64,000 bases of DNA from Incurvaria masculella (lineage: Eukaryota > Arthropoda > Insecta > Lepidoptera > Incurvariidae): the NCBI GenBank assembly GCA_946894095.1, contig OX335649.1:16572001-16636000 (forward strand), given 5' to 3'. Both the position numbers and the translations under genes were made by a program. Positions 1-64,000 of this stretch are shown here, piece after piece. A model generated the notes under the pieces. That model saw nothing but the letters and a program-made list of their open reading frames with translations. It was not told the DNA's origin and did no database searches. The number at the start of each line of letters is the position of its first letter. The stretch's first letter is position 1.

Positions 1-37
1 CCCGTGTAAAACTGTAGGTTCCCAAGAGTTCTGAGTG

Positions 38-150
38 TCTTCAACGACATCTACAATACAATGAAAGATTGTAATCATATTTTGAAAAAATCTGAAAACA
101 GACAGGACATTCTTCGGAAGCAGGTAACGAACCTGCGACCTTTTGAAAAC
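38..150 (-). mobile_element. SINE-C copy, tRNA-like, minus strand
   Basis: Read on the minus strand, this has a tRNA B-box-like string (GCAGGTTCGTTACC) followed by a CTTCCGAAGAATGTC block and a downstream body. The same body recurs near 17806-17928 and 42798-42885, and in the opposite orientation near 44133-44240. It looks like a small tRNA-derived SINE; the A box is not clear. Bases 1-30 just before it resemble a scrap of the SINE-A body. Confidence 0.5.
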
Positions 151-436
151 AGTCAGAAAAAGGTAATTTTATTATTTAAGTATATCCCTTCACTAATCAC
201 AAACTATTGTATTCAGAATGAGCAGACTAACTTTAATTCGTCGGACTAAACCGGTTTTTGTATGTTAGTACGGTGCTAATCTCGTACAAAGTTTTGACAG
301 GTGCTCTCTGAATACGATAATATGACGCTGAGTTATACCCGCCAGGATTGGTAACATCGTATTCAAAGCCGTCGAAGCGGCAATAAAAAAAAATCTTAGC
401 TTTTTAACAGCCGTGCTCTGGCATGGTGCCGACGCG

Positions 437-812
437 ATGAGCGGCTCGTTGCTCGGCGGTATGGCGACTTGCCTCGCATGCCAGAGGTTATGGGTTCCCC
501 GGTTATGCACCACTTTCTTTCTCTTTATGAGATATCGTTACGAATGGGAGTTGTTTCATGGTTCGGTAAATCCATTTAAAACTATAGGTCTTCTCACCTC
601 CTAGGTGGTAGGGTTAAGCCCGCCCGGTTTGATACCATCGCATTGAATGAAAGGATGGTCGAAACGGAGTAATCATTGTTTTCCATCCAGTTCAAAGTAG
701 CCGTGCTCATAAAGGGAAGGCAATTAATTCATTCGGGAATACGGTGTGTTGGGCTAGTACCATTACGGTGGGTGTGGTTTTAATCATCCATGTCCAGTTG
801 CATTAAAAAAAA
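437..812 (+). mobile_element. SINE-A copy, tRNA-headed
   Basis: Nearly full-length but diverged copy of the commonest SINE in the window. The head aligns with the tRNA-like head of the copy at 872. The body contains the landmarks TAGGTGGTAGGGTTAAGCCC and CCATCCAGTTCAAAGTAGCC, and the copy ends in CCATGTCCAGTTGCATT plus an A-run. It has no coding capacity. Confidence 0.8.
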
Positions 813-871
813 CCTATACATATACTACCTTTATACCTATAACCACAGAATTCGTTTATTGCTTTAACTTT

Positions 872-1282
872 GAGCCGCTCGTAGCCTAGTGGCGCGGGGA
901 CTGGCCTAGCGTACCCGAGGCCTGGGTTCAATACCGACATGCACCACTATCTTTCTCTTTCCGAGGTCGATAAGTGCATTTCGTCACAAATTCGAGCTGC
1001 TCCATGGTTCGGAATCCATGTAAAACTGTAGGTCCCCTTCCCCTACTAGGTGGTTAGGGTTTAGCCCGCCCGGGTTTGGTACCATCGCATTGGATGAAAA
1101 GATGGTCGAAGCGGCAATGAAAAATTGTCCGTATTTTCCATCCAGTTCAATGTAGCCGTGCTCATAACGGGAAGGTCCTGGCATGGCACCAAATTCCTTC
1201 GGGAATGTGGCGTATTGGGCTAATATCATAACGGTAGTTGTGTGGTATTAGCCATCCATGTCAGGTCGCATAAAAAAAAAAC
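872..1282 (+). mobile_element. SINE-A, best complete copy
   Basis: Complete tRNA-derived SINE of about 410 bp. The head carries a Pol III A box (TAGCCTAGTGGCG) and B box (GGGTTCAATACC). The body runs through GGTTCGGAATCCATG, the GTAGGTCCCCTTCCCC block and TGGCATGGCACC, and it ends with CCATGTCAGGTCGCAT and an A-run. It can serve as the reference for the other copies. Open frames inside it are non-coding. Confidence 0.88.
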
Positions 1283-1529
1283 TTGTCGACCCCTATTCGT
1301 GTGAGTATTTTCCATAACATTGTTTATTGAATTACGACTTCCTTTGATTACATCTTATACACGTACGTGCATGTTGCAGTGTCCTCTGCAGTTTAGATTG
1401 CAAATCCGTGTTATCAAGGAGCTACAGAAATTAAGATAGCGCGATACTTCAAAGATAATTATTTGGATGCAATATTAGGTCACCTTTGATAAACTAAACG
1501 GTGCTAACTAACAGGTGAATGGTTTCGAC
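1283..1529. other. Spacer with no gene seen
   Basis: AT-rich sequence between SINE-A and a decayed MITE. I see no exon-like codon bias, splice pair or repeat that I recognise. Confidence 0.5.
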
Positions 1530-1611
1530 GCCTATTGCGCTCTGGCACTGTCTCTGTTTTAAAGAAAAACCCAGTCTTCGTGATGAGGAGGATTCAACAC
1601 CTCAGTCCTAT

Positions 1612-1704
1612 GTCAGCCTCAGTGGCCCAGTGGCGCGACACTTCGGCGATCGCTCTCCGAAGTTAAGCAACGCTGGGTCCGGTCTGGTCTTGGATGGGTG
1701 ACGA
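1612..1704 (+). mobile_element. 5S rRNA-like SINE head (SINE-B head only)
   Basis: This shows 5S rRNA internal promoter features: GAAGTTAAGCAACGCTGG (A-box region), an intermediate element, and TTGGATGGGTGAC (C-box region). Upstream of them is a TGGCCCAGTGGCG string that resembles a tRNA A box. The head at 30959-31050 is almost identical. It is not a 5S gene: the 5' half does not pair like 5S, and a long T-run follows the C box. Confidence 0.75.
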
Positions 1705-1989
1705 CAAAGTTTTTTTTTTTATTTTTTATCGTTGAGTAATCCATGTCCAAACTAATTGTATAAAACGCGCGAAAAATTCAATCGTTCGGACCGTGTAACT
1801 TATAAGCCAAAGACAATTTTACGATGCCGATGTTTATCAAGCATCTAGTTTGTTCAAATAAAGCTGTTTTCAGTATAATATTGAATCTACGATAACTGGT
1901 TATGGTGCTGTCTCTACAACAAACACAAAAACAACAATCGTTGTTATTACTATTATGTCTGCCTACAAAACCAATACGGTAAAAATAAC

Positions 1990-2029
1990 TAAATAAGTAA
2001 ATAAATAAATAAATAAGTAAATAAATAAG
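1990..2029. repeat. AAAT/AAGT simple repeat
   Basis: Microsatellite of AAAT units with interspersed AAGT units, inside the decayed MITE-1 copy. Confidence 0.85.
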
Positions 2030-2094
2030 AAATATGCGCATCATCATCTTTCCACTGTTGCATAGGGAATTGAGCGTGAAGGCCCACCTTAAAA

Positions 2095-2403
2095 CAAACG
2101 GGTACTTCGACCTATTGCAGTGAGCAACCCAGGAACCCAGTAGCTTGCCATGATCACCATGTAACGCGTCGCCATGCCACCACAACAGACTGTTTTGTAG
2201 CTCCCACTCTTAGCCTATAGAACCGGACTGGAGGCAGGGGGCAGCCGAGTATACCAACCGCTTCGAAGCGGCCACACTGTCAGTCAAGTTACATAGACCC
2301 AGCCAGGGTTCACCAGTAACATAAACAACTATGCCAGACATATTTAATATCTAAACTAAAAATTAATATGTCAGCTAGAAAATGCCGCCCATATTGTAGA
2401 CAT
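2095..2403. other. Spacer between two MITE-1 copies
   Basis: About 300 bp between the decayed and the complete MITE-1 copies. It holds GC-rich patches such as GGAGGCAGGGGGCAGCC, but I see no gene or splice pair. Confidence 0.4.
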
Positions 2404-2955
2404 CTTAAGGTGGCCCAACCCGGCGGGCCCAACTCATTCGCGGGCACGGTACAAAACCGTGCTGTTGCGCTCTGGGACCTTCTCTGTTTCAAAGAATAAG
2501 ACAGGCTCCGTGATGAGGAAGATGCAACATGTCCACAAAAAAGACAATGTGCATAGTGTATGATTTGGTAAGATGTACGAAATTTTTTAATTTAAAACGA
2601 CTTATAGCTAAAAGTAAACCACGACCGCTGCAGTCAAAAATCTAACAAAAACCAAATAGATCATAAATCTTGGTTTAATAAGCTATGTCTGATGACTAAT
2701 CTTTTTACGATGTTCTTACTTTATCATTGCGTAATCCACCTCCAAAGTTATTGTATAAAACGCGCGAAAAATTCGAACTTTTGGACCTTATAACTTAGAA
2801 ACCAAACACAATTTTACAATGCCAATGGTCATCAGACATCTAGTTCGATCAAATAAAGCTATTTTGAGCAAATTTTTGGATCTCTGACAAGAAATATGGG
2901 CGTGATCTTCTTTCCCCTTTTGTATGGGGAGATGAGCGGGTTGGGCCACCTTAAG
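2404..2955 (+). mobile_element. MITE-1, complete copy (552 bp)
   Basis: Begins CTTAAGGTGGCCCAACCCG and ends with the reverse complement, CGGGTTGGGCCACCTTAAG, so the terminal inverted repeats are about 19 bp. It encodes no transposase. A second complete copy lies in reverse orientation at 12372-12925, and a decayed one at 1530-2094. The copy at 12372 has a near-perfect 10-bp target duplication, which suggests a Mutator-like (MULE) parent; that assignment is inferred. Confidence 0.85.
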
Positions 2956-3014
2956 TAATCATTTCTATGGATTAAAATTTTGACGACTGACATAAAATAA
3001 CCTTTTTGAAAACT

Positions 3015-3390
3015 AGTGTACTGCATGGAGGTGAAGAATGTAATTTCCTCACCTCCATGGTGTACTGTCATTGTTTCAATTATTGTTTTCTATTGATCTA
3101 ATTTTCATAAAATATGCAAAGTTTGATTTACGCCCGGTTCCACATCCTCCAGCTACAAACATCCCAAAGTTATCTTTCGGTTACACCATATAAATATGCA
3201 ACTTAACCGAAAGTTAACTATCCGATTTCAGATAGCTGGAGGTGGTAAAAACACGTGTTAGATCTCTAAAAATATGTAATCTACATATGTATGTAGGTAT
3301 TTAATGTAAATCACTTTTTTGGCCCAGTATGGGTCACTAATGGAGGTAAAGAAATTACATTCTTCACCTCTATGGAGTCACTCTGATCCG
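3015..3390. mobile_element. Nested palindromic element (MITE-13 core)
   Basis: The outer arms near 3022-3065 and 3342-3382 are inverted copies of each other, and each is itself a short hairpin built on a TGGAGGTGAAGAA motif. Inside them, 3128-3260 is a second palindrome, from CCTCCAGCT to AGCTGGAGG, with TTTCGGTTA motifs. The inner part recurs at 31441-31600. There is no ORF. It looks like a foldback MITE, possibly two nested elements. Confidence 0.6.
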
Positions 3391-3547
3391 TCAGTAGGTA
3401 CACTCTGATCCGAAAGCTCGAGTCATGCATTCCGATGGCGTAATGGCGACCACCGGTAACTAATATGGCCGCTGTTCGCTCCAGGGTGTTTACAAACTGT
3501 ACGTGACCGACCACCAACACACCGTCTTCGTCGGTCGGTTCGACTTT

Positions 3548-3849
3548 TTAGGGTTCCGTACCCAAAGGGTGCCAACGGAACCCTATTACTAAGCCTCCGC
3601 TGTCCGTCCGTCCGTCCGTCCGTCTGTCACAGGGCTGTATCTCATTAACCGTAATAGGTAGGCAGCTGAAATTTTCACAGAGTGTGTATTTATTTTGCCG
3701 CTATAAAAACAAATAGGTAAAATTAAAAAAAAAAAAAAAATTAAACCCCCCTAGGGTGGGGAGCATACCAAAATGTGATTTTTTTGGGTTAAATCTTGTA
3801 CGATAGTACGGAACCCTTCGTGTGCGAGTCCGACTCACACTTGGCCGGT
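3548..3849 (-). mobile_element. Repeat-R copy (GGACGG-bearing lepidopteran repeat)
   Basis: On the minus strand this runs from GGCCAAGTGTGAGTCGG through ACGAAGGGTTCCGTAC, a TTTGTTTTTATAGCGGC block and GAGATACAGCCCTGTGACAG, then a GGAC tetranucleotide run, to GGGTTCCGTTGGCACCC. About ten further copies occur in the window. It is non-coding and dispersed. The transposition class is not clear from sequence: no convincing TIR or poly-A is visible. Confidence 0.8.
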
Positions 3850-4189
3850 GTTTGATAGTTTATTTTGCTCCGATATGCAACACCGCTGCATGCAATGCTA
3901 TCAGTTGCCTGCTATTCGGGGAGATGTAAGAGACTTCTACTCCACAAAACACTAGCTAGCAGTTAAATCATATTTTAGTTCTTTCCGTTCTCCCGAGCAG
4001 CCTCCTATTACTACTAGTGGCTGTAGCCTTCGCGAGTCTTGACATTTTTGAACATTTCAAGAAACTTTGAGAAATTTTCAAAAACTGGCTTGACAAAAAA
4101 AAATTATATAATTATCGAACCTGATCGCAAAATTTTACGAGAATCGATTGAGAAATCGACCTGTAGATGAGAAAATGTTTGCCCAATCT
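3850..4189. other. Spacer, nothing recognised
   Basis: AT-rich sequence between Repeat-R and MITE-3. No exon or repeat could be supported. Confidence 0.4.
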
Positions 4190-4536
4190 GAGTGGTCAGT
4201 CCGAGTGGCATTTGGCAGTTACGGAACTTCGAAGTTACGTGAAAAAGTCAAACTCCATACAAGCTTTCACTAGATATTCTGTGGTTTTACTTCTTAAAGC
4301 TGTCAAAGGCAATCTAGGACTTCCGATTTGTATGAAAACGCGAAGTCGGCGTAAACGGCAACATCAACGTATTTACGGAGAGACGGTGAGTAAGTTGTCA
4401 AATCAAACTCGTACTCGCAAGTGTTAGTTCGATTAACGCACACTGCGCGCGCTCTTCAATTTCTCTATACAATTGAAAACGCCAGTCGATCGGTTTGCCG
4501 TACACGCCAATTTAGGTGAAAGCTGGGACTAGGGTT
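4190..4536 (+). mobile_element. MITE-3 copy
   Basis: One of five copies of a TIR element of about 350 bp. The ends are GAGTGGTCAGTCTGAG-like and GCCGGTAGTCTCAG-like, and each is followed by an inverted CACCTAAATTGGCGTT block. Inside are AAACTCCATACAAG, CTTCCGATTTGTATGAAAAC and GCGCGCGCTCTTCAATTTC landmarks. Here the left arm is partly rearranged. The element is non-autonomous. Confidence 0.75.
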
Positions 4537-4595
4537 TCTGAAACGTAAACGCCAGGCTCGAGATTCGCTTTTCGCTCGGTCAAAAATTTGTTGCT

Positions 4596-4949
4596 TCACA
4601 TAAGAACTAATTCTGGAATACACAACCCAAAGCAACACGTCTTGTCCAACCAACCTGCGAACCACATTCCGATCGCTATCAAGTGTTTCCTAGGATCGCC
4701 CACTTGAGAATATGGCCCGCCACGTGTTTGTAAAAATACTTTCTTGCGCCAGCTCCAATAGCTCAATCGATTCACGTTGCTGTCCAGTGCAACGAGACTG
4801 CTATGATTCGTCTCTTTCATGCAGTTTTTGATACGGTGCGTGCATGAATGCCTAATACCACATGTACTTTCTTGTATTATATTCTTGACATTATACAGGT
4901 CTTTGGAAATTCGATTCTCAAATTCGTTGAAATGGGGTTCTAAAATCAA
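4596..4949 (-). pseudogene. Possible unknown ORF fragment, 117 codons
   Basis: An uninterrupted minus-strand frame of 117 codons with varied composition: Cys at several positions, a SYWSWRKK stretch and a DPRKHLIAIGMW stretch. It is less repetitive than the shadows elsewhere. I do not recognise the family, there is no splice or promoter context, and it abuts MITE-3. It could be a transposon protein remnant or a chance open frame. Confidence 0.2.
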
Positions 4950-5380
4950 TATTTTTTCAGTTATTTAAGTTTTAAGTTTTTTTAAAAATATTAAGTGTTT
5001 TTTTATTGAGTGTATCATGAGAAATATGTAGCCAACATTCTAAACATGGTTGCAAACAAAAAGTGCTTACTTCCATACCCACATACATACTTTTAAAAGA
5101 CAAATGAGTATGTGATATTAGGGTTTCCTGAACTAAATTTGTGTTCACGATGTTCGTAATTTCCAGTACCTAACTACACAAAAATGTTACAAATTGTATT
5201 AAACATTTGCATGCCCTTACCAAAAACGTGAGTAGTCTAGTACCTCATTCTAACCACATTTATAGGTTATTTGTAGCGTTCCCGCCAAAAACTACCGCCT
5301 TCCTAATGAACCAATATCCCGCCACAATCGTCTCCATGGCGACCGTGTTGTGACCGCGCCACAGACATAACATGTTATTC
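4950..5380. other. Spacer, no gene
   Basis: AT-rich sequence upstream of MITE-2 with no supported gene or repeat. A small GC-richer patch lies at 5280-5370. Confidence 0.4.
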
Positions 5381-5928
5381 CGGGAGGTCACTACATTTTT
5401 AGTCACGAAAAGGTAAATGGCTGAATTTGGGTTCATAGGTTAGAGATCAATCCTCTGATGCTAAATATGTCGGTCTGCCTGCTCCAAGTGGTTGCGTTAG
5501 CTAGATTGCTTATACAAAGTATATGTTAGTATGTACCTGCTAATGCATATACTGATTGTCTGGACATATTGAAATCTATTAATTATACAACAATAGCCAG
5601 TCGGTTTTATAATTACATACATAAATATACCTAAAGTTATATCTGTAACCTAAATCGCCTATAACTAAAAATGCAATCAACGATTTGTTCAGTTTTTAGT
5701 ATTACTAAGCAAGTGTGTACAGTTATTTTCATGCTACGTAATTTTCAGCCAATTACCATATCATATATTTTTTTATCACAATAACTACTTTTTCAGGCGC
5801 CTTATCTAGGTAAAGCAACCACTTGACGTAGCAGACCGACTCATTTAGCTTCAGAGGGTTGATCTTTATCTCGTGAACCCAGTTTCAGCCATTTACGTTA
5901 TCGTTACCATTTTTGTCGCGACCTCCTA
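5381..5928. mobile_element. MITE-2 copy a, long-TIR element
   Basis: About 545 bp. The left end (GGGAGGTCACTACATTTTT...) and the right end, reverse-complemented (AGGAGGTCGCGACAAAAATG...), match over about 170 bp. Both arms include AGGTAAATGGCTGAA-like, GTCGGTCTGC and AAGTGGTTGC blocks. A second copy lies at 10716-11264. There is no ORF; it is a foldback-type non-autonomous DNA element. Confidence 0.85.
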
Positions 5929-6175
5929 GACTATGTGTCAACTCCGGACAGTTCGCCGCGGCCCCGGCTGGCCTGTCAACTTCTTGGTTCGGCAGCGGCC
6001 GTAGAATCTGCTGGCGGTTCAATTATCTGTGATTGTGGTGGCCTAGGTTGTAAATGTGGGGTTGCGGCCAGGCCTGTAGCTTGTCGTCGTCGCGTTGAGC
6101 GGAAGTCGGCTCCACTTGTGTGGCTTCCCACAACGTCGTGTCGTGCTGGTTTACATACTTGAGCCGCGAGAGTTA
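5929..6175 (+). other. GC-rich island with a 75-codon open frame, unrecognised
   Basis: A GC-rich patch directly after MITE-2, with a plus-strand open frame at 5935-6162. The translation is rich in Arg, Cys, Ala and Gly and matches no family I know. I see no clear splice sites. It could be a non-coding exon or regulatory island upstream of afadin, or transposon-derived. Confidence 0.25.
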
Positions 6176-6888
6176 TTGAGCTGAGAATATAAAATTATGT
6201 GTTTATGCAAGTATATCTTGAAGTGTACATTCAGAAATTCCTACCCACTGAACCACTCTTTACTGAAAACGCCCTCAAGACATTGATGCTTCTCTCACCG
6301 CAGGTAAATTGCTGTGCTATATGGGGCTTAATGGTCAATTTGTATCATTTTCATAAAACATAAAATAATAATTCCATTAAAAAACCACCAATTGACCACA
6401 AGCTTGAGAGCCGAAATAATGCAAGCTGAAATGTTTGTTATTAGTTTTAGTAACTTTTCAGAAGGAAGTCATGAATAGGTCAGAACTGTCGTCATTATGA
6501 ATTTAAGGTCAGTCCAACATCTGTTCTATGTCAAATAACTATACTAATATTAAATCAGTTAGGGGTGTCCATGGAGTAAGTTGCTTGGTTTTCTACTTCG
6601 TTTGTAGACTTAATGTATGATACTAAAGGTAAATTGACGATTTTTAGAAATAGTTTCTGTATGTATGTATGTATGTTCCTCCATAACTCTTAAAACAATC
6701 ATCCAAATTAAATTAAACTTAGTACACGTAAATGTAACCACCCGGGAATCAGGATAGGATAAATAGAATTCAGTTCCGCTTACTCTAAGATGTGGCTGTC
6801 ATACAAACCGGAATGATCCGCGCGTCCCGGCAGGAGGGAAGCGGCGGCGCTTACTTTAACGAATTGTGCCCCAATAAAGCATAAAAAA
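6176..6888. other. Upstream spacer
   Basis: AT-rich non-coding sequence with a short ATGT tetranucleotide run near 6658-6677. No gene or named repeat was identified. Confidence 0.45.
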
Positions 6889-7107
6889 AAATCGGACTCG
6901 CAAACTAAGGGTTTCGTACCATCGTATAAGATTTAACACAAAAAACGTTTTTTGTATAAACCTTTAATTTATATAGTTTTATAATTTTACCTATTTGTTG
7001 TTTTAGCGGCAAATCATGAGATACAGCCCTGTGACAGACGGACGGACGGACGGCAGAGGCTTAGTAATGGGGTTCCATTGGCACCCTTTTGGTACGGAAC
7101 CCTAAAA
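6889..7107 (+). mobile_element. Repeat-R copy, 5' truncated
   Basis: Starts within the TCGGACTCGCA block and keeps the TTTGTTGTTTTAGCGGC, ATACAGCCCTGTGACAG, GGACGG-run and GGAACCCTAA landmarks. Confidence 0.75.
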
Positions 7108-7614
7108 AGTATTTTAAGGAGTTGGAAAACATTTCTCAACCGTCTTTTAATGTAGTTTTATAATTTACACAAACTGGCCACCCCCAAAGAGTACATACAC
7201 TTCTTTAATGTGCAATGTCGATTAATTGGATAATGTATTAGTTAGTCGCAGTCCGGGTCGTATCGTAATACGATATTGTGCCGATCGGGTGATTCACAGA
7301 TGCTGTTTTAGTTTATACTAGCGTGAAGTACCCACCAGTGCCGTTTATCAGCGGTATCGTATGCCAATAAGTGTTATCGTTGCCACTGATAAGCTGCATA
7401 TTGCTAAATTTCTTTCCACCACTGCGACACAACGAGAAAAAACAATCACAAGTGACACATACATTTTTGTGTTTTTGTCCTACTGCATTTCTTATCGTGT
7501 ACTTATGTTGTAAGAGGCGAATAATGGATTTGTCGTTCGTGGTTCTGATTGTACGTTTAACTGTAGTCTCCCCTTTCTTACTTACGATGTAGGCCGCTTA
7601 AATGAACGATGTTC
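7108..7614. other. Spacer, no gene
   Basis: No exon-like signal. The open frame at 7371-7592 has no family resemblance or splice support. Confidence 0.4.
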
Positions 7615-7772
7615 TGAGCGGCAATTAAATGTGTCATTGTTGTCCATCAATTTGCAAATAAGGTATCTCCTGGCATGGCACCTAGGTCCGATGTGGTGTG
7701 CTGGGCTAATAAAGGTATTACTGCCACCCATGTCCGTATTGTTATCCATCCATGTCCAGTTATATTAAAAAG
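7615..7772 (+). mobile_element. SINE-A, 3' end only
   Basis: A 5'-truncated copy holding the GCGGCAATT...CTGGCATGGCACC...ATCCATGTCCAGTTATATT tail. It is followed directly by a different tRNA-like head. Confidence 0.7.
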
Positions 7773-7777
7773 GTATT

Positions 7778-7975
7778 CGTGGCCTAGCGTTTAGGTCGCC
7801 CTTCTCATCCCAGAAGCGTGGGTTCAGTACCCGTTGGCGTTCAAGAATTATTTCTCGAGTATACTGCGTTAAATGCATTCATATGTAAATGCTTATGGTG
7901 AAGGAAAACACAGCAATGGACTCGCCACTCGGTATGTGGGCCTAGAAAGAACATTGGTGAAACGGGGTATGCATT
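7778..7975 (+). mobile_element. SINE-D, tRNA-derived, second family
   Basis: Head with an A-box-like CGTGGCCTAGCGTTTAGG and a B box GTGGGTTCAGTACCC, then the GGTGAAGGAAAACA body motif seen in common lepidopteran tRNA SINEs. A scrap of this body (GGTGAAGGAAAACATG) also appears near 28496. It is decayed, and the 3' end is not defined. Confidence 0.6.
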
Positions 7976-8149
7976 CGCTAACCGCTGGGAACACTGATAA
8001 CGAATATTCTCGGGAGCCAAAAACGATTACCCTGATTACGTTAACATAAAATTAATACTGTTTAAGAATATTAAATCCTTGAACTCAAATACAGAAAGAG
8101 TCTGATATCTCTGGTTATAGGTTCCAAATCACATTAGTCACAGTCACAT

Positions 8150-8303
8150 TCTTTTTTTTTATGCAACCTGACATGGATGGCTAATACCACACAACTACCG
8201 TTATGATATTAGCCCAATACACCACATTCCCGAAGGAATTAGGTGCCATGTCAGCACCTTCCCTTTATGAGCACGGCTACATTGAACACGGACAATTTTT
8301 CAA
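8150..8303 (-). mobile_element. SINE-A, 3' end, minus strand
   Basis: T-run followed by ATGCAACCTGACATGGATGG and the rest of the inverted SINE-A tail up to the GGACAATTTTTC block. It is 5'-truncated, with a small internal deletion. Confidence 0.8.
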
Positions 8304-8895
8304 AACAATCCAATATACAGCTTCTTCGTCTGACTAAGTTATATAGTTTCCTCTCTCTTCGGCGGCAAATGTGATAGCTTCGCATCCTTTCCCGCAGACG
8401 AGACGGATACGTCAAGTCCGATGCACCTTTCTGGCCGAAGAAAGCCGGCCTCTGGGATTTAAAAATTTGAAGAAACGATTTCTTTGTCCTTTGGCCAAGG
8501 CACAATTTTGCACGCCGACTGCGAATTAAACTAGCGAAATCTTCTTCCAGGACCTAACGGTTCCCTAACCCTAAACGTTTTCAGATTTTATTCACACCTT
8601 TTTAATCAGTTGAGAAAGGTTGATTCTATGTTCGTATCTTTTAATTTTAATGTTAATATCTGTATTTTCCAGTAAAATTTTCTCCAATGTTAATCAGCCA
8701 ATATTTTCCAATGTAAAGGGTAAATTAAAAGAAATAAGAACATACAGACGTAGGATTCGACAATATATTGTACAATCCAAAATTTCAAAAAACTGGTTTT
8801 AGAGCATGGGTATTTAAAGCATGTTAACAGTATCGCCCGTAGTATGGGGAATTGATAGGGTAACGACCGTCTTAAAGTCGGTTCTATTGTTGCAG
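8304..8895. other. Sequence before afadin exon 1
   Basis: Probable intron or 5' flank. It ends in TTGTTGCAG (8887-8895), an acceptor-like site, so the ATG-bearing exon may be preceded by a 5' UTR exon outside what I can identify. No promoter was identified here. Confidence 0.45.
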
Positions 8896-9023
8896 GTGGC
8901 TTAGATGACGTGACCATGGACGCGGCGGACAAGCGCATGCTGGAGCGCGAGGCGCTCCGCAATATGATCCAGCAGTGGAACGCCAACCGGCTTGATCTCT
9001 TCGAGCTCAGCGAGCCCAACGAG
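8896..9023 (+). CDS. cno: Afadin/canoe, first coding exon (start of RA1)
   Basis: Afadin (canoe in flies) is a Rap1-binding, actin-linking scaffold of adherens junctions. A TTGTTGCAG acceptor precedes the exon. Translation probably starts at ATG 8916, in a good context (GACCATGG), giving 36 codons. The peptide carries the diagnostic QQWNANRLDLFE stretch that precedes RA1 in afadins. No in-frame stop lies between the acceptor and the ATG, so an upstream coding exon cannot be ruled out. The exon ends GAG/GTGAGT in phase 0 and joins exon 2 as ...PNE-NLEFHG, matching the family. It is GC-rich at third positions, unlike its surroundings. Confidence 0.93.
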
Positions 9024-9325
9024 GTGAGTCTAATTTCCGCCTTTGCATTGCAAAGCCAACGAAGTGATAACTTTCTTTCTAATATGGCGAGCCCAGCAAG
9101 TCGGTTTGTCTGTCTCCCTTAAATTTCGAGCACAAAGAGGTAAACCCTTCCTTCCTCCTCAACATGGTGAGCCGACCAGTTGAGGTCTTTCCCTAACATC
9201 GCAAGTCCAACGAGGTTTTTCTTTTATTCCTCCGAAACATGCCCAGTCCAACGACGTAAGCCCTTTACTTTTGAAATAGGGAGTCCTTCCTTACTACTCG
9301 GCGAGCCCAATAAGGTTAGCTATTT
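9005..9325 (+). repeat. Decayed tandem copies of the exon 1/intron boundary
   Basis: The exon end AGCCCAACGAG/GT recurs downstream in degenerate form. Donor-like GTs lie near 9024, 9064, 9100, 9140, 9185, 9215, 9256 and 9315, each preceded by variants such as GCCAACGAA, GCCCAGCAA, GTCCAACGAG and GCCCAATAAG. Spacing is 30-59 bp, mostly about 40. Only the first copy fits the afadin frame join and the consensus GTGAGT. The array looks like an old tandem duplication across a splice donor. Confidence 0.6.
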
Positions 9326-9670
9326 CTTCTTCACTTTCAATGAAAAGGTTGAAGCCATGAGCTGACGCGCATCGATACAAACAAACATCATAAATTGTAT
9401 CCCTTCAAATGATAACAGGTATACGGGTATTGGTGTCATCTGGATCGGTACCACTGGAATATTATTGTATTATGTAGAGATAACGATCGTTGGGGAAATA
9501 CAGTTTTATTCTATTAACCATTGGATGAAGACAGTGAAGCGCCTATGAGATTCTCAAGCGAAATCATTTATGTGGCTGATAACCAATGCATATTTCAAAC
9601 AATGTCCCGAAACTGCAACTGTTTTTTACCTAAATCGGCTTGTCTAACAGGTAATGTGTTAAATTTACAG
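9326..9670 (+). other. Afadin intron 1, remainder
   Basis: Intronic sequence after the decayed donor array, ending in the acceptor TTAAATTTACAG. No repeat was recognised. Confidence 0.7.
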
Positions 9671-9779
9671 AATTTGGAGTTCCACGGGGTCATGCGCTTC
9701 TACTTCCAAGACTCGGGCCAGAAGATTGCCACCAAGTGCATCCGAGTTGCCTCTGACGCCACTGTTAGCGACGTAATCG
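9671..9779 (+). CDS. cno: Afadin/canoe exon 2 (RA1 core)
   Basis: 109 nt encoding 36 codons plus one base. The product begins NLEFHGVMRFYFQD, continues through ATKCIRVASDATVSDVI, and covers the first strands and helix of RA1, the ubiquitin-fold domain that binds GTP-loaded Rap1/Ras. The acceptor is TTTACAG and the donor is G/GTTAGT, leaving phase 1. The split codon G+AG gives Glu when joined to exon 3, restoring the family string DVIETL. Conservation to animal afadins is very high. Confidence 0.95.
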
Positions 9780-10715
9780 GTTAGTTTAAATTTTGTTTTG
9801 CTATTTATTTGTTTCTGTTTGTCAGGCAAGTCCTTTTTTCTTTATTTATGTCATCGTCCTTTATTTTAGATTTTTTTTGTTCGTCCCTCTTGCATAGACA
9901 TTGTTATCCCTATTGACATTGAATTTTTATACTTTTGTTACTAATTACTTTCTCAAGGTTTGTGTTATTTTTTTTACCTCGGTCATACCATTTTTTTCTT
10001 CATGTCATATATTATAGACTCAATTATACACATTACTCTTTGAATAAATGTTAATTGCAAGATAAACAATAATAGGCTAAGACATGGGTTTTCCATTACA
10101 ACTAGAGCTTTAGCCGAAATTCATGTCTACATGGTAGAAGTTTTGAGTTTTGAAGTTTAATGTGAAACACACAAAGAAACACTGAAGTGAATAGAGGATT
10201 GAGATCGCTTTATAATTCGAGCAATTTCTCCTGAACCCAAATGATTCACATATTGCACTTTAATAGTATGTTCGTACACTGTTATGAGAATCGCAGCTCC
10301 AGCAATTTGAGCTGGGATGTTACACATTGTCGTGAACCCTGTAGTTTTATTGTTAGCAGACTGGATTTCTCATGGATATGTGGATCGTGGAGCGAATCTC
10401 AGATTCGAAGAATAATGATGAATGCTGAATGAAATCTTAGTGCGCGGTAGGAATCATTATCAACTATCAGTGCAGCTTTGAACATTATAATGGAGGCAGT
10501 CTGCCTTTGAAACTTTTGCGGAAGCCTTTAAATTACTTTAATTTTCTTCAATATTGATGGCATTGACATATATATTACTACGTAAGGCCTTCCAGGCCCT
10601 TCCATACAAAATAAATGGAGCTACAAAAGTGGTTTTTATGCGGCACGGGGATACCACTTTGTTGCCATACAGCCGCTCGCTGTCCTGCGCGCGTGCGTCG
10701 CTTCTTGTTAATATT
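9780..10715 (+). other. Afadin intron 2, first part
   Basis: AT-rich intron between exon 2 and MITE-2 copy b. No additional exon is supported. A GC-richer patch at 10660-10700 directly precedes the MITE. Confidence 0.6.
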
Positions 10716-11264
10716 CCGGGAGGTCACGACATTTTTGGTCACGATAAGGTAAATGGCTGAATGGGTTCACATGTTAGAGACCAACCCTCAGATGCGAAAT
10801 ATGTCGGTCTGCCTGCGCCAAGTGGTTGCATTATCTAGATTGGCTATATAAAATAGATGTTAGTATATATGTAGCTGCTGATGAATATACTGATTGTCTA
10901 AAAATATTGTACCTATTAATTATGCACCAATATCTAGTCGGTTTTTTTATTAAATACTTAAATATACCTAAAGTTATATCTGCAACCTAAATCACCTATA
11001 ACTACGAATTTTAACCAAATATTTGTTTACTTTTGGTATTACTAAGTAAGTATGTAGTGATACTTCCATGCTGCATTATTTGTAGCCATTTACCTTATCA
11101 TATATTTTTCTACTATAACTACTTTTTCAAGGCGCCTTTTCTAGGCAACGCAACCACTTGGTGCAGGCAGACCGACACATTTAGCTTCAGTGGGTTGGTC
11201 TTTATCCTGTAAACCCAGTTTCAGCCATTTACGTTATCGTTACCATTTTTGTCGCGACCTCCTA
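10716..11264. mobile_element. MITE-2 copy b in afadin intron 2
   Basis: About 550 bp, collinear over its whole length with the copy at 5381-5928 and with the same long inverted ends (GGGAGGTCACGACATTTTTG and its partner). It is non-coding. Confidence 0.85.
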
Positions 11265-11499
11265 GTCTATAATAATACGTCCCGAAAATTCCCAATGTGG
11301 AAGAAACTCAGAGAGCTTTGACAGATCTTTTAGGTGAGCTCGCTTAGACGCCACCTGTCGTGGTAAATAAGTAGTTTTCTTCCCAAAAACGCAAAGAAAG
11401 AAGGAATATCGGAATACCGCAACAGGCGACAGAATTGTATGAAAGGCCGTATCCTACCTTTAGCATATCACTGATCGAAGGTGTCTTATTGAATTTCAG
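11265..11499 (+). other. Afadin intron 2, end
   Basis: Unique intronic sequence ending in the acceptor TTGAATTTCAG before exon 3. Confidence 0.7.
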
Positions 11500-11690
11500 A
11501 GACGCTGATCGAGAAGTTTCGCCCGGACATGCGCATGCTGTCGCTTGGCTCGTACTCGCTGTGGGAGACGCACGCGCCGACGGACGAGCGGCGGCTGGAG
11601 GCGCACGAGAAGCCGCTGCTGGTGCAGTTAAACTGGCACGCCGACGACCGCGAGGGCCGCTTCCTGCTCAAGTGCACCACCGACGGCGAG
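11500..11690 (+). CDS. cno: Afadin/canoe exon 3, unit 1 (RA1 C-terminal half)
   Basis: Enters in phase 1 from exon 2 (G+AG) and encodes ETLIEKFRPDMRMLS, then a SYSLWETHAPTDERRL segment, then EKPLLVQLNWHADDREGRF and LLKCTTDGE. This is the C-terminal half of RA1. The end at GAG/GTGAGC is phase 0 and would splice directly to exon 4 (13924). This first unit alone would give an ordinary afadin. It is followed by three more in-frame copies of the same module. GC content is much higher than in the flanking introns. Confidence 0.93.
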
Positions 11691-12364
11691 GTGAGCTACT
11701 TATACTGGCTCGCCTTCATACAGTCCATGTTTCAACCGGACATGCGCATGCTGTCGCTCGGCTCGTACTCGCTGTGGGAGACGCACGCGCCGACGGACGA
11801 GCGGAGGCTGGAGGCGCACGAGAAGCCGCTGCTCGTGCAGCTGAACTGGCACGCCGACGACCGCGAGGGCCGCTTCTTGCTCAAGTGCACCACCGACGGC
11901 GAGGTGAGCTACTTATACTGGTTCGCCTTCATACAGTCCAAGTTTCGACCGGACATGCGCATGCTGTCGCTCGGCTCGTACTCGCTGTGGGAGACGCACG
12001 CGCCTACAGACGAGCGGCGGCTGGAGGCGCACGAGAAGCCGCTGCTCGTGCAGCTGAACTGGCACGCCAACGACCGCGAGGGTCGCTTCCTGCTCAAGTG
12101 CACCACCGACGGCGAGGTGAGCTACTTATACTGGCTCGCCTTCATACAGTCCAAGTTTCGACCGGACATGCGCATGCTGTCGCTCAGCTCGTACTTGCTG
12201 TGGGAGAGGCACGCGCCGACGGACGAGCGGCGGCTGGAGGCGCACGAGAAGCCACTGCTAGTGAAGTTGAACTGGCACGCCGACGACCGCGAGGGCCGCT
12301 TCCTCCTCAAGTGCACCACCGACGGCGAGGTGAACTAAATATACTGGCTCGCCTTCATACAGTC
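11526..12364 (+). repeat. Tandem array, four units of 213 bp
   Basis: Direct tandem duplication of an exon half plus 33 bp of following intron. The recombination junction lies in AAGTTTCG, shared by the exon start and the unit junctions. The array ends in a partial fifth junction (CATACAGTCCAAAAAG) that is cut by the MITE-1 insertion at 12372. The high identity between units suggests recent amplification or ongoing conversion. Confidence 0.9.
11691..12329 (+). CDS. cno: Afadin exon 3 units 2-4: three further in-frame RA1 modules
   Basis: Three more copies of the RA1 C-terminal module, each exactly 213 bp (71 codons) after the last; the GACATGCGCATG landmark lies at 11526, 11739, 11952 and 12165. 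The copies are joined by 11 codons (VSYLYWLAFIQ) made from former intron sequence. The frame is open to a stop at 12336-12338. Donors end each unit at 11690, 11903, 12116 and 12329; the first three are GTGAGC and the last is the weaker GTGAAC. All are phase 0 and compatible with exon 4, so donor choice would give one to four modules. The 33-nt gaps are too short to be normal introns. Substitutions such as Asp to Asn and Thr to Arg separate the copies. Whether units 2-4 are used is unknown. Confidence 0.6.
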
Positions 12365-12371
12365 CAAAAAG

Positions 12372-12925
12372 CTTAAGGTGGCCTATCCCGCTCATCTCCC
12401 CATACAAAAGCGGAAAGAAGATCACGCCCATATTTCTTGTCAGAGATCCAAAATTTTGCTCAAAATAGCTTTATTTGATCGAACTAGATGTCTGATGACC
12501 ATTGGCATTGTAAAATTGTTTTTGGTTTCTAAGTTATAAGGTCCGAAAGTTCGAATTTTTCGCGCGTTTTATACAAAAACTTTGGAGGTGGATTACACAA
12601 TTATAAAGTAAGAACATCTTAAAAAGATTAGTCATCATACATAGCTTATTTAATCAAGATTTATAATCTATTTGGTTTTTGTTAGATTTTTATCACAACA
12701 ACGGTCGTGGTTTACTTTTAGCTATAAGTCGTTTTGAAATTAAAATTTTCGTAAATCTTACCAAATCATACACTATGCACATTGCCTTTTTTGTGGACAT
12801 GTTGCATCTTCCTCATCACGGAGCCTGTCTTATTCTTTGAAACAGAAAAGGTCCCAGAGCGCAACAGCACGGTTTTGTACCGTGCCCGCGAAGGAGTTAG
12901 GCCCGCCGGGTTGGGCCACCTTGAG
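12372..12925 (-). mobile_element. MITE-1 inserted at the end of the exon array
   Basis: Complete 554-bp copy, reversed relative to the one at 2404. It is flanked by GTCCAAAAAG (12362-12371) and GTCCAATAAG (12926-12935), a 10-bp target duplication with one mismatch. The insertion lies in the array's terminal junction, so it post-dates at least that duplication step. Confidence 0.88.
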
Positions 12926-12935
12926 GTCCAATAAG

Positions 12936-13111
12936 CAATCATATTATTAATTTGATAATAATTATGTTGCTATTCATAAGAGTTTTGGACCTGATGCTTT
13001 TTGGACTTTATGATGCGTCCCCCTTATACTAATACCTGTGGTATAAGCGGAGTCAAGAGAAGCTGTGCTTTTGCCAATACTTTTTTATGGAAATGATATG
13101 TTTAGAAGCAC
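12936..13111. repeat. Dispersed short repeat with a CTTTTTGGACTTTATGATG motif
   Basis: The ATAAGAGTTTTGGA...CTTTTTGGACTTTATGATGC block (about 12975-13022) recurs near 16530-16590 and 56280-56310. The family is unknown. The 56280 copy lies next to a CR1 tail. Confidence 0.4.
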
Positions 13112-13175
13112 AAAAAACTGGCCAAGTGCGAGTCGGACTCGTACCATCGTATAAGATTTAAAAAAAACACGTTAT
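13112..13175 (+). mobile_element. Repeat-R, 5' fragment
   Basis: ACTGGCCAAGTGCGAGTCGG followed by the ACCATCGTATAAGATTTAA block, then broken off in AT-rich sequence. Confidence 0.65.
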
Positions 13176-13239
13176 TTGTTTTTTAATATTATATTTTATT
13201 TTATTTTACGTATTGTTTATGCTCCTTTAAAAGGCGCAG

Positions 13240-13745
13240 ATAAGGTCTTGGGTAGAGTAATGTTCACATTTGTGGGACGGCTCAGCTTAGCACCTGCTTG
13301 GCTCCCTGGACTCGATACAGCGTCGGGCCGTGCGTCTCGTCGACGATCCCTAAATTTGGAGGCCCTCCAACTTCGAAGGGGTGTAGGGTCACTCTCTGTC
13401 TTCTATCGTCTTTACCATGGAGAATGCTCGTCGCATCTGCCTAACGCTGTTCCTCCGTCCCCTTTATACCTTCGCTCAATGTGGAACAGGAAAAAAATGC
13501 ACGAATTCAGAGACGATATTAAAAAAATAAGAACCCACCGATCCTCTATATCCTTTATCCATAGGGTCGTTAAACAATGGAATGAACTCCCTACCGAGGT
13601 ATTTCCCCTAAATTACGACCTAGGGTCCTTCAAAGGTGGCGTGAAGAAGCACCTGGCCGGTCGGCATGGTCTTTGCAGCCGCCCTGCATGTTCGAAAACC
13701 CATGGGCGTCGTCGGGCACCTTTAGGTCCTGGGGTACGCCGTATG
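13240..13745 (+). pseudogene. CR1-like LINE, ORF2 C-terminal remnant
   Basis: A plus-strand open frame (13176-13760) encodes the region after the reverse transcriptase of CR1-type LINEs: a repeated RRR/ALQLRRGVGSLSVFYRLYHGEC segment, then VVKQWNELPTEVFPLNYDLGSFK and KKHLAGRHG. The RT catalytic part is absent, so this is a 5'-truncated dead copy in afadin intron 3. Similar tails lie at 22930, 32755, 51730 (minus), 56325 (minus) and 58800. Confidence 0.8.
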
Positions 13746-13923
13746 CCGCGCTTGACATAAGAAAAAGACTGACAAAGTACTTCGTAAAGTTCAGGAATCC
13801 GTAATAGTGATGCATGTATGAAAACATGAATGTCTGTAGAGGAAACGAAAAGGGTATGCTGTGATCACATTGATATTACCGTAAACAGGGTTCTGTTGAT
13901 AATTTCTATCTATTTGCTTCCAG

Positions 13924-14083
13924 ATCCCACTGGGGGCGACGACAGAGAAGAGTGACCAGAATTTCAAGCGGAAACTGTCGAAGCGCGAGAAGAAAGAGCT
14001 GAAGAAAAAGGAGAAACTCTCCAGAATGAAGTCGGACGCGACGAATGACGAGAACAAGCCCGTCGCTGAGAAACTCTACACAG
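13924..14083 (+). CDS. cno: Afadin/canoe exon 4 (basic linker)
   Basis: 160 nt after a GCTTCCAG acceptor, entered in phase 0. It encodes a charged linker between RA1 and RA2, with QNFKRKLSKREKKELKKKEK as its hallmark. Animal afadins carry the same NFKR-LSK-EKKE pattern. It is strongly basic and helical, with no globular domain. It ends ACAG/GTGACG in phase 1, and the split codon with exon 5 gives Glu (LYT-E-LPETSF). Confidence 0.93.
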
Positions 14084-14508
14084 GTGACGACCTCATAATC
14101 CCGTGTTCTGCATTTCTAGATTGTTCAAACGCGAACATACCAAATTGATGTTAGAAAATAACTATTCCTGGAATTTCATATTAACGAAATATTGTCATTA
14201 TTGGGATTTAGGTGTCTACATCTAAAATCGCTTACTGGTCACTCCTTATACATGTTGTGAAAATGTGCCCTCCAATAAAAAATAATTATGTCAATGTGCA
14301 CGTATAATATTTTGTATGTAACTTTTTTACTATGCTTTTAACCTAATACCGATCATTGACTTCATGTTATTATAAAACATTCTGGAAAACACTGTATCGT
14401 ATCATCCCAAAATATTTCAATAATTCTAACAGGGCTATTGTTCACCAAAAAAAGCCACTCGTATCCCTCTGCCTACCCCTGCTGAGAGTTCCCTTCGCCC
14501 GCTTGCAG
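14084..14508 (+). other. Afadin intron 4
   Basis: AT-rich intron of 425 bp ending in CGCCCGCTTGCAG. No repeats were recognised. Confidence 0.8.
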
Positions 14509-14634
14509 AGCTGCCGGAGACGTCGTTCACGCGAAGCATCAGCAACCCGGAGGCGGTGATGCGGCGCCGACGCCAGCAGAAGCTCGAGCGGAAGCTGCAG
14601 CAGTTCCGCTCCAAAGATGGCGGCCCCGACACCG
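14509..14634 (+). CDS. cno: Afadin/canoe exon 5 (conserved linker)
   Basis: 126 nt. It encodes ELPETSFTRSISNPEAVM followed by an Arg-rich run and QQKLERKLQQFRSKDG, then ends in PDTG. The PETSFTR-ISNPE motif is one of the most conserved afadin signatures. The acceptor is GCTTGCAG and the donor ACCG/GTACGA (a weak +3 to +5 match), leaving phase 1; G+GC gives Gly at the exon 6 join. Confidence 0.93.
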
Positions 14635-15026
14635 GTACGATGTTCATTTTAGGGCTTCGGAGGTTAAACCGGGAGCGCAGACAGTCTCGCTGCAATATCT
14701 GTCCGTCTGTCAAGGCCGTCTATGGTATGCAACCACAGGTTAAATGAAACAGTTGAATTAAGTTTACGTATCATGTTTTATTTTACCGAAAGTCAGATCT
14801 CTTGTACATACATAAAATATGAAATGAAAATCGGTGTTAATAATGGTGTGTAGGGCTCTAAATGAATTCTGAAAGTACTAAAATATTGTGTTAACCGTGT
14901 GTCACGTTTGTGGTACATATTTAAGGTTCAAAACATTGACATGAGGTTTTTAGTGAAAATCTCTTATTATTAGAAAAACAACAGGGGTAACTGGTGTAAA
15001 GTGTAATGAAATTTAGATTTGATATT
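14635..15026 (+). other. Afadin intron 5, first part
   Basis: AT-rich intron sequence before a Repeat-R insertion, with no other feature. Confidence 0.7.
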
Positions 15027-15322
15027 TTTTAGGGTTCCGTACCCAAAGGGTAAAAACGGAACCCTATTACTAAGCCTCCGCTGTCCGTCCGTCCGTCCGT
15101 CCGTCTGTCCGTCTGTCACAGGGCTGTATCTCAGTAACCGTAACAGATAGACAGCTGAAATTTTCACAGAGTGTGTATTTATTTTGCCGCTATAACAACA
15201 AATAGGTACGATTAAGAAATAATTAAAATTAAAGGGGGTACATATAAAAAACGTGATTTTTTTGTATACATTTTTTTACGATGGTACGGAACCCTTCGTG
15301 TGCGAGTCCGACTCGCACTTGT
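15027..15322 (-). mobile_element. Repeat-R copy in afadin intron 5
   Basis: Nearly full copy on the minus strand. GGGTTCCGTACCCAAAGGG is at the left, followed by a CCGTCCGT run, ATAACAACAAATAGG and CGAGTCCGACTCGCACTTG. Confidence 0.82.
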
Positions 15323-15907
15323 TTTCCAATCAGAAATGTTTATCTTACTGTTTGTGTACTGGTGGACAGATTAGATGGAAATCCCTAAATTTTCAATCAA
15401 TCAAATTTTATGCTTACCACCTGGGCACAACATTCAATTATATCCCAAAAATCCATTCTGCACAAAGGGCTCCAGGCTAAGATACTATCACTTTTCTTAA
15501 GCCATATTTTATGTCTGCAAATTTTCTATTATAGCAAAATCTCTGGTCTATGCGATACTTAACTTACATATGTCCAACGTGGATTAGAATAAATTATTTT
15601 ACTGTATACATTTAGACAATGTCGTTAAGCACCATCTATTGTCCAGTAGTCGTACACAACAAGTGCACTTGCCACTATTTGCTAATAGATGGCGCCCTGT
15701 GCAGTTAGAATTAAAATGTTACGAAATTCAAAATGGAAAATCAGGTTATATAAACTTTAGCATTACTGGAAAATCAACCAAAAATGAAGACGTGGTGTTT
15801 TCAGACTGACATAGTTTTACGGTTCCATAGCTGGAGCTTCCTGGTAAAATGTCGGCGCCCAGCCCACCGCAACCTAACCGGTTCTTAACATTTCCGAACT
15901 ATCACAG
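15323..15907 (+). other. Afadin intron 5, end
   Basis: AT-rich intron ending in GAACTATCACAG. No gene-like signal was seen. Confidence 0.65.
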
Positions 15908-16065
15908 GCGGCACTCTGAAGATATACGGCTCGTCACTGTGCACGGACGTGCCGTACAAGACGCTGCTGCTGTCGGTCGGCGACACGGCGGCGGCGGTGG
16001 TGCGCGAGATGCTGGACAAGTACGGCCTGTCGCGGCACGACCCGCACCAGTACTGCATCGTGCAG
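15908..16065 (+). CDS. cno: Afadin/canoe exon 6 (RA2, first part)
   Basis: 158 nt entering in phase 1. It encodes GGTLKIYGSSL, the VPYKTLLLSVGDTAAAVVRE segment and MLDKYGLSRHDPHQYCIVQ, the beginning of the second Ras-associating domain. The GGTL-IY, PYKT-LLS and LEKYGL-type motifs place it unambiguously. The donor CAG/GTGAAT is phase 0. This domain supports Rap1-dependent regulation of afadin at junctions. Confidence 0.95.
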
Positions 16066-16606
16066 GTGAATATTGTACATGAGTCCTTGATGACTATCTG
16101 GTAAAATTCACCCCGATACCTTAATTGTTTATGCATAGATAGGGAATGAAAGTCAGCAAACGCGTAGGGCGGGTCATTTTCAGCATTTTGAACACACTTT
16201 TTTCACACTAACGAGTCGCGTTCATAAAATCCAACAAAAATAAAACCATCCAAAATATGTACATTACCCGGCGGTAAATAAAATGCACATCAGACGTTGG
16301 AAAGAGACATTCGGCAAGTTTCGGCTTTGTAGAGCGTCGTCGCTGACACATGCTCTCACTCAGTACCTGTGTACTACGTGCGAGAGAAATGATGGTTTAC
16401 AAAATCGAAACTAGTCTCCTTCCATTGTCCAATGTGCATTATTTTCTGCAGGGTCTGTATTTTTCGTGTTTGTTATGAAAAGCACAAAATCTAGGGTAGG
16501 TTAGAACCTTCTTGAAAATGTGCATATAAATAAGAGTTTTGGATGCTGTGTGTTTTGGATCATGTGCTTTTTGAACTTTATAATGCATCCCCCATAACAA
16601 CTTTTC

Positions 16607-16692
16607 AGTCAGTCAGTCAGCATGTTTACGCCCACTGCTGGACATAAGCCTCTCCAATTTTTTCCAGTCCTCCCGACCCTCAGCGGTACGGA
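16607..16692 (-). pseudogene. RTE LINE, ORF2 C-terminal scrap
   Basis: The minus strand reads through GGCTTATGTCCAGCAGTGGG, encoding the EAYVQQW tail typical of RTE-clade endonuclease-reverse transcriptases. It is very short. TCAG repeats lie at its left edge. Confidence 0.55.
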
Positions 16693-16732
16693 ACCACTGC
16701 TTTTAATACGAGCTAATTTAATACATCATTCG

Positions 16733-16894
16733 GAGTGCACCATCTCTGGTTATGGTTAATCTTATTGTTAAATATTATCTATCTTCTTCCTGACATACAC
16801 TCACACCCACACAATTACAGACAGACATAAGAATGAATAAGACACATAATATTTAACAATGACCGTACTAACCGTAACCAGAGATGATGCACTC
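16733..16894. mobile_element. MITE-14, short TIR element
   Basis: 162 bp with arms of about 45 bp. The left end is GAGTGCACCATCTCTGGTTA. The right end, reverse-complemented, is GAGTGCATCATCTCTGGTTA, and a TTGTTAAATATTA block closes both arms. No ORF. Confidence 0.75.
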
Positions 16895-17402
16895 TAGCCT
16901 AAGACCCCTACAGCTTTGCAGAAAACGTTCTTGCATACAAGTAAGATCCATGGAATAAGAATTGGCAAGAACAATGTTGTCACCGTCTTATATTCAAACT
17001 AAATATGTTTAAATTCAACTAGCAACCCACCATAGACCGATAAATTTCGTAGATGGATGGGCGGATTGATTCATCACGTGACGAATTTTAACACTGACAT
17101 GCCACAGAATAATGCAGAATAAGTTCACGCTGCCGGATTTGAGTATTCTTTGACAGTCGAATAACAAAAAAACAAAAAAGAATATTCTAATGATCTGATC
17201 GCTCTCAAAATTCACACGATCACCCGCTGGGCTAATCTGAAGGTCTTCACTACGTTTATGGGTCTCCTCACGTTTTCCCTGATGAGTTTACAAAAATGTT
17301 TTTAGAATGCTTTAATTAAAGATTTTGAAACCTCTGAAAACCAGAAATTACTTATCATTATATGAATAAATTGTGCATCATATTGACTCAAGGGTGCTTC
17401 AG

Positions 17403-17484
17403 GTGAATGGTGCAGACAACTCAGAGTACGTGCTGGAGGACGACGACTGCCCGCTCGCTATCGTCATGACGCATCCACATCGCG
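17403..17484 (+). CDS. cno: Afadin/canoe exon 7 (RA2 continued; last exon in view)
   Basis: 82 nt. It encodes VNGADNSEYVLEDDDCPLAI and VMTHPHR plus one base. The L-DD-CPL motif is the conserved late RA2 segment of afadins. The acceptor is GGTGCTTCAG and the donor CGCG/GTAAGT (strong), leaving phase 1. The next exon (end of RA2, then FHA, DIL and PDZ) is not found in this window, so the gene is 3'-incomplete here. With one RA1 unit, the seven exons give about 311 codons. Confidence 0.93.
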
Positions 17485-17592
17485 GTAAGTACCTACCTCC
17501 TCTCTAAATTGAAAATTATTAATTTAACTAAAACACTGATTCATAATTAAAATAAGAAACAAGAATCATAAACTGAGTCAAGTCTGATAATT

Positions 17593-17790
17593 GTATGTAT
17601 TTAAATGGATACCTTGTCCTACACTGGCGGTCGTGGATAGGAAAACAGAGTGTGGGAAGAACACCCGCCAAGTGGGACGACGACATCAAGCGCGTCGGCG
17701 AAAAGCAGTGGGTCCGTACCGCTAAGTGCCGGGAGGACTGGAGAATAATTGGAGAGGCGTATGTCCAGCAGTGGACGCAAACACGCTGAC
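17593..17790 (+). pseudogene. RTE-clade LINE, ORF2 C-terminal remnant
   Basis: A 64-codon frame ending in a stop carries the RTE C-terminal pattern: GRTPAKWDDDIKRVGEKQWV, then CREDWRIIGEAYVQQWTQ. Only the tail is present (5' truncation). A reversed relative lies at 19786-20000. Confidence 0.75.
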
Positions 17791-17805
17791 TGACTGTTAT
17801 CGTCA

Positions 17806-17928
17806 TTAATTTGAATTTATCCAACGACATCTACATTGAAGCGTTGTAATCTGATTTTGAAAATAATCGTAAAAAGTTGATCTGAACATTCGTCGGAAGC
17901 ATGTTTCGAACCTGCGACCTTTGGATTT
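17806..17928 (-). mobile_element. SINE-C copy
   Basis: The minus strand starts with GGTCGCAGGTTCGAAAC (a good B box) and CTTCCGACGAATGTTC, then a body with CAAAATCAGATTACAACGC. It directly follows the RTE tail at 17593-17790. The pairing may be chance, or the SINE may use RTE machinery (inference). Confidence 0.6.
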
Positions 17929-18033
17929 CATATGTTATAATACTTCAAAAATGTTCACGGAATATTTCAGCTTTTATCGAAGATGACAAAAATTTTGCAG
18001 TCAAATCGTACATTAATAAATACTATCCTGTAC

Positions 18034-18358
18034 AGAGTGGTCAGTCTGAGTTCTCACCTAAATTGGCGTTTACCGCAAACCGATCGACTGGCGTTTTCTC
18101 CAAACTCCATGCAAGTTTTTACTAGATAATCTGTGGTTTTACTTCTTCAAGCTGTCAAAGTCAAACGCGGACTTCCGATTTGTATGAAAACGCGGAGTGG
18201 ACGTAAACGGCAAGTTGTCAAATCAAGCTCGGACTCGCAAATGTTAGTTCACTTAACGCCCGCTGCGCGCGCTCTTCAATTTCTCCATACATTTGAAAAC
18301 ACCAGTCGATCGGTTTGCCGTAACGCCAATTTAGGTGACAACTGAGACTACCGGCTCA
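18034..18358 (+). mobile_element. MITE-3 copy with internal deletion
   Basis: Both ends are present: GAGTGGTCAGTCTGAGTTC, and GTGACAACTGAGACTACCGG on the right. The internal GTCGACGTATTTACGGCAAC segment is missing. Confidence 0.82.
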
Positions 18359-19344
18359 GAGCGCATCACCCTCGGTGCCAGCATTGACATTTGGAAGAAA
18401 AACGTATGTGGGTCAAAGTCCAATGTATGGCATCTAGGGTATGATGCCGTTTGTTCATAAAAATTAAATTTAACACTGTGACTAAAACTGAGGGAGTGTG
18501 TCTGTGCACCAATAATAAACAAATGCAATACCATTCTCAACCTTTTACCACCATACAAACAAACCACCACGCTGGTGAGGTGGGCAGAGATGATGAGTGA
18601 CTTTTTGGTATGTCACTGCATTCTACTTTCGCATATTCTAAAATCATGCATCTCTTTATACGTGCTCTGCGATTACGGGTGCGACGTACTTGACCTTTAC
18701 GAAGCAAATTTCATCATCAAGAACGTAGCGTCTCCTTTTTGGATTGGGCAAAAATGCTTTGGTATGTCTGGCTGTTCTCTACAGGGCGCATTTCTCAAGC
18801 GATTCTCATAAAATGTTGTCAGCAGGTTTCATAATTATATCGATTTTTAGTCTAGCCGGTTTTTGAAAATTTTCCAAAATTAAAAAAAAAATACAAATGT
18901 TAAAAAAGACAGACTCCCGAGGTCTTCAGTTTACAGAGCCAGTAGTACCAAAAAAAAAAACAGTAGTAAAAGGATGCTTTAAAAGCATCCTTTTCACTTT
19001 ATTTATCTGGGTCTTTGTTGTGAAACTCTTTATAAAAACAGACAATCAACTTACGCCTGTGACGGGACTAATTCCTACTTTATTATTTACGAACTCCAGT
19101 GAAAAGTTTCCCTAAAATTCGGGCTCTTTATTTACCTAATAAATCCAAACTTCCACTTTATTAAATTAGTTGAACGAACAGCTTAGATTGTTTCTCCTGG
19201 AGCAGAATCGAGTTTTAGGTTCGATTCTCACTGGCATATGCTCCATGACACATTCATTCTATATCGCTGCTTCTCCGGAGGGGTTGGCAGAGATGATAAA
19301 GCTTCATATGGTATAATCGCATCGTACTAATTTTGCTTCATCTA
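18359..19344. other. Intron or intergenic sequence without a recognised gene
   Basis: AT-rich. The segment at 19190-19300 contains AGGTTCGATTCTCACTGG, a B-box-like string, and GGCAGAGATGATA, which also appears at 18582. That suggests fragments of another tRNA-like SINE, too decayed to bound. Confidence 0.4.
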
Positions 19345-19759
19345 TTTTTATGCAACTTGACATGGATGGCTAATATCACACAACTAACGTTATGGTACTA
19401 GCCCAATACACCACATTTCCGAAGGAATTAGGTGCCATGCCAGGACCTTCCCTTTATGAGCACGGCTGCATTGAACTGGATGGAAATCACGGACAATTTT
19501 GCATTAGCGTTTCGACCATCTTTTCATCCAGTGCGATGGTACCAACCCGCGCAGGCTTAAACCCTGCCACCGAGTAGAGGAAGGGGACCTACAGTTTTAC
19601 ATGAAACTAACCATGGAGCACCTCGCATTCGTGACGAAATGTACTTATCCCACTCAGAAAGAGAATGAAAGTGGTGCATAAACGGGGCCTGGATTTGAAT
19701 GCAGACCTCTGGTACCTATGCTAGGAAAGCGCCCGCGCCATTAGGCTACGAGCTGCTCT
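19345..19759 (-). mobile_element. SINE-A, near-complete, minus strand
   Basis: From a T-run and ATGCAACTTGACATGGATGG through AGGTGCCATGCCAGGACC to the tRNA-like head at the right (TAGGCTACGAGCTGCTC, the A box reversed). Confidence 0.87.
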
Positions 19760-19785
19760 ACAGACATGCATATTTCAGTATATCT

Positions 19786-20000
19786 TCTTCTTCTTCTTCA
19801 GCCTTTTGCTGTCCACTGCTGGACGCAGGCCTCCCCCAGACTTCTCCAAGTTGTGCGGTGTCCTGTTTTTCTTCGCCCTTTGTCACCTGCTGTCTGACGA
19901 ATATCGTCTGTCCGACGTGCTGGCGGTTTGCCGACGCTTCTTTTCCCTGTGTAGGGTCTCCACACCAAAACCTCAGTGCTCCACCTGTGGTCATCTCTGC
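19786..20000 (-). pseudogene. RTE-clade LINE, ORF2 C-terminal remnant, minus strand
   Basis: The minus strand encodes pieces of the RTE tail in shifting frames: PPARRTDDI, then TWRSLGEACVQQWTAKG and a stop. A CTTCTT microsatellite lies at the 3' side (left edge). It is frameshifted and dead. Confidence 0.7.
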
Positions 20001-20531
20001 GGAATACGTGACCTGCCCACTCAGTCAGTGACCTTGCTTGCGTATCAGCGAATTTGGCATTCGGTCGCGCAGTGAGATTTTAGTACATGCCACATTTTAA
20101 TTACTGGTACCATATTTCAAACCATTATCAGTCTGGCCGTGCATGTCTTGAGCCCGGGCACGACAATTCAACTCAAAAGGGTATATTGAGATAGTTTGGA
20201 CACGTAGAGCGATTGAGTGACAAAATATTGACAAAACAAATAAAAATCTAACTTTTAAATGTTCGGTTTTTTTTCTAGCAGTTGTTTTCAAAGTGAACTG
20301 CCAAATTTTGTACGTGGATTATCACCGGACTGACCATACGAAATGTTATTTAGTACGGACATAACCCGCGTATTAAAGTTATCCCGTCTACTCTGAATAC
20401 TGCCGTAGATGTTAAAGTTGATTACTTCACGTTTCTAAACGTAGTAGTTCCCCCCTTCTCTACAGGGCGACTTAAATCTACCAAATGGCAAACCAAAGTC
20501 AGATGAAATAATATAAAGACAGGATAAAAAA
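20001..20531. other. Spacer, nothing recognised
   Basis: No exon-like bias, splice pair or named repeat. Confidence 0.4.
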
Positions 20532-20809
20532 AACCGGCCAAGTGCGAGGACTCGCACACGAAGGGTTCCCAACCATCGTTCAAGATTTAACACAAAACAA
20601 TCAGGTTTTTTGTATGCATCCCTTTAATTTTTATTATTATTTTGCCTATTTGTTGTCATAGCGGCAAAATGAATACATACTCTGTAAACATTTCAACTGT
20701 CTACCTATTACGGTTCATGAGATACAGCCCTGTGACAGACGGACGGACGGACAGTGGAGGCTTAGTAATAGGGTTCCGTTTTCACCCTTTGGATACGGAA
20801 CCCTAAAAA
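20532..20809 (+). mobile_element. Repeat-R, first of a close direct pair
   Basis: Near-complete, from ACCGGCCAAGTGCGAGGAC to GGATACGGAACCCTAAAAAC. The next copy begins 130 bp later in the same orientation. Confidence 0.83.
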
Positions 20810-20938
20810 CATCCAAACGTTTTGGTAATAAATCTGATGGATGTGAGATCGGAGGCTCGCAAACTGACAGTGAGCATGGAAGGACGAGAGTAGAAACCGA
20901 AACACGTTCGTATGGGGGCGGCGTAGCCACGAGTTAGT

Positions 20939-21213
20939 AAAAAACCGGCTAAGTACTAGTCGGACTCGCACACGAAGGGTTCCGTACCATCGCAATAGAT
21001 TTAACACAAAACAATACGTTTTTTGTATGGGGCTCCCCATTTTTTGTTAGTTTTACCTATTTATTGTTATGGCGGAAAATAAATACACACTCTGAAAATT
21101 TCAGCTCCCTACCTATTACGGTTAATGAGATACAGCCCTGTGACAGACGGACGGGCGGACAGCGGAGGCTTAGTAATAGGGTTCCGTTGGCACCCTTTCG
21201 GTAGGGAACCCTA
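20939..21213 (+). mobile_element. Repeat-R, second of a close direct pair
   Basis: Near-complete, from ACCGGCTAAGTACTAGTCGG to GGTAGGGAACCCTAAAC. It differs from its neighbour at many sites, so the pair reflects two insertions or an old duplication. Confidence 0.83.
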
Positions 21214-21589
21214 AACATTACTAAAATTAGGAAAATTACACTGTTCGCTTACGAATTCGGGGCGCGCAACATCGAATGTTAGTTGCACTAAATAGCATCC
21301 TATGAAGTTCTTAGGTATTCTTACGTGTTTTTGGAACGCAAGAAAATCAGTAGTAGGCCAAATCGTTTGTTTTCTTATTCGAAATCGAATACTGAAGAGA
21401 AATACCAAACCTTCGATAAAGCTAGGAAAACCGAGGATTCAACACTCGCATAGCGGTCAAGACAATGAGAACTGCGTTGGTTCTGAATAAAATGAAGTGA
21501 AGAAAAAGAGAAGTGATTTATTTGGAATCTTAATCTAACCTAACGTACAGTTTTACGTAAAAATTCATCATCACCATGCCATCTGTTGC
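21214..21589. other. Spacer, no gene
   Basis: AT-rich. Overlapping short frames on both strands show no family resemblance. Confidence 0.4.
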
Positions 21590-21707
21590 CGAATGGTTCG
21601 GAATCCATGTACAACTGTAGATCTCGTTCCCCGGCTAGGGTTAAGCCGGCCCGGGTTGGTACCGTCGCATTGGATAAAATTGGTCGAAACGGCAAAAAAT
21701 AATTCTC
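21590..21707 (+). mobile_element. SINE-A, middle fragment
   Basis: Carries GGTTCGGAATCCATGTACAA, TTAAGCCGGCCCGGGTTGGT and TCGAAACGGCAA. Both ends are lost. Confidence 0.7.
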
Positions 21708-21834
21708 CGAAAAACTAATAAACTAGCTTCTGTGCGACAAAATCGGTGAATTATATGATATTATACTGTTATTTGTTTTGCCTCTATTTGAAAAAAAAAG
21801 TGTCTTATTTATTTACATCAAACCACTCACCGTT

Positions 21835-22132
21835 TTTAGGGTTTCCTACCCAAAGGGTGAACACGGAACCTTATTACTAAGCCTCCGCTGTCCGTCCGTC
21901 CGTGCGTCCGTCCGTCCGTCCGTAACAGGGCTGTATCTCATGAACCGTAATAGGTAGGCAGCTGAAATGTTCAAAGAGTGTGCATTTATTTTGCCGTTAT
22001 AACAACAAATAGGCAAAATAAATAAATAATAAACATTAAAAAAACATACATAAAACGTGATTTTTTGTGTTAAATCTTGTACGATGGCACAGAACCCTTC
22101 GTGTGCGAGTCCGACTCGCACTTGCCGGTTTT
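21835..22132 (-). mobile_element. Repeat-R copy, minus strand
   Basis: Near-complete, with an expanded CCGTCCGTCCGTCCGT run and CGAGTCCGACTCGCACTTGC at the right end. Confidence 0.82.
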
Positions 22133-22925
22133 TCGTAAATTCAGCCGATTGTGCCTCATTCCGTAAGGTAATGTTTTCTGCTGGGAAAATGAGATCGGGT
22201 CGAATATCTCTGGCAACAAGACTCCGCCCAGATGATGTCGAAGGCACCCACAGGGGAGCTCGTTAATGTCCGAACGACTCATTATCAGAATTTTAGAAGA
22301 GGAATTTCTGTAATTTTGAGTCCTTCCTTCCAATTTACCCTGCGAAAATTTCGATTTTGACGTAGGATTTAGATTAGACACCGAGTGAAACGGACATGGG
22401 GACTTGAATCGTCGACCAGAGCCTTTTTATCTTGATTTAAATGGTTTCAAAACTTAATTCAGACAATTTTCTCGATCTGAAAAAATATTTGATCACAAAC
22501 TAAAAAAGACAAACCAAAGAGTCTGAACTTTCGGTCGACACAAAAAGAACAGTCAAATGTTAACAATGTTTTGGTTAGGCAAAATATGTCTTCTACTATT
22601 GTTTAACAAATGTTCAATTGAATAAAGTTAAACTTTTAACACTATACATTTTTTGTTCGAATGGGGAGTGTATACTTTGGTCTGACTCTTCCTGTACCTG
22701 CATAGAGTGCTGTAACGTTGGAAAGTTATTTTAGTTGCGAAAATGAATACAGCTTTTCTTTCACATCTTCTGCACTCGAAATACAAATTCGATTCTCATT
22801 GATTTTTTCCTCCAATTCTCTATTGGCCTCATGGATTACTCGCTAGATTATGAGACCGCAGATTCACCCTGCGTAGACATTACATAAAGCAAAAAATCCA
22901 AATTCGGCGACACTGCTAACACAAG
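22133..22925. other. Spacer, no gene
   Basis: No recognisable gene or repeat; AT-rich throughout. Confidence 0.4.
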
Positions 22926-22929
22926 AGCT

Positions 22930-23125
22930 ACCTACATTAAGATTGTGGGATGCACTCCCTGCCGAGGTATTTCTCCCAAATTACAACCTAGGGTCGTTTA
23001 AACATGGTCTAGAGAAGCACCTGACCGGCCGACATAGTTTTGGCAGCGCTTGTAAAAGTTCGAAAGCCCATGGGCGCCGTCGGGCAGCTTTTGAAAGGGC
23101 CTCGCGTACGTCATACATAAAAACA
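22930..23125 (+). pseudogene. CR1-like LINE tail
   Basis: Encodes WDALPAEVFLPNYNLGSFKH and EKHLTGRHS followed by the KAHGRRRA element tail, matching the end of the 13240 remnant. Heavily 5'-truncated. Confidence 0.72.
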
Positions 23126-23799
23126 CTTCCCGATCAAAATTAGAATGAGCTTTGGAAATTTGTTCATTGTGTGGTTGTTGCTTTTACCATATTTTTCAAC
23201 GCTCATCTGAATGCGGCAGGGACTCAGACCAGCGCCCCACCAAGACTGGCTTACCGCGTAATTGTAGACCCAAGAATTGTAGGGTTCAAATTATACCCTT
23301 CCTGCATTTTTTGATAGAATTGATTAATATGGTTAAGTAACAGCAGAAAATTGCAGAAACGTTGCATTTAAGCATAGTATTGCATATTGCTAGAAGCTTT
23401 CTTGAGCATTACTTCTAGTTGTTAGCTTTCTAGCTCAACAGAATCGCTAAACGCCATGTTAGGGCCGAGCTGAGGGGCGGGGGCAAACTTGCAAACGCGA
23501 CACACGCCTAGGACGCAAATATACGGGTATTTTTTTACACGTGAAAGGAATTTCAAATTGAAGAGCTCCTCGTGTTCCGTGAACCCCTTCAAACACGCGT
23601 TACACAAAGAGGGTGGGCGTATGTACCCGGTACGTCTATACGGGCCGGTGTACACGTGTAGGGCTTACCGACTAGCTGTCAGCCGAGACTGTTATGTGGG
23701 TACGTGTGTTAGCTTTGGTAAACAAGTAACCTCCTGGCCTGGGTCTCGTTGAAATAGGATCCATTGTAGACCGTGCACTCGTAAGAAGAACCTCAAACA
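23126..23799. other. Spacer, no gene
   Basis: Moderate GC at 23430-23750. Open frames exist on both strands, but they overlap each other and match no family. Confidence 0.4.
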
Positions 23800-24043
23800 A
23801 CTATTCGTTACGAATGCGAGCTGTTCCATTGTTCAGATCCCATGTAAAACGGAAGTTCTCCTAACCCTACTAGATTAAGCCCGCCCGAGTTGGATGCAAT
23901 CCAACTCCATCCAGTTCAGTGTAGTCGTGCACATAAAGGGTAGGTCCTGGCATGGCACCTAATTCCTTCGGGAATGTGGTTTATTGGGCTAATATCATGG
24001 CGTTAGTTGTGTGGTATTAGCCATCCATGTCAGGTTGCTTAAA
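23800..24043 (+). mobile_element. SINE-A, 5' truncated
   Basis: Starts at CGTTACGAATGCGAGCTG and ends at CCATCCATGTCAGGTTGC. It has internal deletions in the body. Confidence 0.75.
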
Positions 24044-24400
24044 ACACCATTACTCATTCTCAACTATGTAGGTAATAACTAGCACTTTTGAATCATCGTC
24101 CATGGCTGGATGACATATGATGTGATCAAACACATTACATTACATTTTGTCAATTTTTGTTACTTTTATCTTGACGACAAGGAGTCCACACCATCACTCA
24201 TCAACTTGTATGAATTGTTTATTACATGCGCTGAGCACAAAGTTTCTTCGCTGGCATGCCAACCCGCTCCGTCCAGGACGGGTCCGCCTTTGAAATGGCA
24301 AACGCTGTCATCTAATTTCACGCATCTCGGCTCGTCCTTGTCTCATTATGCAGCTTCCACCTGTCCCTGTCTAATTAGCGCCAGGATCTGCCAAAACTCG
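24044..24400. other. Flank of the GC-rich promoter-like block
   Basis: Rising GC toward 24400. The rest is unique sequence, with no coding evidence for the plus-strand frame at 24110-24412. It may hold proximal regulatory DNA (inference). Confidence 0.35.
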
Positions 24401-24660
24401 CTAACTCGCTAACGCCGCGCCACCGCGAGATTAGGCCGTCCGCGTCGAGAGAACTGCGCAGCGGCCCGGCTGCTCCGCGGGACAAAGGATCCAGTTTCTG
24501 GCAACCTGAAATGGCGGGCCCAACTTGCAAACTTCGCCGGCCCGAGCGGAGCGCGCGAGTTGGTCGCGGTGTCGCGGGTCGGGAGTCAGTCGCCGCGCGG
24601 CCGTCGCGAGGAGCGGCCGCACGCTCGCCATGGACTGGGGCATCCGACGTAAGTCATCGG
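24401..24660 (+). promoter_or_regulatory. GC/CpG-rich promoter-like block with an ATG exon
   Basis: An abrupt GC/CpG-rich island in AT-rich surroundings. An arthropod initiator TCAGTC sits at 24586-24591. 42 bp downstream is ATG 24630 in a strong context (CGCCATGGACTGG). It opens a very short frame (MDWGIR) that runs into GACGTAAGT, a good splice donor at about 24650. This is what a first exon with a 5' UTR and a few codons looks like. No downstream coding exon was found, so the gene is unidentified; it could be an alternative afadin start or another gene. Confidence 0.4.
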
Positions 24661-25012
24661 CCACCCTGCGACTTGCGAACCCGCATCTGCATGCCCCGCC
24701 CGCCGCGCAAAGTTCACGCAACCGCCAAACCCGTTCCGCAAAGTCGAAACCGGCCCCCTCGGCCGTCCGCGATGCGCTCTCGGATAGTAAACAACAGCAT
24801 GTGTTGCGTTGCATGAAGTTGTCTCGTAGTTTGTTGCCCATGTAGTGTGACCTTTCCAGTAGTTATCGTGCCACTGTCGTTTTCGGCGAATCGTTTCGGC
24901 CGACTTTCGTCCGAGTTGCATGCTCTCTGGCTGCACTACCGGCCCCAATTCGCTCTCTCTGTAGCGAGATTGACCTAGCCTCATTCGTGCGCCTGTTCAT
25001 TGTTGAAAGTCC

Positions 25013-25052
25013 AGATTCAGTTTACTGGAAGCTGTATTCAGTTTTGGTTGTT
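25013..25052 (+). promoter_or_regulatory. Inr-DPE core promoter
   Basis: The arthropod initiator TTCAGTTT has its A at 25019. GGTTG at 25046-25050 is a full match to the DPE consensus RGWYV at +28 to +32, the exact spacing that TATA-less arthropod promoters require. A second TTCAGTTT lies at 25038-25045. It sits at the right edge of the GC-rich block. Confidence 0.55.
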
Positions 25053-25143
25053 TTGCGTACTGTGCTTAGTGGAGTTTTGATGTAGTTTCTGTGGACGTAA
25101 GGCGACATGGCTGCAGTGTCTCGGTAGACACAAAGGAGTACCG
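25019..25143 (+). other. Candidate 5' UTR exon
   Basis: Sequence between the initiator at 25019 and a strong donor, ACCG/GTGAGT, at 25143/25144. It contains a tiny upstream frame, ATG-GCT-GCA...TAG (25108-25128), and no long coding frame. It is best read as a non-coding first exon of a plus-strand transcript, either an internal afadin promoter or the next gene. RNA evidence is not available here. Confidence 0.4.
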
Positions 25144-26341
25144 GTGAGTCCCGTCGGAAATGTTCTCGATGCCCAACGAGGCGGTAAGGTAACGTTTTAA
25201 TGGTGCGTTCACGATGAACGTTTATGCATGTTTATTTCGTGTAATGTCTTCATAAAGTGTTTTCACCGGTTTGAGTCTTGCGGAGTTAAGGTATTTGCGG
25301 AGTGATATTGTCGCTACGCACTTGAAGTTAACATGAGCGGAGGTAAAACGTGAAATGATACTAAATAAAGAAGAATAGCCAATGGGCAACTAACAAGTTG
25401 ACAGTCGGAAATTACACTTTTGGCTTCGAAGTACAAGGGAATATCTCCATTTTTTACTTAGGACACCATTGAAGATCCTCACCTCTCTAAAGTTTAAACA
25501 GTTTATTTTAAACTGATTAACGAGGACGGCTCCGAATTCAATGTTTATGATGCGTCTGTTTAGTGCAAAACCGCTTCTATTCGCTCCACTGGAGATTCGA
25601 TTGTTTAGAGGAAGTTGGATACTTGCGGACTGCGCCTCGTTCCACTGGGATGTGTCTAGATTACCAAAGTTAGCGAAGTTATTTCAAAGTTTCAATATGC
25701 GGTTAGAATTTGTGCTGCTAAATTGGACTACGTATTATCTTACTCGACGTTTGGATTGAATATTTTCAGTTTTAATTAAGTTAATATAATCCTTTGTCGA
25801 ACTTTTAAAGTTATACATAGCTTAAGTATTATACCGTATCGACTTAATATATTTATAAACCGCCTATTTTAATCGTATGGGTATACAGTGCTATGGAATG
25901 TTTGCCTTGCAAATTCTTCAAATAAAACAATCTTATGTATAGTGGAAAACAGACCAAACTTACCACTTCCGGTTGAAAGTAAAAATTAACGATTTTTTTT
26001 AAGCTTGCCTAGGTTTTTTTCGTAAGGTTGCATATACAGTTGAATAATAGATGCTTTAAACAATTATTGTATTGATAGTCCCCCTTAGAAGTGTTACCAG
26101 AAGTCTGTTGAAATTTTGTCTGTTCATCTTTTGAGCCATATCCGGTAACTTTGCATGGTCTTTCGCCCACTACTTGTTCCATTTTCACAATAACAAATAG
26201 GTACATCATTAAAATCCCCCCAGGGATATCGAAGGAAAGTGCAGCTATGTTCATAACTCATAATAATAGCACAGAGAGAGAGTAACCGCAGACGAAAAGT
26301 TCTTCCCGCAACTCACATCAAATTAGCTAATGCTTTGTCAA
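25144..26341. other. AT-rich sequence after the promoter block
   Basis: Probable first intron of the transcript starting at 24.6 or 25.0 kb. No exon or repeat I can support. Confidence 0.4.
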
Positions 26342-26672
26342 AGCGATCAAGAAAGGAACAAAGAGACTATTACGGGCATCTAGTATCGAAGAACCGGAGT
26401 GGCGACAGAAACTCATCCGTGTAGCGATAGCGTAGTCACGTGATAATTCACTGAAGTTAGCGCCGGCCAGCCAGTTCGTTTACGAATTCGGGAAATGACG
26501 TCCTATGCAGTTCTTGCGTGTCGTTGGTACTCGAGAACATCAGGAGTAAGCGGATTCGTAAGTGAGCTGACTGGCCGGCGCTACTGTCAGTGTATGTTTA
26601 TCAGTAAAAAGTGGCTACGCTGCCGCTATACGGATGAATTTCGGTCACCGCTCCCTTCCTTTCTTACTCGAT
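26342..26672. mobile_element. MITE-9, foldback element
   Basis: Inverted arms pair CATCCGTGTAGCGATAGCGTAG with CATCCGTATAGCGGCAGCGTAG (the right arm, reversed), and TAGCGCCGGCCAGCCAG with TAGCGCCGGCCAGTCAG. Flanking AAGAAAGGAA blocks are also inverted. About 330 bp, no ORF, single copy in the window. Confidence 0.65.
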
Positions 26673-27177
26673 GACTAGAGGGGCTGCCGGCTCTCGCTTG
26701 TGCAAGGGTAAAGTGATCTTTGCTGCTATGCTTTTCTTGGCTATAAGGTTATGGTACATTAGCGTCAGTACAACTTTCATTGGAATATTCGTCGGTGCCC
26801 AAAACCAACTCAGGTTAATTGATAAAAATAAGCAGGCTGTACATAGACACACACCGCATAAAAATCGGGTGAGTTAAGGGTATTAAAGACAGAGAGAAAT
26901 ACGGACAGACAAGTAGTTAGTGAATAGACATTTCGAGCTGAACGTGAATCAATGGAAGCCTAGTTCACAATGGTATAGGGTGTAGGTGGAAGGAGGGACA
27001 GCTCATGCGGACGATGAAAAAGAATACAGTGAAGGGGTCGCCCTAAGTTTGGGTGCCCAGAGTGGTAGTAAACCACTGCAGATCCGAAAAGCCGACAATG
27101 CCTAGTACACATTGGCAGAGTTAGCGGTAGAGTAAGTAGGGCGAGGACTGAGTATCCCTCTCACTCTACCAATATAG
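26673..27177. other. Spacer before the minisatellite
   Basis: Unique sequence with no supported gene. Confidence 0.35.
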
Positions 27178-27775
27178 ACGCCATCGGTAGAGTAGAGTAA
27201 ATACTGAAAACGGTAGAGCAGAGTACATACTGAAAACGGTAGAGTAAAGTAAATACAAAAAATGTGGAGTAGAGTACATACTGAAAACGGTAGAGTAAAG
27301 TAAATACTAAAAATGTGGAGTAGAGTAGATACTGAAAACGGTAGAGTACATACTGAAAACGGTAGAGCAGAGTACATACTGAAAACGGTAGAGTAAAGTA
27401 AATACTAAAAATGTGGAGTAGAGTACATACTGAAAACGGTAGAGTACATACTGAAAACGGTAGAGCAGAGTACATACTGAAAACGGTAGAGTAAAGTAAA
27501 TACTAAAAATGTGGAGTAGAGTACATACTGAAAACGGTAGAGCAGAGTACATACTGAAAACGGTAGAGTAAAGTAAATACTAAAAATGTAGACTAGAGTA
27601 CATACTGAAAACGGTACAGTACATTCTGAAACCGGTAGACTACATACTGAAAACGGTTAAGTTGCCTACATACTGAAAACGGTAGAGTAAACTGCATACT
27701 GAAAACGGTAGAGTAGACTACATACTTAAAATGGTAGAGTAGAGTACATACTGAAAACGGTAGAGTAGAATTAGT
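27178..27775. repeat. Minisatellite, GGTAGAGTA-CATACTGAAAAC units
   Basis: About 600 bp built from short units of the form GGTAGAGTACATACTGAAAAC. They alternate with a variant, GGTAGAGTAAAGTAAATACT-AAAAATGTGGAG. A higher-order unit of about 75 to 120 bp, combining the two types, repeats several times in the centre and decays at the right edge. The minus-strand frames with FSVCTLL repeats are by-products of the array. Confidence 0.93.
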
Positions 27776-28075
27776 GGGGCAAAATAGTTAGCTAACTCTA
27801 CTAACGTGGACTAGACCGGTCGGATTGAACTTCAACCACCAGACGGAGAGCTCACGCGGAGCACGTTTACATACCCGACGCCTCCGCCGCCGAAGTCGGT
27901 CTAATGACCCGCCAGCGCGGAGCGTCACGGCGCGAACTTGCCCCAAATTAACTCGCCGCCGCCAGTCGCTTGTCTAAGGATTTGTTGAACCGGGTTTGGT
28001 TTCTAATCCACGGACAAGCTCCTCGCCGCGGAGTTTGCCGGGGCGTCGCGAGAAAACTGGCTCAGTCTGCCTGAT
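27776..28075. other. GC-rich unique island after the minisatellite
   Basis: 27830-28060 is markedly GC/CpG-rich (CGCCTCCGCCGCCGAAGTCGG, cut short here to CGCCTCCGCCGCCG). I found no reading frame with family resemblance and no splice pair. Candidate regulatory or conserved non-coding DNA (inference). Confidence 0.3.
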
Positions 28076-29326
28076 AGCAGTACTGCTATTATAGTTTGTT
28101 TTTTGTTTATTAATTAAAAGTAGTAATAACATGCGCAATTGATCTATTTAAAATATTACCGTTTCGCCCCGGCTTCGCACGGAAAAACTAATTTTAAACG
28201 AAAATTCAGACCATTTTAATTAATAATTAGTCTCTACACTGTTAAAAAGCACGCTATCTTTATTAATGTGTTACATTTTGTTTCTGACATGTGTTTTTGA
28301 CCTATTTGTTATTTAAGTTTTACTGTGTTTAATGTTGATATTTTATTGTTTTAATGTTATATTTGGATTTTACATGTTACAATTTTGACGAAGCCTATTT
28401 ATAGCGGACACTAATAGTATTTATTGTAATTTACGTATCTAAGTGCATGCAAAATATCCACATTTAATCAAAATGAAAGAGCACGAATGCGGTACGGTGA
28501 AGGAAAACATGTTATACATCCTGGCGTACGCCATATGCCTTGCTTATCATGAAAACAGAGAAGCCGGAGACCGAGAACCCCTAGGCCACGGAGGTTTTTT
28601 ATTTTGGGAATGTGTCGTTTATAAATCTGTCAAATAATATCGGGCCTATAATGCGCCCAAGCTATTGATCCGTCTGCAATTAGAGCTGACGCGCCGAGCG
28701 AGAGCCATTTCGAAGTCTAAATTCGATTTCGACTTTGCCACCGGCCAGACAGTGATCAACGTACTAAACTTTCATTCTTACTGAGTGAGCGGACACTACG
28801 AACATTGCTTTTGTTCGTTGAGGTGAGAATATTGTTTCTCAACTTGTCCAATACTGACCGAACAGTGACTAGGGGGACACGGCTAGATTGCGAGTTGACA
28901 ATTTGTTGTTCGAGACAGGTTTTCCTCCCTGGGGATAAACGCGGAGCGGTCTCGGCTTTCTGTGCCGTTAACATAGATCCATTGAGCTTCTTTTCGTCAC
29001 TATTTTCTCAAGAATATTTTGATATTTTGGTCCGTTTTCAGAAAAGAGTTGGATTTATTTTAGAAAAAAAAAAATATTGTCGTTTTTGCGCAAGATTTCG
29101 GTTTACTCACATGAGCGTACATTTTGTTTATATAAAATGAATTTTTCTTTAACTATTTTAAGTTGTTACTTATGTACTGAAATAACGAATGCAACAATTA
29201 ATCTTAAAATGTTGGTAGCTGTCCGCATATTAATGAAAATGTTATTGAGAATAATTTTGAATACTCAATGTAACGAAAACGAATATAAGTATGATTCAGC
29301 GATTACCATGGTAAATAACTAGTCGG
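28076..29326. other. AT-rich sequence with small repeat scraps
   Basis: Contains TTTCGCCCCGGCTTCGCACGG near 28163, an invertebrate repeat motif also present near 39953. A GGTGAAGGAAAACATG SINE-D-like scrap lies at 28496. A unique stretch runs from 28680 to 29000. No gene is supported. Confidence 0.4.
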
Positions 29327-29490
29327 GTGAACAGTCAAGTGAGTGATTTAATCTGAAGTTTAGTTCAATTTCGTGCCATGCTAACTTTCAAACAACGTGT
29401 TATTTGGCCAAGTAAATGAAAATTTACCAAATGTCATGGACCGGAATGGAACTAAACGTCAGATTTAATCACTCACTTGCATGTTCAGCA
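29327..29490. mobile_element. MITE-10, short TIR element
   Basis: Arms of about 70 bp. The left is GTGAACAGTCAAGTGAGTGA; the right, reversed, is CTGAACATGCAAGTGAGTGA. They close near a shared ATTTGGCCAAGTAAATG-type centre. No ORF. Confidence 0.72.
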
Positions 29491-30958
29491 GGTCAATTAA
29501 GTTACCATATGTAACCCCTCAGGTCAATCCAACTTTGGCCCGGTTGCACAACGATAGATCAAAGTTGCAATGTTTAATATCAACGTTTAATTTAAACACG
29601 CAACTTTTTGAGGAGGCACACAGCACCGGGAGATCGCCTTCATTGATTGATTTATTTTATTTATTCATATCATCCTTACACATATGCTTTACAATTATAT
29701 ACCAATTAGCTGAGGTATCCGGCTCCGCTCGGGTCAATGTCGTTTCGTACGGATGTCGGACTGAACCTTACATTACCATGAACCTTACATACCTTTAGGC
29801 GTGAAAACTTTCGCATTTATAATATTAGTATGGATTCGTAAAATGTAGATTTCTGTAATGGGGCCTCGGTGAGATACCTTTCTTTGATTTCCCCACATTG
29901 TGCGCCCTCGCGATGAGCCCCCAGCCGGTTTTCGGGAAACCTTCAATCTCCTGAAACCTCGCTACCTGCGGCGGCATCTAGATATTGAAATTCATTCATT
30001 TCCTTTGGAGATATTGCGCAGAACACAAGTTTAATTGAATTCGTTTTTCTCTTTTTTCTTAAAAGGGAAATCGAGGATGAAATTGCGAACGTGTGCGATT
30101 GAAATAAGTAAATTTAATACAGGTTTTTAGGTAAAACTTAGGTTAATCAGGTGTAGTTCGCAAAAGTAAAAAGTAGTTTATGTGTATTATGTGATTACTT
30201 TTACAATTATAATTACATGTTAGTAAATATAATCACGATAAATTATGTATTCGTTGTAAACGTTTTTCAGATAAATCTAATTACGAAATACATTAACTTA
30301 GAGTCAGCAACTACCTTCAACAACTTTCACCCGCGGGATAACCAAACGAAGACTACTAGGTACTAGAGACACTAGATATTGTATGAATCACTTCAACGTC
30401 TACTGCCGCTCATTCTGTCGTTGCTGCTACAACTACTACTATAACGAATACTACTAATATAATTTTAAAACAATCTGCTACTACGATAAACACTATTACT
30501 ACTAAAAACAAAGTGAAAGAAAGCGTTTCACTGAAACGGTAAAATGAAAGTGAGATTTTATGCTTCGGAAAGCTCATAACTCTGTGATATCTCATCTCGC
30601 AACAGCAGACAGCAGATCGGCATTTATGACCTTCTGCGTTCAACCGCGATTAACTATTTACGAGCGGTCGTTTGCCAAAAAAGCGTTCCTTTATCTGAAT
30701 CGTGTGGTCTTTCTTATGATGCCGCAGTGGTATTGTCAAAGCCGTCATTTAATAATTTCACTGGTGACATTTAAAAATCCTAGATTGCTGACAATCGTCA
30801 CCATTTTACAGTATCACTCACATTAGAGATTTCGTAATGTCGCATTAGTGAAATTATAGTGTTGCTGCTTTGACTATATCCCTGCAACACTATTTATCTC
30901 AACCTTAATGTCCGCGGGTAATATGTATGCTCTCAAACCGATGCCCTTCATCCAACAT
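29491..30958. other. Unique non-coding sequence
   Basis: AT-rich, with moderate-GC patches at 29870-29980 and 30300-30420. No exon-like frame or repeat could be supported. Confidence 0.4.
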
Positions 30959-31288
30959 GTCAGCCTCAGTGGTCCAGTGGCGCGACACTTCGGGGATCGC
31001 TCTCCGAAGTTAAGCAACGCTGGGTCCGGTCTGGTCTTGGTTGGGTAACCATTCCTTACTTACTACTAGGTGGTAGGGTTTATCCCGCCCGGGTTGGTAC
31101 CATCGCATTGGATGAACGATGGTCGAAGCGGCAATGAAAATTGTCCGTGTTTTCCATCCAGTTCAATGTAGCCGTGCAATATAAGGAAGGTCCTGGCATG
31201 GCACCTAGTTCCCATGTGGTGTGTTGGGCTAATACCATGACAGAACTTGTGGTATTAGCCATCCATGTCCAGTCACATAAAAAAAAAC
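30959..31288 (+). mobile_element. SINE-B, complete: 5S rRNA-like head on the SINE-A body
   Basis: 30959-31050 is a 5S-like head, with GAAGTTAAGCAACGCTGGG and TTGGTTGGGTAACC (the C-box region). It is preceded by a TGGTCCAGTGGCG string. From about 31063 the sequence is the SINE-A body and tail (TAGGTGGTAGGGTTTATCCC to CCATGTCCAGTCACAT plus an A-run). AACATGT on both sides is a possible 7-bp target duplication. The body carries subfamily markers: AATATAAGGAAGG and CACCTAGTTCCCATGTGG. Confidence 0.87.
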
Positions 31289-31440
31289 ATGTAGCGAGCG
31301 GACGCCAGGTGCAGCCATCGCCTCGGCCATCGCCTCCCTAAATATTTTTTTAGGGTAACCGTTTTTAGTTCGGGATTTATAATTTCAGGTGTTTGACTAT
31401 CCATGCACGCATTTACCACTGTCAATTTTTTACTTGCAGG

Positions 31441-31600
31441 ATCTATGTGTCTACCCCTGTTTTCCCCATCTCCAGTAACATCAAATCCGATAAGTAACCT
31501 TCGGTTACATTGCATATTTTCATGGTGTATAACCGTATCCGAAAGATAACTTTGGATTATTTTATAGCTGGAGGTGGTGGAAACGTGCGTTAAAGATTTA
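31441..31600. mobile_element. MITE-13 core, second copy
   Basis: Palindrome sharing the TTCGGTTAC, GGTGTATAACC, CCGAAAGATAACTTTGG and AGCTGGAGGTGGT blocks with 3128-3260. Confidence 0.6.
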
Positions 31601-31710
31601 CGACCGTTGTCGTTAAACAAAACAAACGTTGTCTGGTAATTCCAATGACGATACATTTGGATACATTTCCAATGTATGGCACTTTACTCCAGGAACTTTA
31701 GCCTTAAATC

Positions 31711-32318
31711 AGCACTTAGAAAAACATTAAATCCGAAATGCATTTTTTTTTCTCATAAACGTAGTATTTCATGTGGACGTGTGTACATTAAGTTTGCAAC
31801 ATTTTGGGGGGTCCGGAAGATAGAAATAAAATATGAAATATGTTAAAAAAATGATATCTCCTAAACGAATATTTAGAAATGATATTTAAAAATGTTATAT
31901 GTTAGCTAATTTTAGGTGTAATATTACTGTGAATTTGCAACGATTTCTTATTTACGGAACTGTGTACATTTTTTTTTGTACTTTTAATATCTGTAATATT
32001 TAATATCTGCAAAGCAAATAATGAAAATTCTATTTTATTTTCTGAAATTGGAAACAAAAACATTTTTTTAAATACATTTCCGTAATTACAAAATTGTTGC
32101 AAATTCACAGTTACATTAAGCCTTAAAAGACTTAACATATAATTTTTTTTAATACCGTTTCTAAATATTTGTTTAGGAGATATATATTTTTTAATACATT
32201 TTAATTTTTTTTTCTATCTTCCGGGCCCCGCTAAATGTTGCAAACTTAATGTAAGCATATGAACATGAAATTATATATTTCTGAGAAAAAAAAAATCATT
32301 TCGGATTTCATGTGCTTC
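31711..32318. mobile_element. MITE-8, large foldback element
   Basis: About 600 bp. AAATCCGAAATG at 31730 pairs with the inverted copy near 32297. TACATTAAGTTTGCAACATTT at about 31787 (cut to TACATTAAGTTTGCAACA) pairs with TGTTGCAAACTTAATGTA near 32235. CGGAAGATAGAAA and TTTCTATCTTCCG also pair. No ORF. Confidence 0.78.
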
Positions 32319-32754
32319 TCAAACCGTATCTACCCCGGTCTACTTGTCTTGCCCGGGGCGGGCTGGTCTACAACGAGTCTACAATCACCAAATAAGAAAT
32401 GTACTAAACGAATATAGCGTGCATTTTATATGTATGTTTTTCGGAAATAATTCCTGCGGATAAAACATGTATATAAAATACATTATAAACATTATATTGT
32501 TTGCTTTTTTTTCGTGTCTCAAAATTTTTGTCCTACGTACTAAATCGGACACGACAAATGGCCATTTGCATTTTTAATCGCCACGTGACCAATAACGGAA
32601 ATTGTCCACCCTCATTATTTACGAGCCCAAATAAATTATTTTAAGTGCCACCCATGCCAGTATTTTATACAAAGATATTTCTGATTCGATTGGATTGTAC
32701 AGCAGGCTGGTATCTAGTGTATTTCTCATTGTATACTTAATAATAATCTAACGT
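32319..32754. other. Spacer, no gene
   Basis: AT-rich, nothing recognised. Confidence 0.4.
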
Positions 32755-33035
32755 TTGTCCCTTTTTTACCTTCGCTCAACGTGGATCAGGCTAAAAATGC
32801 ACCCATTCACTGTCGAGAATCTAAAAGTTAGAATCTAACGATCCTCTAGATTCTCTATAGTGTCGGTAAACTACTATCCTCCCCTGTCCTACCTATCCTC
32901 CCCAACTATATACTCCCCTGGCGAGATACTTCCCGAAGAGTACAACCTGGCATCCTTTAAACATTGTGTTAGGAATTGCCGGCATTGCTTTCACATCGTG
33001 TAGATTCGGAAGCCCATGAGCATCGTCAGAAACCT
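32755..33035 (+). pseudogene. CR1-like LINE tail, heavily decayed
   Basis: Aligns with the 13440-13700 remnant: TACCTTCGCTCAACGTGGA, an ATCCTCTAGATTC block, a GAGATACTTCCCGAAGAGTA segment and a CATTGTGTTAGGAATTG-type 3' part. Frames are broken. Confidence 0.55.
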
Positions 33036-33182
33036 CTTAACATATAAAAACAACAAATATAAATTTTTAGTGTTAGCCACTTAATTGTCCTTTTCAATAA
33101 TTATTCTACTCAAAACTAAGCTCAGATCATAAAACCTTGTTACTAACTAATGATTTTCATTAAAACGGAATGAGGCTAAGCC

Positions 33183-33336
33183 TGATTTTCACCAAGTGCT
33201 GATTTATTTTAATCGACACTTAAAGGGCCTTTATTAACGAAAGTGCTTATTATCTTGTACTGGTATTTATTGCAAGCAGCTAAGAAAGGCCCTTAATATG
33301 TGGCGATTAAGCTAATCAGCAGCAGGTGAAAAAAAC
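33183..33336. mobile_element. MITE-11, short palindrome
   Basis: Inverted arms pair CACCAAGTGCTGATTTATTT with the reversed right arm CACCTGCTGCTGATTAGCTT. AAGGGCCTTT-type blocks lie on both sides of a GTACTGGTATT centre. Confidence 0.6.
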
Positions 33337-34245
33337 CCTAAACGTATAGGTACAGGTGAATTGTTCAAGTGGGCCTTCAGGGCCAAATCCGAACATATAA
33401 GAAATAGCGAAAAACACTCGAAGGAGTCGTAAGGCCGATTTTGATAAAAACTAACAAATTCAATAATTAAAAATAAACGTAACTTAAATTAAATAAATCA
33501 ATTACACGTTTATAAAGATTTCGATTAAAAATTATGACAGAACATTTTCAGTACATAGTTTGTCGCTCCGCAGCCCGCCGATGTGCGACTTGCTGTAACA
33601 ATTTTCCCTCGGGAACTTCTCAATTATTTTTCCACTTTCCCTGCAAGCCGCATACGACGCATCTGCAACGGAATTACAAGAGTAATTGTAATTCCCTTGC
33701 ATCGGAATCGGAATTGGCCGATTTCAACAGCCAGCAGCACGTTTTAACTATTTAATTAAATATAATAATTCCCGGACCAAAGGACGGAAATTACTAACAC
33801 TGTAAAGAATACGTCGATGTTCTTAAATATATGAAATAAATCATAAATAAGGACAGGGAATGAGCTAAAATTTAATATGTATGTGACAGATATTGGAGAG
33901 GCATCTCGTATCTCCTGTCCCATTTATTTTCACACAAATATTTTGCGTAGTACATACATGTTTTTCACAAACACGTGCAGTTATGCTTATTCCAAGGTCG
34001 AGGTAAATACAGTTGAAGTCGTTCTGTATGGTTTTCACGAATTATCCAAGGTTATCTGTTATCGCCTGAATAATAAAAGGTAACCTAAGGGTCCCTTGCA
34101 GGCTGTAAATAAACGGATAGTTTCAGTTCAAACATTTCGTTTTAAATCAAATCGAAATCAGCTTGATTCGTTCTTGCAGCAGCTCTCTGTACGTTCCGGA
34201 ATCCATAATCTTACCGTTACTGAAGGTTGCTAGAACAGCTGCTGC
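33337..34245. other. Spacer, no gene
   Basis: AT-rich. No exon or repeat was supported, apart from a CCTTGCATCGG patch near 33696 with no clear identity. Confidence 0.35.
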
Positions 34246-34562
34246 AGAAGCGGTAGCTCGGTGTCCGATGACTCGGTATTCAGTCATCGAGGATAAGCGA
34301 CGCTGGGGGCGGTCGGGGTCTAGATGGGTGACCTACCGACGGTTACTGTTGATGATGGATTCGGATTTCACGCTCACCTGTAGGTTCTCTTCTTAACTTA
34401 CTAGGGTTTATCCCGCCCGGGTCGGTATCAAATAGGCAATGAAAATATAATATTGAATGCAGTATAAGAATGGACCTGGCAGGGCAGTTATTCCTTTGCG
34501 AAAATATTGTGTAAAGGTAATAACAGTAGTGTTACATGTATTAGACATTCATATCTCTACAC
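34246..34562 (+). mobile_element. SINE-B, old diverged copy
   Basis: 5S-like head (GATAAGCGACGCTGGG, then TCTAGATGGGTGACC) followed by the SINE body (TAGGGTTTATCCCGCCCGGG, then GGACCTGGCAGGGCAG and a TTAGACATTCATATC tail). It is much more diverged than the 30959 copy, so the 5S-headed family has been active over a long period. Confidence 0.68.
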
Positions 34563-36396
34563 GAAGGTGAATCCGCTTTAGGTATGAATGCAGCCGGCTG
34601 TGAAAGAAATAGAGTATAAAGTAGACACAACACTTGAAAAACTGCCGTTTCAAAAGAATTTCAAACGATTGCCAAGATAATAAAAAAAATAATTCAAAGA
34701 GTATTTTACTTTAAAATATAGTGGTATTTAGAACCGTTCATCCTTTTAATATGAAAGGAATGTGAAAGTATAGATTTTAGGGCCGATTTTTCAATCCTCC
34801 CAATGTTAGTACAAATTCACTTTTGCCAAAAGACGGATAGTCGCTACCAGAAGATTATATTTCCTTTACGTAATTTTTAAAAAATGTATCGTTTGCAAAT
34901 AAAATAATTTTAATTTATAAAGAATTCAAACAAAATCCAACTTTATGATGGATTATTTATATGTATTCATGACACGTTCTATATTATTTCGCGAACAATA
35001 ACGAAGAAACATGGGGCTGTGTTCAACTTTGCGTATAGTAAAAAAAGCTTTCCATGTGTCTACGTATATATAAATGTATTCGCTGCTTGTACATTATTCG
35101 TAAACGAAATACGGCGCACCTGACTGTAATGTGAATCAGAATACACGAGTACATTTCAAATTATCTTGGATGAGAATGTATTGCTATGTCCTTAGTAACT
35201 GTTTTTAAGTTATTTTAATAGAATGGATTGGTTTTGTAATATATAACGTTTTCTTTTCTTAGATAATCATTTCATAAAACTAGCTAAGGACCAAAACTAG
35301 CTTTCTTCTGGTAAAGATGTTAAAGAATTCAAATGTTCCTATTGGTCTACCTAATATACATTCTTGCGAATACTCTGAGAGACAATTCTCCTGATATCTC
35401 GAAAATGTTGAGAGAAATTAGATCACAACATTTTAAATGTAATTTCCTCGTATTATTTTCCTTAAAGAAAAACTAATGTCCTGATTCATTATTGTCAACC
35501 ATTAAAAGAAAAAAAAACTGATATTTCCTCAAAGGGGAGAAAAATAAGTCATCGAGGCCTGCAGAAGTTGATTCCGAAAATTCTTCCGATACCTCCTAAC
35601 AAAGCTACTTAGAAGTCAATCGTATTTACCGTTATTTGTCGTTTTAAAAATAGCCTAAGTAGCGTCAATTGAAAATGCAACGAGTGGAGTTCCTCGAAGG
35701 ACCAGTCGGTTGCGAATATTAAATCGATTGCAATAAAACACATATTAGTTTCAGATTTAATACAAAACGTAATAGTAATTTCGCACCAAAAGCTTGATAT
35801 CTACTATTTTACTTAAAGGATTTAGTATATTAGTAGATATCAAGTAATCTTTTTTTATTCAGTATAGGTTTGTGTCCTTAAAAATACGCATGCTATTTTG
35901 TGATGTTTATTGGGATGAATTATTTTTGTATTAAAATTTTATTTCAAGAGTTTAAAAATAACACAGTTTCCGATATCGGTTGACGTTATTCAAGCATGCG
36001 AAGCGACGCAATTATACCCCGCATTATGGTTCAGTTCAGTTTGATTAAAATTTTAAATTGCCCAATCAAAAATATTGAATGACGTCAAATTTCACCTTTT
36101 CAAGCGACTTGCCGCTCCGTCGCTTCCTAATAAATTCCACCGAAGCGTCCTTGCGAAGTTTCAGCCAGTTAATCCTGTGTCGCCGAGTTCGCTTACAAAA
36201 TAATCCTCCAAGTTTATCGGAGAGAGCCGGCCGGGGTGGCCGGGACCTTCGAATATTTGAGTAGTTACCGTGGCTTTATATAAATCCAACTCGCTTGCTT
36301 ATTCGTTGCATGTTTAATGTGATCCTGTGGCATGGTTTTAGGCATCGTCTTAATAGACGCGAGATGGTCATGCTCGCGTCTATTTTTATTTTTTTT
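34563..36396. other. AT-rich unique sequence
   Basis: 1.8 kb without a gene or recognised repeat. A GC-richer patch lies at 36110-36260. Confidence 0.4.
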
Positions 36397-36638
36397 AGGG
36401 TTTCGTTTCCAAACGTTGAAAACGGAACCCTATTACTAACCCTCCGCCGTCCGTCCGTCTGTCACAGGGCTGTATCTCATGAACCGTAATAGGTATGCAG
36501 CTGAAATTTTCACCGAGTGTGTATTTATTTTGCCGCTATAACAACAAATAGGTAAAATACAAGAATAATATAAATTAAAGGGGGGCCCCATACAAAAAAA
36601 AGTGATATTTTGTAAAGTGGTACGGAACCCTTCGTGTG
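36397..36638 (-). mobile_element. Repeat-R copy, truncated at its 5' end
   Basis: GGGTTTCGTTTCCAAACG, a short CCGTCCGT run, TAACAACAAATAGG and GGTACGGAACCCTTCGTGTG. The final GAGTCCGACTCGC block is missing. Confidence 0.8.
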
Positions 36639-37711
36639 TTCTTTTTATAGGTTTCACAAAGGAATGCCGAAAATTATTAATTACATTTACAGGCGATGAG
36701 ATAGTTTTGTAATTTCACTGTTGGTTTTTTGCGTGGGTTTTTTTTCAAATCAACGAGTTCTATTCCCGGCTAGAAAGAATATGGTTTAAAAAATCGAATA
36801 ATGCAGTTTTAGTTTTTATCAAAATCCGCCTCGAACAACTCGAGAAACAACTCCTTTGTGTGTTTTTCGTTATATCTTATAGTTTCAAATTTGGCCATAA
36901 AGGCACACTTCATTCACACACAAAATTCATATTCAACAAACTTCCATTGTATGTACATCACATACAATCTGATCGTGGGCTCGACACTTCCACTCACTAA
37001 CGCTCTGTAAATATATTTCGTCACTCATTAGCTCTACATTTCCAAACCACCCTATGATTCTCGTCACTCTTATTTCAGCTGACACTGCTCTTTGACTAAG
37101 CTATCGCGGAACTTGTCCGTTAAACTCGTTACCCAATCTTTCCTCAGGGAATGCAGTTAACAATTTGGTAGTAAGTATTTGTCCTTTGCTATGCTAACTG
37201 GCAGAATCACGGGAAAAAAAATCTATATTTTTACATAGTCACGAGAATTAATAATAATAATGTTTCACTTAGACAATTCACAACGGTTATCCAATTACTA
37301 CGTCCCTGCTGCATGCAAACATATTAGTATGATTTCAATGAAGATACGAGTATTGAGGTCGCTCTTGGCTATTAAGTTAATAGCTTTCGCCACAGGAGTT
37401 GAAACGTTCGCAGAATTCAGGTCAAGCCGTATGTCGGTTCCACCCAGAAAAACCCGTCTTTATCAATGCGCAGAGCAAGGTGGGCCCCTAAGTTTTCGAA
37501 AATTACGCAGTCCATACATATGTAATTTGTAAAGTTTTTAAAATAATAAGAAACAAATAATTAATTTAACAATCGATATTCGTTTCGGCATATAATTGTT
37601 TTTTTTTTCGAAGAAATATCCCCGGGCAAACCAGACTAAAAACCATTTTTTCTCAAACCGAGGTTTTATTTTTGGTATAATTGAACGTATTTTAGAGTAA
37701 TAAAAAAAAAC
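36639..37711. other. Spacer, no gene
   Basis: No supported coding or repeat feature. The open frame at 37260-37532 has no recognisable family. Confidence 0.4.
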
Positions 37712-38182
37712 TGTAGCGACCTAGCTTTTTATTTTTTACTACAACTTTTTGCTTTTTTTTGCAATAATTGTTTTTGCTGGGATGGAGTGATGCTGGATGA
37801 CGACATGCTTGAGTTACCACCGGTGAGACCCGCTGGTGGGAGGCCGGTAGCAACTGTCGTAACTGCTGAAGTATACCTTGTTGTGACTAGAGGAGGTGTG
37901 ATGTTGTAGAATCACGTCGGGGTCACCACTGTGGAGAGATGAAAAGGTGGGTCAGGTCTTGAGACCCACGGCTGCGCAGCTGCTCTCCTCTAGTCGTGAT
38001 TTGAATGTTGTAAATGTGTTAACTCGTTGGGAAACTTCGTTCGTGCGATATAGACTTCCTTCGTTTTGACATGTCGGAGGTAGCGCCATCTAGCGCCATG
38101 TTAACTAACTTATATGCATCTGTTTGTTGATTTGTGGCATGTGAAACTAGCAGCTCTCAGTAGAGGGCGCTAGGTCGCTACA
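37712..38182. mobile_element. Probable solo LTR (471 bp)
   Basis: Begins TGTAGCGACCTAGC and ends GCTAGGTCGCTACA, so it has TG...CA termini within a 14-bp perfect inverted repeat. It is flanked by AAAC on both sides (37708-37711 and 38183-38186), a 4-bp target duplication as in Gypsy-type integration. No internal retrovirus-like genes or second LTR is present, which suggests LTR-LTR recombination. A short TIR DNA element is the alternative. Confidence 0.6.
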
Positions 38183-39034
38183 AAACAATATCAAAGGATT
38201 GTCTGATTCCCGTCACGCCCCATGCACCATGAAATTATTTTCTAGGTTTTTTTAAAAATCCTTCAAAACAATCCCTTCATTCAAAATCATCGTAATTACA
38301 TTTATAAATAAATGAAGTAAAGCTTGACAATATGTTTGTTTTTTTTTTAAAGTTCTTTAATGATCTTGAAACTGGAAATCCTCTCAACTTTTGAAACACG
38401 CGAGATTTTTTCCGTTTTGTCACTATACAAAAAAAATACTATTATTTAATTTACATCGACTTTAATTTATAAACTAAGCCTTCGTGCAAGTGATCGCCCT
38501 GAATTCATTGTTTTTGGCAGTGCCATTGGGGTACCCTTAATTAATTAACGATATGAGGTGCCTCTTGACCGCGCATCGTAATGGTGTATTTCTTGTGGGA
38601 ACCGGCATATGGGGTCGTCCCACTAGTAAAGACTTGACCCACGTGGACGAACGACATGTATGTAGGTCATCACCCCCTTCTGTCTGCAGGAATAAGGAAA
38701 CTAAATGACTACATGATGATGTATCTATGTATACCACCTTGTTTAGGGTGTTTTTTAGATGGTACTTCTATCGTAACTTCACAAATATACATCACAGTCT
38801 TAAAACAATGCCGTTTATCGTCGATTCACCTCAAAGCATATGCTTTCACTTTATGATACTTAAAAAAAAACGTGCAATATTTCAAAGCTTTATTATATTT
38901 GAAAAGAAAACATGAGACATAGGTTTTTACAGATTTTCAGTAGAATAGTCGATAATTAGTAACATTTTGAGTCTGATGAATATTGTGCGGTTATCCATAT
39001 AAAGTCAGATGCAGATGAAGTGCCTACTAGGAAA
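38183..39034. other. Spacer, no gene
   Basis: AT-rich; nothing recognised. Confidence 0.4.
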
Positions 39035-39145
39035 CGATATAAGAAAGGTCCTGACATGGCACCTAGTTCCCATGTGGTGTGTTAGGTTAATATCTGACGG
39101 TCAGTTCGGTATTAGCCATTCATGTCCAGTTACATAAAAAATAAT
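39035..39145 (+). mobile_element. SINE-B tail, 5' truncated
   Basis: Shows the SINE-B subfamily markers (GATATAAGAAAGGTCCTG and CACCTAGTTCCCATGTGG) and ends in CATGTCCAGTTACAT plus an A-run. Confidence 0.75.
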
Positions 39146-40309
39146 TTAAAAAATGGTACAACTGAGCGAAAGATTTGTGTACCTGCAGTGTCTGGTTTTG
39201 ACTTTGTCGTTACCGCATAAACGTTTTCATCGATTCTCTTAAATTCAGCTGTCCCCAAATGTCCTGAGTAACTAAATATTCCAACAGGTGTTAAGACACG
39301 CGACGGTCATCGAGCTGAATACCTAAGCTATGTACCTCACCCTGGGGGCTGCAAGATCGATGTTGGCGGCCCTTGGAGTAGCCTCGGAAGTGGCTAAGTC
39401 GTTTGTGTGGATAACCAAACGTGAACATAGAGGCTATCGTATGTTTTCGTGGAGGGAGGGTCGCTTGCACGGAGCGAGGAATAATTAATGTTCCCCAGCG
39501 ATGTATATGCCGCGGCAGTGGGGGTGATAACTACGGAATAATTATATAGCACTTTCGCTCAGAAGCGACACTAGTCGTCTTCTTTGTATGTGTTAATTTC
39601 CATGTACGGGCTCCCAGCGGATTTTATAACTTCTTCTTCGCAAAGGTGTAATAGAAGATCCAGATTATTGAATGTAGAAGGAAGGCAATGATATGAGCTA
39701 CCAATGCTTTCACGAAATATATCTGGCCCCTTTGCAGGCAAGGAAGGTTCGCATGCGTATAATCGGTAAGAATCCAACTTATGATGTAAAATACAAAGTT
39801 TTTTTTTTCTTTTCGCCCACTTTGATACTAATATTACGCTTGAATACTTAAAGGAAATGTTTTAAGTTAAATTATTGCTCAAAAAAGTTACGAGAGGTGT
39901 CATCGGACACCCGGTAGGAACGATGTGCCTTTCGCTATATGTAACGTATTAGCGACCCGCCCCAGCTTCGCACGGGTTTTGCCTAAAAAATAAAATTATC
40001 GGAAACATTTTCCCGACCAGCTCCCGGACATGAGCAAAACACGCGATACATCCATGGTTCCAAAAAAAGTATAATAAAATTATGTTTTTTTCTCCAACAA
40101 TTAAAATAGGAAGATTCCATATATTCCATTCACGAACGTGGAAGTTCCGTTGCTCATGATTCGCAGATCCGTGGCCGCAGAGACGCGTACAGGTACCGGC
40201 AGATTATTATCTGCAGGATCGCGCGGATGTGCGCCCCGATGCGACCGACATGTGTACAGGTGTGTTACGTGGGTATCGAGTTCTATTTAGCTATCGGGAC
40301 ATTTTAGTA
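39146..40309. other. Spacer with a GCCCCAGCTTCGCACGGG motif
   Basis: No gene. TAGCGACCCGCCCC...TTCGCACGGG at about 39950 is a known type of invertebrate repeat start, also seen near 28163. 39360-39500 shares ATAGAGG-TATC and AATAATTAAT landmarks with 59240-59325, possibly another decayed family. Confidence 0.4.
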
Positions 40310-40598
40310 GGGTCACCAAAGGGTATCAACGGAACCCTATTACTAAGACTCCGCTGTCCGTCCGTCCGTTCATCCGTCTGTCACAGGGCTGTGTCTCAGT
40401 AACCTTAACAGATAGACAGCTGTAATTTTCACAGAGTGTGTATTTATTTTGCCGTTATAACAAGCAAATAGGTAAAATTAAAAAGTATTTTAAATTAAAG
40501 GGAGGCCGCATACAAAAGACGTGATGTTTTTGTATTAAATCTTTTACGATGGTACGGAACCCTTCATGTGCGAGTCCGACTCTCGCTTGGCCGGTTTT
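40310..40598 (-). mobile_element. Repeat-R copy, minus strand
   Basis: Near-complete, from the GGTATCAACGGAACCC edge to CGAGTCCGACTCTCGCTTGG and CCGGTTTTTT. Confidence 0.82.
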
Positions 40599-40854
40599 TT
40601 ACACACAGCAGTGTCGCAGGCCTGCTAGGAGCCTTCCCTCCGCTGCGCCGCCCGCTCCGCCGCCCGCTCCGCCGTATTCGAGCTGTCGAACACGCCGCGG
40701 GTAAGGTATCATTAATTAACGTGCAAATTCCAAATAGTTCGTTGCTCGTACCCTAGAATACCTGTGGCGCTGTGCTCCTAAAATAGTGCAGCCTAGGTCG
40801 AAATTTGTCTTGTTAATGCATTTCAGAGATTGCCTCAAACGACAACTATTTTAA
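40599..40854. other. Short spacer with a GC repeat
   Basis: Contains a CCGCCCGCTCCG duplication at about 40648-40672, with no gene. Confidence 0.4.
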
Positions 40855-41325
40855 GGCCCTGGTACTAGCCAAATCGCAAAGTTAGACGAGGCACCCCAAG
40901 TTAACTAACTAAGTCTGACGATTATAAGTGTCATTCTTACAATATATGATTCCTTGTCTAGGAATCAACCTATTTTCGTTAATGTATGTTTCCTTTTTCT
41001 ATACAAAATACATTGCGGAAACGGTGTCCATTTCCGAACTTTTTTGACTAAATGTAGAAATCTAAAAGCAAATGGAACTTTTTGTGCATGCATATATGCT
41101 GTTTTTACTTATATCTAGAAATCGAATTACTTTCAGATTTCTAATAAGAAAAATCAACTTTTTTATTTTTATTATTATTTAAATAAATGATGGAATCAAA
41201 AAATATTAACAATCCATTATCAGTCTGGAGTTCTATTTGGATTTGCTGAAGCGTTTCACTACATATTATTACATTTGTTAAAAAGTGCATTTGTATGGCG
41301 CGAGTAGTTGGCTAGTACTAGCGCC
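40855..41325 (+). mobile_element. MITE-4 copy a (471 bp, TTAA-flanked)
   Basis: Begins GGCCCTGGTACTAGCC and ends GGCTAGTACTAGCGCC. It is flanked by TTAA (40851-40854) and TAAA (41326-41329), a TTAA duplication with one change. An inverted copy of exactly equal length lies at 43340-43810. It has no ORF and is probably a piggyBac-type non-autonomous element, judging by the TTAA target. Confidence 0.85.
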
Positions 41326-41387
41326 TAAATGAAACAATCTCTGTGCTACTTAACATTTTATTTTTACTGCTATCCTGGTTCTATAAC

Positions 41388-41493
41388 GTCCTAGCAAGGC
41401 ATTGCACGTAATTACTTCGGAAGTGAGGTGTGTTGTCCTAATATCATGACTGTGGGGTTTCATTTACATTAAACAGTCAGTTACATTAAACCA
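41388..41493 (+). mobile_element. SINE-A tail, decayed
   Basis: Aligns with the SINE-A 3' end: GTCCTAGCAAGGCATTGCAC, ACTTCGGAAGTGAGGTGTG and CAGTTACATTAAA. Confidence 0.55.
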
Positions 41494-41681
41494 TACATTT
41501 GGATGCTCTGATTGGTTCTAGATTATTTCCCCTACATCGCTAACCAATCAGCGTCCAACGCGATCCAATCAACGCATCGTAAGCGTCTTCCCTCGAGTAT
41601 CACTAAAACTATTAGAATTATCGCGTCTGTATTGCTAAGTTTAAAAAGCAAAATTCTTGGCTTGCCTGCCGATTTAAGAAC

Positions 41682-42034
41682 TGAGCCCGTAGTCCCAGCT
41701 GTCACCTAAACTGGCCTATACGGCAAACCGATCGACTGGCGTTTTCAAATGTATGGAGAAATTGAAGAGCGCGCGCAGAAGGCGTTGAGCGAACTAACAT
41801 TTGCGAGTCCGAGTTTGATTTGACAGCTTACTCAACGTTTCCGTAAATACGTCGACGTTGCCGTTTACGCCGACTGCGCGTTTTCATACAAATCGGAAGT
41901 CCGAGTTTGACTTTCGACAGCTTGAAGACGTAAACCCACATAATATCTAGTAAAAACTTGCATGGAGTTTGACGTTTTAACGGAACTTCGAAGTTACGTT
42001 AAAACGCCAGTTTAGGTGACAACTGGGTCTAGCA
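41682..42034 (-). mobile_element. MITE-3 copy, reversed
   Basis: Near full length, from CTGAGCCCGTAGTCCCAG to GTGACAACTGGGTCTAGC, with all internal landmarks in reverse order. Confidence 0.85.
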
Positions 42035-42037
42035 GCT

Positions 42038-42124
42038 CTGAACATGAATGGCTCATACTACACCTGCTGTCATGATATTAGTCCAAAACGCCGCATCTTT
42101 CTCACATTGCATGGCTACATTGAT
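42038..42124 (-). mobile_element. SINE-A tail, decayed, minus strand
   Basis: CATGAATGGCTCATACTACA, ATGATATTAGTCCAAAACGC and ATGGCTACATTGATC parallel the inverted SINE-A tail. Confidence 0.5.
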
Positions 42125-42797
42125 CAGCGGGTAACCGGCGTAAGATGTGATAAAATATGCGAGGGTATTCGATCAATTGTAAACCAATCAAAAGCGTTAA
42201 AGCGTTACACCTTCTGCGTTCTTATTGGGGAGAATATTTGTCATTCAGTTTTGATTGGTGCAGGATTGATCGAATTCCCTCACATGTTTTTTCACATTTT
42301 ACACCGGTTGAAAACCCTGGACTTACTACCTACTCTGTCGCAAAATGTACGTGATGTGAGAATTTAACCGCTGTTGGTCTTCCTGTCATCTGACCAGTCT
42401 TTGTCACTATATGTAAACATTCATCATTGTGTTCAGCACTGTCGCGTTGCACAGTGGCCGGCGTAGTGAATACGTAGCCATAATAGATACTGTAGGTCGA
42501 TACGGCACAATGGCAGCGGACGTGGGAAACTGCACACTGGGCCGATCACTGCCCGTCAATAATGGGGAAAAATATGAGGCGAACCGTGTACGCGGATCGG
42601 ACCAATGTGCACTCGGTCGGAAGGTGGTGTCAGAGAGAAAACTAAATAATATGATAGCAATGTAGGCGTGAAATGTGAGTAAGGTCCAGGAATGGCCAAT
42701 GTGACTTGAATAGTGTGCTACTTACGTACGGCAGTAAGAAGTTACATGCATATTATTTTTTTCAGATTTTCTCATGCATTCATACATATTTAAATCG
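42125..42797. other. Interval between the inverted MITE-4 copies
   Basis: 42175-42275 is a weak palindrome (GATCAATTGTAAACCAATC and GATTGGTGCAGGATTGATC). The frames at 42044-42367 and 42429-42665 match no family. Confidence 0.35.
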
Positions 42798-42885
42798 TTA
42801 ATTTGAGTTTCAGCGACATCAACATTTAAAGCATTGTAATTTGATTTTGAGAATAATCTGAAAAGTGATTGTTCCTGACGTGCGA
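42798..42885 (-). mobile_element. SINE-C fragment
   Basis: Same body as 17806-17928 (GACATCAACATTTAAAGCAT, TTTTGAGAATAATCTG). The tRNA-like head is mostly lost. Confidence 0.5.
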
Positions 42886-43335
42886 CGTGACGCCTACATC
42901 GCTGCGCTGCACAAAAGTTCGTTTCGTAAATATTCCCGAACTGTTTTTTCGATTTTATTATGGGAAAGTCATTTCCAGCGTTTTTTTTATTTTCAATATT
43001 TTAAATGAAGGAAGTCGATTTGTTTTGGATACAGATACACCCTCTAAAGCGGTACGGTATTTTTAACCTCAACCTATATATAACGCAATATATAACCACC
43101 GGGATTTATACCGTTCCAGGATAGACTTTACTCTCAGGATAATCGCACGTATTGCTTTAACGTCGGTGGCGTCACTGAGTTGTAAGTTATTTTCCAGCCG
43201 AGTAAGAAACTTGGAAGACGGATTACGCCGAGCTTTCAATGTTTAAAGCGTACCTGGAACATTCGGAGTAAACTCACGCACGTTGTTGCCTTGAACGTAC
43301 ATAAATTAGTGGTGCGATAACCAGAGAAGAGAGTC
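42886..43335. other. Spacer, no gene
   Basis: No gene or recognised repeat. Confidence 0.35.
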
Positions 43336-43339
43336 TTAA

Positions 43340-43810
43340 GGCGCTAGGACTAGCCAACTACTCGCGCCATACAAATGCACTTTTTAACAAATGTAATAAT
43401 ATGTAGTGAAACGCTTCAGCAAATCCAAATAGAACTCCAGACTGATAATGGATTGTTAATATTTTTTTATTCCATCATTTATTTAAATAATAATAAAAAT
43501 AAAAAAGTTGATTTTTCTCATTAGAAATCTGAAAGTCATTCGATTTCTAGATATAAGCAAAAACAGCATATATGCATAAACAAAAAATTCCATTTGCTTT
43601 TAGATTTCTACATTTAGTCAAAAAAGTTCGGAAATGGACACCGTTTCCGCAATGTATTTTGTATAGAAAAAGGAAACATACATTAACGAAAATAATTCGA
43701 TTCCTAGACAAGGAATCATATATTGTAAGGATGACACTTATAATCGTCAGACTTAGTTAGTTAACTTGGGGTGCCTCGTCTAACTTTGCGATTTGGCTAG
43801 TACCAGGCCC
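43340..43810 (-). mobile_element. MITE-4 copy b, inverted (471 bp, TTAA-flanked)
   Basis: Reverse complement of 40855-41325 with few differences and the same length. A perfect TTAA lies on each side (43336-43339 and 43811-43814). The terminal sequences are GGCGCTAGGACTAGCC and GGCTAGTACCAGGCCC. Confidence 0.88.
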
Positions 43811-43814
43811 TTAA

Positions 43815-44132
43815 TTAAACATTTAATTTCGTGGTTCGTCCAACTTTTAACGAAGCATTTTGAATGTTTAATTCCGTTGGGCGTGACGTAATTATGAATG
43901 TATGAAAAAATCTTCATTGTTACAACCCTTTTATTATCTTACTCTCTGTGGTATTTTTACTCCAAATTTTACGAATATATATTTCCTAACATTTTTAACT
44001 CGGCAATGACTACATACTCAGTCCAGAGTATTACCTACCTTTCAGCCAGGAGTAGTTAATATTTGATAATTTTATGTATTTTAATGGATACAACATTACC
44101 GTTATCTCATTAATTTGAGTTTCATTAATTTG
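43815..44132. other. Spacer, no gene
   Basis: AT-rich. The TTTAATTTCGTGG...GAATGTTTAATTCCG inverted pair suggests a further tiny foldback, not bounded. Confidence 0.35.
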
Positions 44133-44240
44133 AGAGCAGGATCTTGCTTCCGACGAATATCACAACCAATACGTTTTCAGATTATTTTCAAAATCTGCAT
44201 ACAATGCTTTAAATGTACATGTCGCTGAAACTCAAATTAG
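44133..44240 (+). mobile_element. SINE-C, plus strand
   Basis: GCAGGATCTTGCTTCCGACG, then TTTTCAGATTATTTTCAAAA and CATGTCGCTGAAACTCAAAT. This is the reverse of the 42798 copy, with a damaged B box. Confidence 0.5.
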
Positions 44241-47200
44241 TTCATATTTATTATCATACATAGGTTTTTGTATCACTCTTTTAATTTACTTGTTTTGTGT
44301 TATCCAATATATAATAAATATATTTTTTTCAACCGAATGAAATTACCTACAAAGAAAGACACATTTATTTCGAAAAAACAAAAACCGCAGACGCAGGAAT
44401 TTACTTCCTGAGAAGTAAATCGGATGTCGGAAAATCATTACCAATTTTGTATGAGCAGAGGCACGTTTGTCGAAGTGCTGTGGTTGTACCGTATAACGCT
44501 CTATATTCTGCCTACCCTTCCGGGTAAATGTTCAATGTTATAGATGTGCCGGCGCCAACTGAGGGAGAAATAAGTGAAAAAATATACATTATCACTAAAA
44601 AAGGGTATGGTTATTTTTACATTGATGTTTATAAGTCACCATCACATCGTCGTTCTAGGCGAGCAATTACATAGTGGCCCGATTTGACAAGTTGGCCCCG
44701 ACATCTGTGCTTAGATATGATATAGCTGGTGCATTACCCGCACATATTATGTAAGAATCAACGAGGAATATTAAGAATATAATGCTTTAAGATTATCTAG
44801 AATCTATATTCAGGTATCCAAATTTCAAATTTATTCGTCCTCTCGAGAACTCGTCTGCAAAGTTTACAAGTCAAGTTACAAGTTTCGAGCAGCTAATGTA
44901 TTTGATGATGGTGGTTTTCATGTTGATGCGATTTCATTTATTTTATACTTTTAGTATAAGTTAGTTAATAGTAAGAACACGCCAAGGGCTGGTTTAAACA
45001 TGTGTTCCGTCCACACAATAATATACCTTAGACCAAAAGGTGGCTGTCAAACTTACATTTTTGGTAGAACAGTCGGACAACGAACAGACTGATAACAAGC
45101 AGTAGCCTTAATTATTTCTAATGAATACGGCATAGAACTGGCTGCTATGCAAAACATATTTGAGCTTATAATAAATACTCGTATTTGCCACTCAACAGGT
45201 CATCTGCAAAGTAAACTTACGGGTATTGAGTCTTATAGAAAACGTTAGGATGCTGTCAGCGAATTGCCTATCCCGATATTGACTGCAATCGATGTGTTGA
45301 TTCAGCCAGCCGTGATTGGATCAAATATTTGATTAATCCGATTGGCTCATTTTGATTGAGATGATTCAATTTTCGCCCTTGCTTACCTGAAGTATATGCC
45401 GTTTGCCTTCCGCGTAACTTGGCGCAGAGTTTTAGTTTATCTAAAGACTCTTTTCCTCGAGATTAAAATGAGAGTTTTGCTACCTTACTAATTGGACTAT
45501 AACCTGCGGCTCCGTACGCGTTAAAGTCCGACCAAACGTAATTTTTTTTTGCGTCTATTTTTAGACCCAATGCTCTGCACTAAGCTACTTTGGGCGATGG
45601 TAGCCTGTAATTGATAGGTACAATACTCACAATACTTACGTCAAAACGTAGAAACCTTATAAAATATCGGATGAGAAGTTCTCAAGTTATAAGCGGACAG
45701 ACATTTTCTCCACAAATAAGAATTTTAGGTTAGGTTAGGTTAAGTAGGCTTGTGATTGTCAAAAGAAGTATTTTATCGTTAGATGGCGGCTTACAAATCG
45801 GTTAGGTTGCTATATCAGACTTAATCGCAGTGGGATGCATGCAATGCCTCCATAGAAAACACATAAACTTCATGAAATGTTGCCGTAGAACCTTCCTTTT
45901 TTTTTTTTTAAACTGACAGTTGAGTGTCGTTATTCGCAATTCCCTATGCTACGGGTGATAACTGTTTACATGCTCTTAATGTTATACTAAGTTTTTAAAA
46001 ATTTTGATTATAAAATATATTGTCAAAGTCTACGTCTGTATGTTTAATTTTTTTTATATAACTTTTAGATTGAAAAATATTGGCTAACATTGGAAAAAAG
46101 TTGTATTTTTTACCTCCATTTTAGAATTTAGTTTAGTGAAAAATATACATATTTACAAAAAAAATCCAAACATACGGACATGGAATAAAGCTTTTTCAAG
46201 TGATTTGACAACTTTTAGGGGTAGGGAACCGTTAGGGCCTGCAAGATAATTTCGCTTAATTTATTGACGAAATACGGTTTTGAGGTAACTAATGTTTCAG
46301 AGACACCAGAGATCAGCGTAGAGCAAATTGCTGCAATCCAAACGCAATAATAATGGACAGAGTTGAATGTCTCTTTGATATTTCATAAGCAACAATCCTT
46401 CATATTGCTCCTAGGGATAATTTTTGATACGTATTTACGCCTTTTTCCTCCTTTACCGGACGGAATGGCATTCAGCAGCCTACCCGAACACGTCTTGTGA
46501 CAACGGAAGTACGATGCGATGTTCTGTCCTCGTCCTGTTCATATTGTTAGTAGTAAATTAAGTAATTTTGAATGATTCCTTTTAATTATTTAACGAGTAA
46601 CCGGCCGTGAAAAGTGGGGATATGGATAGTTTTAAACATGTTTAAATAATAAATACAAATTATCGCATATGTGTGAAGAAAAGACACTAATGATTTCTAA
46701 GGGATCTGGATTTGGGCATTCTCCTTTGCGTATAGCAGAATGCGACGTGCCTTATTCTGCTAATTGATAACTGCGCGCGTTATGTTTGTGTTTTCTCAAA
46801 ACCTCATGTTTCGCGCGAAATGGTATTCTACTAACGCAGTTTGCAAAACGCATGCGTTGTGTTTGGGTTTTGTTCGCAAACTCGTAACGCGCGCTCCGTG
46901 TTCTCATGGGCCGTGTGTTTTGCCGAAAACTTGCGGTTTTGAGAATTATATTTGTCAAATTCGGAGCATCGCATCGCCGAACTTCGAATATCACTTTTCT
47001 ACATTACGTTGGCATATCGCTATCTCTTTCTTTTTCGTATGTCATATTTGAGTGAGAAAATAATTGTCAAAATCGTGACAGGTTATTTTACCCTGTAGGC
47101 GGCGCGCAAGACAAACCACTCCATAGACAATTACAAAACGCGTGCATGAATTAGCTGAATACCGATTTTTGGAAACCGCACTCGAAACTTAGCGTGTTAT

Positions 47201-47845
47201 GTTTGACGGAAACATAACTTATACGGAATGATTTGAAATTGGACAAATAGCAGAATCGGGCTTCTTGCCAGTATACGTTACAAATCAAAACAACAGATCT
47301 ATGTACGTCCAGATATACAGAGTTGCCACCGCTCCGGGTAAAATAAGCCAAATTCGATTACGAAATTCGTATCTATGTCGGTCACGTCTCATTTCCGGCT
47401 CCGGAAACTCGAAAAAGGAGCCTGCGAAATTTATTATGATTTCGCGCTTTGCTCGGAGCCGACTCGAGCCTTGGCGCTCTTTGAGGCGGGCAGCAATCGC
47501 GCTGAAAGGAAAGGAAATAATGTGTACGGGAGCTTTGCAGGTAAAGATTTACACATGAAAAGGCGATGCGTACTCGGAGGCATTCGCGCGAACAACTTCA
47601 TTTCTATTTCGTTTTTCCGCTTATATCCGATGCTCTCGGCGAATCAAATGGATTAACGGCGAATAGGGTTTCGTAATAACGAGGCTGTTTCCGTTTTCGA
47701 TTAGCTATTATGTATTTGTGTTGAGGATAATTATATATTAGGGTGTATGCCCGCGACTCAGTCTGCGTTTTAGGTCTGACGTAAAACCGTCGGGTTTTCT
47801 ACGATACATTTCATAGTTAACAGATTTGAATTAAGATTAAGTAAA
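44241..47845. other. Long repeat-poor stretch without a recognised gene
   Basis: 3.6 kb. It holds three tandem TTAGG-type units at about 45728, a weak palindrome at about 45960-46230 built on CTGTATGTTTAATTTTTTTT, and a GCGCGCGTTATG-rich patch at 46760-46900. The GC-richer segment 47390-47660 has overlapping open frames in two phases and a CAG/GTAAAG donor-like site at 47538, but no recognisable protein. Confidence 0.4.
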
Positions 47846-47849
47846 CCTT

Positions 47850-48083
47850 GGCGCGGTCTGGTTCCAATAGGTGGGTCGAACCCCACGTAAAACTGTCCTT
47901 ACCAAAATTAGGGTTAATACCGCCCTGGTTGGCACAATTTCACTGAATAAAAAGTGAACGAAGCGGCAGTGTCAATCGCTCCCATGTCGTGTGTTGGAGT
48001 TCTATCATTTTTTTTATGCGACCTGACATGGATGGCTAATACCACACAATAGGTGTGGCATTAGTCATCCATATCCGATTCCT
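47850..48083. mobile_element. SINE-A, broken copy with inverted tail pieces
   Basis: 47850-48007 is a plus-strand body fragment (GTAAAACTGTCC, TTAATACCGCCCTGGTTGG, CATGTCGTGTGTTGG). 48008-48050 is a minus-strand tail (T-run, ATGCGACCTGACATGGATGG), and 48049-48080 is plus-strand again (GTGTGGCATTAGTCATCC). This is a rearranged or snap-back arrangement. Confidence 0.6.
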
Positions 48084-48087
48084 TTAA

Positions 48088-48419
48088 GAGGATAATGAGG
48101 TGATCGAGTTCTATACAATGGCTGATGCCTGTTTCCTCACTCAAATTAAGAAATATGTTTCCGAAATTGAGAGCTACGTCTATAAGTTTTGATTTTTTTG
48201 ATAACTAAACTTATATCCATTATATACGCCCTTAAACATTTTACACAAATCTTTAGAGGCTTATATCATGGATATAAGATAAGTTAGTGAGAAAAAAAAA
48301 CGTACGGACGTAGCCCTCAGTTGCTTGTTTAATTTCAGAAATGCAGAAAAATATTTCTTTATTTGAATGAGGAAACATGCACGAGCTATTATATGGAACT
48401 CGATCACCTAATTATCCTC
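48088..48419. mobile_element. MITE-6, palindromic, TTAA-flanked (332 bp)
   Basis: The ends GAGGATAATGAGGTGATCGAG and its inverted partner (right arm reversed: GAGGATAATTAGGTGATCG) give arms of about 80 bp. TTAA lies at 48084-48087 and 48420-48423. No ORF; TTAA target as for MITE-4 and MITE-5. Confidence 0.8.
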
Positions 48420-49159
48420 TTAACGGGTGTAAGTCCAGTTGTTACGGTTTTTTGGTTTTGTTGTAAGACAGCACCTTTCGAGAATTCGCACCATTAACGG
48501 CAACGTCCAAGGACGGGAGCTTGCCTAGTGGGCTCCAGTGCCAAACACGATCAAACGCTTGGAGATGTCTAATACCACAGATATTCTCGATATAGTTTTT
48601 AAGATGTGGTTAAAATAAACATTTCGCTGGAAAAAAAAATTCTCAAAGTGGGCGGTCGACGAAATAAGTTTGAGAACCTCTGTGATAGTGTAATGCTCGC
48701 CCAAGTCGCCTCTAACATCCAGAACGGTACGAGTATTTCGCCGAACGCGCTGCGGGACCTTCAGATGAGACTTTTCCTCGTCGGCATTTTCTCGTGTTTT
48801 CCAGGAGCATCGGAGCGGCGCGTTCGTGTCAATAATAAAGACAAAAGGGAGTGTTTAGCGTCGACCGTAAATATTATTTTCCGAATCATGTTACAGCGGG
48901 GGTAGATTTCTTGTTGCGTGGGCGGTCCATTACCGACTCTAATGGTCTCTACGCAGACACGCTCCAGACATCTAACAAAGTGTACAACAAGCTAGTGGCG
49001 TTTATTGTTTACGAGTATAGTTTATTCATCATCCATGACAATCCAGGCGAAGTTTCTTATCGGTTCTTGTTTGCCAGAAGTCATTGGAACGGCGAAATAC
49101 GAATCGGAGTGTATAATTTACATCTAATGGACTAAATAAAGAAACTGAAACTGAAAGTA
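48420..49159. other. Sequence with a hAT-like terminus and no supported gene
   Basis: Around 48640-48682 the minus strand reads CAGAGGTTCTCAAACTT, a hAT-type end. Two long plus-strand frames (48606-48905 and 48851-49135) overlap in different phases and resemble no family. ACTAAATAAAGAAACTGAAA at 49132 has a poly-A-signal look but no gene to go with it. Confidence 0.35.
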
Positions 49160-49848
49160 CACTGCACCCGGATTTGTCATATTTTATCACTAGCCAGTTC
49201 AACAGTCACATCGTTGAAAATCATGGCCAAGTCGGCCAGAAACTTCCAGGACTGGATTTTTTTGGAAAAAAATCCAGAAACTGGATTTTTTTTAACGTCC
49301 ACTTAGGCTGAGATAAATAGTCGTAACAAAAAGTAAGGCTAACGAAAAGTAGTACTTTGTGACGTCACTTGGACACATTTTGTATGGACGAAATCTCAGG
49401 ATGAGATAAATAGTCGTCACTGAAACTAATGCTAACGCAAAGTAGTACTTTGTGACGTCAATTGGCATTGCTTTGAGATTTCATCCATACAAAATGTGTC
49501 AAAGTGACGTCACAAAGTACTACTTTCCGTTAGCCTTAGTTTTTGTTACGACTATTTATCTCAGCCTCAAAGTAATGCAAATTGACGTCACAAAGTACTA
49601 CTTTTCGTTAGTCTTAGTTTCTGTTACGACTATTTATCTCAGCCTTAGTCTTATTGTAAAAGGTAAGTGTTTGCAACTGTTTACAGACCTACTACGCAAC
49701 ATCTATGCTATCATACAAACACTTTTGTAAACTTAGACTAAGTGGACGTTGAAAAAAAAACAGCGGAGTTTCTTTCCAGTTCTTCTTCGCTGTGTTTTGT
49801 TTTGCTGAACTGGCCGATGCTAAAATATGACAAATCCGAGTGCAATGG
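49160..49848. mobile_element. MITE-7, 690-bp compound palindrome
   Basis: The outer arms CGGATTTGTCATATTTTA and the reversed right arm are identical over that block, then GCCAGTTCA pairs. Within lie four ordered copies, two each way, of a module with GAGATAAATAGTCGT and AGTAGTACTTTGTGACGTCA. An AACGTCCACTTAG pair surrounds the modules. No transposase frame is present. Confidence 0.82.
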
Positions 49849-49896
49849 CTTGTTTTCTTTGCCTTCAATAAAGTTGGGAAGGGGTCCGTTATTTTT

Positions 49897-49944
49897 TTAA
49901 ATTTCGCAAGGGATCGACGACCACAAAAAGTTTAAGAAACCCTG
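49897..49944 (-). mobile_element. hAT-like terminus fragment
   Basis: The minus strand begins CAGGGTTTCTTAAACTTTTT and GTGGTCGTCGATCCC, the style of hAT ends. No partner end was found nearby, so this is a remnant. Confidence 0.4.
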
Positions 49945-50455
49945 CCTCAGCGCAACCTTGAGAAGAGACTAACGTAAAACGCTCCTGTCGCTGTGGGACT
50001 TGTCTCAATTTCGTGAACACTGCCATATGGAATGAGGGTAACACATTTCATAGCTTTATCTGTGACGTGGGCCTAACAGTCGCGGCTATTTGCCCAACCA
50101 TCGTCTCACTTTAACTGACAGGTTTATAATTGTTATTACAGCAGTGTGTAAGTAATAAGTATTTACTTGCCCCCAGATAAATTATTTGTTTTGTTTGTCT
50201 TTTTCTTGTGATTTATAGATTTTTTATAGATTTATTAATTAAAAAAAAAAAACAGTTTACACACGGCATAAAACTAAAAATGTTCTGCTGTAGGCTGTGA
50301 GATTTGCTGTGCGGGTTTCGGTACTTAAAAATAATACAATTGGACACACTGCATTTCATCCCATGCATGCCGTAAGAGCCGACTAAGGTAATGGTGATTC
50401 GCGGTTCGGATTCAACGAAAAACGGTAGGTCTCCTTTTCTTATTTACTTACTTAA
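49945..50455. other. Spacer, no gene
   Basis: AT-rich; nothing recognised. Confidence 0.4.
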
Positions 50456-50690
50456 GAACGGCCCGTAAGCTATGCTCCCCATACAAACGTAGTTTACTAA
50501 TCATTTGGAAACCGCTATTCCAATTAAATTGATATTTAATATCTAATATCGGGTAACAAATATCTGTGTCTGCATGCTTTTGTTTTTTTGAAAAATACAA
50601 ACCGAATGAAATGAAAGCAAAAAGAAAATCTTTATACGAATTTTGTTTTCTCTGTGGTTTGACCCAGAACACATTTACCAAAACACGTTG
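50456..50690. mobile_element. MITE-5, one arm only
   Basis: After TTAA (50452-50455), GAACGGCCCGTAAGC, then the arm and loop of MITE-5 as at 56530-56897 in reverse. The second arm is missing. Confidence 0.75.
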
Positions 50691-51069
50691 CGTTCGTCTC
50701 GCGTCCGAACGTACTTTGCATCAACTAGCACGCTTTAGATTCGATTTATATGTGCACCTGATATTACTTTGTCTCGGAAGTTGTGGAGTCGAGCTTCGCA
50801 CGGCTGAGCGGGCTGCAGGCGGGGCGGGCGCCCGTCGAGTGTCAAGTGTGACATTACTCTTTTATGGCAATGAATAACTCATCAGATGTCCCGTCCCGGT
50901 GGCTCGCTACTGTCCCGGGGACCGGAGGCGCGCTTCATGTGCCCGGACCTAGGGCTACCATGTGCGAATTAGAAATTAGGAAAGTCCTGACAATAAGCCT
51001 GACTTTCCAAAAAAAAAACCATGAAAAGGTCGTCAGAAAATCTGACTGGAGTCAGCTGCCCTCAACAAG
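50691..51069. other. GC-richer unique patch
   Basis: 50690-50960 is GC-rich (GGCTGCAGGCGGGGCGGGCG). No gene or splice evidence. Candidate regulatory DNA only. Confidence 0.3.
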
Positions 51070-51252
51070 TGCGAGTCGGACTCGCAAGCGAAGCACTATG
51101 CAAAACAATCACGTTTCTTGTATGGGAACCCCATGTTCAATGTAGCCGTGCTCATAAACGGAAGGTCCTGGCGTGGCACCTTATTCCTTCGGGAATGCGG
51201 TGTGAGCGTTAGCATGGCGTTAGCCATCCATGTCCAGTTACATAAAAAACAA
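51070..51252 (+). mobile_element. Chimeric repeat: Repeat-R head joined to SINE-A tail
   Basis: AGTGCGAGTCGGACTCGCAA through CTTGTATGGGAACCCC is Repeat-R. It passes without a gap into ATGTTCAATGTAGCCGTGC and the SINE-A 3' end up to CCATGTCCAGTTACAT and an A-run. The junction is near 51133. Confidence 0.65.
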
Positions 51253-51729
51253 TATCCAATCATATTCCACCCTTCCTTGAAAATATGTGAAAACTGATTC
51301 TAGGCAGAGGATCTCTTTTGAGAGATCCCAAGTAGCACTTTTGACCCTATGCGCAATATTCCGATATCACTCAACAGTGAAAAGGTTTCCCGAGCTTTAT
51401 TAGGGTGTTCGGGCCCAACCCAACCCGATATTGAAAAGGTTTGATGTTCTGTCTCGAATGGCATTGGCATGTCTTGACTGTAAAATGGAGCCCCTTGTCT
51501 AGTGAGTAGGCGAGACGCTTTATTCTGCCGCTGGTTATCGTTTGTTAGAGTCCCATTTTGCTAAACGATAGGAATATAGAAATATTATTAAGAAATGGCA
51601 AAGTGAGGGCATGTGCCTTGATGATTGATGTTTTTTTTATTTATTTTTTAAATATTAATCAAGGTAACCGACCACTCGCTTTCGTAAATAAAGTTACTTA
51701 TACGTTCATGTTCTCTTTTTATGTTTAGC
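51253..51729. other. Spacer, no gene
   Basis: A short hairpin, GAGGATCTCTTTTGAGAGATCC, lies near 51308 (given here as GGATCTCTTTTGAGAGATCC). Otherwise featureless. Confidence 0.4.
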
Positions 51730-52080
51730 GTGGTAGATGGCGTACGCTAGGCCTTCGCATAAGTGACGTTACGACGCCCATGGTCTTTCAAACTTTCACG
51801 TGGGCCGCCAAAACCATGCCTGCCGGCAAAATGCTTCTTCACGCCATGTTTGAAGGACCCAAGGTTGTACTTTGGGTGAAATACCTCGGCGTCCATTCCA
51901 TAGTTTGCTGACCCGAATTCGAATGTCGACTGTGAATGGGTGCGTTCCTGCCTGTTTCGCGATGAGCGATGGTAGAAAGTGGATGGAGAGACAGCGTTAT
52001 GCAGCTCCGACGAGCATTCTTATTGGTAGAGATGATAGAAAATAGAGAGATAGAGAGACCCTTCATCACTTCTGAGTTGG
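51730..52080 (-). pseudogene. CR1-like LINE tail, minus strand
   Basis: The minus strand encodes, with frameshifts, DAEVFHPKYNLGSFKHGVKK and HFAGRHGFGG, and upstream a decayed finger-like segment matching 13390-13560. The element end GGGCGTCGTAACGTCA is at the left. Confidence 0.68.
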
Positions 52081-53564
52081 AGGGTCTCTACATGGATACC
52101 TATCTTTAATTCCTATTTACAATCAGATAATCCCAAAGGCGGGCGTAATCGCAAATTTAATCATTTCAGCTCTGTAAAGCCTTCCCGGCACCTGCTCAAT
52201 GTACATAAAGTTGCTTAAGGGGCTTGTTAAATGCGGGCCAAAGGTAGCAGAATATAGAACATGCAAAATAAGGTAATAAAACATATTATATTCTGATTAC
52301 AATGCATCCGAACCAGAATTTTAATCTGCCACCTTCCGATTAACCCTTGATGATAACCTAACCTTACCGACTGAACTAAACGACGATGCATAACCCAAAG
52401 ATTCCAACTCACCCACCAAATGATCTCTCCTCTGTTTACAAGATGGATATCAGATTTCCATTATTATTCGTACAATAAGGCAATTTGCTGTCGTCAACAA
52501 AGATGATTTTCGTATCAAAACTAGAGTCAGCCCGAATTTCCCTTGATGTTTTACATGTTTTTAATGGTGACTTTTATCTTTTATAAATGCATATGTCCGA
52601 CATTAAAATTGTGTGTGTTTTTAGTTAGTTCATGTGATCTTATTTGGTTTTTTTTATAATTTGGTTACGTGTTGATTAATTTGTCGAGCCTCGAAAGTTT
52701 TATAGGTATTACTTAATGTTTTTTTCGTGTTTTTCCTATTATGTTTTTCCACTCAGGTGAAACAGATTTTTCTCTCATTTAATGTAAGTCGTAAGTGTTG
52801 TCCTGACCAGTGTTAAATCAACGCAGTAGTTCACTCATCAAGAGGGATCTGCATCACAAATTAGTATGTTGACTTTTGTAAATCGTTTCAAACTGTGTGT
52901 TGGGAAGCAAATTAATGTATTTACTTTCTTTCTTTCGTCTGTCGACGAATCATCAAAACGACACATTTTGTGACGTGATTACATTGAAGACAGCTCCCGG
53001 GGCTGGCGTAGCCATGCGATCTATCAAGTTTGTCGGAAGTAGCTTCCCTCGCGCGGAGTGCCGCTAAAAGCCCGAGTGGGAAGGAATTCGGTTAACGTCG
53101 AACAGCGACGCCAGTGTTGCCGCTTTGTCCATCAAGCTAACTCATTTCCACGATTCGTAATGAGGTTGCCATTTCATTATGAACATCACCTTTTGTTTCC
53201 GATTCGTACAGATTACCCGTTTAGTATTAATCAATCAAATTGTTCACAACTCGGTTCACAAGTTTGCACGATCGGAGTAAATCTGAATTTTACGGATTAC
53301 ACGTTTAAATTCATCTATCAAATTATTCACGAGCTCGCAAGACCGGAGAATGAAAGAATGAAATGAGCATGAATTGAATCCAATTAGCAGTTTCGGGCTG
53401 GGGTAAATGAAACCGCAGGAGCACTTTCGCAACGGCTGCTGTGCCTTTAGAGCTATTCTAAGCAATAAGGTCAGCTGGTTGTTAGTGTGAAGAAGAAACA
53501 AATGAAACTGATAAAGTTGACCTGCTTCTTTGTTCAGCCACAGTATAGTGCGTTCGGCACAGGA
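52081..53564. other. Unique sequence, no gene supported
   Basis: A GC-richer patch at 52985-53110, then 53140-53400 rich in palindromic TTCACAA/TTCACGAGCTCG-like words. A candidate regulatory zone, not a gene. Confidence 0.35.
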
Positions 53565-53681
53565 CGTGTATTCTTGGCATTCAGTCATTGCGGATTCAGT
53601 AGAGTTAACAGAAGAAGAATTTACTTTGACATTACTGTTAACTCTACTGAATCCGCAATGACTGAATGCCAAGAATACACG
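53565..53681. repeat. Perfect 47-bp inverted repeat (hairpin)
   Basis: The arms 53565-53611 and 53635-53681 are exact reverse complements over all 47 bases (starting CGTGTATTCTTGGCATTCAG), with a 23-base loop. Flanks do not pair. No second copy is in the window. It could be a very young foldback or a hairpin-RNA locus. Confidence 0.9.
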
Positions 53682-54203
53682 CTCAGAACTCAATTCTTGT
53701 CTTTCCGCTTTCCGTTGGTTGGTTTGGTATTATTAACTGATTTTGTGTTTGAAGAACGGCAACGCCCTCTTTATCCGTAGTATTTTAAATCTATTTAATG
53801 TAAGTTTCGCAAGTTCGAGTTTTCCTTGGAATATATGAAATGAAATTTATTTGTGTACTTATGGGTAAACAAGACTTTACATATTTTATTCAGTATCTCC
53901 ACAAGTTTCCAGTTACGACGTACAAAAGAAAACACATTTTTTAAATATGGACAGAGAATACAAAATTTTGAAACTTAAAACTTGCTAGTGTGTATAAATC
54001 CTTCTACTGAGTAAATGCTTTGTTTTACTAACCAATCGTACAATTGACCTTTATACAAATCATAGGTACTTGTGGTGTCTGGTCTTATTACAAAATATGG
54101 TTTAGTTTTCGGCTGTAAATGACCCTTTTCTGTACAATTTAAATATTTTTTCTTTGCAACTGAACGTCGGTATGATATTTTTGAGATTACCGCGGTCGTT
54201 AGA
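53682..54203. other. Spacer between two hairpins
   Basis: No gene or recognised repeat. Confidence 0.4.
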
Positions 54204-54289
54204 CATGTTTGAAAAATGTTACGGCTTTTCACGTGGCAGGAAGAGAATGTCTCTTCCTGACGCGTGAAAAGCCGTAGCATTCAAACATG
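54204..54289. repeat. 86-nt near-perfect hairpin
   Basis: CATGTTTGAAAAATGTTACGG pairs imperfectly with CCGTAGCATTCAAACATG, and CTTTTCACG...GGAAGAGA pairs with TCTCTTCC...CGTGAAAAG. The loop is 3 bases (ATG). The size resembles a pre-miRNA, but the tiny loop and long perfect stem fit a foldback repeat better. It directly abuts a SINE-A copy. Confidence 0.75.
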
Positions 54290-54469
54290 AACGTGGGTAG
54301 CTAATACCGCTCCTTCTGTCATGAGATTAGCGTGACACACCATATTCCCGAAGGTGGAATGCCAGGACCTACCCCTTAAATGAATGGGCACGGCTAATAT
54401 TATATTCCAACTTATTAATATTTGTTATCGCCGCTTCGTTCATCGTTCATCGAAGGCGGTGGTACCAAC
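54290..54469 (-). mobile_element. SINE-A, minus strand, right part split off
   Basis: TGGGTAGCTAATACCGCTCC, ATTCCCGAAGG and GCCAGGACCTACCCCTTAAA follow the inverted SINE-A order up to GTGGTACCAAC. The remainder resumes at 55111 after a 641-bp insertion. Confidence 0.72.
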
Positions 54470-55110
54470 GAGTCGTATTCACTACGTATAATATTCACAA
54501 CGTATAATAGTATTTTTTTCCAAAAAATTAAAACCATGCATATCGTATAATATTCACAACGTATAATGTTATACGTTGTGCATGAGTTTAAAAATAAAAT
54601 AAACTCTTTGCATCATGCAGAACGTATAATAGTCACAACGTATAATATTCCTAACATGAATTAACAAAAAAGAAAACCATGCAGAACGTATAATATGCCA
54701 AGAAGCACTGCATAAAGCGCCCTAACAACGATACATTTAAGGCTGAAATTGCTAAGAATCGATATCTGTTGAAGAGTAACAATTTGCTACAACGCTAATT
54801 GAGACGGTCGAAAAGTCGCGTGCGAGTATAATCTTTAATCTTATATCGATAAGGGCGCTTATCGTATGAAATATTTTAGGATTATATGATATGCATGGTT
54901 TTCTTTTTTTGTTAAATAAAGATCATAACATTATACGTTGTGACTATTATACGTTATGCATGGAGAAATAAGTAATTTAATTTTTTGGACTTCTTCATGC
55001 ACTACGTATAAGATTATACGATCTGCCGATTATACGTTGTGCATGGTTTTAAAATTTTGTCAAAATATGACATTATACGATCTGCATATTATACGTTATG
55101 CCGTTCCCCC
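54470..55110. mobile_element. DNA element with ACGTATAAT subterminal repeats, 8-bp TSD
   Basis: 641-bp insertion into SINE-A, flanked by GTACCAAC at 54462-54469 and 55111-55118. Within about 200-250 bp of each end lie roughly fifteen copies of ACGTATAAT or close variants: forward at the left, mostly reverse (ATTATACGT) at the right. ACCATGCA/TGCATGGT words accompany them. The central part is unrelated. An 8-bp duplication with clustered subterminal motifs fits a hAT-type non-autonomous element; the terminal inverted repeat itself is poor. Confidence 0.72.
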
Positions 55111-55170
55111 GTACCAACTCGGGCGGACTTAATACCACCGCCTAGCAATTAGGGAACATACAGTTTTGCA
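55111..55170 (-). mobile_element. SINE-A, remaining part after the insertion
   Basis: GTACCAACTCGGGCGGACTTAA, then ACCACCGCCTAGCAATTAGG and ACATACAGTTTTGCA. Continues the copy at 54290-54469. Confidence 0.7.
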
Positions 55171-55173
55171 CAG

Positions 55174-55671
55174 AGCCGGTAGTCTCAGTCGTCACCTAAA
55201 TTGGCGTTACGGCAAACCGATCGACTGGCGTTTTCAAATGTATGGAGAAATTGAAGAGCGCGCGCAGCGGGCGTTAAGCGAACTAACATTTGCGAGTCCG
55301 AGCTTGATTTTACAGCTTACTCAACGTTGCCGTAAATACGTCGACGTTGCCGTTTACGTCGACTCCGCGTTTTCATACAAATCGGAAGTCCGAGTTTGAC
55401 TTTGACGGCTTGAAGAAGTAAAACCACAGAATATATCCATCCAGTTCAATGTAGCCGTGCAATATAAGGAAGGTCCTGGCATGGCACCTAGTTCCCATGT
55501 GGTGTGTTGGGCTAATACCATGACAGAACTTGTGGTATTAGCCATCCATGTCCAGTCACATAAAAAAAAATATATATATATAGTAAAAACGTGTATGGTG
55601 TTTGGAGAAAACGCCAGTCGATCAGTTTGCCGTAAACGCCAATTTAGGTGAGAACTCAGACTGACCACTCT
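55174..55671 (-). mobile_element. MITE-3 copy split by a SINE-B tail
   Basis: GAGCCGGTAGTCTCAG to CTGACCACTCTG. The left 260 bp and the right 100 bp match the intact MITE-3. The SINE-B tail lies at 55436-55570, close to the normal CACAGATTATCTAGTAAAAA site. Confidence 0.88.
55436..55570 (+). mobile_element. SINE-B tail nested in MITE-3
   Basis: About 130 bp that appear identical to 31155-31288, including the subfamily markers AATATAAGGAAGG and CTAGTTCCCATGTGGTG, and ending in an A-run. TATAT-like sequence on both sides is a possible target duplication. The 5' truncation and identity imply a recent retroposition. Confidence 0.87.
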
Positions 55672-56324
55672 GATTCCAAACCCCGGAGTGAGCCGCATTT
55701 TCACTGAAAATTTGCATTTCTATCTCGGAAGAGAGAGGTGCCTATTACGGGACTTGAAGCCGTCGTCGTCGCATAAGTTAGAGCCTAGGCGTTAGGTCCA
55801 TACCACCATTTATTTTATTCGGCATTATGTCGGTTAAGTTCGGAAGAATAAGTGCGGCGGCGCACTCAACCATTTGTTTAAAATGTTTTCAAGTCACAGT
55901 TAAAATAAAAATATTAATTCTGGTTTATGCCAGGGGAGCATTCTGCCGCACATCACCCCCGAACAGCCAGCAACGGGGTAGTTAAATACTGTGGGCTGTA
56001 GTTAAAATTTAACTGGGTCACGTTTGGAATGCTGTCAGTCTTTTATGACAGGCAGCAGATACAGCCCGTAAAGACGGGTTCATAATTGGATTTTTAACAC
56101 TTTCATTTAAAGCGTCGTTCAGCTTGCAAAATTTATTCTAAAACCATCGACGCTTCTCCAATTCTTAAAATTGTGCAAGACCATATTTCATCTACATTGC
56201 AGGGTTCGTGTCTGAAAATTTTGCATTTGCAATGTCCTTATTTGGTAATTATTAAAAAGAGCTTTAATGCTAGTTGTTATGAATCTTGTGCTTTTTGGAC
56301 TTTATGATACATTTAATTTTATGA
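55672..56324. other. Spacer, no gene
   Basis: Contains one CTTTTTGGACTTTATGATAC dispersed motif near 56290, next to the following CR1 tail. Nothing else was recognised. Confidence 0.4.
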
Positions 56325-56500
56325 TAAGCCTCTTAGGGTGCCAGACGACGCCCATGGGATTTCGAAATTGTAGGGAGACTGCGAAAACCATGCCGGCCGG
56401 CCAGTCAGGTGCTATTTTGGAAGAAATACCTTATTCCTTCATTACATTGTTTACCAACTCTACAGATAAAGGATCTAGAGGATCGGTGGGTTCTTATACG
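56325..56500 (-). pseudogene. CR1-like LINE tail, minus strand
   Basis: The minus strand carries AGGTATTTCTTCCAAAATAG, a GGCCGGCATGGTTTTCGCAG block and CCCATGGGCGTCGTCTGGCA, all in CR1-tail order. Frames are broken. Confidence 0.6.
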
Positions 56501-56529
56501 ATGCAGAGACTATTAGCACGAAACGTTAA

Positions 56530-56897
56530 GGTCGGCCCGTAAGCACCTGAAAATTTCGCCTCCCATACAAACGTAATTTACTAATGATTTGAAAACCACT
56601 GTTCCAACTTACTTGATATTTGGTATCTAATATTAGGCTACAAATATCTGTGTCTGCATGCCTTTGTTTTTTCGGTAAATGTATTCTGGGTCAAACCACA
56701 GAGAAAACAAAATTCGTATGAAGATTTTCTTATTGCATTCATTTCATTCGGTTTGGATTTTTCAAAAAAACAAAAGCATGCAGACACAGATATTTGTTAC
56801 CTGATATTATATATTAAATATCAATTTAATTGGAATAGCGGTTTCCAAATGATTAGTAAACTACGTTTGTATGGGGAGCATAGCTTACGGGCCGTTC
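56530..56897. mobile_element. MITE-5, complete foldback, TTAA-flanked (368 bp)
   Basis: Arms of roughly 170 bp nearly fill the element (GGCCCGTAAGC at both ends, CCCATACAAACGTA inside, CACAGATATTTGTT near the loop). TTAA lies at 56526-56529 and 56898-56901. A half copy lies at 50456-50690. Confidence 0.85.
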
Positions 56898-56901
56898 TTA
56901 A

Positions 56902-57699
56902 GTTACGCTAATCTAAGTGGACTGCCTTGAAAGTCCCCTTGTTTCGGTTTATGTCGCAGATTTCGAAAATTATCGTGGAATGCACGTGAAATAAATTTGA
57001 CAGCCGTAAATGTAAAAAGGCAATTGATAAATTCAACTACCGTCCAATTTCAGAGCAGCAGAATTAGGTAAACTTCACGTGGTGACTCATCCGGCGTAAT
57101 GGAAATTGGCTTCGCGAGGCGCGGCTGGAATCTGGGCGTGAATTCCATGGTGTGTACATAAACATTCGGTACAGTTTTGCGTGCGTGGGCGTGGCGCGAC
57201 GTCCGTAGCCACGCTTCGACATCGTTTTGTGGTTTCATGGAAAATTTGGGAAAACTGTCTCGTCTCATCTGTAGTTTTTTTCAATTTCATTTGACTAATC
57301 GGTTTCAATATTTTAATTATTAATTAATCTTTGATGAATGGATCTACATACATATTTATGTATTACAATAGTTGAAAATGTTAAGTACGAAAAATAATGA
57401 TTTTACTTAAGTTAAGAGATTTTGTTCCCCTGTCCCCATTTACGTATACGGACGGAAAAAATCAGTCTGCAGTAGTTTTACTACCAGTAGTTTAAAATCA
57501 TAAAAATAAATTTTAAAAGTAAACTTTTTCAAATTTAGTGTTAATTATCGTTTGAAAATTTACCTAAATTAAAATAATTTCCTGATCTAAGAGGATCTAA
57601 TTAAAATTAAATAGCCGCTGATAAAAAAATATTTCTAAATCTTTTTGCTGAGCTATCGATTACGCTCTTGGGCGTAAAAAATACTGACGTATCCCTTTC
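56902..57699. other. Unique sequence with a GC-richer patch
   Basis: 57040-57260 is GC-richer with overlapping minus-strand frames in two phases. No family was recognised, and there is no clear splice pair. Confidence 0.35.
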
Positions 57700-58052
57700 A
57701 AGGGATTTTAGTATCCGATCACATTCAGTTCCATAAGGGCGTAAGGGAAAGCTAATTTATTTATTTTTTTAAATTACTACAACTGATAATGATATTTCAA
57801 CAAGACGAAAGATACATGATTATTTAGCTGAAACATATGATTATACATACCTATCTGAGGCTCCCCTTTTTTGTTCCAACTTTTTTAAAGTAAACAAAGT
57901 ATCGGGGTCTTGGTCTTAAAATTAATGCTAGACCTACAAATGTACTTTTTTGGTTGTCAAAATTCTTTGTAGTTTTTTTTTAAATAAAATTAAATGTTGT
58001 TTAACTTACGTCCTTATGGAATTGAATGCAATTAGGTGCTAACACCCCCTTG
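57700..58052. mobile_element. MITE-12 copy a
   Basis: Ends pair CACATTCAGTTCCATAAGGGCG with the reversed right end, GCATTCAATTCCATAAGGACG. About 350 bp, AT-rich interior, no ORF. A relative lies at 62789-63172. Confidence 0.68.
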
Positions 58053-58799
58053 ACTTATTATTTGTATTTTTTCTAATTTTCATCGTTATAATAAACAATA
58101 AATGTATGTAGATGCTATAACGCGTCCTTAATATCTAAAGTTTTGTCCAACTCTCCGTGGCGACTTCGCACGTGTCACGATGGGGCCTCAATGCGGCTAA
58201 CTCGGACGACTCTCATTTGGGCGAATCCTTACGGATTGTTTGCTAGTGTTGTCCGTAAACCGATAACAAGAACTGATTATTTCACAAAGCAACTTGTTGG
58301 AACTTTCGCCCGCGAACAATAACTAAGTGAAAAGTTGAGCTGTCTTCGGTATCGGCTTGTCTTTGACAGATAATGGCACAGGGCGATACGAACGCCCCGG
58401 TCAATCTTTACCCATTTCCCGAGGTTCCCGGGGGACAGCCGGGAAAGCCAAATTACCGACTCCGCCCTACCTTTGTCCCCCCCCCCTGGCATCTGCCCCC
58501 TGCCCCGGCCACCGCGGCATCAGCTTTACTGGCGGTTTTATGTTTTGTTTGCCGTGCTTTATGTCTGCAGTGACGGCTTCAATCTACTATTTACTCTCGA
58601 ATCTTGGCTGATTTGACAGGTTATCGAAATTTCACTCGGACCGCGTGATAACTCAAATGTCTGGCCGTTTTAGCAGACGACGACCGTCGTAGACTCTTTA
58701 TATAAAAAGCAACGTCTGTCATGACTGTCTGTACACTTATAACTTAGAACCACTTAACCTATTTTGATGAGGTTAGTTTTTAAGTATGTACGTCCGCAA
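58053..58799. other. GC-rich patch in unique sequence
   Basis: 58340-58570 is GC-rich (CCCGAGGTTCCCGGGGGACAG). Two overlapping plus-strand Pro-rich frames exist (58357-58611 and 58373-58573), neither recognisable. Candidate regulatory DNA or a chance frame. Confidence 0.3.
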
Positions 58800-58935
58800 A
58801 ATTTGTTTCCCCCTAAGTACAAACTGGGGTCCTTCAAACACAGTGTGAAAAAACACATGGTCTAACGGCATGGTTTTCGCAGCACCTGTGTACGAGTAAT
58901 TTTGAAAGCACGTCGTCGGGCACCTCTTAATTGTA
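58800..58935 (+). pseudogene. CR1-like LINE tail fragment
   Basis: CCTAAGTACAAACTGGGGTC, CTTCAAACACAGTGTGAAAA and GGCATGGTTTTCGCAGC follow the CR1 tail order, with a frame break. Confidence 0.58.
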
Positions 58936-60076
58936 GACCATCACTCTAAATACGAGAGAAGCTAAATATGGGGTTGAATATGAGTAAGAACGGACATTTT
59001 TCTTCAGATTTTCACGCGACTTGCACTGCGACCATCTTATACGAAATATACATATTTGTTATTATTCTGGACACCCTTATGAATGCAACGAATTTGAATA
59101 GGATGTTTACCAATGGGTCATTTTGTCCAATGGGACCAAAAGTGGTCATTTTCATACTTTGGTTTTGAATACTATATTATTGTACAAAACGTACCCGTGA
59201 TCGTACACCATTAAATATATTGTCGATTTAGAACAAGACCATAGAGGTTATCATGAAGTCTCGACGATGGTGTATGTGCCTAGGAGTATTATCCGTTTTG
59301 TTTTCGTAGCGAATAATTAATATGCAGAATTATCCAATCATTACATGGACCTCCAACGGTATTGCATAGAATCTTCGTCAGTTCGCCGACATACACACAT
59401 ATTTTCATCCCAATTCTTTATGCTCCTTCGGTATCCATTTTGTATATTTTCTTTGTCACCAAATATCCCTGAAAATTAAAATCATGGTTTAAGTATTTTG
59501 GCATAAAGGAACAACTTCGTTTAGGCTCGGTATCTCTTAAAGTGTTTTTGGCCATATTGCGAACCGAACCAGTGTGATTCGGTACTGAAAGTAAAGCTAG
59601 CAGTGAGCCAAGAAGTGTTCGCTTTACGGGCACGATAAATCCTCTCTTTATGTTCCATGAACTGCGCATCGCAGATTGTGCCGTTAAATCGAACTGGGCC
59701 GCCCCAAGAGACCATCTCGTGGGTATTTAAGCTTTACTGGTATTCCGGTGGCGATATATGTTTTCAGCTGGCCTTTTTATGTGGGTGTGGCGTGGAAATT
59801 TCTCGTCGGTTTTTCTAGCCTTCATTTCTTGTTAAATGCTTTCTTGCTTGCGTCTATAGTTGGTCCATATATCCACATATGGTTCTTACTATCTAACGAA
59901 ACATATTGAAGTTAAGAGTGCATTAGAATAGAGAAAGTAAATAAAGACAAGGATCAGAAATCATTAGCGTAATATATTGTGATGCCTATGATAAATAACG
60001 CAACCAAAGGTTAAATTATGATTTGTAATATTTTGAACTGTGTTATTATCATTCGAGCTACGCCATGGTTACTCCC
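58936..60076. other. Spacer with weak minus-strand frames
   Basis: The minus-strand frames at 59418-59669 and 59521-59715 overlap in different phases and show no family. 59240-59325 resembles 39380-39500 (AATAATTAAT block). No gene is supported. Confidence 0.35.
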
Positions 60077-60316
60077 TCACGTTTGTGCTTCGTATTCTCC
60101 GTCTATGCTTACGGCATCCCTTATTTTTAATGCTACGCGTCTTTCCCCGATAACACAAATGGAGTCTTTCGTAATGTCGTACTTCACGAATATGGCTTCG
60201 TTTAAACGGAGTACGTACTTAAGTATGTCATCTGAGCCTATGGTTTCTAGAGAAATCTGGAGATCTCTATACGTCGTAATTGTGGATCCTCTTCGCCTTG
60301 CCTGTTTAAATATCAC
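60077..60316 (-). pseudogene. Possible unknown coding remnant, minus strand
   Basis: A minus-strand frame of 79 codons with a protein-like composition: a Lys/Arg-rich start, then ETIGSDDILKYVLRLNEAIF and SICVIGERRVALKIRDAV. A stop precedes it, and it ends near a GTGAGG that could be a donor. The opposite strand also has a long open frame (60018-60362), which often accompanies former coding DNA. The family was not recognised. It could be a lone exon or a transposon or viral remnant. Confidence 0.22.
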
Positions 60317-61630
60317 ACGTTATCGTTATCTACAAACCTTTTTTCCATTGATTAAAATCTAAATTTTCTTTTACTATATTTCATGTGTTCATGTCTAACT
60401 TTACGTTTAATGATTACGATTAGATTGCTATCAATGTTCGTCTCCTATTTTACTTTCACTTTCATCTTTTTCGCTTTCCACGTTTTCGCAGTATAGACGC
60501 AAATAATTTCACCGCTCGAGTGTTCAAAGGCTTTGGAGGGTTTCAGTAAGTACCCTATACCCGCTATGTATGTATTTAGGCGCCAACAATTGACTACATT
60601 ATATTTTTTCCAAAAAATATACTTATACTAGGACAGTTATGGATGTGATAGTGTGAGCGCGTTAATTAATTAAACCCTTTGAATGCTAACCATACAATAT
60701 CAAAATCCGACCATACACGCAAAAGTAGACATGACTCAGCGAGGATTTTATATGTTAAATAGTTACGGCATCAATGAAGAGGGATCTGAAAAATACTAAC
60801 CGCCTAAGCACCTCACTTCAAGTGCAGCCAATCAATAGAAACTTAAGAGTAACATTTAAGATGTTTTAGAAACAGCATAAGTGCTTTATTCCGGAGAAAT
60901 ATACAAGCAGCTCAATTTTCTTGTACTATTAGCAATAGCCACCGGCGGCCCCTCCCTAGTCAATGCTCCGCTATCGGCCGCTAGATGCCTCTCATGCCCT
61001 CGCTACAATTTGGTCGGCGAGGCGTGAAAGCCTTCTCTCATTTCGCTAGTGGCCTCTAATCTGAAACGATTCATCAGTCAATGCCCGTTAGTTGGAGTCT
61101 CGCGTGACATGTGGGAAGAGACTCGGCAAATTCCTTTGCTCCTTTGTCTTAATTTTCTTGCTAATCGCTTTTTTCTCTAGAAATTCGAATGCCTCCGTCT
61201 GATTTTTATTAAGTTGATGTAATGTTTTAAATTTTATTTGGTTCTAAAAAATAATTAAATTTAGCTTTATTTATAACAGCATAGTTGAAAAGATATAGGA
61301 GAATTAGATTTAAACCAAAAAGTCACTTTGAAACATTGACTTATATATTTGCTTTGAAACCTCTTTGTCATTTAGACCCATATCTAACGATACCCTTCAT
61401 GCTTATGTGAACTGGATGTTTTCATTCATCACGTCATGGATGTGCCTCCACCCAAAAAAAAAATTTTTATAATTCCACAGGACCACTAACATTTTCTAAT
61501 AAAAAAATATCCATTATGTACATATTCTAGGTATTTCAAAATTGGTTGACTGGATTCTGACGCGAAACCGTCGCAAACGCGAATCAAACTCTTGACCGGT
61601 TTTTTTTTCGTCGAGTCCAGCGGCTGCAAT
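60317..61630. other. Unique sequence, no gene supported
   Basis: A GC-richer segment at 60940-61130, with the rest AT-rich. No exon or repeat was bounded. Confidence 0.4.
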
Positions 61631-61985
61631 CTGAGTGGTCAGTCTGAGTTCTCACCTAAATTGGCGTTTACGTAACATCGAAGTTCCGTAAAAACGTCAA
61701 ACTCCATACAAGTTTTTACTAGATAATCTGTGGTTTTACTTCTTCAAGCTGTCAAAGTCAAACTCGGACTTCCGATTTGTATGAAAACGCGGAGTCGACG
61801 TAAACAGCAACGTCGACGTATTTACGGCAACGTTGAGTAAGCTGTCAAATCAAACTCAAACTCGCAAATGGTAGTTCGCTTAACGCCCACTGCGCGCGCT
61901 CTTCAATTTCTTCATACATTTGAAAACGCCAGTCGATCGGTTTGCCGTAACGCCAATTTAGGTGACAACTGGGACTTCGGATACT
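61631..61985 (+). mobile_element. MITE-3 copy, nearly intact
   Basis: CTGAGTGGTCAGTCTGAG to GTGACAACTGGGACT, with the full internal GTCGACGTATTTACGGCAAC segment. A small deletion lies in the left arm. Confidence 0.85.
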
Positions 61986-62466
61986 GAGCCGGTAGTCGCC
62001 AAACGCTTCGCTATGTCAGTACAGAATCACAAATATTGCGTTCGGCCGCTATGATATCGAATCGTGCGCGTTTGATTGTATAGAATTCAGCCCCAGGCGT
62101 TTTTAATTCGACTTCGAATTCGGTTCCAATTTATTTGCCCGACAAATGTACAACGTGAAGCTCAGAGTTGTTATTTTGCTGAGATTTTTCGGTCGTTTTC
62201 AATTATATTCCTCGCCTCAAATTGGCTCATACCCAGGGATTGAGGCATTAGGAAGGTAAGTCTGGATTTGCTTCGAGTAAAGCTCGCTGGAAAATGAGAT
62301 TTAAATAAAGGCTTCTGGGCTAAGTGCGTAAGGGCTGGCGCGGTGATGTAATTAGTTATGGTAATGTAACGCAGAGGGAAATCTCGTTGGCTTCTCTTAG
62401 CTACATTTATTTTCAGTTTGGGTCGTTAGTTTCGTCATCAAATATCATGTATTATATTCAACGATT
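61986..62466. other. Spacer, no gene
   Basis: Nothing recognised. Confidence 0.4.
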
Positions 62467-62746
62467 TTTAGGGTTCCGTTTTCACCCTTTGGGGGCTACT
62501 AAGTCTCCGCTATCCGTCCGTCCGCTCGTCTATCACAGAGTTGTATCTCATGAACCGTAATAGGTAGGCAGCTGAAATTTTCACAGAGTGTGTATTTATT
62601 TTGCCGCTATAACAACAAATAGGTAAAATAAAAAAAATAAAAAATTAGAGGGGGGTCCCATACAAAAAACGTGATTTTTTTGTGTTACATTTTGTACGAT
62701 GGTACGGAACCCTTCGCGTGAGATTCGGACTCGCACTTGGCCGGTT
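62467..62746 (-). mobile_element. Repeat-R copy, minus strand
   Basis: GGGTTCCGTTTTCACCC, CCGTCCGTCCG, TAACAACAAATAGG, then GAACCCTTCGCGTG and CACTTGGCCGGTTTT. Confidence 0.82.
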
Positions 62747-62788
62747 TTCTTCAATAACATAACCCCAATGCTGCTCGTAAGTTTATTT

Positions 62789-63172
62789 TAAGGGCGCGAT
62801 AACACCTGATTGCATTCAGTTCCGTAAGGGCGTAAGTGAAATCACATTTAATGATTTTAAAAATAACTACAAATAAACTAAAAAAATAGATAAAAAAATA
62901 CGATACGATTTGATAGTTTGGTCAAAATGGTAAATGTCTGCAGATTCATTCTATGTTTAAAAATTTTTTTGCTTGAGTTTTATGCATATTTGCCTAGTTT
63001 GATAATTATAAGCATCAAGGACTTAATATATAGCATAGCATATGCTAATAGTATAGCAAGACCGTGGATAGGTTTTTTTTTACTTTGGGAATTCGTCTTA
63101 GTTATGTTTAAATATAGTTTTGTTTACGCCTTTCTCAAAACTGAACGCAATCGGCTATCATCACGCCTTTAA
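62789..63172. mobile_element. MITE-12 copy b
   Basis: The left end TTGCATTCAGTTCCGTAAGGG pairs with the reversed right end TTGCGTTCAGTTTTGAGAAAGG (quoted in part). TTTAAGGGCG and CGCCTTTAATA mark the tips. Confidence 0.62.
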
Positions 63173-63509
63173 TAAAAGGTACGTGTAGGTATCATCACTA
63201 AATCTCATTCACTCATGGAGTTATCTCATTCCTTGATATTAGAATGCAATAACTTTAATGACCAATGACTTGATGACGTATCGTGACGATACATAGCCAT
63301 CCTTACATAAAACCACACTGCAGGTTTAAAACAAAACACGAATGTTTACGTGAAGAATCCCACCACTTCGGTAGGAGTGGCTCTAGCGACCGCTAGATGA
63401 CAGCGAAGGGCTTGTCAATCTCAACAAATACGGAATCCACAGCAATGAGATTTTCAAGAAATGTGATATGTATGTATGTATAATCGGCCATCGGGCAAAA
63501 CGGCAAAAT
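63173..63509. other. Spacer, no gene
   Basis: Contains a short ATGT run near 63470. No gene. Confidence 0.4.
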
Positions 63510-63561
63510 GCAAAACATACCATTCGCGGGTATTTCGCCACCGGCGAATTGTATGTTTTGC
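63510..63561. repeat. Short hairpin with a 20-bp imperfect stem
   Basis: GCAAAACATACCATTCGCGG pairs with CCGGCGAATTGTATGTTTTGC with one mismatch and a bulge, around a GTATTTCGCCA loop. Confidence 0.6.
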
Positions 63562-63597
63562 TGATTCGGGTCCAGCCTTGCAATGTATTTGTAAAGT

Positions 63598-64000
63598 AGT
63601 TTTTTTTTTATGCGATCTGACATGGATGGCTAATACCACACAACTACCTTTATGATATTAGCCCAATACACCACATTCCCGAAGGAATTAGGTGCCATGC
63701 CAGGACCTTCCCTTTATGAGCACGGCTACATTGAACTGGATGGAAAACACGGACAAATTTTCATTGCCGCTTCGAGCATCTTTTCATCCGATGCGATGGT
63801 ACCAACTCGGGCGGGCTTAAACCCTACCACCTAGTAGGGGAAGGGGACCTACAGTTTTACATGGATTCCGAACCATGGAGCAACTCGTATTCGTGACGAA
63901 ATGCACTTATCGAACTCTGAAAGAGATAGACAGTTGCAACAGGTGCAAGTTGGTATTGAACCCGGGCCTCTGGTACGCTAGGCCAGTCCCCGCGCCACTA
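63598..64000 (-). mobile_element. SINE-A, minus strand, cut by the window end
   Basis: T-run, ATGCGATCTGACATGGATGG, then the whole body to the B-box region (TGAACCCGGGCCTC) and the A-box region at the very end (CCCGCGCCACTA). Close to the consensus, so relatively young. Confidence 0.9.

Follow-up and report, generated by a model that had tools for sequence, protein, structure and literature searches.

In the afadin/canoe gene of the moth Incurvaria masculella, the end of exon 3, its 5' splice site and the beginning of intron 3 were found to be present as four head-to-tail units within a single open reading frame. We consider it moderately probable that this array arose by a recent tandem duplication of part of an exon, and that donor 1 is the dominant splice site, the extra copies being left mostly intronic with leaky in-frame inclusion as a possibility.

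Host gene

The window, namely the whole stretch of 64,000 nucleotides analyzed in this study, belongs to contig C9 (22.3 Mb), one of the 31 contigs that make up the 552-Mb genome, and carries the 5' part of the afadin/canoe gene, with exons 1–7 at 8.9–17.5 kb. The coding part of exon 1 (8916..9023, forward strand like all the exons and units below) ends in the donor GAG|GTGAGT and is 100% identical to residues 1–36 of Cydia afadin. Exon 2 (9671..9779), which ends in phase 1, encodes beta1, beta2 and most of alpha1 of the first Ras-association domain (RA1), and exon 3 (11500..11690), preceded by the acceptor TTTCAG ending at 11499 and closed by the phase-0 donor 1, encodes the rest of RA1. This assignment of strands to exons, with beta2 in exon 2 and the repeated unit starting at the end of alpha1, is presumed from RA-domain topology. 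Exon 4 (13924..14083) provides the acceptor common to all four donors of the array, and is followed in every donor product by exon 5 (14509..14634), which was matched to Cydia afadin. The exon after exon 7 lies about 83 kb further on; in the window together with its downstream sequence, the matches to Cydia afadin continue, with gaps, to about 127.5 kb and cover most of residues 1–1165 plus the C-terminus. Intron 7, about 83 kb long (17485–64000 and on to about 100393 in coordinates of the window plus downstream sequence), fills most of the window and contains a tandem array of 26/51/98-bp units at 27185–27769. A genome-wide PF00788 search returned five matches, two of them in the window. A second afadin gene or a processed copy was ruled out, as no other place for the exon was reported in the genome search.

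Anatomy of the array

Tandem Repeats Finder detected a period of 213 bp with 4.0 copies, 94% matches and 0% indels (score 1533) at 11514–12367. Direct comparison of unit 1 (11514..11726), unit 2 (11727..11939), unit 3 (11940..12152) and unit 4 (12153..12365) gave pairwise differences of 9 to 16 out of 213 positions without indels, corresponding to 92–96% identity. Each unit comprises 177 of the 191 nucleotides of exon 3, the donor, and 36 nucleotides of the intron (in unit 1, 11514–11690 and 11691–11726, respectively); the units begin 14 nucleotides inside the exon, and hence contain neither its acceptor nor its first 14 nucleotides. The exon part of the array matched the Pfam RA domain in four stretches (E 3.9e-27) and afadin in PDB 6amb (E 1.5e-19), and a search of the moth's own genome gave four matches, all at the array, with no other place reported.

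These results bore out the gene, the coordinates and the 213-bp period given in an earlier note on this DNA. Its description of a repeated RA1 exon was correct as to the period but not as to the whole exon, given the 177 of 191 exon nucleotides per unit and the absence of the acceptor, and the former intron pieces, put there at 33 bp, amount to 36 nucleotides per unit. The array is not a complete tandem exon duplication, in which both splice sites are copied; as read from this single assembly, its head-to-tail units in an open frame do have the build of a coding minisatellite (VNTR).

The former intron start (11691..11723) translates as VSYLYWLAFIQ, ends in the cryptic acceptor CATACAG, and recurs at +213, +426 and, with a TAA, at +639. 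Among the changes distinguishing the units, K1M and R3Q in unit 2 (donor at 11903) fall at near-invariant RA1 positions and are accompanied by L66F in the intron-derived part, D44N occurs in unit 3 (donor at 12116), and G12S, S15L, T19R and Q38K occur in unit 4, which has a weakened donor at 12329 (GTGAAC) with a TAA (12336–12338) just behind it. In total, 23 columns vary among the units, and two of these unite units 2 and 3, a pattern consistent with an initial duplication that then expanded internally.

Directly behind the array lies a MITE-like repeat of 554 bp (12372..12925) with 19-nt terminal inverted repeats that are 84% complementary. It is bordered by a target-site duplication, left 12362..12371 (GTCCAAAAAG) and right 12926–12935 (GTCCAATAAG), whose two sides are identical at 9 of 10 positions, and the left side overlaps the 3' edge of the array. 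Forty of 3343 first-look genome candidates for this repeat were scored, all near full length: the one in the window at 100% and 39 others at 95–97% identity. Judged from this overlap, the insertion may have supplied the break from which the duplication began, or the proximity may be coincidence. By eye, a long open frame at 13155–13760 in intron 3 was seen to have an end resembling the protein tail of a non-LTR retroelement, and the stretch 10740–11230 in intron 2 to have inverted-repeat-like ends of a mobile element.

Reading frame and splice products

The frame was confirmed to be open across the four units, from 11493 to 12338 (281 codons), where it is closed by TAA at 12336–12338. The donors at 11690, 11903 and 12116 all read GAG|GTGAGC, and the donor at 12329 reads GAG|GTGAAC, without G at +5; the predicted U1 pairing was −9.7 kcal/mol for each of donors 1–3 and −7.0 kcal/mol for donor 4, as compared with −4.3 to −10.8 kcal/mol for ten other scored donors of afadin. 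When exons 1–2 and the array up to donor 1, 2, 3 or 4 were joined to exons 4–5, all four products were open, with lengths of 231, 302, 373 and 444 amino acids. The array thus has the form of tandem alternative 5' splice sites, in which the acceptor and the downstream exon are shared and the frame is kept (4/4 donor products open). The claim that four phase-0 donors join in frame to exon 4 accordingly stands, with the qualification that donor 4 is weakened (GTGAAC).

The open frame and the matching phase of the donors, on both of which the earlier reading had placed weight, are real, but they are not independent facts, since both follow from a period of 213 that is a multiple of three. In intron 7, 59 of the 117 stretches of 36 nucleotides behind GTRAG sites were open, and an array that is both in frame and open can therefore be expected a priori in about 1 of 6 cases (1/3 × 1/2). 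The openness of units 2 and 3 was also rejected as a sign of selection, because both stay open in 67% of random-change trials.

When exon 2 was joined to the CATACAG/TCC site before unit 2, 3 or 4, a stop followed at residue 143 in each case. With no in-phase acceptor available, mutually exclusive exons were ruled out, and to this extent the earlier statement that these sites are out of phase with exon 2 holds. It did not mention, however, that their phase matches that of the donors within the array: joins within the array are open, with an intron of 246 or 459 nucleotides, and lead in frame through exons 1–5 to products of 291 or 362 amino acids. The pyrimidine share of the CATACAG/TCC sites is 0.65, as against 0.47–0.82 in nine scored real acceptors of afadin. 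The array also contains the configuration associated with intron gain, a tandem duplication that includes AGGT (GAG|GTGAGC in units 1–3, GAG|GTGAAC in unit 4).

Constraint on the units

Private changes in the exon part numbered, as nonsynonymous/synonymous, 0/3 in unit 1, 2/2 in unit 2, 1/3 in unit 3 and 4/2 in unit 4, with a further 0/3 that were shared or ambiguous. The synonymous excess in units 2 and 3 together (3/5) gave P values of 0.03–0.05 under plain mutation models and 0.06–0.15 with CpG or GC>AT bias, and that in units 2–4 plus the shared changes, which may date from the coding-exon stage, gave 0.003–0.07. In the intron-derived pieces, units 1–3 showed 1 change in 108 sites versus 3 in 36 for unit 4 (Fisher P 0.048, rising to 0.15 once the donor hexamer is excluded); against their own synonymous sites (8/141), the pieces of units 1–3 gave P 0.08. 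The synonymous excess and the quiet intron-derived pieces are weak signs of some coding constraint on units 2–3.

The columns of K1M, R3Q and D44N were identical in 313/313, 301/313 and 308/314 homologs, respectively, which form a redundant set, and the new residues were never seen; the K1M column stands at the alignment edge, so that its 313/313 may be inflated. An RA1 under selection should not change at these columns. As 34 of 57 columns are at least 90% conserved, three chance hits on conserved columns are not rare. In unit 4, Q38K falls on a 314/314 column, and G12S, S15L and T19R fall on variable columns. Based on these small counts, unit 1 appears constrained and unit 4 probably free, with units 2–3 leaning to relaxed. 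The idea that the units are maintained modules was thus unsupported, given the near-invariant RA1 changes in units 2–3, the apparently unconstrained unit 4 and the out-of-frame sister array described below.

Homologs and phylogeny

Protein searches returned 2719, 257 and 348 proteins, and the best 120 of each, 314 different proteins in all, were examined; Incurvaria masculella is not represented among them. One RA1 unit was present in 313 of these 314 listed homologs, and two were present, in another arrangement, in P0121. In this protein of Lutzomyia longipalpis (405 aa), a second exon 2–3 stretch of RA1 follows RA2, perhaps through an assembly or gene-model error. The nematode protein P0241, a candidate for multiple units by its high score, was rejected because it has one unit. 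Three moth-like short ORFs, P0242–P0244, continue beyond the donor for 24, 32 and 4 residues and show no second unit there; they lie on short contigs and may stop where these end. The linker VSYLYWLAFIQ was found in 0 of the 314 listed homologs, and none of them had a second unit arranged as in the array. The best unit identity among them was 90%, and the moth's own sequence APTDERRLEAHEKP, present in all four units, occurred in 0/314; the species itself is thus not among the listed homologs, and the lack of multi-unit forms there says nothing about this moth. The presence of APTDERRLEAHEKP in all four units further implies that the duplication postdates the changes in this sequence, or that the units were homogenized.

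In a tree of 29 proteins, built by a quick method with a midpoint root and SH-aLRT support, and rough in that Arctia and Epargyreus fall among nymphalids, the gene was placed outside a 21-row clade of Cydia, pyraloids, noctuids and butterflies (support 98). Comparison with related moth afadins, which had been proposed earlier, gave one unit each in the 22 lepidopteran or moth-like afadins of the tree, so that a conserved lepidopteran feature was rejected. No report of the afadin array was seen among the papers listed in literature searches on afadin/canoe in Lepidoptera, and on afadin with tandem duplication, Ras-association and moths.

A second array in a BTB-BACK exon

A second array was noticed in the 140 kb of downstream sequence (L018:6051–6399; C9:16772051–16772399), with a period of 140 bp, 2.5 copies and 97% matches. 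It copies the end of a BTB-BACK exon, the donor CAG|GTACGT and 10 intron nucleotides, and thus has the same build as the afadin array, from which it is 188 kb apart. The BACK match had an E value of 6.1e-6, and BTB was matched (E 4e-10) in an exon-like stretch 4.7 kb before, taken as the same gene. The second donor is identical and lies 140 bp further on, where its use shifts the frame, and, if the first donor is read through, translation stops eight codons later. If this gene is assumed to be working, it must therefore prefer the first donor over an identical second one. By analogy, this one case argues that such arrays arise regardless of frame, and donor 1 is probably dominant in afadin as well. 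In all, two exon-end arrays were noticed in 204 kb without systematic exon annotation.

Proposed origin and alternatives

In Drosophila, deletion of RA1 nearly abolishes Canoe function, RA1 being essential (PMC11698047), so that a working RA1 must be made. RA1 also shows the highest conservation of all domains when Drosophila and Tribolium are compared (PMC10399776). In models that agree with the H-Ras-bound crystal structure of afadin RA1, RA domains pair with switch I of Rap1 via beta2, and a full second RA1 in place of RA2 had little or no effect (PMC11698047). Because the extra units are without the beta2 binding strand, they would not be expected to bind Rap1 and would serve as a spacer at most.

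According to the origin that we favor, a lineage-specific and presumably recent tandem duplication of the last 177 nucleotides of exon 3, the donor and 36 intron nucleotides led to the four copies, and created four tandem 5' splice sites, all in frame, between common acceptors upstream (11499) and downstream (13923). Most transcripts would use donor 1 and encode an ordinary one-copy afadin, with units 2–4 left in intron 3, and the occasional transcript spliced at donor 2 or 3 would encode an afadin in which RA1 is followed by a further 71 or 142 residues of incomplete RA1. Such longer forms would be tolerated because they are in frame, not because they are needed, and unit 4, judging from its changes, appears to be decaying. 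Although rare, the array is probably one of the ordinary by-products of tandem duplication. Against a dominant donor 1, splicing often prefers the intron-proximal of several equal 5' splice sites, a preference that would point to donor 3. Which of several competing donors is used depends on bound factors, and donor use is accordingly unpredictable from strength alone (PMC5585400). A duplication size divisible by three permits differential splicing (PMC2891723), and duplicated exons of higher identity have more split-read support (PMC9013439), which by analogy speaks for some expression of the extra copies.

Were donor 1 used exclusively, units 2–4 would be a never-translated, drifting intronic relic. 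The changes at conserved positions, the weakened donor 4 with a stop behind it and the out-of-frame sister array agree with this explanation, which we nevertheless regard as unlikely, since three identical donors in a nearly identical exonic context make exclusive use hard to explain and since the synonymous bias, though mild, points the other way. Somewhat less likely still is regulated splicing of copy number, in which donor choice would yield afadins with one, two or three (rarely four) C-terminal halves of RA1 that differ functionally in junction anchoring. The four donor products open into exons 4–5, the identity of donors 1–3, the synonymous excess and the quiet linkers of units 1–3 are what such regulation would lead one to expect; the altered near-invariant RA1 residues in units 2 and 3 argue against it, as does the absence of the linker and of a like-arranged second unit from the 314 listed homologs, this species not being among them. 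Moreover, the extra units are without beta1, beta2 and most of alpha1, and would thus be unable to form an RA domain. A bolder version, to which we give a small chance, is a splice-selected coding minisatellite variable in copy number, whose products would contain the C-terminal half of RA1 once, twice or three times, the 71-residue modules serving as a variable spacer that separates RA1 from the remainder of afadin and tunes how the protein responds to Rap1 or tension.

In another alternative, an intron has been gained within the array, with donor 1 spliced to the CATACAG/TCC site of unit 3 or 4, or donor 2 to that of unit 4, which would yield proteins of two or three copies joined through a single residue. 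Introns are described as arising through tandem duplication (PMC2891723, PMC4974935), the joins are in frame and the pyrimidine share lies within the range of real acceptors; as the distance from a donor to the next acceptor is 33 nucleotides and the shortest other intron 246, we hold this to be very improbable. It is just as hard to believe that the array is an assembly artefact and that the true copy number is one or otherwise different. The presence of a similar array nearby might point to a systematic error, but the 23 variable columns of the units show structure (two variants being common to units 2 and 3), the flanks differ from the units, and the contig, at 22.3 Mb, is chromosome-sized.

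Comparison with known systems

On the partial tandem duplication favored above, the array freezes an early step in the multiplication of exons and splice sites, at which an exon end, a donor and a scrap of intron were copied together. The afadin array (213 bp, in frame) and the BTB-BACK array (140 bp, out of frame) form a natural test of first-donor preference among identical donors in insects and of the tolerance of in-frame accidents in an essential gene. A change behind RA1, the essential domain of afadin, would be of consequence only if the longer forms are produced.

Tandem duplication is described as a source of new introns in potato and Drosophila (PMC4974935, PMC2891723), and the likeness to the afadin array consists in the tandem duplication of a stretch with splice signals. 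In potato, however, the 3' side of an intron and its acceptor were duplicated (PMC4974935), whereas in afadin it is the 5' side and the donor, in four copies, and a new intron is hypothetical. Like alternative tandem 5' splice sites, the array has several donors that lead in frame to a single acceptor and downstream exon; its donors differ in having been born by copying 177 exon nucleotides, so that each later donor adds a further copy of the exon end. Mutually exclusive exons likewise are tandem exon copies in one gene, but the afadin copies, without an in-phase acceptor, cannot replace exon 3. Relative to afadin/canoe RA1 itself, unit 1 is the ordinary RA1 exon, and units 2–4 repeat only the C-terminal half of the domain.
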